From NCBI GenBank assembly GCA_902785855.1, contig CADAAJ010000010.1, positions 1-36,272 on the forward strand: DNA of 36,272 nt, read 5' to 3'. Source of the DNA: an uncultured Methanobrevibacter sp. (GTDB lineage Archaea; Methanobacteriota; Methanobacteria; Methanobacteriales; Methanobacteriaceae). Below are positions 1-36,272 of this stretch, piece by piece; the first letter of the stretch is position 1, and the number at the start of each line of letters is the position of its first letter. Below the pieces are notes generated by a model. That model had not been told where the DNA came from, searched no databases, and saw only the letters and a list, made by a program, of their open reading frames with translations. A program made the position numbers and the translations under genes.

Positions 1-1
1 A

Positions 2-115
2 ATTTCAAAAGAACTTCTTGAAAGAGATATCAATACTCTTGTTCGTGAATATACAAAACTTGGTGTTAAAACAAATTTCAATGAAGTTTGGGAATATGTT
101 GACCCTAAGTTTTAG
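2..115 (+). CDS. C-terminal end of an unidentified protein (5' truncated by window)
   Basis: An open frame enters from the left edge and encodes 37 residues before a TAG stop, ending in ...NEVWEYVDPKF. The amino-acid composition looks like a normal soluble protein (charged helix, then an aromatic tail). I do not recognise the family from this fragment. It runs in the same direction as the small gene at 370, about 250 bases away, so the two are probably separate transcription units. Confidence 0.55.
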   Translation: MSKELLERDINTLVREYTKLGVKTNFNEVWEYVDPKF

Positions 116-369
116 ACATGTTACTCCAATACATGAAATTAATATAAAAATCTTCCGTTTAATATTTTTAAACTAATAATATCTAAAAACATCTTCATTC
201 ATTTCAATATCACTACAAATTAAATTAAACGAATTTTATTGAAATATAAAATTATATAGATATAAATAATAATGTTCTAAAGATATGAGTTACTATACGA
301 AATTATTTAAATGATTAATAATAAAAGTAAGAATATAAATATAGATATTTTTTTAAGAGGTGGTTTCAT
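116..369. other. AT-rich intergenic region with promoter of the 48-aa gene
   Basis: No credible gene is visible on either strand. Near the right end a TATA-like element (ATAAATATA, about 333-341) lies roughly 30 bases before the ATG at 370, and a ribosome binding site (AGAGGTGG, about 355-362) lies just before it. This suggests a short leader for the downstream small gene. Nothing else is identifiable. Confidence 0.4.
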
Positions 370-516
370 ATGGCAAAACCTATCGCAAAAACTCCTGTTT
401 TTGAAGGTGAAGATGCAATTGCTGTTTTAAAAGAAATGCATGAATCACCTACACAGGAAGATAAAGAGTTTGCAAAAGAAATCAGAAATCAGAGAATTGT
501 TTTATTCTCAAAATAA
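370..516 (+). CDS. 48-aa small protein, antitoxin-like partner of the GNAT gene
   Basis: A 48-residue ORF that begins MAKPIAKTPVFEGEDAIAVL and has a good AGAGGTGG ribosome binding site. The N-terminus resembles a short family (pattern M-[AG]-[KR]-P-I-x-x-T-P-x-[LF]-x-G-x-D-A) that I recall next to GNAT acetyltransferases, where it is presumed to be an antitoxin; that is from memory, not a search. The C-terminal half is charged and helical (TQEDKEFAKEIRNQRI), as expected of a toxin-binding tail. The only GNAT gene nearby is the convergent one ending 17 bases downstream, so the pair is tail-to-tail rather than in the usual antitoxin-toxin operon. No DNA-binding motif is obvious. Confidence 0.6.
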   Translation: MAKPIAKTPVFEGEDAIAVLKEMHESPTQEDKEFAKEIRNQRIVLFSK

Positions 517-533
517 TATTTTTTTTGCAAACT

Positions 534-1118
534 CTATTTTAATATACTTTTTATATCTTTGTAAAGACTGAAACTTCTTTCAGGATCTATTTTTATAATC
601 TTATTTAGGCTATCAACATCTTTCTGGTCTTTTTTCAGATATTTGAATTTGTGTTTTTCAACATAAAAACCAAATGCAGTTGCATATGCGTCTACAGTTA
701 TAAATCTTAATCCAACAATGTTTTCAGAGATGTCTAAAATACTTAACATAACATTTCTAAAAACATGTTTACCTAATCCGTTATGAGCATATCTTTTATC
801 TATTGCAAACCTTCCAATCTTAATTGCAGGTATCACATTGTTTTCACTAATGTTTAGCTTGCTACATATTTTATCTTTAGTTTCTTTATCCTCAAGGATT
901 CTTAATTTCATTGCATCTGTTAGAATTGATACATATCCAACAACAATTCCATCACAAATTACTACGTGTGTTAAGCTTAAATTCATATTTTGTTGATTCC
1001 ATGCATCCTCTTTTAAAAATTTTGCTAAATCCTCAATTTCACACTCAAAATCATCTAAGTTATGGTTTTCATTTAATTTTTCAAAAATATAATTGTCTTT
1101 AATATATTCAATATCCAT
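534..1118 (-). CDS. GNAT-family N-acetyltransferase, TacT/AtaT-like toxin candidate
   Basis: A 194-residue GNAT acetyltransferase. The acetyl-CoA pyrophosphate-binding region reads IGRFAIDKRYAHNGLGKHVF, matching the usual [RQ]xxGx[GA] loop as A-H-N-G-L-G. A late tyrosine in AFGFYVEKHKFKYL matches the conserved C-terminal FY..xGF position. The N-terminal FECEIEDLAKFLKEDA resembles the FxCGxxxLDxFL segment typical of GNAT toxins. I chose the ATG at 1118 because GAGGATAAGT precedes it; a longer in-frame start at 1151 lacks a ribosome binding site. Known relatives acetylate charged aminoacyl-tRNAs; whether this one does is inference. It converges on the 48-residue antitoxin-like gene. Confidence 0.75.
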   Translation of the reverse strand: MDIEYIKDNYIFEKLNENHNLDDFECEIEDLAKFLKEDAWNQQNMNLSLTHVVICDGIVVGYVSILTDAMKLRILEDKETKDKICSKLNISENNVIPAIKIGRFAIDKRYAHNGLGKHVFRNVMLSILDISENIVGLRFITVDAYATAFGFYVEKHKFKYLKKDQKDVDSLNKIIKIDPERSFSLYKDIKSILK

Positions 1119-1176
1119 ACTTATCCTCTTGTTTGTTATTAAAAAATACATGAATAAAATAAATAATTTGCCCTAG

Positions 1177-1452
1177 TTAAAGCACATCACTTATATTTTT
1201 ACTTTTAAATTCTTCATCAATTTTTTCCGGATGAGATTCCAATAATTTCATTAATTTTTCTAATCGTGCAGCAAATAATAACTCATCATACTTAAAGTTA
1301 AATTCTTTAAAAACAAATTTATTCGGATATTTTGCTTCAAATTCATTTTTATCATATTCACTGCAAAAACCATATCTTTTATCGTTGTAATAAACTTCGT
1401 AATATATGTATTTCTCCAAATGTAATAATGCTTGTTGAGGAGTTAACCCCAT
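1177..1452 (-). CDS. Hypothetical protein, 91 aa
   Basis: A 91-residue soluble protein that I do not recognise. It starts MGLTPQQALLHLEKYIYYEVYY, is rich in Tyr, Phe, Glu and Lys, and ends with a predicted helix (ARLEKLMKLLESHPEKIDEEF). The start at 1452 is chosen over 1467 because GGAGGT (complement of 1460-1465) would lie inside the longer version but is correctly spaced for the shorter. It follows the 133-residue gene by 30 bases on the same strand, so the two probably form an operon. No membrane segment or metal-binding motif is visible. Confidence 0.6.
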   Translation of the reverse strand: MGLTPQQALLHLEKYIYYEVYYNDKRYGFCSEYDKNEFEAKYPNKFVFKEFNFKYDELLFAARLEKLMKLLESHPEKIDEEFKSKNISDVL

Positions 1453-1482
1453 AACTATTACCTCCATTAATTTAATTTCAAT

Positions 1483-1884
1483 TTAAAATCTTTCGTTTTC
1501 AATTAAACAATTTACATCCTTACAACTTTTACATTCAGGCACTTTAACATCTTTTAAGATTTCTTTAAAATTTTTTCTATTTCTATGGCGAAAATCATCA
1601 CCGAACAATAATTCACCACCATATTCTACCCTACTTTCAAAATCAATCTTTTTAAATCCGAACATTTTAACTAATGTATTCTGAAGGATTTCATCAAAAA
1701 ACAAATCACCAATATCCAAATGACATGGAAAATTTAGATATATATCATAATCTTCTTCAATATATGTTTTAATTGCCTTTATGATTATTTCATCCAAATC
1801 TTTTGAAGTGAATTTTTTCCAATGTATTAGTTCAAAAGAATACTGCTCTTCAAAATCAACTGACTCAAATTTGTAGTAATACAT
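1483..1884 (-). CDS. Hypothetical protein with C-terminal cysteine cluster, 133 aa
   Basis: A 133-residue acidic protein that I do not recognise. The main body is rich in aromatic residues (FELIHWKKF, DIYLNFPCHLDIGDLFFDEIL). The C-terminus carries a CxxCxxxxC cluster (VPECKSCKDVNCLIENERF), which could bind zinc or be redox active; that is inference. It is the first gene of a probable two-gene leftward unit with the 91-residue gene. No clear ribosome binding site precedes the ATG, so the transcript may be nearly leaderless. Location beside a GNAT/antitoxin pair and a frameshifted gene suggests a variable accessory region. Confidence 0.6.
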   Translation of the reverse strand: MYYYKFESVDFEEQYSFELIHWKKFTSKDLDEIIIKAIKTYIEEDYDIYLNFPCHLDIGDLFFDEILQNTLVKMFGFKKIDFESRVEYGGELLFGDDFRHRNRKNFKEILKDVKVPECKSCKDVNCLIENERF

Positions 1885-2218
1885 AAAAATACTTTATAAT
1901 GATAAACTTATTTAAAGTTTTAGGTTCAAAATTGACCTATTTCGTAAAATTGCAGTGGAAAAACCATAATATATAAAATTAACTATTTAACATTTGTAAA
2001 ATACCAACATCATTGAGGTATTTATAAAAAACTTACTACAAATTTATATTAAGAATTAGATCTAAATTTAACTACAGAAATGTTACCGGCGAATCTGCAA
2101 GTAAACATCATTTTTATGAGATATGCCACCCCTAAGTTTCAATAATTAAATAATTTTAGTTATTTTAATGGTTCATCAAAAAAAAATAATAAATCCTAAA
2201 TTTTAAGAAAAAATTACT
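1885..2218. other. Gene-poor intergenic region, possible remnant or small RNA
   Basis: A stretch of about 330 bases without a convincing gene. A 7-bp inverted repeat (AAATACC at 1999-2005, GGTATTT at 2017-2023) could form a hairpin. Bases around 2075-2140 are less AT-rich than the surroundings and contain short open stretches in two frames with no start or ribosome binding site. This could be a decayed gene or a noncoding RNA; neither can be shown from the sequence alone. Confidence 0.3.
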
Positions 2219-2927
2219 TCATTCACCATAGATACATTTTCGAATATTGCCAATAAATTCTTTTTCATCATCAGTTAAATCAATATCATCAAAATTATCT
2301 TTACTGAAACGTTTCATACGAATTAAAAATACAAAAATTAAAGTCAGCAAAAAAGACAATATACTGGCCAGAGGTGATATGAATGCTAACACAATAGATA
2401 TCAATGAACTAGCAACAGGAGCCAATAATATATTTGCGGGAATTCTCCATCACAGTTTTTATTTCCTCTTTTTTATCAAAATAACCCTTGAAATTATGTC
2501 TGATTAACATCATGAACATTACTATATACAACAAACTGATTATTAATATCAACATTGAAAAGAATATATTAACAATTTTATAATTGTAAAACTTAAAAAG
2601 AAATCCTGTGGCAAAAGGAATTAAACAAACTGATGCTAATGTAATCATATTCAAAAATAATATATTATATTTTATTTTTTTAAAATTAAATAGAATAACT
2701 GTGTTTTCCCAAAAATTATATACAATATAAAAGCTTATGAAATATATTAAAATAGCTGGTGCCAGATAACTTATAAAATAATCATTTAAAGCAGCACCTG
2801 ATGATATTTCAGTTATTGTTGGAACTGCAATTTCCAAAACAAGAATTGTCATAGCAATTGCAAAAACACCATCAGTAATTGCAGTATGTCTGTCAGTTAA
2901 TCTATTGAAAAATTCATTTTTTGCCAT
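2219..2927 (-). pseudogene. TMEM175-family (DUF1211) ion channel, interrupted by a frameshift
   Basis: Two overlapping reading frames together look like one TMEM175-type membrane protein. The first (ATG at 2927, after a GTG) carries the signature helix RHTAITDGVFAIAMTILVLEI, equivalent to the RxxxFSDGVFAIAxT filter helix, followed by several more hydrophobic segments. It ends prematurely in SRKYIIGSCC at 2409. The other frame continues through 2219 with NILLAPVASSLISIVLAFISPLAS and another hydrophobic segment, as expected for the last helices. The join lies around 2409-2440 and needs a net +1 change. Known family members conduct potassium. It is either a recent pseudogene or a base-call error; no strong slippery sequence was seen. 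Confidence 0.65.
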
Positions 2928-3037
2928 CACTATAAATAATGTTTTTTATTTTATTTAATAATATGCTTAATTCACAAAAATATATTAATCTTTAAATTAA
3001 ATAAATATAATTAATTCTAATTAAAAAAGGTGAAAAT

Positions 3038-3655
3038 ATGCCAGAAACAGATTATTTAAAAATACCTCAAAACAGAGTAGGGGCATTAATAGGAAGCAAT
3101 GGAAACGTTAAAAAATCCATTGAAAAAGCAACAGGAACTATCTTAGACATTGATAGTGATGAAGGTACTGTTTATATAACACCTAGTGAAGATATGGAAG
3201 ACCCATTAGGAGTTTGGAATGCAAATCATATTGTTAAAGCAGTAGCACGTGGATTTAATCCAGAAGTTGCTTTAAAACTTGTCAGTGATGATATTTATTT
3301 GGAAGTAATAAGTTTACCATTGTATATCGGTAAATCCAAAAAAGCTCTTGCCAGACATAAAGGAAGAATAATTGGTAAAGATGGGAAAACACGTGAAATA
3401 ATTATGGAAATGGCTGAAGTAGATATGGCAGTTTATGGAAAAACTGTTTCAATTATTGGTGAAATGGACAATATAATGGTAGCTAAAGAAGCTATTGAAA
3501 TGATTTTAAATGGTTCAAGACATAAATCAGTTTATGGATTTTTAGAACATAAAAAAGAAACCTTAAAAATGAAAGAATTCAAAGATCTTGTCGGAATTGA
3601 AGATGATAAAATTGAATTTAAAGACGGCATAGAATTTGATGAAGATGATTATTAG
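3038..3655 (+). CDS. Archaeal Dim2/Pno1-type KH-domain RNA-processing protein
   Basis: A 205-residue protein with two KH-type domains. The first has the GxxG loop in VGALIGSNGNVKKSIE (residues about 16-31), the second in KGRIIGKDGKTREIIME (about 108-124). This is the layout of archaeal Dim2/Pno1 (Krr1-like), which helps mature the 3' end of 16S rRNA in the small subunit. The C-terminal 30 residues are strongly acidic (DDKIEFKDGIEFDEDDY). A ribosome binding site (AAGGTG) lies just before the ATG. A hairpin plus T-run directly after the stop ends the unit. In many euryarchaea this gene sits near topoisomerase VI genes, as here except for an intervening insertion sequence; that neighbourhood is recalled rather than checked. 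Confidence 0.88.
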   Translation: MPETDYLKIPQNRVGALIGSNGNVKKSIEKATGTILDIDSDEGTVYITPSEDMEDPLGVWNANHIVKAVARGFNPEVALKLVSDDIYLEVISLPLYIGKSKKALARHKGRIIGKDGKTREIIMEMAEVDMAVYGKTVSIIGEMDNIMVAKEAIEMILNGSRHKSVYGFLEHKKETLKMKEFKDLVGIEDDKIEFKDGIEFDEDDY

Positions 3656-3681
3656 GAGAAAATACTCCTAAACTTTTTTTT
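3653..3681 (+). terminator. Hairpin terminator after the pno1-like gene
   Basis: A perfect 6-bp inverted repeat, TAGGAG (3653-3658, overlapping the stop codon) and CTCCTA (3665-3670), is followed by a T-run at 3674-3681. Archaeal termination depends mainly on the U-tract, with the hairpin supporting. Confidence 0.65.
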
Positions 3682-3694
3682 AAAAATTGAGGAT

Positions 3695-3718
3695 GTGACA
3701 CGAAGTCACTATTTTTTT
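3695..3718 (+). terminator. Hairpin plus T-run in left end of the insertion sequence
   Basis: A 5-bp inverted repeat GTGAC (3695-3699) and GTCAC (3705-3709), loop ACGAA, is followed by a T-run at 3712-3718. It overlaps the terminal inverted repeat. It would limit readthrough into the transposase gene from the upstream pno1 promoter, a common feature of insertion-sequence ends. Confidence 0.4.
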
Positions 3719-3791
3719 ATTTTATTTTGCTTATTTTTTCTTTAATTTATATACTATGAAGTACAATCTTTTATTATAGATATTAATATTT

Positions 3792-5326
3792 ATGGTTGTT
3801 TTATTCATGGTTTTGAAAGATGATAATATTAATCAGAGTATGTTAGTCCCGTTGGACTTGCGAAATTTGATTCCTAAAGGTCATCCGTGTTATTTTATTA
3901 AAAATGTGGTTGATTTAATTGATTGTTCGAAAGCGAACCAGGAGTTTCGTGGAACTCCTGGTGAATTTGCTTATCCGCGCGAATTATTGCTTAGACTCAT
4001 TTTAATGAGTGTTTTCGATGGGGGATTATCTTCAAGGGAAATTGAGAGGAAAACACGTACGGACATTGCATATATGTATCTTGCAGCAATGGAAAAACCA
4101 TCATATAGGACAATAGCAAGATTTAAAGTCGAATATTCCGATTTAATCGACGAAGCATTCAAAACAACCATTAAAATTGCAAAAGATAATGATTTAATAA
4201 AAATCCATCATTTGAGCTTGGACGGAACTAAAATCAAAGCAAAAACATCAATTAACAAATTAACAGATGAAAATCAAATCAAAATCATGAAAGAACACAA
4301 AGAGATCAACAAGAAGATGAAGAACTTGGAGATGAATCTGGAAATAGTATTCCAGAATCCTTAACTGACAAAGAAAAATTCAAAGAAACCGTCAAAGAAA
4401 TAGAACAATCTTCTAAAAACGATAGAAACAAAGATAAACTTCGTTCTTCAAGTTTAAATCTTTTAAAACAGGCTGAAAAAAATCCTGAAAAAGTTTTAAA
4501 AAAACTCAATGAACTCGAAGAAAAAGTAAAAGAGTCACCAAAAGATGTAATTGGTATTAATGACCCTGATGCTCGGTTGATGATGAATAAAAAAGGTAAA
4601 TGGGAATGGGATTACAATGCACAAATCATTGTAGACGAATACAAAGGAATAATACTTTCATCATACGTAACACAAAATCCAACAGACCATTTCGAACTAA
4701 TTCCATCAATAGAACAATTAGAAAGCAATTTAGAAGGAATTTACGATGAAATACCTTCTAATTTCCAATTCAGTGCTGATAATGGATATTCCACAGATGA
4801 AAACACAACATATCTCGAAGAAAAAGGACTTGATGGATACATATCCACAAGAAAACTCTCAAGAAAAGAAAAAAAGTACAAACTATGGGACAAACCATTC
4901 CAAAAAGACAATTTCACTTATGATGCAGAAATAGAAACCTATATCTGCCCTTTAGGAGAAATTTTATATCGAAGAAAAACATACGAATACAAAAACAAAC
5001 AAAGAATAACCTATTGGACAAACGAATGCAAAAACTACATAATGAAAGAAATCTGCTGCAAGAAAAAGAACTACAGAACAATCCAAGACTATGGAAACCC
5101 TTCCAAAATCAGAATGCAATGGAAAATGGAAACAGACTGGGCACAAAAAATCTACAAAAAACGATCAAAAACAGCAGAACTACCATTTGCACACATAAAA
5201 CAAAATATGAAACTCCATGAATTCACCACAACAGGAATAAAAAATACAAACACAGAATTCAAACTATACACAATCGGACACAACTTAAAAAGAATATACA
5301 ACGAAATAAACAGAAAAAACAACTAA
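3792..5326 (+). pseudogene. IS1182-family transposase, broken by a frameshift near 4300
   Basis: The N-terminal frame (190 aa) has the DUF772-like helical start (MLVPLDLRNLIPKGHPCYFI, then GLSSREIERKTRTDIAYMYL) and the first catalytic aspartate in HHLSLDGTKIKAKTS. It loses the frame after about KIMKEHKE. The downstream frame opens at about 4271 and continues with DEELGDESGNSIPESLTDKE, a coiled linker, the second aspartate in FSADNGYSTDEN, a cysteine cluster (CPLG, NECKNYI, EICCKKK) and the final glutamate in KTAELPFAHIKQNM. The full DDE triad is therefore present but split by a net -1 change. No slippery heptamer was seen at the junction, so I favour an inactivating mutation. The ATG at 3807 is an alternative start; neither has a ribosome binding site. 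Confidence 0.8.
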
Positions 5327-5465
5327 AAATAAGAAAAACTATAAAAAAATCAAAAACACAAAATTCAATTAAAAATTTGTGTCACATCCTCAAATTTAAC
5401 TTAAACACAAATATAACAGAAATATTACACAATTAACTAAATTTTAATAACATATAAATATAAAA

Positions 5466-5500
5466 ATTGTGACAATACAAGTAAAGTTTTATATACTTTA
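5466..5500 (+). promoter_or_regulatory. Candidate promoter and operator of top6BA
   Basis: A TATA-like box (TTTATATAC, about 5488-5496) is enclosed by an inverted repeat TAAAGT (5482-5487) and ACTTTA (5495-5500). Just upstream is the palindrome ATTGT-G-ACAAT (5466-5476), placed where TFB or a regulator would bind. The predicted start of transcription, near 5520, leaves a leader of about 170 bases before topoisomerase VI subunit B. Confidence 0.45.
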
Positions 5501-5519
5501 ACCACCATATATAGGTAGC

Positions 5520-5542
5520 ATAGTATAAATACTATATTTTTT
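5520..5542 (+). promoter_or_regulatory. Hairpin plus T-run in top6B leader (attenuator-like)
   Basis: ATAGTAT (5520-5526) and ATACTAT (5529-5535) form a near-continuous inverted repeat, followed by T5537-T5542. If the promoter at about 5490 is right, the repeat lies at or just after the start of the transcript and could act as an early terminator or operator. Both arms are AT-rich, so the evidence is modest. Confidence 0.3.
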
Positions 5543-5599
5543 ACATGTTTTTAAATTATTATTTTACCACATATTTAAACAAGTTAGACAGGGTGCCGT

Positions 5600-5638
5600 A
5601 TGAATAAAACTTTTCAAATGCTCTTTGACTTCATTTAA
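5600..5638 (+). CDS. Possible 12-aa leader peptide upstream of top6B
   Basis: A short frame [12 protein letters not shown] begins with ATG at 5600, preceded by AGGGTG four bases upstream, in the leader of topoisomerase VI subunit B. Short frames arise readily by chance; the only support is the ribosome-binding-site-like sequence in a local patch of higher GC (ACAGGGTGCCGT) within an otherwise AT-rich leader. Confidence 0.2.
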
Positions 5639-5691
5639 ATATACTCAATCATAATACATTTAAACATATTAAAACTCAAGGAGGAAAAATT

Positions 5692-7398
5692 TTGGTTCAG
5701 CAAGAAATTGGTCTTGACTGGGAAGAGGACTTTCAAAGGTTAACTCCATCCCAGTTTTTTAGAAAAAATAAACAGATGTTAGGATTTACCGGTAAAATCC
5801 GTTCATTAACTATTGTTTTTCACGAACTTATTACAAACAGTTTTGATGCAGCTGAAGAATCTGGAATACTCCCAGATATTGATATTGAATTAAAACGTAT
5901 TGATAAAGAACATTATATCTTAAGACACAAAGATAACGGTCCGGGAATTCCTGAAGAATATGTAATGCAAGTATACTGTATGATGTTTGCAGGTTCTAAA
6001 TTCAGAAACATTCAATCCAGAGGACAACAAGGTTTAGGATGTAGTGGATGTGTACTTTTATCACAAATGACTACTGGTAAACCAGCTCGTGTAATTTCAT
6101 GTTACAAAGATGGAGATGAAATTAAAGGAGTTAAAATGAAATTCCAAATGGATGTTGAAAACAACCGTGGAATTTTAATGGAAAGAGAAGATTATGAATG
6201 TGGAGAAACCGGAGTATGTATAGAATTACAATTTAAAGATGTTTCATACTCTCTTGCAGAACAAGGTGCTTTTGAATATATCAGAAGAACCATGATTGGA
6301 AACCCACATGCAAGAATCACATTCAGAGACCCTTCAGGACACAAATACATTTTCAAAAGAGCAGCAAACATTGTTCCAGTACAGCCAAAAGAAGTATTAC
6401 CTCACCCTAAAGGTGTAAGTGCTGATGACTTAATGACAATGGCTAAAAATACTGACAGCAGAAGATACAAAAGTATGATGACCTCATCAATGTCAAGAAT
6501 GTCAAATAAAAGAGTTGATGAGATAGCTGCTGAAACTGGAATTGACATGAATAAACGTCCAAAAGACATGACTTTCCAAGAAGCAGAAGCTATTGTTCAT
6601 TGTTTTAAGAAAATGAAATTCATGGCACCACCAACAGATGGTCTTATACCAATCGGATCTGAACAAATTGAAAAAGGTATGAAACAAATCCTAAAACCAG
6701 AATTTGTAACAACAATTACAAGAAAACCTGTTACTTATGCTGGAGGGGTTTCATTTATTATCGAAGCAGGACTTGCTTATGGTGGAGAAGCAGGAAGAAT
6801 AGTTAATGAACAGAGAAAATCTGAAATTATGAGATTCGCTAATAGAGTTCCATTAACTTTTGATGCAGGAAGCTGTGCAATAACAGAAGCACTTAAAAGT
6901 ATTGATTGGAAACGTTACGGTCTTAAAGATTTAGATAACACACCATTAACTTTATTTGTAAATATTATTTCAACTCAGGTACCTTATCTTTCAACAGGAA
7001 AACAAAGTGTTTCCCCAGAGCCTGAAATCGTTCATGAAATCAGACAAGCCACTATGAAATTAGCTCGTAAATTACAAAAACATTTAAGAGCTAAAAAAGC
7101 AGCAAAAGAAAAAGAAAAACGTTCAAAAGTATTTGAAGAATATGTACCAGTAATTATTGAAGAAGCTGCAAAATTAGGTGAAACTGGAGTCCCAGAATAT
7201 CAGGAAGTTTTAGCAAAAGTTACTAAAAGAGCTCTTGCAGAATTACTTGGTGAAAAAGTCGATGATGACGAAACAGAGGAAGAAGAACTTGATGCAATCA
7301 TCATGGAAGAAGTTGATGAACACGGACGTGTTGTTGAAGACAATAATTCTAGTTTAGATAACTTCAAAGAGGATGAAGAAGAGGAATTAGATGAATAG
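5692..7398 (+). CDS. top6B: DNA topoisomerase VI subunit B
   Basis: The ATPase subunit (568 aa) of type IIB topoisomerase VI, which passes one duplex through another and relaxes or decatenates chromosomal DNA. The GHKL ATP-binding fold is clear near the N-terminus: N-box [12 protein letters not shown], then [10 protein letters not shown], then [20 protein letters not shown]. The middle holds the H2TH-like region, and the transducer domain follows, with the switch lysine likely in [12 protein letters not shown]. The C-terminal 40 residues are strongly acidic. Translation starts at TTG (5692), supported by AAGGAGG a few bases upstream. It is followed by subunit A after 8 bases, forming the two-gene operon. 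Confidence 0.95.
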
Positions 7399-7406
7399 GT
7401 GATTAA

Positions 7407-8504
7407 ATGGCTGAAGTAGAAAATAAAAAGACATCACATAAAGATGAGAGAAAAGAATACACCCTTAATAAATTAAAAGGATTAGGTCAAGAAATTATCG
7501 AAGACATTGAAAAAAATAAAGTTCCAGCTATTAAAGTTCCATCCAGAGGTACTGGAAACATTGTTTATGATGATGCTAAAAGATATTATGTTTTAGGTGA
7601 CAGATTCAGTAGAAGGTCCCTTGGTAATGTAAAACAAATTAGAAAATTAGGTCAAATGGTTTATGTAGGTAATTTCTGTAAAGATTTAGTAGCAAGAGAA
7701 AAAACCGCAACTATAAGGGAAATGTATTATGTTTCCGAAGGATGGGGAATCGGTTTTAAAACACAGCAAGAATCCAACATTGTTGGAGAAGATTTAGAAG
7801 TAAAACTTGGTGCTACTCGTGAAGATCTTGGTTTAATGCCAGAAGAAGACGGTGCATCTGTTTACGGAGACATTACTTTACTTGATGAAGTAGAAATTAA
7901 TGCTGCAAAAACTGGAAAATCAGGTTATACTATTTCACCTACAATTGATCAAGTAGAAATCTTAGACCACAATGTAGATAAAGTATTAGCAGTGGAAACC
8001 ATGGGAATGTTTCACAGGTTAGTGCAAGAAAATGCACACAAAAGATTCAACACATTAATTGTTGGACTTAAAGGACAAGCTGCTCGTGCTACAAGAAGAT
8101 TTATTAAAAGAGTTAACGAAGAACTTAACTTACCAGTATATATCTGTAACGACGGAGACCCTTGGGGATTCCACATTGCACAGGTAATTATTTCCGGAAG
8201 TGCAAAATTAGCTCACGTTAATGAACAACTTGCAACTCCTAATGCTAAATTTATTGGAGTAACTGCATCTGATATTATCAATTACGATTTACCAACTGAT
8301 AAACTTAAAGATGTAGACGTTATGAGATTAAAAGAGCTTTCCAAAGACCCAAGGTATAAAAGTGATTTCTGGCAAACTGAAATTAAAAAGATGCTTAAAA
8401 TTGGTAAGAAAGCAGAACAGCAATCTTTCTCAAAATATGGGCTCGAGTATGTAGTAGATACTTATTTCCCAGCTAAATTTGAAGAAATGGAAAATCAAGC
8501 ATAA
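7407..8504 (+). CDS. top6A: DNA topoisomerase VI subunit A
   Basis: The DNA-cleaving, Spo11-like subunit (365 aa). The 5Y-CAP motif [13 protein letters not shown] contains the active tyrosine, probably Y108 by comparison with the RDxFY motif of Spo11. The Toprim metal-binding acidic pair is in [15 protein letters not shown]. Length is normal for the family. It starts 8 bases after subunit B, with GGTGATT as ribosome binding site, so the two subunits are made together as expected for the A2B2 enzyme. Confidence 0.95.
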
Positions 8505-8521
8505 TCTTGAATTTTTCCTTC

Positions 8522-8537
8522 TTTTTTTATTTTTTTT
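8522..8537 (+). terminator. Poly-T terminator after top6A
   Basis: Two T-tracts (8522-8528 and 8531-8537) follow the stop codon within about 30 bases. In archaea such U-tracts can be sufficient for termination. Confidence 0.5.
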
Positions 8538-8648
8538 AAAACACCACCAAATCCAACAAATTTTATAATAATAAACATTGAAATATTAATTATAACAAGT
8601 GAAAATTAAAAAATTATTCATCACTTTAATTAAACAAGGATGGTTTTT

Positions 8649-10328
8649 ATGAGTAATACTTTAGCAAATATTAAATTTAGAGAACTTTTATTGCCCACAA
8701 TTCTTATTGCAATGGCATTAAATATTACTGCTATTGTTGATTCTATATTTGTATCCACATTTATTGGAGATGTTGCATTAGCAGCAATTGAAATTTTAGA
8801 ACCAATAATATTATTAGTAACTGTTTTTGAATGGTTATTTGGACTTGGTGGGCAAATTTTATCATTAAATAGAAAAGCAGAATTTGATGAAGAAGGAAGT
8901 AATCTTTACTTCACTGTTGCAGTACTGACAACAGTCATTGTAAGTGTACTATTTATTATAATCTGTTTTATAGATTTAAATGGTCTAATAACATTTCTAC
9001 ATTCTAAACCAGAAATAACACCATATGTACAACAATATGCACCTTTCTTATTCTTATGTTTCCCAGTATCTGCTGTTTTAGGAGTATTAAGTCAATATAT
9101 TCGTGTTGACGGTCAGCCTAATTTTGCAACAGCAGTTATTATAATTGCAAATGTGGTAAATATTATTTTAAATTATATCTTTTTATCCCATTTTCACATG
9201 GGAATAACAGGTGTATCCCTTGCATCATTTATAGGATACAGCGTGGGATTATTATGTGTTTTAAAATATTACTTTGATTCAAAAAGAACATTTAAATTCA
9301 TCCATTCAATAATTCCAATAAAAAAATTAATAAAATCCGCCGTTGAAATATGTAAAATTGGATTCCCAAGTGCAAGTATGGGACTTTTTGATGTAATTTT
9401 AGTATATTTCATGAATTTCCTCATTGGAGGAATTTTAGGCGCAAATGGTTTAGTTACATACAGTATTTGTGTTGAATCCTTGTTAATTATCAGTATTTTA
9501 ATTATTGGAATTGCAGATACACTAACTTCAATTATTCCAGTTTATTATTCACAAGACGATTATAGGACAGTTAACTCTCTTATTCAACGTTCAGTAATCT
9601 ATGCACTGTTATGTGCAGTAATATTTACAGTATTTATATGGATAACTCCACAAACATATCTGACATTATATAATCTCCAGAATGTTTCATATCTGCCCCT
9701 TATAACTAATGCTTTAAGAATATACTCATTACTCTTCATACCAAGTGTATTTGGAACAATATTGATATTCTATTATGAAGCTATTGAAAGAGCATCCATT
9801 TCAACAGTAATGTCTGTAATTGTATCCCTCGTAGGTCCACTGGCAATAAGTTATTTACTATATCCAATTTTCGGTGTTGACATTATATGGGCATCATTTG
9901 CAATATCCTGTGTTATCGCAATTATAGTTGCAATGATTTATGCTAAAATTATTGAAAGAAATGAACCTGAATATAAAGGAGTTTACTTTATTAAAAAAGG
10001 AATAATTGAAAACTCAAAAACATATAAATTATCAAATATCAATGAAAAATCAGCTGTACTTACACATTTAAGTGATTTAAATGTTGATAAAAGTGAAAGC
10101 GATAAAATAGATTATATAATTAATAAACTCTTTGAAGAAAATGATTCTAAGTTTAATATTGAAGTTTTAATAATCAATTATGATTCAAAAATTAAAGTCA
10201 ATATTAAAGATCAGGGAAAACGAGATATTAATGAAAATATAAAAAATGAAATTCAAGATGAAGAAAACCTAAAACATACTCATCTTTTAGGATTCAATAA
10301 TCTCGAATATACGATTAATAAAAGCTAA
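8649..10328 (+). CDS. MATE-family transporter fused to a C-terminal HATPase/RsbW-like domain
   Basis: A 559-residue protein. Residues 1 to about 440 contain about twelve hydrophobic helices in the MATE/MOP pattern, beginning FRELLLPTILIAMALNITAIVDSIFVS and including DGQPNFATAVIIIANVVNIILNYIF, a typical MATE motif. A cytosolic extension of about 110 residues follows. Its end (THLLGFNNLEYTI, about 545-557) and DQG (521-523) match the final strand and D-x-G box of RsbW-type HATPase domains that I recall fused to bacterial MATE proteins. The expected catalytic Glu and Mg-binding Asn of the N-box are not evident near 484-505 and the G2/lid segment is missing, so ATP binding is doubtful. The ATG at 8649 is preferred to 8640 because AAGGATGG is well placed for it. 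It faces a STAS gene tail-to-tail. Confidence 0.82.
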   Translation: MSNTLANIKFRELLLPTILIAMALNITAIVDSIFVSTFIGDVALAAIEILEPIILLVTVFEWLFGLGGQILSLNRKAEFDEEGSNLYFTVAVLTTVIVSVLFIIICFIDLNGLITFLHSKPEITPYVQQYAPFLFLCFPVSAVLGVLSQYIRVDGQPNFATAVIIIANVVNIILNYIFLSHFHMGITGVSLASFIGYSVGLLCVLKYYFDSKRTFKFIHSIIPIKKLIKSAVEICKIGFPSASMGLFDVILVYFMNFLIGGILGANGLVTYSICVESLLIISILIIGIADTLTSIIPVYYSQDDYRTVNSLIQRSVIYALLCAVIFTVFIWITPQTYLTLYNLQNVSYLPLITNALRIYSLLFIPSVFGTILIFYYEAIERASISTVMSVIVSLVGPLAISYLLYPIFGVDIIWASFAISCVIAIIVAMIYAKIIERNEPEYKGVYFIKKGIIENSKTYKLSNINEKSAVLTHLSDLNVDKSESDKIDYIINKLFEENDSKFNIEVLIINYDSKIKVNIKDQGKRDINENIKNEIQDEENLKHTHLLGFNNLEYTINKS

Positions 10329-10357
10329 AGATTAATTTCTTTAGCTAATTTTTTTTT
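10323..10357 (+). terminator. Strong hairpin terminator between MATE and STAS genes
   Basis: A perfect 8-bp inverted repeat, AGCTAAAG (10323-10330) and CTTTAGCT (10339-10346), with an 8-base loop, is followed by T10349-T10357. It overlaps the stop of the MATE gene, and its T-tract touches the stop of the convergent STAS gene. Confidence 0.7.
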
Positions 10358-10652
10358 ATTGAATATTTAATATTTTATCAAAACCAGCCATTAAAAAGAT
10401 TTCTTTAATAGTATCATTTACATAAATGACACAAGGAATATCATCAGGTTTTAATTTTTTTTGCACAACAATTAAAACTCTTAAACCTGCACTTGAAATA
10501 TACTCCAATTCTTTAAAATCAATGATTAATGAATCAAAATTCCCCATTTCATCCATTATGAAATTTTCAAAATCAGGAGCTGTAACAGTATCAATTCTAT
10601 CTTTAACAGAAATTGTTAATTCTTTTTCTTCATAATTTTTTGTAATATCCAT
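10356..10652 (-). CDS. STAS-domain protein, anti-sigma factor antagonist type
   Basis: A 98-residue single STAS domain of the SpoIIAA/RsbV type, the phosphorylatable partner in partner-switching circuits. The phosphorylation loop reads LEYISSAGLRVLIVVQ; aligned by Gly-Leu with SpoIIAA (DSSGLG), Ser54 is the likely acceptor and the Asp before it is replaced by Ser53. The central GNFDSLIIDFKELEYIS strand is typical. Start ATG at 10652 has TTAGGTGAT upstream. Its probable partners here are the HATPase-like tail of the MATE protein and the two PP2C phosphatases, which lie on the same strand beyond an opposite-strand copper cassette. What it regulates is unknown because archaea lack sigma factors. 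Confidence 0.88.
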   Translation of the reverse strand: MDITKNYEEKELTISVKDRIDTVTAPDFENFIMDEMGNFDSLIIDFKELEYISSAGLRVLIVVQKKLKPDDIPCVIYVNDTIKEIFLMAGFDKILNIQ

Positions 10653-10680
10653 GATATCACCTAATAAAATTTTTATACAA

Positions 10681-10708
10681 ATATATATTGTTAAGTTAGA
10701 TAACTTAA
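10681..10708 (-). promoter_or_regulatory. STAS promoter with adjacent 18-bp palindrome
   Basis: On the minus strand a TATA-like box (complement of ATATATAT, 10681-10688) lies about 30 bases before the STAS ATG. Immediately upstream is a perfect palindrome, TTAAGTTA-GA-TAACTTAA (10691-10708), where TFB would contact the DNA. It is a good candidate for a repressor site on the STAS promoter, or on the divergent csoR promoter. Confidence 0.5.
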
Positions 10709-10730
10709 ATTTTTTGATAATGAGAAATCT

Positions 10731-10740
10731 TTATATATAA
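10731..10740 (+). promoter_or_regulatory. TATA box of the copper cassette (csoR promoter)
   Basis: TTTATATATA sits about 20-25 bases before the centre of the first CsoR-type palindrome, which would therefore cover the start of transcription. This arrangement suits repression by blocking initiation. Confidence 0.5.
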
Positions 10741-10749
10741 AAAAATCAA

Positions 10750-10767
10750 TATACCCTAGTAGGTATA
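10750..10767 (+). promoter_or_regulatory. CsoR-type operator 1
   Basis: Inverted repeat TATACC (10750-10755) and GGTATA (10762-10767) around CTAGTA. It has the 18-base layout and the TACC/GGTA arms of known CsoR operators and matches the second site at 11071. It lies between the TATA box and the csoR start codon. Confidence 0.65.
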
Positions 10768-10779
10768 GGTTGTGTTATT

Positions 10780-11052
10780 TTGAAAAAATGTATGGATAGT
10801 GCAAATTTACATAGAAGAATAAAAAAAATTATCGGCCAATTAAATGCAATTGACCGTATGATTGATGAAGATATTCCTTGCGAACAAATATTAATGCAAG
10901 TTAATGCTTCAAAATCAGCATTACACAAAGTAGGACATATTATAGTTGAAGGGCATTTGGAACATTGTGTTAAAGATGCTATTGATAATGAAGATGCTGA
11001 TGAAGCTTTAGGTGATATTTCATCAATTTTAGAATATTATTCCAGACTTTAA
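10780..11052 (+). CDS. csoR: CsoR-family copper-sensing repressor
   Basis: A 90-residue all-helical CsoR/RcnR (DUF156) repressor. The Cu(I) ligands occur with exact family spacing: C34 (DIPCEQILMQ), H59 and C63 (VEGHLEHCV), equivalent to Cys36-His61-Cys65 in the mycobacterial protein. The basic first helix (LHRRIKKIIGQLNAIDRMI) is the DNA-binding face. Copper binding in this family releases the operator. It starts at TTG (10780), with AGGTTG upstream; the ATG at 10792 would cut into the N-terminus. The gene sits between two near-identical palindromic operators, so it probably represses itself and the downstream ATPase. Confidence 0.9.
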   Translation: MKKCMDSANLHRRIKKIIGQLNAIDRMIDEDIPCEQILMQVNASKSALHKVGHIIVEGHLEHCVKDAIDNEDADEALGDISSILEYYSRL

Positions 11053-11060
11053 TTTTTTTT
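11053..11060 (+). terminator. T-tract after csoR
   Basis: An 8-base T-run immediately follows the csoR stop codon. It may end part of the csoR transcripts, leaving the ATPase to its own operator-controlled promoter. Confidence 0.35.
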
Positions 11061-11070
11061 AAAATAACAT

Positions 11071-11088
11071 TATACCCCATAGGGTATA
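11071..11088 (+). promoter_or_regulatory. CsoR-type operator 2, upstream of the P-type ATPase
   Basis: A perfect inverted repeat TATACCC (11071-11077) and GGGTATA (11082-11088) around CATA. It lies directly before the ribosome binding site AAGGTGAG of the ATPase gene. It has the same length and the same outer arms as the first site, so one regulator probably binds both. Confidence 0.7.
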
Positions 11089-11100
11089 AGGTGAGTTAAA

Positions 11101-12987
11101 ATGAAACATGCAAAAATTAAAATAATTCAAATAATAATCTCAGCAATTTGTGTAATTTTAAGTTTCATATTAAATATTGAGTATATATCCTGGATAGCCA
11201 TAATATTATGTGGAATTCCAATATTTAAAGAATGCATAAACGGTTTAATCAAAGAATTTGATATAAAAGCAGATTTACTTGTTTCAATAGCAATTATATC
11301 ATCAATTATTATTGGAGAAGTATTTGCAGCAGGTGAAATAGCAACAATAATGGCAATTGGAGGATTCTTAGAAGAATACACAGTATCAAAAACTCAAAAT
11401 AGAATTAAAGAACTTGTAGAAATAACTCCACAAATAGCAACAAGAATAACAAATAAAACTGAGGAAAAAATACCTGCAGAGGAGATAAAAACTGGAGATA
11501 TATTAAAAATTCTACCTGGAGAAATTATCCCTACAGACGGAATTATTGTAAATGGAGAAAGTTCAATTGACCAGTCCACATTAACCGGAGAATCAATGCC
11601 AGTTGATAAAAGTGTAAATGATGAAGTATACAGTGGATGTGTAAACCTTTATGGATCTTTTTTAATGAAAACAACAAAATTAAGTAAAGATAGTTCACTA
11701 CAAAAATTAATTAACTTAGTTGAATCATCATCTGCAGATAACAGTAAAATAGTTCGCCAAGCTGACAAATGGGCAACATTAATTGTAGTAATCGCATTTA
11801 CAGCAGCAATATTAACCTATTTAGCAACATTTGAAATAATCAGATCAGTTACAATTTTAGTTGTATTCTGCCCATGTGCATTAGTACTTGCAACACCAAC
11901 TGCAATAATCGCTGCTATTGGAAACCTAACAAAATTTGGAATATTAGTTAAAAACGGAGAATCAATAGAAGAGTTAGCTCATGTAAGTGAAGTAGTATTT
12001 GATAAAACAGGAACCTTAACAAAAGGAAAACCGGAAGTTGTTAAAATAATCTCAGACAACCCTCAAGAAATGATGTATCTTTTAGCATCAATAGAATCAA
12101 AATCAGAACATCCACTAGCAAAAGCAATAGTCAAATATTACAAAAATAATGATTTAGCAGAAGTTAACAATTTTAAAATGCATATAGGAATGGGAGTAAC
12201 AGGTGAAATCAAGGGAGATAAAATAATTGCCGGAAATAAAAAACTCATGAAAAAGGAAAATATCAAAATACACAATGATAAAAGAATTGATGAAAAAATA
12301 GAAATTTTTATAGCTAAAAATCATGAATTGCTTGGAAAAATATACCTGTCAGACACACTGCGCGGAAATGCAAAAAGAACAATAGAAGAATTGAAAAAAT
12401 TAAAGGTTAAAACAACATTACTAACAGGAGATAGTGAAAAACCAACAACAAAAATTGCAAATAAGCTTAAAATAAGAAATGTAAAATTTAACTGTTTGCC
12501 TGAAGACAAAATAGAATATATAAAAAAAGAACAAACCCTAGGACATAAAGTCTCAATGATTGGAGATGGACTTAATGATGCACCTTCCCTAAAAAAATCA
12601 GATGTTGGAATAGCAATGGGTAGTATCGGAAGTGATATATCAATTGAAGCTGCAAAAATTACATTACTTAATGACAATATTGAAGACATACCTCATCTAA
12701 TTAAAATAGCTAAAAAAACAGTACGCACAATAAACATCAGTATAGGATTTGCTTTAATATTAAATATAATAGCTATGAGTTTAGCAATATTAGGCTTTTT
12801 AAATCCAATACAAGGAGCTTTAATCCACAATATCGGCTCTGTTTTTGTAATAATTTATTCTACAACATTAATAAGATACAATATTTCAAAAAAAGAATAC
12901 AAAAAAGAAAATTTAGGTATAACTAAAAGTTTAAATAAAACAATACCCAATATTAAACTAAATACAACAGGTGAAAAATATGACTGA
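11101..12987 (+). CDS. P1B-type heavy-metal (probably copper) transporting ATPase
   Basis: A 628-residue P-type ATPase. Seen in order: N-terminal hydrophobic helices, the actuator motif LTGESMPVDKS, the membrane metal site CPC (257-259, VVFCPCALVLATP), the phosphorylated aspartate D301 in DKTGTLTKGKP, the SEHPLAKAI motif of the nucleotide domain and GDGLNDAPSLK. There is no N-terminal metal-binding domain; a separate CopZ-like protein follows. The last helices read LIHNIGSVFVIIYSTTLIRYN and lack the MxxSS signature of classical Cu(I) pumps, so the specificity is inferred mainly from csoR, operator and copZ context. The last eight bases overlap copZ, implying coupled translation. Confidence 0.9.
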   Translation: MKHAKIKIIQIIISAICVILSFILNIEYISWIAIILCGIPIFKECINGLIKEFDIKADLLVSIAIISSIIIGEVFAAGEIATIMAIGGFLEEYTVSKTQNRIKELVEITPQIATRITNKTEEKIPAEEIKTGDILKILPGEIIPTDGIIVNGESSIDQSTLTGESMPVDKSVNDEVYSGCVNLYGSFLMKTTKLSKDSSLQKLINLVESSSADNSKIVRQADKWATLIVVIAFTAAILTYLATFEIIRSVTILVVFCPCALVLATPTAIIAAIGNLTKFGILVKNGESIEELAHVSEVVFDKTGTLTKGKPEVVKIISDNPQEMMYLLASIESKSEHPLAKAIVKYYKNNDLAEVNNFKMHIGMGVTGEIKGDKIIAGNKKLMKKENIKIHNDKRIDEKIEIFIAKNHELLGKIYLSDTLRGNAKRTIEELKKLKVKTTLLTGDSEKPTTKIANKLKIRNVKFNCLPEDKIEYIKKEQTLGHKVSMIGDGLNDAPSLKKSDVGIAMGSIGSDISIEAAKITLLNDNIEDIPHLIKIAKKTVRTINISIGFALILNIIAMSLAILGFLNPIQGALIHNIGSVFVIIYSTTLIRYNISKKEYKKENLGITKSLNKTIPNIKLNTTGEKYD

Positions 12988-13183
12988 AAAAGAAATAAAA
13001 GTTGTTGGAATGCATTGTAACTCATGTGTAAATGCTGTTGAACTTTCTTTAAAAGATATAGATGGAATTGATGAAGCAAAAGCAGACTTAGATACTGGAA
13101 TTACTAAAATTACTATGTCAAGTGATGTTAGTGATGCAGATATTAAAGAAGCTGTTGAAGAAGCAGGATTTAACATTGCTTAA
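12980..13183 (+). CDS. copZ: CopZ-like heavy-metal-associated (HMA) metallochaperone
   Basis: A 67-residue ferredoxin-like HMA domain that carries Cu(I) to the membrane pump. The metal loop is GMHCNSCVNAVE, with Cys13 and Cys16 in the usual MxCxxC motif. The rest alternates as expected for the beta-alpha-beta fold (VVGMHC, LSLKDIDGIDEAKADLD, ITKITM, DIKEAVEEAGFNI). I chose ATG 12980 because AGGTGA precedes it; the GTG at 12971 would include that site. It overlaps the end of the ATPase gene, completing a csoR-ATPase-copZ cassette. Confidence 0.92.
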   Translation: MTEKEIKVVGMHCNSCVNAVELSLKDIDGIDEAKADLDTGITKITMSSDVSDADIKEAVEEAGFNIA

Positions 13184-13193
13184 ATCCCAATTC

Positions 13194-15029
13194 TTACAAA
13201 TATCTTAAACAGAGCATTGTAATATCATCAAATTGTTCATGATTATTACAATACCCATCAATATCCTTTTTAATAGAAGAAATAATTAAACTTAAATCAT
13301 CCCCACTATGATTATTTAAAATATTATTTAATCTGTCCTCACCATAAAAACCATTATAATCATCATTAGCTTCAGTAACACCATCAGTATATAAAAATAT
13401 ACAATCCTCATGATTTAATTGTATAGTTTGAGATGTATATGGCATATCTTCCATAGCAGCCAATACTAAATTGGAATCTGTTTTAAAGTATTGGAAATCA
13501 TGACTCTCATGTTTAATTAATGGGAAATTATGTCCCGCATTAACATAGGTTAATTCACCTGTTTTTAAATTTAATTTTCCAAGCCAACAAGTAACAAAAA
13601 GTTCTTCAACATTACCCCGACATAGCAAATTATTTACCTGTTCAAAAGTCCAGGAAACATCCCCACTATATTTAAGATGGTCTTTAATAAGTGTTAATGC
13701 TTTAACCATTATTAATGAAGCTATAATTCCTTTACCACTAACATCCCCAATAACAAAACCTATATTATCCTCGTCAATGTTAAAGTAATCATAAAAGTCT
13801 CCGCCAACTTCCCTTGCAGCTTTCATCAAACCCCAAATTTCAAAATTCCTACCGTTGCAAAATTCTTCAAAGTCTGTTGAAATCATGGAAGATTGAATTT
13901 TATCTGCCAACTCCAATTCTGTTTCATATTTTTCTTTCTCAGCAGTGACTTTAATAATATCATTTTTATATTGAATAACATCTTCTTCCATTTTAATTAA
14001 AGAATCAGTTAATTCTTTAACTTCATCATTAGCCAAATTACTTGAAATATTTTTTAAATGGATCATGTTTAAATCAGATACATCACTGGATAGTGAAGAA
14101 GAAATCTTATTAATTGGATTTACTACATTTTTTTCCAAAAAGTAAATATAAATCAAAAGTGGAATAAAAAATCCGAATGAAAATATAATTAAACTATCAT
14201 CAAATATCAACAATGCAGAATACAAATCCAAATGTCCTGATGAACTAAAATAAATTCTAAAGTATACCAATAATCCAAAAACAATTTCCAATAATAAAAA
14301 TATGATAAATACTGAAAAAGATACCTTATTAATTAAATTAAAATAAATAGCATCTTTAATTTTAAAAACTTCTCTATCATAAGGTTTAAAAATATAAACA
14401 ACTTGCAATAGTATAATTAAAAATAAAAACTCAACCGGTATAATATCAGATACAATTAAAAATCCAACCAAATATGATAAAATCAATGCAAAATCATATA
14501 GTTTTAAAGGCATGATTTGCCTAAATTGTTTTTTTGGTGAATAGAGTGGAATATTAAAGTAATTAACAGCGTAAACCATGAAAAACACGAGAGAAAAATA
14601 AGACAGTGAAAATAAAACTTCATTAAATTTAAGTATATCAAATTCTAAAGATAATATTAAACTATATAATATAATCGGAAGACAGGATATGGTTAATTTA
14701 ATAAATCCCATATAACTACCTAAATTAGGAATTTCATAACCTGATTTTTTATTAAAAAGACAATACCACAATTTCCATGAAACCACACATGAAACCAACA
14801 TGAATGTATACATAATTAATTCAAGTACATCTGCACTAACGCCACCACATGCTACAAGTGCCAATAAACAACCAACAGCAGCAAAAGGTCCAAATAATAT
14901 ACTTAATACCAATGAAAATCCTAAACCCTGAATAGTTCCAAATGCATTGAATGCAATAAAATTCACTATAGCTGAAAAAATCAAAAGAAATAATTTTGAT
15001 TTAAAAAGTTTACGAACATTATACATCAT
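13194..15029 (-). CDS. Membrane-anchored SpoIIE/RsbU-type PP2C serine phosphatase (paralogue 1)
   Basis: A 611-residue protein. The first ~295 residues hold eight to ten hydrophobic segments, including GLGFSLVLSILFGPFAAVGC near the start. A HAMP-like stretch (VVNPINKISSSL) and a coiled coil follow. The last ~235 residues are a PP2C/SpoIIE domain with all metal-binding motifs: EVGGDFYDY (about 407), GDVSGKG (about 428), NAGHN, YTDGVTEA (about 547) and FDDITM (about 600). Such enzymes dephosphorylate STAS proteins, so the STAS protein at 10356 is the natural substrate. Start ATG 15029 overlaps the end of the upstream paralogue, with GGGGGTG before it. A 56-base stretch is identical to its paralogue. 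Confidence 0.92.
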   Translation of the reverse strand: MMYNVRKLFKSKLFLLIFSAIVNFIAFNAFGTIQGLGFSLVLSILFGPFAAVGCLLALVACGGVSADVLELIMYTFMLVSCVVSWKLWYCLFNKKSGYEIPNLGSYMGFIKLTISCLPIILYSLILSLEFDILKFNEVLFSLSYFSLVFFMVYAVNYFNIPLYSPKKQFRQIMPLKLYDFALILSYLVGFLIVSDIIPVEFLFLIILLQVVYIFKPYDREVFKIKDAIYFNLINKVSFSVFIIFLLLEIVFGLLVYFRIYFSSSGHLDLYSALLIFDDSLIIFSFGFFIPLLIYIYFLEKNVVNPINKISSSLSSDVSDLNMIHLKNISSNLANDEVKELTDSLIKMEEDVIQYKNDIIKVTAEKEKYETELELADKIQSSMISTDFEEFCNGRNFEIWGLMKAAREVGGDFYDYFNIDEDNIGFVIGDVSGKGIIASLIMVKALTLIKDHLKYSGDVSWTFEQVNNLLCRGNVEELFVTCWLGKLNLKTGELTYVNAGHNFPLIKHESHDFQYFKTDSNLVLAAMEDMPYTSQTIQLNHEDCIFLYTDGVTEANDDYNGFYGEDRLNNILNNHSGDDLSLIISSIKKDIDGYCNNHEQFDDITMLCLRYL

Positions 15030-16953
15030 CCAACACCCCCTCATATTTAAAAATAAACATTGTTAAATCATCAAATTGTTCAACACCATTACAAAATTGA
15101 TTAATATCATTTTTAATTTCATCAATGATTTTATCTACATCTTCATATTTATTTTTGTTCAATTTATTAATCAATCTTTCTTCACCATAAAAACCATTAT
15201 AATCATCATTAGCTTCAGTAACACCATCAGTATATAAGAAAATAATATCTCCAGGATTTAATTTAATTTTAACTTCTTTAAATTTAAAATCATCCATAAT
15301 TCCTAATGGAATATTATTATCATCTTGTAAATATTCAAAATCACCACCATTTCTCATAATTAATGGAGGATTATGTCCTGCATTAACAAATGAAAGATCA
15401 CCAGTTTTATAATTAAATTTGGAAAACCATGAAGTAACAAATAAATTATTATTATTTTTTTCACAGGCCAAATCATTAACCTGGTTGATTACATCACTTG
15501 ATGAAACTTCGAATCTGGAATGATTTTTGATTAAAAACATGATTTTAACCATAAACAATGCAGCAGAAATTCCCTTCCCACTGACATCACCAATAACAAA
15601 TGCAATATTTTCATCATCAACATCAATGTAATCATAAAAATCCCCGCCAACTTCTTTTGCAGGATTCATGGACCCATAAATTTTAAATGACTTATTTTCA
15701 GCAAATTCCTCAAAATTATCTGATAACATGTTTGTCTGAATTTTTCTTGCAACATTAAATTCTGTTTCAAGTCTTTCTTTATCTGCAGTGGTTTTTTTAA
15801 GTTCTTTAAGATTATCTTTAATAATAGTTCCAAGTTTATTGAATGAATCAATGAGAATTATAATATCATCATCATTTTTCATCAAACCCCTAAAATTAAA
15901 AGTAACTTTATTCTGATTAGATAATTTTCCATCAACAATATAATTTTTTACAGCCCGATTTAATTTATTTAAAGGATTTGTAATGATACGTTCCACAAAA
16001 TAAATATGAATAATAGTAAACACTACCGCAACAGCCAATACTACTCCCAAAGAAATCATGAAAATAAAACTTTTATCCAATACATGTAAATTATATTTAA
16101 AATAATTCATAACAAGAATTGAATCATCCAATAACTGATAAGAAGATATTAACATTACTAACAGAAACCCAACAATAATCTTTTCAATAATGGAATAATT
16201 ATCATCCATTTCAACAAGTTTGACATCAAATGAGTTAATGGCAAATAAGAATATTGTAATAAATGATAATGCAAACATAATATAATTTGCAACAGGAATA
16301 TTAATTCTTAATAAAATATATGCAACAACAATCACAAATGGAATAAAAAATAATCTATAAGGTATTTTTAATTTAGATTTAAAACCTTTAGGTTTTTTTA
16401 AAGGAATTTTAGCAAAATTAAACATAGTAATGAAAATAAAAGAATATAATATTGCAAAGTCAAAAATATCAAATGCATATGAAAATTGATTTCTGAAATT
16501 AGATATACTATATAAATCAGACATTACTTCAGGAAAAGCTAAAAAAGAAATTCTTAACAAAATTAAATAAACTCCAGAAGTTATAGCCATTATAATAAGT
16601 AATTTTAAAATATTATATGTTGAATTAAATCTTGGAGTAGTTAAATCTTTTTCTTTAAAGAATAAATACCATAATTTATAAGGCAATATTGAAATGAAAA
16701 ATAATATTATGGAATCAATTAGACAAACCGGCAAAATACATCCCGCTTTTAATTCAGAGACAAAAGTGGCCAAAGCATAACCTAATCCCCCAACTGGACC
16801 AAATACTAGACCAAAAAAAGGAGATAAAGCCATGTCTGGATTTAAATATCTTCCACCAATATTTAAATGATTAAACAAATAAAACATGATAAATTCTATA
16901 GAAAATGTAAGAATAAAAATGAATATATTATTTTTAAAAAGTCTTTTAATCAT
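15019..16953 (-). CDS. Membrane-anchored SpoIIE/RsbU-type PP2C serine phosphatase (paralogue 2)
   Basis: A 644-residue paralogue of the downstream gene with the same order: multi-helix membrane domain (to about residue 315, with FFGLVFGPVGGLGYALATFVSE early on), HAMP-like ITNPLNKLNRAVKN, a coiled coil, then PP2C. Catalytic motifs are intact: EVGGDFYDY (about 434), GDVSGKG (about 455), NAGHNPP, YTDGVTEA (about 574) and FDDLTM (about 627). The membrane domains of the two proteins are much less alike than the catalytic domains, suggesting different input signals to one output. It is the first gene of the pair; the ribosome binding site (TTAGGCAAAACTC) is weak. Confidence 0.92.
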   Translation of the reverse strand: MIKRLFKNNIFIFILTFSIEFIMFYLFNHLNIGGRYLNPDMALSPFFGLVFGPVGGLGYALATFVSELKAGCILPVCLIDSIILFFISILPYKLWYLFFKEKDLTTPRFNSTYNILKLLIIMAITSGVYLILLRISFLAFPEVMSDLYSISNFRNQFSYAFDIFDFAILYSFIFITMFNFAKIPLKKPKGFKSKLKIPYRLFFIPFVIVVAYILLRINIPVANYIMFALSFITIFLFAINSFDVKLVEMDDNYSIIEKIIVGFLLVMLISSYQLLDDSILVMNYFKYNLHVLDKSFIFMISLGVVLAVAVVFTIIHIYFVERIITNPLNKLNRAVKNYIVDGKLSNQNKVTFNFRGLMKNDDDIIILIDSFNKLGTIIKDNLKELKKTTADKERLETEFNVARKIQTNMLSDNFEEFAENKSFKIYGSMNPAKEVGGDFYDYIDVDDENIAFVIGDVSGKGISAALFMVKIMFLIKNHSRFEVSSSDVINQVNDLACEKNNNNLFVTSWFSKFNYKTGDLSFVNAGHNPPLIMRNGGDFEYLQDDNNIPLGIMDDFKFKEVKIKLNPGDIIFLYTDGVTEANDDYNGFYGEERLINKLNKNKYEDVDKIIDEIKNDINQFCNGVEQFDDLTMFIFKYEGVLDDV

Positions 16954-17157
16954 GAGTTTTGCCTAATTAAATTAATTAAATATTATATTTATCAGTTTAT
17001 TAATAAATACTTAAAAATTTTATTATCACTATTTATTATTAACACCAACAAAACACTTTTAAAAGTAAAAAATATCAAATTATAAATAATTAAAAAAATA
17101 AAGTTTTAGTTATATAATATTTTTTCAAAAATTATTATAAAATAAAAAGGGATTAAA
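16954..17157. promoter_or_regulatory. Divergent promoter region, phosphatase operon / GAPDH
   Basis: No gene is visible. A TATA-like TATATAATAT (17111-17120) lies about 40 bases before the GAPDH ATG. An AT-only inverted repeat TAATTAA-A-TTAATTA (16964-16978) lies just upstream of the phosphatase start; in such AT-rich sequence it may be chance. Confidence 0.35.
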
Positions 17158-18174
17158 ATGAAATCTGTTGCAATTAATGGTTATGGAACCATAGGTAAAA
17201 GAGTGGCTGATGCAGTAGCTGCTCAAGATGATATGAAAGTAGTTGGAGTAAGTAAAACTAGACCAAATTATGAAGCAAGAACTGCTGTTGAAGAAAAAAA
17301 TTATCCATTATACATTGGAATTCCTGAAAGAGAACAGCAATTTAAAGATGCTGGAATTGAAATTGCCGGTACAGTTGAAGACATGATTCAAGAAGCAGAT
17401 GTTGTTGTTGATTGTACTCCAGGAAGCATTGGACCTCAAAACCTTGAAATGTATAAAAAAGCTGGTGTTAAAGCAATATATCAAGGTGGAGAAGACCACG
17501 AATTAACCGGCCTTTCATTTAATGCTATTTCTAATTATGATGATTCCTATGGTGCAGATTACACCAGAGTAGTTTCCTGTAATACAACAGGCCTTACACG
17601 TACATTAAGTACTATTGATCCAATAGCTGACATCAAAAAAGTTAGAGCAGTGATGGTTAGAAGAGGTTCTGATCCTTCTGAAATTAAAAAAGGACCAATT
17701 AACTCAATTGTACCTAACCCTCCAAAAGTACCATCCCACCACGGTCCTGATGTAAAAACCGTTATGAATGGTATTGATGTTACAACAATGGCATTACTCG
17801 TACCTACTACTTTAATGCACCAACACAATATTATGGTCGAAATTAACAATGAAGTTGAAACTGAAGAAATTGTTAAAGCTTTAGAAAAACGTTCAAGAGT
17901 AATTGTTGTTGATGCTAGTGAAGGTCTTGGTTCTACTGCTGAATTAATGGAATATGCAAAAGAACTTGGAAGAAATAGAAATGATTTATACGAAATTCCA
18001 GTTTGGAGAGAATCCATAAATGTTGTAGGCAAAGAATTATTCTACATGCAAGCAGTACACCAGGAATCTGATGTAATTCCAGAAAATATTGATGCAATTC
18101 GTGCACTTTTAGAAATGGAAAGTGATAATGAAAAATCAATTGCAAAAACAAACAAAACAATGGGAATTTTATAA
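17158..18174 (+). CDS. gap: Type II (archaeal) glyceraldehyde-3-phosphate dehydrogenase
   Basis: A 338-residue homologue of archaeal phosphorylating GAPDH, which interconverts glyceraldehyde 3-phosphate and 1,3-bisphosphoglycerate; in methanogens it serves mainly gluconeogenesis. The N-terminal Rossmann motif is [17 protein letters not shown]. The active cysteine is C141 in [13 protein letters not shown]. The archaeal signature regions ([30 protein letters not shown]) are present. Length is normal. The ribosome binding site AAAGGGATT precedes the ATG. The next gene follows after 36 bases and may share the transcript. Confidence 0.95.
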
Positions 18175-18210
18175 ATTTCCATTATTAATTCTTATTTTTT
18201 AAAGATTAAA

Positions 18211-19047
18211 ATGAAAGAAAATGTTATCTTTGGACCTGCAGGAAGTCCAATTGATTATAAAGGTGCAGCATATAAAGCTCCAAAATATATTTCACAAGAA
18301 GGACTTGATTCTTATGAATACCAATCACCATATGGAGTAAGAATTGGTGAAAAAGCTGCAACAACCCTAAAAGAAGAATCTGAAAAGCATGATATTATAG
18401 TTTCTATGCATGCCCCTTATTACATTAATCTATGTGCAAAAGAAGAAGAAAAACTTCAAAAAACCATAGGACATTTAGTATCTGCTGCACGTGCAGGAGA
18501 ATGGATGGGAGCATACAGATTAGTATTCCACCCAGGAGCTTATCTAAACCGAAAGCCTGAAAAAGCAATGGAAATTTCTAAAAATACCGTTAACAGATTA
18601 TTTGAAGAATTAGAAGCTGAAGGTATTGAAGATTTTACTTTTGCACCAGAAACAACAGGTAAACGAACACAACAGGGAAATGTTAGTGAAGTTGTGGAAT
18701 TATGTGCCAGTTTTGATCATTTTGAACCAACAATTGATTTTGCACATGTTCATGCAAGAGGTAGAGGATTTTTAGAAAAAAAAGAGGATTACAATTGTAT
18801 TTTTTCAACAATTGAAGACAAATTAGATATTGATATTCTACACTGCCATTTTACAACAATCGAATATGCTTCTCATGGAGAGGTAAAACATCACACCTTA
18901 GATGAAAGCGATGAATATGGACCAGATATTAAAGATTTACTATCTAATTTAATTGATAATGGTTGGAAAGCAAATATTATTTGTGAAACCCCACTACGTG
19001 ATGTTGATGCAATTAAAATGAAAAAAATATATGAAGAAATGCTTTAA
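18211..19047 (+). CDS. Endonuclease IV-family (AP endonuclease 2-like) TIM-barrel protein
   Basis: A 278-residue TIM-barrel protein of the endonuclease IV (Nfo) family, which uses three zinc ions to cut DNA at abasic sites. The metal-binding residues appear in order: SMHAPYYINL, RLVFHPGAYL, FAPETTGKRTQ, TIDFAHVHARGRG, DILHCHFTT and ICETPL. It is close to the usual Nfo length. It follows GAPDH closely, with no strong promoter between, but its biochemical role is unrelated. A hairpin overlaps the convergent end with the next gene. Confidence 0.85.
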   Translation: MKENVIFGPAGSPIDYKGAAYKAPKYISQEGLDSYEYQSPYGVRIGEKAATTLKEESEKHDIIVSMHAPYYINLCAKEEEKLQKTIGHLVSAARAGEWMGAYRLVFHPGAYLNRKPEKAMEISKNTVNRLFEELEAEGIEDFTFAPETTGKRTQQGNVSEVVELCASFDHFEPTIDFAHVHARGRGFLEKKEDYNCIFSTIEDKLDIDILHCHFTTIEYASHGEVKHHTLDESDEYGPDIKDLLSNLIDNGWKANIICETPLRDVDAIKMKKIYEEML

Positions 19048-19070
19048 ATTCAATAATTTTTAATTGAATT
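19047..19070. terminator. Inverted repeat between convergent genes
   Basis: AATTCAAT (19047-19054) and ATTGAATT (19063-19070) with an AATTTTTA loop lie across the ends of the endonuclease IV-type gene and the convergent zinc-ribbon gene. It could act on either strand. AT-rich composition limits confidence. Confidence 0.35.
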
Positions 19071-19562
19071 AATCAAATCATCCATATCATTAAATAAATT
19101 ATTTATATTATCATCATCTTTTTTATTAGAACCAATATGAATAATTAATTCATTAATTAGTTCGTCCATTTTATCAACAAAAGAAGATAATATGCTTATC
19201 TTATTTTCGATTTCTTTTTCTACAAGTTCATTATTATCCACATCCAATTCAACCATTTTCTGTGTAACATCAAAATGATTGGCAAATAACCTATTAGATT
19301 TTTCAATTATGGATGTGAATTTGGTATAAGCAATGTGGTCAGGAGTAAATAATTTTTCAACAAGCTGAGATGCTTTAGTTTGTTTTAAATTATATTCTTT
19401 TTTGATTTCAATGAGTCTTGAATCATACTTTGAAGAAACATTTATTTCAATACTTTGACCCTGAAAAACTTCTTTTCCACATTCTGAACAAAAATGTTGA
19501 TTTTCAATTAATTTAGCTCCACAATAAATACAAAAATGATTATGATTATCTTCTATTTCCAT
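19050..19562 (-). CDS. Zinc-ribbon protein with helical C-terminal region
   Basis: A 170-residue protein. The N-terminus is a double-CxxC zinc ribbon (FCIYCGAKL then HFCSECGKE). The remaining ~130 residues are predicted helical and highly charged, with long runs such as VEKEIENKISILSSFVDKMDELINELI, so a coiled coil is likely. There is no transmembrane segment. Such zinc-ribbon proteins are common in methanogens and mostly uncharacterised; I assign no function. ATG 19562 is chosen over an upstream in-frame TTG at 19574. Confidence 0.7.
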   Translation of the reverse strand: MEIEDNHNHFCIYCGAKLIENQHFCSECGKEVFQGQSIEINVSSKYDSRLIEIKKEYNLKQTKASQLVEKLFTPDHIAYTKFTSIIEKSNRLFANHFDVTQKMVELDVDNNELVEKEIENKISILSSFVDKMDELINELIIHIGSNKKDDDNINNLFNDMDDLINSIKNY

Positions 19563-19632
19563 ATTAAAACCCAATTATAGATTTATATTATGTTACTTAA
19601 AAAATTAATTGACAATAAAACCATAAATTAAA

Positions 19633-19899
19633 TTATAAATCTTCAAGATACCCAGCAATATCCTGACCAAAATCAGTTAAATGATAAATCCTACCTTTTC
19701 TATCTTGTTCATTAATACAGACAACTATATTAGTATCTTTTAGTTCTTTTAAAACTTTTGAAATATGGTTAATTCTAATATTTGAATCCTTTGCTATTTC
19801 AGTCGGAGTCTTATCTCCATATTCCAAAACCTTAACAGTTTTTCTACGATAAGAAGAAATAGAAACATATGCATATATTTTAAGCATTTCGTCATCCAT
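19633..19899 (-). CDS. Winged-helix transcriptional regulator
   Basis: An 88-residue winged-helix DNA-binding protein. The helix-turn-helix reads KTPTEIAKDSNIRINHISKVLKELKD, followed by the wing IVVCINEQDRKGRIYHLTDFGQDI, ending with a short helix. This is the ArsR/MarR-like layout common in archaea. There is no ligand domain and no cysteine sensor (only one Cys). Its target is unknown; it stands alone between the zinc-ribbon and metallophosphoesterase genes. Confidence 0.8.
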   Translation of the reverse strand: MDDEMLKIYAYVSISSYRRKTVKVLEYGDKTPTEIAKDSNIRINHISKVLKELKDTNIVVCINEQDRKGRIYHLTDFGQDIAGYLEDL

Positions 19900-19998
19900 A
19901 TTTTACATTCCATAAATTTACTTAATATTAATAACTCTAAAGTAATATAAAAATTTATTCACATATAAAATACAAATTAAAGCAATAATATATAGAAA

Positions 19999-21066
19999 TT
20001 AAAATTTTTTAAATTTCAATACATTTATTTCAGATTTAGTTCCCCATCTCATAGATATATCCATACATCCAACACCAGTGGTTACATTGAGATATTTACC
20101 ATATTCGTTTTTAAATAATCCTTTATTATATTTAAAAATAAGATTTGAGAAAAATACTGCCGGATAAAACTGCCCACCATGAGTGTGGCCTGATAATTGG
20201 ATATCAAAACCTAAATCAGAAAATTCCTCCCAATAATAAGGAACATGATAATTGAGAATATTTAAAGCATCAGAATCAATAATATCTTTTTTAATTTCAG
20301 GCATTTCTCTATCTCCAAAACTAAAAGTTAACCCATAAATATTTAAATTTTCAAATTTAAATGAAGAATTATCCAAAACTATTACTCCTGCTTTTTTACA
20401 AGCTTTAATAACATTATCAATACCCATATAAAAATCATGATTTCCTGGTGTAAATATTATAGGCATATCAACATTACTCAAAGCCATAAAGTCATCTTCT
20501 TTTATAACTGATGAACCATCAGCCAAATCACCGGAAATAATAGCTAAATTACAGGTATCCTCAAGTTGGTGAAGTTTAAAAGCAATCTTTTCAATAATCT
20601 CATCATGCCTTACTGAACCGAAATGAACATCAGAGAGATGAGCAATATTAATCTCCTGATTTAAATCTTTAATCTTTAAAACTTTCTCATTAACAACCAG
20701 ATTATAAGCATTATAATAATTATAAATTCCTAAAATTAGAATAATGACTAATGAAAGTGAAATTACCTCCAAAGGTAATTTATAAAAAGAAGCAATTAAA
20801 TACAAAATAACAATATCAATTAAAAGCATGACAGATGCCCACATCCAAATACCGTCAACTTTTGCTAAAAATCTGGTAATAGATCTTGATTTTCTAGCTT
20901 CAAAAAACATAGGAACAATACGAATAAATCCGATAAAAACAGATAAAATTATTAAATAAACATCATCAAGTCCTCCAAAAAATAAAAACAGATATTTAAA
21001 TAAGAAAAATTGAAATAACATGTAAAATGGTGTAGAGAATATTACTCTTTTTGTTCTAAAACTCAT
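19999..21066 (-). CDS. Membrane metallophosphoesterase (YkuE/YaeI-like)
   Basis: A 355-residue protein with about four transmembrane helices in the first ~130 residues, then a calcineurin-like phosphoesterase domain. Metal-binding motifs are seen in order: HLSDVHFG, ISGDLADG, TPGNHDFY, NYHVPYYW and LSGHTHGGQ. The layout matches the YkuE/YaeI group, which hydrolyses phosphodiester or pyrophosphate bonds in lipids in bacteria; the substrate here is unknown. GAGGAAAAC gives a good ribosome binding site for ATG 21066. It diverges from the AAA ATPase gene. Confidence 0.88.
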   Translation of the reverse strand: MSFRTKRVIFSTPFYMLFQFFLFKYLFLFFGGLDDVYLIILSVFIGFIRIVPMFFEARKSRSITRFLAKVDGIWMWASVMLLIDIVILYLIASFYKLPLEVISLSLVIILILGIYNYYNAYNLVVNEKVLKIKDLNQEINIAHLSDVHFGSVRHDEIIEKIAFKLHQLEDTCNLAIISGDLADGSSVIKEDDFMALSNVDMPIIFTPGNHDFYMGIDNVIKACKKAGVIVLDNSSFKFENLNIYGLTFSFGDREMPEIKKDIIDSDALNILNYHVPYYWEEFSDLGFDIQLSGHTHGGQFYPAVFFSNLIFKYNKGLFKNEYGKYLNVTTGVGCMDISMRWGTKSEINVLKFKKF

Positions 21067-21155
21067 GATGTTTTCCTCATGAATAATTTGTCACCACAAG
21101 TATTTAAACAATTAAAACAAATGAAGATATGTGAAAAAATATCGGAGGTGATTAT

Positions 21156-22280
21156 TTGAAAAGCGATAATAAACAACTAGAAATTAAATCAACCAATCAA
21201 AAATCAACCAAAAAAGAAAATGAAAATAAAGAATATGCCAAATTAGTTGTTGTTAAACCTGTTGGTTATCCTTTCGAATTTAATCTTATGGATGAAAATA
21301 TTGAAATTACCAATTCCAAATTATTCGAAGAATATGCAAGAGAACAGTGGTTAGGTTTAGTTGTTAAAGAAAAATCCCATTTATTTGACCAAAAAATAAT
21401 TCCAGATTATGGGTTTGAAATTATTACTGCACAGCCAAACAATTCTATTATTGCAGAAACTACTAAAATTAAAGTTATTATTGATGAAGTTAAAAATAAA
21501 ACTAAACCAAATATAATCAGCTCAAATATACACCTTTCAGACATTATTGGACAGGAAAATGCAAAATCCAAAGTTAAAGTTATAACAAAATATTTAGAAA
21601 ATCCCCAAGACTTTGGACAATGGGCTCCAAAAAATGTTTTGTTTTACGGACTTCCAGGTACCGGTAAAACCATGCTTGTTAAAGCACTTGCCAATGAACT
21701 TGAAGTTCAATTATATTTAATCAAAGCTACTTCATTAATTGGAGATCATGTTGGAGACAGTGCATCTAAAATTCATGATTTATTTAAAAAAGCTAGTGAA
21801 AACTCACCATCTATAATATTTATTGATGAAATTGATGCTATTGCCCTACACAGATCTTTTCAATCATTAAGAGGAGACGTATCTGAAATTGTTAATTCTC
21901 TTTTAACAGAAATGGATGGAATTATAGAAAATAAATCTGTAATAACAATTGCGGCTACAAATAATCCAACTTCACTTGATTATGCAGTCAGAAGCAGATT
22001 TGAAGAAGAAATAGAATTTGAATTACCTAATGATAATGAAAGATTACAGATTATAGAAAATAATCTTAAAACAATGCCTTTAGATTATAACCTGGATTTA
22101 TTAAAAATTGTAAAAAGTACTAAAGGATTATCCGGAAGAGACATTAAAGAAAAAATACTTAAAACCGCTCTTCACAATGCAATAGCAAATGACAGTGAAA
22201 TAATTACTATGTCAAATATTAACTATGCAATCGAATCCAGTAAAATTAAAAACACAGACATTAAAGGAATGTTTGAATAA
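21156..22280 (+). CDS. AAA-family ATPase (FtsH/proteasomal-ATPase-like, methanogen type)
   Basis: A 374-residue single-AAA protein. A charged N-terminus and a ~100-residue non-AAA domain (to about residue 120) lead into the AAA module: DIIGQENAKSKVKVI, Walker A GLPGTGKT, Walker B IIFIDEIDAI, sensor 1 ITIAATNNP and arginine finger region AVRSRFEEEIEF, then the helical lid with KGLSGRDIKEKIL. It lacks a protease domain, coiled coil or HbYX tail, so a remodelling role is likelier than proteasome activation; this is inference. It starts at TTG, supported by GGAGGTGATT. Confidence 0.82.
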   Translation: MKSDNKQLEIKSTNQKSTKKENENKEYAKLVVVKPVGYPFEFNLMDENIEITNSKLFEEYAREQWLGLVVKEKSHLFDQKIIPDYGFEIITAQPNNSIIAETTKIKVIIDEVKNKTKPNIISSNIHLSDIIGQENAKSKVKVITKYLENPQDFGQWAPKNVLFYGLPGTGKTMLVKALANELEVQLYLIKATSLIGDHVGDSASKIHDLFKKASENSPSIIFIDEIDAIALHRSFQSLRGDVSEIVNSLLTEMDGIIENKSVITIAATNNPTSLDYAVRSRFEEEIEFELPNDNERLQIIENNLKTMPLDYNLDLLKIVKSTKGLSGRDIKEKILKTALHNAIANDSEIITMSNINYAIESSKIKNTDIKGMFE

Positions 22281-22288
22281 CCATCACA

Positions 22289-23488
22289 TTAATCAAAATT
22301 AAAAATATATTTAGCTGCATCAATTACATCATTATTTCCATCTTTTGCAGCTTTTTTAACATTTTTTGAAATATCGAAAAAAATCTTATTAACAATAGAA
22401 TTTGTTAAATTATCCAGAATTTTATCACTGACATCTACATCACTTAATTTAGTTGATGCTTTTTCAGTTTCACGTTGGCGTATATTTTCCATAGATGTTC
22501 TTAAACTACCAAGAATGCCATCAACTTCCATTATTTTAAACGATTCTTTAAGTAAAATGAACTCATCATTGATGATATTTTCTGCTTCACCAAATTCCTT
22601 AATTCTGAGTTTAGTATTTTCATCAGCAATTTCCCTTAAATCATCAATATTGAATGATTTAGAACAAATCTCTGAAACATCATCAGAAATGTCACGAGGA
22701 TTAGCAATATCTACAAACATTACATTATCATAATCCATATCAATATTTAAAAGACGTTCTTTAGTTATTATTGCATGAGGAGCGCTTGTAGCACTAATTA
22801 CCAAATCTGCATTTGCTAAATATTTTTCCAAGTCATTAAATAATATTGCTTGGCCACCTAAATCTTTAGCAAGTTCAACAGCAACGTAAAAAGTACGATT
22901 AGCAACAAAAATAGCATTTAAATTCTTCTCAGCCAGTGCCTTAGCAACCAATTTACCCATTTTTCCAGCACCAATAACCAAAACAGATTTATCATCAAGA
23001 GTACCAATGTGTTTTTCAGCCAAATCTATAGCAGCAGACCCAATAGAAACAGAACCCTTATTAATTTTGGTTTTATTTCTAACAACTTGACCTACATGGA
23101 TTGCTTTAGTAAAAACTGCATCTAAAACATTACCACAATGATGGTCTTTAACAGCTCTATGTTTAGCATCTTTAACCTGTCCTAAAATCTGATCCTCACC
23201 AACTATCATAGATTCTAAACCGGAAGTCATTCTTAATAAATGCATAACTGCAGATTGACCATAATCAATCACAATAGATCTGTTTTCATGAGATAGTAAT
23301 TCTTCATTTTCTGAAATGAATTTGCTGTGAATATAATATTCTTTCCTATTACAAGTTGAAATTTCAACATATTCTCCGATAGAGTATTTTTCTTGTAATT
23401 TCCTAAATAAATCATCAATTTCTTTAGAAATAACTTCCATAGACTGTATATCAGCAATTTTATGGTCGACTCTTAAATTAAGTATCAA
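22289..23488 (-). CDS. hemA: Glutamyl-tRNA reductase
   Basis: A 399-residue enzyme that reduces glutamyl-tRNA to glutamate-1-semialdehyde, the first committed step to tetrapyrroles (siroheme, cobamides and F430 in methanogens). The catalytic cysteine is C46 in EISTCNRKEYY. The NADPH domain motif is VLVIGAGKMGKLVAKAL, and the C-terminal dimerisation helices include the conserved RQRETEKASTKL stretch. It starts at TTG, overlapping the TGA of the upstream gene (TTGA), with AAGGGGATT as ribosome binding site. It is the last gene of the marker 9 - dehydrogenase - hemA unit. Confidence 0.95.
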   Translation of the reverse strand: MILNLRVDHKIADIQSMEVISKEIDDLFRKLQEKYSIGEYVEISTCNRKEYYIHSKFISENEELLSHENRSIVIDYGQSAVMHLLRMTSGLESMIVGEDQILGQVKDAKHRAVKDHHCGNVLDAVFTKAIHVGQVVRNKTKINKGSVSIGSAAIDLAEKHIGTLDDKSVLVIGAGKMGKLVAKALAEKNLNAIFVANRTFYVAVELAKDLGGQAILFNDLEKYLANADLVISATSAPHAIITKERLLNIDMDYDNVMFVDIANPRDISDDVSEICSKSFNIDDLREIADENTKLRIKEFGEAENIINDEFILLKESFKIMEVDGILGSLRTSMENIRQRETEKASTKLSDVDVSDKILDNLTNSIVNKIFFDISKNVKKAAKDGNNDVIDAAKYIFNFD

Positions 23489-24105
23489 ACTAATCCCCTT
23501 ATCAAATTATCAATATAATTTTTTGCTTCATCAATTTTTCCAGCAGAAATATACTCATTAATCTCTTCATTTTCAAAAATCTCATAAAGATAATCTCTTC
23601 TATCTTTTTGATTAGAAATAACATCTTTAAGTTTTAAACGAGCATAATCCTGAAGTTCTATTTCCAAAATATCTTCATCACTAATAATTGATTGAATTTT
23701 TTTTCTAAGTTGGCGGGCCATTAACGGGCTTTTTCCATTAGTAAAAATAGATATTTCAACATCACCAATATCAAAACTTGTTGGCACTATAACATTACCT
23801 TCCTGAGGCAAATCTGCACGGTTAATTAATTTATCATGAGCAATTTCAGATACATAATCAGACAACTGTTTATCCCCACTAGCTAAAACAACCAAATCAG
23901 ACCATAAAACCAATTCATCAACTTCCCCAGTCGAACATAAAATAGCACCTTTATCTTTCAACTCATTAGCTAATGTGTCTCCCGCCAATTTAACATTAGC
24001 TCCATGGTCAAGAAATTTATTGGCCCTCCTAGTTGCAACTTCCCCAGTTCCTAAAATAAAAACATTTAAATTAGAAGTTTTTAAATAAATAGATGTCCAA
24101 TCCAT
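23485..24105 (-). CDS. Precorrin-2 dehydrogenase / sirohydrochlorin ferrochelatase-type protein
   Basis: A 206-residue homologue of the CysG N-terminal half (Met8/SirC type), which oxidises precorrin-2 to sirohydrochlorin with NAD. The nucleotide motif is VFILGTGEVATRRANKFLDHG, followed by DLVVLASGD and the substrate region FTNGKSPLMARQLRKKI. Start ATG 24105 lies one base after the stop of the marker 9 gene; a start at 24135 would overlap that gene and lacks a better site. Sirohydrochlorin is the shared precursor of siroheme, cobamides and coenzyme F430, fitting its place beside hemA. Confidence 0.9.
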   Translation of the reverse strand: MDWTSIYLKTSNLNVFILGTGEVATRRANKFLDHGANVKLAGDTLANELKDKGAILCSTGEVDELVLWSDLVVLASGDKQLSDYVSEIAHDKLINRADLPQEGNVIVPTSFDIGDVEISIFTNGKSPLMARQLRKKIQSIISDEDILEIELQDYARLKLKDVISNQKDRRDYLYEIFENEEINEYISAGKIDEAKNYIDNLIRGLV

Positions 24106-24106
24106 T

Positions 24107-24589
24107 TTAATCAGAATCTTTAAGAGATTTTGCATGTAAAACTTTAACAGCAGCTCTTAAATCATTATTACAATCAGTTAAAACATTCATAGCTTCTAAT
24201 TTAGATACATTAAATGTTTCAGCCAAAGCTTCAGCATTTTCATCAGGGTCTGGTTTTTCAACACCCACTAATCTTTCAGATAACTCTTTTTTTAAATCCA
24301 AATAGTCATCATGACTCATACCCATATTATTTAAAGTCATGTCCCTTAACGGACAAGGTTTAGATGGTTTACAACACCATACAAGTGACCCGAAACAGGT
24401 CCCAGTTCCTTCACCTAATCTAGTTTCTTTAGCAAATTGAGTTTTAATATCTATGTATTCTTGTGGAGTTAAATTAACTTCCTGTAATGCATTTAAAATT
24501 GGGCAGGGTTTTACAGGAGGACAACAAAAAGCAAGTCCTCTGATATCTCCACCCCTACAAACATGAGATGGCGCATCTTCCCAAGTCAT
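24107..24589 (-). CDS. Methanogenesis marker 9 protein
   Basis: A 160-residue cysteine-rich protein typical of methanogens. It has two related cysteine blocks, [23 protein letters not shown] and [19 protein letters not shown] (each with C...CC...C), and a C-terminal UBA/NAC-like helical segment ([22 protein letters not shown]). I recognise the first block as the hallmark of methanogenesis marker 9; its biochemical role is not established. The paired cysteine blocks suggest iron-sulfur or other metal binding. It starts the unit with the precorrin-2 dehydrogenase and hemA, which hints at a tetrapyrrole or F430 role. GGAGG precedes the ATG. Confidence 0.85.
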
Positions 24590-24740
24590 GATAAACCTCC
24601 AAAATAATTTTAATCACTTATTAATTATATATAAAATAATAATATAATTTATTTAAATTTTAAATATATAATCTTTTTTATAGGAAAAATATTTAATTTA
24701 AATTCCACTAAACTAATAAAAAAAGAAAAAAAGAATTAAA

Positions 24741-25412
24741 ATGAAACTCGATAACATCAAAATTACACGAAAAAACATAAAACATATGTATTTACGTATA
24801 CTTCCACCAGATGGAGAAATTGTTGTTTCAGCACCCATAAATATGTCTCAAAATGAAATTGAAGAATTTATAATTTCCAAAAAAGATTGGATTTATAAAA
24901 AACAGAAATATATTAAAGAACACAATATAACTGCTCCATTAAAATATAAAACCGGTGAAACACATTATTTGTGGGGAAAATCATATACACTACAGTTAAT
25001 TACTGATAAAAAAACCAAAACAGTGCTAATTGACAAGAATATAATGTATCTTTCATGTGGAAAAAATTCAACAATAGAAAAACGGGAAAAAATACTTAAT
25101 GAATTTTATCGAAAACAGTTAAAGTCAGTGCTACCTGAAACATTGGATAAATGTATTAAAATTGTTAAAAGAAAACCAAACAATGTAAAAATAAGGAAAA
25201 TGAAAAACTGGGGAAACTGTAAAAAGAATGGTGAGATAACATTAAATCTTAAATTAGCAAAAAAAGATAAAATATGTTTAGAATATGTGATAATTCATGA
25301 ATTATGTCATTTGATTGAATTCAACCATGGTAAAAATTTTAAAAAATTAATGGACGAATTTTGTCCAAATTGGAAAGAAATAAAAAAAAGATTAAATGAA
25401 AAAGAGAATTAA
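24741..25412 (+). CDS. YgjP-like (DUF45) zinc metalloprotease family protein
   Basis: A 223-residue protein of the YgjP/SprT-like group. The zinc-binding motif is [21 protein letters not shown], giving HExxH and a third histidine (HGxxF), as in the family. The conserved [20 protein letters not shown] block precedes it. Its N-terminal half is the usual beta-rich YgjP region ([16 protein letters not shown]). Peptidase activity is presumed, not shown. It converges with atwA and the two overlap by four bases. Confidence 0.88.
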
Positions 25413-27004
25413 CCTTTAAGCATATCTTCTTTTTCATCAGGAGTCAATTGTTCAACAATTTCTTCAGGAGTGCCTTCATCTAAAAGTTTTCCACCCCTCA
25501 TTAAAGCAGCCCTATCACAAACATCCAATACAAAGTCCATATCGTGAGAAATAATAATAAATGTTTGTTCTAATTCTTTACGAGCTTTTAAAATTGAATC
25601 AGTTACAATAACCCTAGTAATTGGATCCATTGTACCAGTTGGTTCATCCAATACAATAAGTTTAGGTTCTTTAATTAAAACCTGTGCAAGAGCAACCCTA
25701 TGTTTTTCCCCAACACTTAATTGATCAGGATATTTATCCAAAATACTTGCAGCATTAGCTTCAGAAAAACCAACAGTAGTCAATGCATGAATAGCTTTCA
25801 TTTTACCAAATTCAGCAGGTAAATCTAAACTAATTGCATCTGTTAAATTACCTAAAATTGTTCTGTGAGGATATAATGAATATTCCTGGTGTAATAATCC
25901 AATATAAGGCATAATACGTCCACGGTTAAGAGGACCTACTTTTGTCATATCAATCCATTCATCACCAAGTTTGATTTTAATTTCACCACTACTTGGTTCA
26001 GTTAATCCCATTAACATTCTTGTTGTGGTTGTTTTACCAGAACCACTTAAACCAACAAGGCCGAAAATTTCTTCCTTATTAATATCCAAATTTACCCCAT
26101 CAACAGCTTTTACTACTCCTCTTTCAATGGAATAATAATGTTTTTTAACATCCTTTAAAACTACTTCTTTTTCACCGAATTCAGGGATTTCAGTTTTTTC
26201 AGGAATAGGGACAGTTTCCATGAAATGATCAACAACTTCTTCAGGTTTTCCATCTTCTTTAATTTGACCATCTTCAATCCAAATTACTTTATCAGCAAGT
26301 TCAGTCATTACTTCAGGCCAGTGAGATGTAATTAACATAGTAATGCCTTTATCTTTAACTCCCTCTTTTAAAGTATTGTGAAGTTTTACAGCAGTTTGAG
26401 GGTCAAGTGTACCAGTAGGTTCATCTGCTAAAAACATCATAGGATTTTTAGCCAATTGTCTTGCAAGTACTACTCTTTGTTTTTCACCACCACTTAAATC
26501 ACGTGCAATATGAGTAATCCTATGATTCATTTGAACCATTTCCAATAACTCTAAAGCCGCATATAAGTTTTCTTCATATTCTCCGCCTTCAGGCATTGCC
26601 CTCATAACATTTTCTATAACAGTTTCTTCATCATATAATGCGAAGTTACGTTGCAACATGATAGAAATTCTTCTTTTAATACTTGCAAATAATTTTCTTT
26701 CACAATTAAAGAAATCTACTTCTTTAGCTTCTAAAGTTGCTCCACAACTACATTTTTCACCAGCATGAGATGGAGAATCAACAGATAAACAGTCCGGACA
26801 AACAGCTACATTAACAATAATATTACCACTATCAGGTTTATAATCCAATGTACCTCTAAGCATGTTTATTAATACTGATTTTCCACTTCCACTACGTCCC
26901 AATATACCTAAAGTTTCTCCTTCACTAATCTTTAAATTAATATCTTTAAGAACATCAACACCATCAAAATTTTTAGTAATATTCTTAAGAGTTATAAAAT
27001 CCAT
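25409..27004 (-). CDS. atwA: Methyl-coenzyme M reductase system component A2 (tandem ABC ATPase)
   Basis: A 531-residue soluble protein with two ABC ATPase domains and no membrane part, the layout of component A2 that supplies ATP energy for reductive activation of methyl-coenzyme M reductase. The first domain has Walker A GRSGSGKS (36-43), an inserted zinc-binding-like cluster (C69, C72, C85, C87), the signature LSGGEKQRV and Walker [14 protein letters not shown]. The second has [10 protein letters not shown], the signature LSVGEKHRV and [13 protein letters not shown]. The cysteine insert is characteristic of this protein. AGGTGATTTC gives the ribosome binding site. Confidence 0.93.
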
Positions 27005-27077
27005 GAAATCACCTATTATATTATCCTATATTAAAATTCATTAATAATATTTTCTAATAACAATTGTTTTAAACAAT

Positions 27078-27809
27078 TTAAAAATGAGAAATATTAAAAT
27101 CTAAATTACCTGAAATAACAGACCTTGCTATTGAAAAGCCATCAACACCAGTGCCAATCATTTTTTCAAGATTTGAAGATGAATTTACAGAGTTATTTCC
27201 AATAATATTAATATCAACATCATTACAAACTTTTTCCAAAAGCTCCCAATCAGCATGATTGAAACCTTTTTTCATAGCATCAATATGTAAATAATCAACA
27301 CCACAATCTTCAATCATATGAGCAATTTCTAAAGTATCAATACCATCCACATTTGCCCTTATTTTAACTGAAACTTCACAATTAACATTATCTACAATAT
27401 TTGAAATAAAATCAGATAAATCATCACGTTTCAACATGTTTTGGCCACAACCAATATCTAAAATTTCTTTCTGGCGACAATGACAATTAATTTCAATGAT
27501 ATCTAATTTTTCAATATTATTTAAATCAATGATTGGTTGAGGAGTAATTGATCTGACATTTGCTGAAACTTTTACATTTGGATGAACACTTTTAATTAAC
27601 TCAACTTCATTTTGAATATGTGTAAAAATAACATCAAGAGGAAAATCAAATTCTTTTCGTCCCCGGTTAATAATTTTCCTGCTTGCTTTAATTGTGGATT
27701 CATCTAAACTATACCCACCTAAAGTAGCTACATTAAAACCTAATGGAATAACATTATTTAAAAAAGAGGCGTTTGTTATTCCGGCCATAGGAGCAACTAC
27801 TTTAAACAT
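27078..27809 (-). CDS. TIM-barrel protein, archaeal NifR3/Dus-related family
   Basis: A 243-residue TIM-barrel flavoprotein-like protein related to tRNA-dihydrouridine synthase. It starts FKVVAPMAGITNASFLNNV, as Dus-like enzymes do, and carries the barrel strands SVKIRANVDGIDTLEIAHMI and INIIGNNSVNSSSNLEKMI. The length is well below true Dus proteins (about 320), and the usual RNA-binding helical domain is absent. I recognise it as the archaeal NifR3-related group of unknown function. ATG 27809 is chosen because GAGGAATAAT precedes it. It follows GTP cyclohydrolase III by 8 bases, so it is probably co-transcribed with the F420 genes. Confidence 0.75.
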   Translation of the reverse strand: MFKVVAPMAGITNASFLNNVIPLGFNVATLGGYSLDESTIKASRKIINRGRKEFDFPLDVIFTHIQNEVELIKSVHPNVKVSANVRSITPQPIIDLNNIEKLDIIEINCHCRQKEILDIGCGQNMLKRDDLSDFISNIVDNVNCEVSVKIRANVDGIDTLEIAHMIEDCGVDYLHIDAMKKGFNHADWELLEKVCNDVDINIIGNNSVNSSSNLEKMIGTGVDGFSIARSVISGNLDFNISHF

Positions 27810-27817
27810 ATTATTCC

Positions 27818-28579
27818 TCAATATTCTTTTTCAACAACCCAAGTCCACATTTCATTATTATGATCTCTGATTTCTTCAAGACCTATATCCGCCATATAAG
27901 CAGCATCTTCAGCATTTTTACCTCTTCCAATACCTGCTTTAAGTTGAATTCCTATTTCTTCATCAATTTCAACCATCATATTTTCAATATCTTTTTCAGA
28001 TAAACCATTACATGGAGACATGAAGTTATCTCCACCTATAAAGAATAATAATGCTCCTTTTTTAATTAATTTAGTCATTAAGTAATGTTGAGCTTTATTA
28101 ACCATAAAACTAGTATCAAAAGCAGATTCAATATCAGTTAAAGTTTCTGTAACACTGTTAATGTCAATATGAGCTGCCTGAACAAAACTATCCTCAGGAC
28201 TAACCAAACTATCAATAGCTAATATTTCTTTTCTTTCACTGGATTGAGCTCCACCTGCTTTTTGAAGAGCAATAGTTGCTAATTTTTGAGCTTCATGTGG
28301 AGTTTCAGCAGCACCAACACCCATACTAATTGTAATTGGATATCTGTTTCTAATTGACCTTTGAATTCTTAAATGGTCTTCTTCATCCAATCCATTTGAA
28401 ATTGCAAGTAAATTATCAAATCTAGTAAAGAAAACTAAACCTTTTTTATTTCCAAATTGATTATTTAAATCAGCAAATAAATTTGCCTGAAGCATTTGTA
28501 AATCAGATTCTGTTCTTGGTCTTGGAGTTACAGTCCATGGCCCATAATTGTCAATTTGTATTAATGTCATTTGTATCAT
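27818..28579 (-). CDS. arfA: GTP cyclohydrolase III (GTP cyclohydrolase IIa, arfA)
   Basis: A 253-residue archaeal enzyme that converts GTP to the formylaminopyrimidine nucleotide, the first step in archaeal riboflavin and F420 (deazaflavin) synthesis. The two repeat domains resemble nucleotide cyclase/GGDEF folds: the first has [19 protein letters not shown] and the second has [15 protein letters not shown] followed by [21 protein letters not shown]. Those are the family signature regions. It sits between cofD and the TIM-barrel gene with small gaps, consistent with a cofactor operon. Confidence 0.92.
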
Positions 28580-28600
28580 TGAATAATCGCCTCTTAAACA

Positions 28601-29506
28601 TTAAGGAATACTATCTATAATTATTTTTGCTAAATTTTTTTTAGCATCTAAATTATTCATTATAGTATTTGTAATTGTTACCTTATTAACTATTTGATTT
28701 AACCTTGATTCTAAATTTGAATCCTGAGTATCAATCACAATATTATCTAAAAAATTTTTATATAATGATGCAACACCAACTGAAGAAACCTCAATATCTA
28801 AAGCATTCATAAATTTACTAGCCGGCCCTGAAACAGAATCAGAACCAATAATAGGAGATACTGCAATAACATAAGTATCTTTTAAAGCATCACGAACACC
28901 CTCAAGAGATAAAATAGGTAAAATTGAAGTAATCGGATTAGAAGGTCCTAAAATTACAGCTTCTGAATTTTTTATAGATTCAACAACACCATCAGAAGGA
29001 CTAACATTTGAAAATTTAATATCCAACACTTCAGGTTCAGACTGATGTTTAATTAAAAAATCATGGAATTCAAGCTCACCAATATCAGTAATAATTTTAA
29101 TATCAGACTGTTGTTCACTCATTGGAATAATAGAAGAAGATATTCCCATTTTTTCTGCCTGAATTTCACAGGCTTTTTTAAGACCAAACTTTTCCATTAG
29201 CTGAGTTTTCTGAATCTTAGTAGCTCTATCAATATCACCAATTCTTAATAACTCATCAAAACCTAATTCTTTAAGCCTCTCATGAGTTGTAAATGTATCA
29301 TTTTTAACACCATACCAAAATTCATCGTTTATAATATCAGCCATAGTGTATAATACAGTATCAATATCTGCAGACACATAAACTCCTGAAAAATAATCAT
29401 TTTCTAAAGTATTAACGATAATATTTAATTCAGCCGGGCCAATAATTTCTTTTAACCCCTGAAGTAATTTTGGAGTTCCAGTTCCTCCGGATAAAACAGT
29501 AATCAT
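28601..29506 (-). CDS. cofD: 2-phospho-L-lactate transferase
   Basis: A 301-residue CofD homologue. It joins the 2-phospholactate-type group to the deazaflavin Fo to give F420-0. The N-terminal substrate/nucleotide motif is VLSGGTGTPKLLQGL, followed by VNTLENDYFSGVYVSADIDTVLY and the conserved AVILGPSNPITSILPIL region. ATG 29506 is supported by AGTGAG upstream; an in-frame GTG at 29515 would sit inside it. It is 9 bases downstream of cofE in the same operon. Confidence 0.95.
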   Translation of the reverse strand: MITVLSGGTGTPKLLQGLKEIIGPAELNIIVNTLENDYFSGVYVSADIDTVLYTMADIINDEFWYGVKNDTFTTHERLKELGFDELLRIGDIDRATKIQKTQLMEKFGLKKACEIQAEKMGISSSIIPMSEQQSDIKIITDIGELEFHDFLIKHQSEPEVLDIKFSNVSPSDGVVESIKNSEAVILGPSNPITSILPILSLEGVRDALKDTYVIAVSPIIGSDSVSGPASKFMNALDIEVSSVGVASLYKNFLDNIVIDTQDSNLESRLNQIVNKVTITNTIMNNLDAKKNLAKIIIDSIP

Positions 29507-29515
29507 AAAAAACAC

Positions 29516-30280
29516 TCACTTTCTAAATACATCATCTTTTTTAGACATAAGAACAGATTTAATATTGGAATTAACATCTCTTAACTTATCAAAATTATCA
29601 AAACCACTAATAATAACAACAGGAATTCCTTCATCAGCCTGACCCATTACAAGAGAAGCTGCTGCGGATAATTCATCACATGTAGCAATAGTAGTAGTTT
29701 CTAATTCACGCCCATATAAATCTTTTTCGCCTACACGTTCCCAAAGTGGAGAAATACCTGAACATCCAATTGCAACACCAATAGCGCCAAATCTAAATGC
29801 CCTACCTTGAGTATCAGTAATAATAACTGCAATATCCTGACCAAATTCTTCTTCTAAAGATTGGCGAATTTCCAAAGCAGAATTATCAGAATTTTCAGGC
29901 ATAGGAGTAGCAAGACCTTCATTTGCATTAGACTCATCAATACCGGCATTTGCACAAACAAAACCGTGAATAGTTTCTGTTATAATAAAATTAGGTCCAA
30001 CTTCAACAATTTCATTTGATTGTTGGATAATTGCTTCAACTAACTTAGGATCTTTTTTAGATTGTTTTGCAAGTTCAATAGCTTGTTTAGATGGAGTTAA
30101 ATCATCTAATTTAATAAAATTATCTTCAGCTTTTGAAATTAAAGTTTCAGCAATTAAAATAATGTCACCATGCTTAATATCATATCCCTGTTTAATAATT
30201 GCATCTTTTATAACATCTGAAACATTACTATTACCATCAATAATTGGAATATTCTCTAAAGCAATTAATTCTATTGTCAT
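29516..30280 (-). CDS. cofE: Coenzyme F420-0:L-glutamate ligase
   Basis: A 254-residue CofE homologue that adds gamma-linked glutamates to F420-0 using GTP. Family motifs include DVIKDAIIKQGYDIKHGDIILIAETLISKAED, VIITDTQGRAFRFGAIGVAIG and DELSAAASLVMGQADEGIPVVII. The true start is ATG 30280 (MTIELIALENIP); an upstream open extension to 30508 is only the shadow of the preceding purO gene. No strong ribosome binding site precedes it. It lies 22 bases after purO and 9 bases before cofD. Confidence 0.95.
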   Translation of the reverse strand: MTIELIALENIPIIDGNSNVSDVIKDAIIKQGYDIKHGDIILIAETLISKAEDNFIKLDDLTPSKQAIELAKQSKKDPKLVEAIIQQSNEIVEVGPNFIITETIHGFVCANAGIDESNANEGLATPMPENSDNSALEIRQSLEEEFGQDIAVIITDTQGRAFRFGAIGVAIGCSGISPLWERVGEKDLYGRELETTTIATCDELSAAASLVMGQADEGIPVVIISGFDNFDKLRDVNSNIKSVLMSKKDDVFRK

Positions 30281-30302
30281 AATATCATAAAAAAAAATAA
30301 AA

Positions 30303-30929
30303 TTATGGATTATAGACATCAATTGTCCATTCTCCATCAAAAACAGCAGCACATGATGTAACTGGTTTTTTATAATTTGCAAAGACTCCTTCATCAAAAA
30401 TGAATTTTGCAGCATCACTAGCATTTTTAGCTTCAAAATCAACTTCATCATGCACTTGACTACCATAAGTTGAAATAAATACCGCACTACCATATGGAAC
30501 TTCTTCAACTAATAATTTTTTATCATTAGCAATACCAACATAGCATCCATAATCGTCTTTTTTATTAGTAGATGAAACAACAGCAGCAATTCTAGGAGTA
30601 TGATAATCATCTTTTTCATAATCCATAGTAAGTAAAGAATATGCAATTGCATCTTTTATATTCATTCCTAAAGCAATTTTATCTGCTATAACATCTGTAT
30701 GAGAACCATTTGACACAATTGCCATATCTCTTACAATACGAATGCAGTTGTATGTAATATATGTATTCTCATAAATATCTTTTTCAAAACCTTCTTTTGG
30801 CACAATAGCAGCCCTGTTTTCAAATTTTAAACATTGCCTATTTGGAAATGATCTACTTGAAACTCTATATGCTACAAAAGGTTTACCATCACAATTCATC
30901 CCAGTTGATAAAATTCTTCCAGTATACAT
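30303..30929 (-). CDS. purO: IMP cyclohydrolase (archaeal PurO)
   Basis: A 208-residue archaeal IMP cyclohydrolase, which closes formylaminoimidazole carboxamide ribotide to IMP in the last purine step and replaces the PurH domain of bacteria. It starts [32 protein letters not shown], a PurO hallmark, and includes [21 protein letters not shown] 30929 has GAGGGGAAAATA upstream; the longer frame to 30986 overlaps exbD and has no site. GTP made from IMP feeds the downstream F420 and flavin genes, which may explain the gene order. Confidence 0.95.
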
Positions 30930-30945
30930 TATTTTCCCCTCAAAA

Positions 30946-31359
30946 TTAAATTTCAGGACGGCGAACCGCATCATTAACAGACACATCAGGAGGTGTGTTA
31001 ATAATTATTTCACCAGGTTTAATAGAAACTTGACCATTATCAATAACTTTTGCATGCACTCCCACGGCACCACCCGATATTGCATCAGATCTGTCTTGAC
31101 CATTAACAGTGACTTTATGCAAATTAGCCACAGGTACAATATAATATTCTTCAGTTCCAGAAACATCAGTTACATTTGGTTTACCGCCAGTGTCTTTAAC
31201 ATCACTAGTAGTGTCAGCTTGAACATCAGTAGCTGAAAAATTACTAGTTACAACTAAAAAAATCATGATTGTGAATAAAATATCAATAAAAGGAACTAAA
31301 TTGATACTTGGTTTTTGATCTAAAAATTTTTTCTTATGTTTTTTTACATCAATTGCCAT
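30946..31359 (-). CDS. ExbD/TolR-family proton-channel protein
   Basis: A 137-residue protein with one N-terminal membrane helix, [20 protein letters not shown], carrying the essential aspartate of ExbD/TolR/MotB-like proteins (PFID). The outer domain after it is small and polar, ending with [17 protein letters not shown]. Its first residues are basic ([11 protein letters not shown]), as expected inside the cell. It follows the ExbB-like gene by 9 bases with its own AAGGTGATTTG site. In bacteria ExbBD uses proton flow to move outer-membrane partners, which archaea lack, so the job here is unknown. Confidence 0.88.
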
Positions 31360-31368
31360 CAAATCACC

Positions 31369-32208
31369 TTATTGTTTTAGTTTACTTTCAATAATTTCAG
31401 CATTAACATTACATTTTTCTAAAATAATATTTGAAATACTTTTATCAAGCATACTTGGTTTAAAAGAAACTTTAATATTAGCATAAGGGTCAGAAATCAA
31501 TCTTGTATTAACAACACCTTCAGCCTCCTGTAACGCTTCAAGTGCACATTCAATATTAGAATCAACTCTGACTTTAACTACAGCATATCCCCAATTAGTC
31601 ATTTTTGTAGCAAGCTCGATTTTATCCATTTCAGATTCAATAAGTCCCTGAATATAAGTATATAACGGTAATAAAACAATAGCAACTAAAAGTCCCATAA
31701 TTGTAGTAGTTAAAGCAACATAAATACCTTCTGCCATAGCTGCGGAATCAGGATTAACACCTAAAGATTTAAAAGTCATCCAAATACCAATAACAGTACC
31801 GATTAAACCTAAAAAAGGAGCAAGTTCAGTGATTGTTTTAATTGTATCAAGTCCTTTTGTCATTTTTGCAACTTCCACAATGAAAATCTGCTCCATACTT
31901 TCTTCAACTTCTGTTTTGTTTTTATAACCTATTTTTAAAGTTTCAGAAATAATTCTAGAAATAGGATTTTTAAAACTATTAATTTGTTTTAAAGCTTCAA
32001 CAGCACCTCCTCTTTCCATAGAAGCTGTAACAACACCAAAAATTTCAGTGGTATCCACCTTACTAATTTTCCTAAGATATGCTATCTTTCTAAAAGAAAT
32101 AATGAGTCCATAAATACCTATAAAAAGAATTATATAGGTAATAATTCCCCCTTGAGAAAATATGTCCACTATTCCATTAAGAATAGATGTTATACTATCA
32201 ATAAACAT
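31369..32208 (-). CDS. ExbB/TolQ/MotA-family proton-channel protein
   Basis: A 279-residue inner-membrane protein with three main helices. The last two carry the family's conserved pore sequences: TELAPFLGLIGTVIGIWMTF and YVALTTTIMGLLVAIVLLP. A large cytosolic loop between helices 1 and 2 (YLRKISKVDTTEIFGVV and on) is typical of ExbB. The C-terminus extends about 75 residues beyond the last helix (VKVRVDSNIECALEALQEAEG), longer than in many ExbB proteins. ATG 32208 is preferred to 32214 because AGAGG needs that spacing. It forms an operon with the ExbD-like gene. Confidence 0.9.
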   Translation of the reverse strand: MFIDSITSILNGIVDIFSQGGIITYIILFIGIYGLIISFRKIAYLRKISKVDTTEIFGVVTASMERGGAVEALKQINSFKNPISRIISETLKIGYKNKTEVEESMEQIFIVEVAKMTKGLDTIKTITELAPFLGLIGTVIGIWMTFKSLGVNPDSAAMAEGIYVALTTTIMGLLVAIVLLPLYTYIQGLIESEMDKIELATKMTNWGYAVVKVRVDSNIECALEALQEAEGVVNTRLISDPYANIKVSFKPSMLDKSISNIILEKCNVNAEIIESKLKQ

Positions 32209-32281
32209 TTTCATCCTCTAAAAAATTATTAATTTACATAATTATTATATCAATTCAAATACTTAAAAGTAAGTACAAAAA

Positions 32282-32896
32282 TCATTTCATCTTTGCCACA
32301 GTATTCCAAGACCTTCTTACAAAATCAGGCATTTCATCATAAGTATAATTTGTTAAAAATTTTTTTGTTTTTGGATCTGAAGGATATCCAGAACCAATAC
32401 CGCCAGATTTAATATACTGTTTATTAATTTCTTCAATTTGTGCATCTCTTTCAGCTTTTGCAATAATAGAAGCTGCACTTACTTCTATATATTTATCATC
32501 AGCCTTATGTTCAGCAATAATATTATACCCAGTATCTTTACATAAATTTTCTTGAAAACGTTCGGCTTTAACATCAACAGCATCGACATAAGCTTTTTCA
32601 GGTTTTAATCTCAATATTATTTCTTCCATAGCATTTTTTTCTATTTCATTAAGATTAATACCGTCTGCACGCATTTCATCTATTTCCCGGGCAGAAATTA
32701 CAACAATATCATATTCAAACATTTTTTTTAATTTGCGGGAAAGAATTACACGTCTGTTTGGAGTTAATCTTTTAGAATCTTTAACACCCATTCTTTCAAG
32801 AACTTTTTCCATTTTTTCAGGAACAATAACGCCCGCAATAACCATAGGGCCTAAAACAGATCCCCTACCAGCCTCATCAATGCCTAAAATATCCAT
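32282..32896 (-). CDS. rnhB: Ribonuclease HII
   Basis: A 204-residue RNase HII that removes ribonucleotides and RNA primers from DNA duplexes. The active-site residues appear in order: DILGIDEAGRGSVLGPMVIAG (first Asp-Glu), YVDAVDVKAERF (Asp), and SAASIIAKAERDAQI. The archaeal signature GSGYPSDPKTKKFL is present. ATG 32896 is chosen; no ribosome binding site is apparent, so it may depend on translation from mreB 41 bases upstream. Confidence 0.95.
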   Translation of the reverse strand: MDILGIDEAGRGSVLGPMVIAGVIVPEKMEKVLERMGVKDSKRLTPNRRVILSRKLKKMFEYDIVVISAREIDEMRADGINLNEIEKNAMEEIILRLKPEKAYVDAVDVKAERFQENLCKDTGYNIIAEHKADDKYIEVSAASIIAKAERDAQIEEINKQYIKSGGIGSGYPSDPKTKKFLTNYTYDEMPDFVRRSWNTVAKMK

Positions 32897-32937
32897 AAAA
32901 ATCAAAAATAAAAAAAAGAAGTGAAATAAAATATAAT

Positions 32938-34011
32938 TTATTTCATAGCTCTAAGACGAACTTCAGGTTCTAAAGCAAGAGGTTCAGCTGCAACAATAGC
33001 AGTTCCTTTTGCTACAACAGTCATAGGATCTTCAGAAATTTCAATTGGAACACCAATTTCATCGAAAATTCTTTCTTTCAATCCACGAAGTCTTGAACTT
33101 CCACCAACTGAAACAGAATTATTATATATTCCCATCATTAATTCTGGAGATAATCTTTCAAGAACCACATTTAAACCATCAACAATTTGTTGAATATAAG
33201 GCTCTACTGCATCAGCAACTAACATTGAATCAATAACTACTTTTTTAGGCCTATTAGTTTCTAAAGATTTACCAATAATTTCAACACTTAAGTTTTCAAG
33301 CTGTTCTGAACAATGAACCATACCTACTTCCATTTTAGCTGATTCTGCATCATGAATACCAATAGCTACATCATATTTTTCTGCAACAATCTCAACTATT
33401 TTATTATCAATGTCATCTCCACCACATCTAACAGTTTCAATATCATTAATACCACCAAGAGAAATTATAACAATATCAGTTGAACCAGCACCAATATCTA
33501 CTACCATAGTTCCATTAGGTTCTGCAATAGGTAAACCAGCACCAATAGCAGCAGCCAATCCTTCACTAATAACTAAAATATTTTGTGCACCTGCTTTTCT
33601 ACCTATTTCTTCAGCAGCATTCTTTTCAACTTCAGATGCATCACCAGGAATACCAATGACAATCCTACCAACACTTTCACCCTCATTAATACCTATTTGC
33701 ATTGCTTTAATGAGTAATGCCTGTGCTTGTACAACATTTTCAATAACTCCTTTTTTCAAAGGTCTAACTGCAAGAATATCTTCAGGAGTTCTTCCTAACA
33801 TTTTTTTAGCTTCTTCTCCAACTGCCAAAACTTCTGACGGGTCATCTTTTTTAACAGCAACTACAGATGGTATTTGATATAAATCAAATTTATCTCCAGA
33901 AGGTTTTGCAATTACAGTATTAAGAGTTCCTAAATCAATTCCTAAACTATTACTGATAACTTTAACGTCATCAACTTGTGGTTCTTCCTCATCTTTTCCA
34001 AAAATATTCAT
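32938..34011 (-). CDS. mreB: MreB/Mbl-like actin homologue
   Basis: A 357-residue actin-fold ATPase of the MreB type found in pseudomurein-walled methanogens. The nucleotide-binding loops are visible: GIDLGTLNTVIA (phosphate 1), VVDIGAGSTDIVII (phosphate 2) and SVGGSSRLRGL (adenosine). MreB-like SEGLAAAIGAGLPI precedes phosphate 2. The N-terminus (MNIFGKDEEEPQVDD) lacks a clear amphipathic membrane helix. In bacteria MreB organises wall synthesis; a similar role with pseudomurein is a reasonable inference. It begins two bases after an unknown gene, so the two are tightly coupled. Confidence 0.9.
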   Translation of the reverse strand: MNIFGKDEEEPQVDDVKVISNSLGIDLGTLNTVIAKPSGDKFDLYQIPSVVAVKKDDPSEVLAVGEEAKKMLGRTPEDILAVRPLKKGVIENVVQAQALLIKAMQIGINEGESVGRIVIGIPGDASEVEKNAAEEIGRKAGAQNILVISEGLAAAIGAGLPIAEPNGTMVVDIGAGSTDIVIISLGGINDIETVRCGGDDIDNKIVEIVAEKYDVAIGIHDAESAKMEVGMVHCSEQLENLSVEIIGKSLETNRPKKVVIDSMLVADAVEPYIQQIVDGLNVVLERLSPELMMGIYNNSVSVGGSSRLRGLKERIFDEIGVPIEISEDPMTVVAKGTAIVAAEPLALEPEVRLRAMK

Positions 34012-34013
34012 GA

Positions 34014-34652
34014 TTAATCCTCCGTTACAATATCTCTAAAGTCTATAACGAAAATTCTATTAGATGTAGCTATACTTTGAACTTTTCCAACATCACCATC
34101 TTTTTCAACGGAAATTAAAATTGTTGATAAAACAACTTCATTTGCATTGTAAAATGGTTTTAAAGCAGATTTGATAAAATTCGGTAATTTGACTTCATTA
34201 CTTATATCAATATCAATGAATCCAGTAGTTTGTGATTCACGTAAGATTGCAAAGTTAACTTTCGATTTATCAATAACAGATACAGTATTTCTAATAACAT
34301 CATCAGGTGCAACCAATACCATTAAATTAGGCTCCTCAGCTAAGAGACCCCTTGAAATTTGTATGAATGCTCCCCCACTTTTATCAGTGAGACTTTTAAA
34401 ATCATTAAATGCTAAAGTATCACCATAAAGCATGATAAAATCGAATTTTTTATCCAATTTACCATCTTTTAATATAACATGTTCTCTGAATAAAATTTTA
34501 ACTTTATAGTTGGATGCTATAGCTCTATAAGCAATATCATCAACTAATTCAGCATTTCCTGCAATAATACACCAGGTTTTATCAACTCTAGGATTATCAC
34601 CTGATCCTATTCTTGCAGCCTGTCTTAGAACACGTATATTATCTTCTATCAT
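34014..34652 (-). CDS. Conserved-looking hypothetical protein linked to mreB, 212 aa
   Basis: A 212-residue soluble protein that I do not recognise. The N-terminal half looks Rossmann-like (KTWCIIAGNAELVDDIAYRAIASNYKVKILF, then FDFIMLYGDTLAFND). The second half includes MVLVAPDDVIRNTVSVIDKSKV and a C-terminal beta-rich domain (NEVVLSTILISVEKDGDVGKVQSIATSNRIFVIDFRDI). No membrane helix or catalytic motif is evident. Only two bases separate its stop from mreB, strongly suggesting co-translation and a joint function in cell shape or wall synthesis, by inference. It starts the long leftward gene train. Confidence 0.75.
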   Translation of the reverse strand: MIEDNIRVLRQAARIGSGDNPRVDKTWCIIAGNAELVDDIAYRAIASNYKVKILFREHVILKDGKLDKKFDFIMLYGDTLAFNDFKSLTDKSGGAFIQISRGLLAEEPNLMVLVAPDDVIRNTVSVIDKSKVNFAILRESQTTGFIDIDISNEVKLPNFIKSALKPFYNANEVVLSTILISVEKDGDVGKVQSIATSNRIFVIDFRDIVTED

Positions 34653-35016
34653 TTAACTACTCGCAATATATTGATATTATTTTATCACTAAAATAAATAA
34701 AAGTAAAATTACTATTACCTATTAAAGTCTAACAATTAATATTTATTAGAAATATTATTATATATATTTTATCTTTTAGTCTGATTTTTAAAATAATATT
34801 ATAAATTAAAGATTAATACCTAATTAAAAACAAAAGAATATAAATTAATAAAAAAATAATACAATACCTAAGTAAATTTTTAAAGATAAAAACAATTTTT
34901 CAAATCAAGCAAAAATAATAGAAATCAACAATTTAAAAGGTCATTGGGTAAAAATAAATTAAAAAATAAGATAAAATTAATAAGAAATGAAAATAAAAGT
35001 ATTACTGGAGTTTAAC
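34653..35016. other. AT-rich divergent intergenic region
   Basis: About 360 bases separate the mreB-linked gene from archaetidylserine synthase. No gene is seen. It must hold divergent promoters; several TATA-like tracts (for example around 34760-34770) are present but none is unique in such AT-rich sequence. A motif ACCTA followed by AAA occurs three times with small changes (34717, 34818, 34866), too degenerate to call a repeat. Confidence 0.4.
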
Positions 35017-35712
35017 ATGAGCGATGAAACAACAAAAATGAAAGAATTTATATCATTCTCAGACATCATATCACTATTAAATATGAGTTCTGGTTTTTTA
35101 TCAATAATATGTTCTATTAATCATAATTTCTGGCTTGCAGCCATACTTATGATAATTGCAATCATGTTTGACTCAATGGATGGTTGGGTAGCAAGAAAAA
35201 CAAATAGACAGGACGATTTAGGATTCGGAAAAAATATTGATTCACTATCAGATATTGTTTCATTCGGAGTAAGTCCTGCAATATTTATTTATACCTGCAT
35301 TAACACCACCCCAGGCATTTTTCAAGCAATTGTAATACTAACAAGTTTATTAATTGTTATCTGTGGAGTTTTAAGATTAACAAGATATAATGTAATTGCA
35401 GAAAAAATCGAAACTAATGATTTTATAGGATTTCCAATTCCCGGAATATCATTTATAATAGCTACATTATATCTAAGCGGATTATTCAATCCATATCTTG
35501 TGGTAATTGTAAGTATTATCGTTTCATTAATTATGATCAGTAATATTAAATACAAAAAATTCGACAATATTCCAATTATCTGTATCTCAGCAGTTTTATT
35601 CATACTACTAATATTACCTATAAACTTATCACTATACAATATTAATGTTGCAGGAGCACTTTTGTTATCGTTCTGCTTGTACTACCTAATAGTTAATTTA
35701 ATTAAAAATTGA
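35017..35712 (+). CDS. Archaetidylserine synthase (CDP-alcohol phosphatidyltransferase)
   Basis: A 231-residue integral membrane enzyme of the CDP-alcohol phosphatidyltransferase family, with several hydrophobic helices. The signature DGxxAR...G...D...D is present as MDGWVARKTNRQDDLGFGKN then IDSLSDIVSFG. The similarity in start (ISFSDIISLLNMSSGFLSI) points to the PssA subgroup that makes archaetidylserine from CDP-archaeol and serine. ATG 35017 follows TGGAG; an earlier ATG at 34987 has no site. It is separated by about 60 bases from the next gene. Confidence 0.85.
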   Translation: MSDETTKMKEFISFSDIISLLNMSSGFLSIICSINHNFWLAAILMIIAIMFDSMDGWVARKTNRQDDLGFGKNIDSLSDIVSFGVSPAIFIYTCINTTPGIFQAIVILTSLLIVICGVLRLTRYNVIAEKIETNDFIGFPIPGISFIIATLYLSGLFNPYLVVIVSIIVSLIMISNIKYKKFDNIPIICISAVLFILLILPINLSLYNINVAGALLLSFCLYYLIVNLIKN

Positions 35713-35719
35713 GAAAAAT

Positions 35720-35766
35720 TACTCCTATTTAATTAAGTTACCATCTACCACAAACAATTAGGAGTA
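35720..35766 (+). promoter_or_regulatory. Inverted repeat that can mask the ribosome binding site of the next gene
   Basis: TACTCCTA (35720-35727) is perfectly complementary to TAGGAGTA (35759-35766), which contains the ribosome binding site of the gene starting at 35773. Pairing across the 31-base loop would hide the site. It could also serve as a terminator stem for the upstream gene, but no T-run follows. Confidence 0.4.
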
Positions 35767-35772
35767 TTTAAA

Positions 35773-36272
35773 ATGAATAATAAAGAACCTAGAAATCCAT
35801 TATACCCTAAAGGTTTTGAACAAGCACAGGAACTTAAAAAAGAAATACCAAAAACATATCCAAAACCTGATAAAAAAGATGAAGAATTATCACCTTTGAA
35901 AAGATTAAATCACAAAATAGGAGTTTATTTAAATCCGGGTTCAACACAAATAAGTGATAATGAGAAAAAACGAAAAATAGGATTAATTATTACAACAGTC
36001 ATAATTGCAACCCTAATTATTTCTGCATACTATTTTATCATCTATGCACCTTCGCAGGAAGAATTATCACAAGCAAAAACTACAAAACTTAATGAACTTC
36101 AGGATTTATACTCTGGAGCACTTACAACATCCCCAAGTGCTTTTCAAATTGAAGATCAAATTGAAAATGCAAAAAATGCAGGAGAAGTTGAAAGTATCAA
36201 TATAGTAACACCAGCAACAAAAGACTGGCGGTCTTTTCACCAAAAATCAATAAATACAAACCATGACAAATA
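35773..36272 (+). CDS. Single-pass membrane protein, N-terminal part (3' truncated by window)
   Basis: The first 166 residues of a protein that runs off the right edge. About 68 cytosolic residues rich in Lys, Pro and Glu (KEIPKTYPKPDKKDEELSP) lead to one membrane helix (GLIITTVIIATLIISAYYFI), then an extracellular part that starts helical (EELSQAKTTKLNELQDLYSG). The layout resembles the methanogen DUF515-type proteins, but I cannot confirm that. The ATG is preceded by TAGGAG, which is one arm of an inverted repeat. Confidence 0.7.
   Translation, partial: MNNKEPRNPLYPKGFEQAQELKKEIPKTYPKPDKKDEELSPLKRLNHKIGVYLNPGSTQISDNEKKRKIGLIITTVIIATLIISAYYFIIYAPSQEELSQAKTTKLNELQDLYSGALTTSPSAFQIEDQIENAKNAGEVESINIVTPATKDWRSFHQKSINTNHDK

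Follow-up and report, generated by a model that had tools for sequence, protein, structure and literature searches.

A partner-switching gene set in an uncultured Methanobrevibacter sp. includes a MATE exporter whose C-terminal tail is, by profile comparison and predicted fold, a homologue of RsbW and, by its motifs, not a kinase. The evidence makes it a serious possibility, close to evenly balanced, that one genome-wide partner switch serves small-peptide synthesis and export in this archaeon, with the MATE tail as its likely docking point. The location of tail-bearing MATE genes (tail-MATEs) directly behind genes for peptide-building enzymes in many relatives suggests that the switch controls both peptide production and secretion. 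If so, partner switching would be extended to the direct control of a transporter, and would be linked to peptide secretion by animal-gut methanogens.

Switch genes in the window

The window, a stretch of 36,272 nucleotides (contig CADAAJ010000010.1 of assembly GCA_902785855.1), contains the four-gene set recognised in a first-pass annotation, with each member present as an intact ORF supported by Pfam. These include a MATE exporter of 562 aa (8640..10328, + strand; MatE, 1.1e-24), a SpoIIAA/RsbV-like STAS antagonist of 98 aa (10356..10652, - strand; STAS, 2.9e-10), and two membrane-bound SpoIIE/RsbU-type phosphatases, phosphatase 2 (13194..15044, - strand; SpoIIE, 2.8e-45; catalytic domain at residues 425-615) and phosphatase 1 (15019..16953, - strand; SpoIIE, 1.3e-50; residues 446-637). 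The MATE start given in the first-pass annotation, 8649, is the fourth codon of this ORF and also a methionine. The STAS gene is convergent with the MATE gene, with 27 bp between them, while the two phosphatase genes overlap by 26 nt, and this tandem pair recurs in genomes of the same genus. The MATE protein can be assigned to the MATE transporters on the basis of its MatE domains and predicted MATE fold, with the AlphaFold2 model (pLDDT of 90.4 over the whole protein) finding MATE transporters as its best Foldseek matches (query TM of 0.63-0.68 among the best twelve MATE matches).

All four catalytic motifs (GGDFYD, GDVSGKG, TDGVTE and DDIT or DDLT) were found in both phosphatases by motif scan, as the first-pass annotation had stated, and both are thus predicted to be PP2C (SpoIIE/RsbU) phosphatases with metal-binding motifs. 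Their N-terminal membrane parts received no family name from Pfam or NCBIfam, and both proteins match SiaA in NCBIfam, though weakly and below the cut-off. The STAS protein resembles a single-domain antagonist with a conserved serine. The candidate acceptor S54, singled out at first pass, is kept in 61/62 STAS proteins (56 distinct sequences), and the adjacent S53 in 62/62. The two SpoIIE matches (E<=0.001) of this 95% complete assembly are both located in the window, as is its only STAS match (E<=0.001) besides a SulP-like protein. The occurrence of the sole SpoIIE and stand-alone STAS matches of the genome within 6.6 kb is more than would be expected by chance. Topoisomerase VI B and A genes lie upstream of the MATE gene, in the place where an NRPS gene adjoins most other exporters of this kind, and no NRPS gene adjoins the window MATE. 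A paralogue of this MATE in the same genome is, however, found 8 nt behind the gene for a 4185-aa NRPS. The stretch between the STAS and phosphatase genes (10780-12987) encodes a CsoR-type repressor along with a metal P-type ATPase (Pfam); these, together with the NRPS/ATP-grasp operon context, had been overlooked in the first-pass annotation.

An RsbW-like tail with lost kinase motifs

The putative pseudokinase tail of the MATE protein (about residues 459-560; 10014..10319, + strand) was delimited on the basis of AF2 secondary structure, hhalign and PDB matches, and is predicted to be a Bergerat-fold domain with the order b-a-a-b-b-(lid deleted)-a-b-b. No HATPase_c_2 domain was found in the window MATE by Pfam at E<=1, nor was this protein matched in a genome-wide HATPase_c_2 search, and the likeness to RsbW is thus visible only through relatives. 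Alignment of 23 tails against 15 RsbW proteins with hhalign gave a probability of 98% (E = 2.3e-13), and the tail modelled alone (pLDDT of 92.1) found RsbW/SpoIIAB/UsfX-type chains in its ten best PDB matches (Z of 10.2-12.2), followed by a SiaB-SiaC entry (Z of 9.1). The RsbW-like tail proposed at first pass is therefore upheld by profile and model, with direct PDB profile searches using the tails giving weak matches (SpoIIAB, E = 0.012; VraS sensor, E = 0.0011).

Sites were read off a single MAFFT alignment of the RsbW proteins (43 distinct sequences) and the 97 alignable tails, which comprise 33 short-lid tails of the window's kind (32 distinct) and 64 long-lid tails (57 distinct). In the window tail, Tyr and Lys occupy the positions of the catalytic Glu and Asn, GGLG is absent, and the lid has 5 residues as opposed to 27 in RsbW. 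The catalytic Glu is kept in three and the Asn in one of the short-lid tails, where the lid spans 5, 6 or 12 residues, the last two lengths belonging to the L192 and L179 tails (12 and 6, respectively), which are classed as short-lid but are unlike the rest. Among the long-lid tails G95 or G96 is kept in 0/64 and the G2 box is absent in 64/64. The motifs degenerate stepwise among the tail subfamilies. The median dN/dS of the tail is 0.10, with medians not above those of the transporter core, as calculated from defined pairs only (108 and 106 pairs, which are not independent) and with tail dS often saturated or undefined. A dN/dS near 0.1 despite the lost motifs indicates that the tail is maintained by purifying selection.

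In RsbW, the catalytic Glu contacts the STAS serine, and helix 1 and strand 1 form the dimer face (PMC7340262). The tail model has both of these dimer-face elements. The loss of the STAS-facing Glu in 30/33 short-lid tails weakens the case for simple RsbV-style binding in the window's kind.

The stand-alone kinase and the sigma-free background

One stand-alone RsbW-type kinase, with its N, G1 and G2 boxes predicted to be intact, is encoded outside the window on another contig of the same genome (G000:C3:30045-30428, - strand), and the Glu, Asn, Asp and box glycines are conserved in 46/46 RsbW proteins. With one RsbW, one stand-alone STAS and two SpoIIE proteins, the kinase/STAS/phosphatase set of the genome is complete. 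The claim that the only kinase-like partner is the one attached to the transporter is contradicted by this gene, although the partner-switch set itself and its recurring linkage stand. The RsbW gene is situated 3 nt ahead of a phosphopantetheinyl transferase (PPTase) gene, and a PPTase recurs within 3 kb in twelve loci. A HATPase_c search of the genome retrieved nothing but topoisomerase VI B. The absence of a sigma factor, as first supposed, was borne out, with no sigma-70 region 2 (Sigma70_r2) found in the genome and the control positive in 10/14 genomes; no sigma factor that could form the output of the switch was thus found.

Linkage and co-occurrence among relatives

Two sets of loci were compared. 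Sixty loci (L065-L124) were picked around SpoIIE/HATPase matches, so that linkage within them is subject to ascertainment bias, while the 77 loci of the second set came from a scan for nothing but the MATE core, using two short peptide patterns (80/84 matches kept); the titles of all of them name Methanobrevibacter, Methanosphaera, Methanobacteriaceae or an 'archaeon'. The sets overlap, for example in L073=L127, L100=L168, L114=L166 and L094=L200. The RsbW gene overlaps the STAS gene by 4 nt in 11/60 loci of the first set and 14/77 of the second, at least two of which are the same place. Stand-alone RsbW thus clusters with STAS in relatives, an arrangement that the first-pass annotation had regarded as evidence against its model. 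The closest relative of the window STAS among L065-L124 is one such RsbW-overlapping STAS (L069; 6e-45). Nine distinct loci (L085, L086, L087, L089, L090, L094=L200, L095, L102 and L171) contain all four of the tail-MATE, STAS, RsbW and SpoIIE genes, and a lack of conserved linkage can be rejected. The recurrence of this linkage keeps direct control of transport plausible.

In the MATE-core loci an NRPS gene is located directly upstream of 57/78 tail-MATEs and an ATP-grasp ligase gene upstream of 11/78, and most members of the family are thus exporter genes belonging to NRPS or ATP-grasp operons. Within about 9.5 kb, and with many loci ending at contig ends, STAS is found near 26/78, RsbW near 15/78 and SpoIIE near 4/78 tail-MATEs. 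GH3 amido synthetases adjoining a tail-MATE are fused to an RsbW domain in L074 and to a STAS domain in L257, so that the enzyme of biosynthesis carries a switch domain of its own. SpoIIE proteins, too, can have a fused RsbW or STAS domain. The families recurring near the switch genes include PPTase, ATP-grasp, DUF2207, SpoIIE pieces, alpha/beta hydrolase, acyltransferase and DUF4013. In this neighbour scan nine recurring families were represented by one example each, with Pfam run on five examples and ATP-grasp, and L104:5383-6333 and L117:2742-4625 judged by eye only.

Tail-MATEs are present in 77/138 genomes, of which 71 also encode SpoIIE and 72 an NRPS (five lack NRPS), with the Fisher tests of co-occurrence ignoring phylogeny. 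This count comprises 71 of 85 matched genomes that lie above a hand cut-off of about E 1e-20, and six (G007, G008, G025, G032, G079 and G119) of the fourteen below it which hold MATE-length tail proteins; the match in G137 is an RsbW, and seven genomes fall outside the count. Divergent tail-MATEs occur without SpoIIE and without a HATPase_c_2 match in at least three genomes, G007, G008 and G032 (98, 96 and 87% complete, respectively), and the tail can thus exist without the switch. SpoIIE is also lacking in the tail-MATE genomes G025, G026 and G093, the last with its MATE broken into short frames. In a phylum search of 151 genomes, thirteen lay outside the family; five of these gave matches, none of them stronger than E 2e-8.

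Possible output of the switch

The window may represent an outlying part of one genome-wide switch. The two membrane SpoIIE-type phosphatases would sense a signal and dephosphorylate the single STAS, probably at S54, while the stand-alone RsbW, the gene of which precedes that of a PPTase (NRPS priming), would phosphorylate it. The sigma-free output would be the MATE exporter, with the tail reading the state of STAS, or pairing with RsbW, and gating or positioning an exporter of NRPS-type products. A tail that is predicted to have lost ATP binding and is yet kept by selection is most likely a docking site. With somewhat greater reserve, it can be proposed that STAS, by being phosphorylated or not, gates a peptide exporter by way of a pseudokinase tail that descends from the kinase of the switch itself, a direct and non-transcriptional output to which the GH3 fusions would add joint control of synthesis and secretion at the protein level. 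A model in line with the first-pass annotation has the tail itself as the switch kinase, with the transporter regulated by phosphorylating STAS. Homology to RsbW fits this model, which is nevertheless rejected on motifs as scarcely credible, considering the missing G2 box of all long-lid tails, the window tail devoid of Glu, Asn and lid, and the existence of an intact RsbW. Decay of the tail into a functionless relic would accord with the stepwise motif loss, the broken MATE of G093 and a M. ruminantium-like genome in which a frame change has broken off the tail of one MATE, but is very improbable and rejected on dN/dS, given also the 97 alignable tails and the confident predicted fold.

Control could instead be exerted on the expression of the NRPS and exporter genes through a putative transcriptional target of RsbW, with the tail serving another role. 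This is unlikely but has substance: regulation of NRPS expression was proposed in outline by Leahy et al. 2010 (PMC2812497), tails occur in some genomes that lack the switch, and a lauric-acid expression table for M. ruminantium M1 lists a PPTase (mru_0514), two MatE proteins (mru_0069 and mru_0352) and an NRPS (mru_0351) together with positive values of 1.06-1.64 (PMC5816558), a joint shift of mRNAs that is a transcriptional effect. The same joint listing also speaks for the reading of a switch that serves peptide synthesis and export. Against it, the genome lacks detectable Sigma70_r2, the scan for families recurring in six or more loci at up to 3 kb from switch genes showed no DNA-binding family among the nine listed (one example each, with five examples and ATP-grasp run through Pfam and two judged by eye), and the RsbW-derived domains on exporter and GH3 enzyme are left unexplained. 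A rather improbable alternative has the tail as a scaffold, pairing with RsbW through the dimer face of the latter, or with another tail, and uniting kinase, synthetase and exporter, with no gating. The retained dimer-face elements, the loss of the STAS-facing Glu in short-lid tails and the domain fusions of GH3 and SpoIIE proteins argue for it, and tail-tail pairing would fit genomes without the switch.

Comparison with known systems

The gene set resembles the SpoIIE-SpoIIAA-SpoIIAB and RsbU-RsbV-RsbW switches of Bacillus in its PP2C phosphatases, STAS protein with a serine and RsbW-fold kinase with motifs, but occurs in an archaeal genome without sigma-70 region 2 and has a motif-less RsbW-like domain fused to a transporter. 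The SiaABCD system of Pseudomonas aeruginosa is, like the switch proposed here, a phosphorylation switch without a sigma factor as its output, with SiaC binding the output enzyme. SiaB is the kinase and SiaC the antagonist. The output of SiaABCD is a diguanylate cyclase and not a transporter, and its target is not known to carry a kinase-derived domain. The window MATE model is also matched by the structure (4z3n) of the MATE exporter ClbM. ClbM is the transporter of the colibactin (peptide/polyketide) cluster, and is not known to have a kinase-like tail.

SpoIIAA/SpoIIAB/SpoIIE-like sets without sigma factors were described in Methanomicrobiales by Anderson et al. 2009 (PMC2686161), who reported that such proteins were not found outside this order and, as archaea lack bona fide sigma factors, called the targets of archaeal anti-sigma proteins undeterminable from genome sequence. 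The sets described here occur in Methanobacteriaceae beside a concrete, testable candidate target. This is the tail of kinase origin on NRPS-linked exporters, with the GH3 enzymes fused to switch domains as a second. No literature was found on dipeptide aldehydes in Methanobrevibacter. Leahy et al. 2010 (PMC2812497) described a similar cluster in M. ruminantium M1, where an NRPS is surrounded by MatE, a pair of serine phosphatases and an anti-sigma antagonist, and a separate cluster combines PPTase, phosphatase, antagonist and anti-sigma kinase (NRPS clusters mru0066-0071, mru0351-0352 and mru0513-0516), and proposed roles in sensing the environment, in regulating NRPS expression and in export. 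No earlier report of the kinase-derived tail was found: the main text of that paper contains no HATPase, ATP-binding or RsbW terms and names no RsbW-like tail on MatE, and a literature search on MATE transporters, HATPase fusions and partner switching gave no paper on a MATE fusion, as judged by titles and abstract openings. The window locus differs from that of M. ruminantium M1 in having no NRPS and in its kinase being encoded apart, while the M. ruminantium M1 gene order itself was found in one genome of the set (G019).

Switch genes of the window and its genome

The MATE gene (8640-10328, plus strand; Pfam MatE) lies downstream of the genes for topoisomerase VI B and A, and is followed after 27 bp by a convergent STAS gene (10356-10652, minus strand; Pfam STAS). 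Two overlapping minus-strand genes (13194-15044 and 15019-16953; Pfam SpoIIE) encode SpoIIE-type phosphatases, and a motif scan found the phosphatase motifs and the STAS serine intact. The four-gene observation of the first-pass annotation, a MATE with an RsbW-like tail accompanied by STAS and two SpoIIE proteins, is upheld by ORFs, Pfam matches, motifs, and the tail alignment and model. A CsoR-type repressor and a metal P-type ATPase (10780-12987), probably unrelated to the switch genes, separate STAS from the SpoIIE pair; the related locus L068 has a similar-sized gap at this place (2584 vs 2541 bp in the window).

Profile searches of the window genome (2.155 Mb, 95 % complete) matched HATPase_c_2 to a single protein, encoded on contig C3; it is a stand-alone RsbW of 127 aa, and a 4'-phosphopantetheinyl transferase (PPTase) gene starts 3 nt after its own. 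Its kinase motifs are kept, as in 46/46 stand-alone RsbW proteins compared. The same genome yielded two SpoIIE matches, one STAS match plus a SulP-like protein, no HATPase_c match other than topoisomerase VI B and no sigma-70 region 2 protein. Since the switch proteins occur as lone copies, we infer that RsbW, STAS and SpoIIE are natural partners of each other. In relatives the STAS and RsbW genes overlap by 4 nt in 11/60 loci of the first set and in 14/77 loci of the MATE scan with one genome per species (at least two loci being common to both), often with SpoIIE adjacent. The proposal that the only kinase-like partner is attached to the transporter thus falls, given the intact RsbW on contig C3 and its overlap with STAS in relatives, a clustering that the first-pass annotation had itself named as evidence against its interpretation; the conserved linkage of MATE and switch, also part of that interpretation, stands. 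In two loci, a SpoIIE phosphatase and an RsbW-like domain form a single protein (L104:7574-9934, on which Pfam was run, and L117:9349-11559), encoded beside STAS and further SpoIIE genes.

Fold, motifs and selection of the MATE tail

Alignment of 23 MATE tails with 15 RsbW proteins gave a probability of 98 % over 115 columns. The full window MATE was modelled with a MATE-type core (pLDDT 90.4), and the tail alone (pLDDT 92.1) in the order b-a-a-b-b-a-b-b. UsfX, another SigF anti-sigma factor, RsbW, Rv1364c and SpoIIAB fill the first ten PDB rows (VIA-align, Z 10.2-12.2), followed by a SiaB-SiaC entry (Z 9.1) and 9qih (Z 8.6), while histidine-kinase domains and designed proteins rank below (Z 7.2 or less). 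The tails fall into two classes, long-lid (64) and short-lid (33, including that of the window), with lids of 5-12 residues instead of 27 in the latter. The catalytic Glu position holds E in 57 and D in seven long-lid tails; Asn is present in 54/64 and the first two glycines of GGLG in 0/64. Among short-lid tails Glu is found in three and Asn in one. Median dN/dS is 0.105 for the tail and 0.189 for the core in the short-lid class, and 0.102 and 0.099, respectively, in the long-lid class. The loss of kinase motifs together with the low tail dN/dS indicates that the tail is a maintained pseudokinase. Lys occupies the catalytic Glu position in 21/33 short-lid tails, and Tyr does so in the window; speculatively, a basic residue here could favour phospho-STAS.

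Biosynthetic neighbourhood

The MATE scan, limited to one genome per species, returned 77 loci, all with archaeal titles, containing 78 tail-MATE genes. The gene directly upstream encodes an NRPS in 57/78 (58/78 with shorter ORFs allowed), an ATP-grasp ligase in eleven, another tail-MATE in one and other proteins in two; for seven no ORF of 150 aa could be reached upstream, and three of these (L139, L144 and L182) lie no more than 400 bp from where the contig stops. The ATP-grasp ligases take the place of the NRPS 8-146 bp before the tail-MATE (L176, L178, L185-L191, L194 and L197), and L138:6354-9767 holds a tandem pair of tail-MATE genes downstream of NRPS genes. In one example NRPS (2609 aa), Pfam recognises two stretches of the adenylation type, two of the carrier type and three of the condensation type, with a reductase at the end. 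In the window genome, a MATE paralogue starts 8 nt after the gene for a 4185-aa NRPS. The arrangement of an NRPS gene, then MATE, then a convergent STAS is found again in L126, L127, L132, L136, L173 and L123, and L125 has MATE-STAS without the NRPS; the window looks like this arrangement minus its NRPS.

Furthermore, L072, L074, L075 and L077 have, next to tail-MATE and STAS, a protein of 711 aa that carries an RsbW domain at its C-terminus; the one scanned (L074:7737-9872) joins a GH3 acyl-amido synthetase to HATPase_c_2. L257:5147-7177, directly upstream of a tail-MATE, encodes a GH3 synthetase that carries STAS at its N-terminus. These fusions put switch modules on the biosynthetic enzyme itself. 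Tandem SpoIIE genes also lie beside the 711-aa protein in its four loci.

Distribution and proposed mechanism

Tail-MATEs occur in 77/138 family genomes, of which 71 have SpoIIE and 72 NRPS (Fisher p of 2e-18 and 2e-25, respectively, in a test that ignores phylogeny). The sequences establish that the switch is complete, that the tail is a pseudokinase kept under selection and that exporter and synthetase genes are linked. The SpoIIE phosphatases would remove the phosphate from STAS S54 and RsbW would restore it, with the tail reading STAS (or RsbW), such that the exporter may be gated or positioned. According to PMC7340262, Ser56 of RsbV is contacted by Glu49 of RsbW. Long-lid tails keep this Glu and lack the G2 box, the pattern to be expected of a STAS binder that does not phosphorylate. 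In short-lid tails it is replaced, mostly by Lys, so these tails would have to make their contact in another way or by the RsbW dimer face.

The main rival to exporter control is a transcriptional output of RsbW, although the neighbour scan found no recurring candidate regulator near the switch genes. Strict coupling of tail and switch is spoken against by genomes G007, G008 and G032, which have divergent tail-MATEs without a match in the SpoIIE and HATPase_c_2 searches; the tail therefore either outlives the switch or serves a second use. No NRPS lies directly upstream of a tail-MATE in the stretches read of these three genomes. The loci with divergent tail-MATEs not directly behind an NRPS are L246-L250, L255 and L256, several of them in genomes without a SpoIIE or HATPase_c_2 match.

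Comparison with Methanobrevibacter ruminantium

Parts of the NRPS/phosphatase/antagonist/MatE cluster are already in print. PMC2812497 places phosphatases, antagonist, NRPS and MatE together in M. ruminantium, and PPTase, phosphatase, antagonist and kinase in a second cluster, and proposes sensing, NRPS regulation and export. For Methanomicrobiales, Anderson et al. (PMC2686161) reported proteins resembling SpoIIAA, SpoIIAB and SpoIIE, whose targets, according to that paper, a genome sequence cannot reveal. Judged by titles and abstract openings, the literature searches brought up no report of an RsbW-like MATE tail, nor of a pseudokinase tail as a link between switch and exporter. A transcriptome study (PMC5816558) gives positive values under lauric acid for the PPTase, the two MatE genes and an NRPS, which it lists together. 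Genome G019, with the M. ruminantium gene order, carries STAS, PPTase, SpoIIE and RsbW in one run; its second MATE bears the tail, while that of the first is broken off. This first MATE, behind the first NRPS (L221:13818-15278), ends at 486 aa, and its tail is found in a separate 109-aa frame, apparently through a frame change within the tail.
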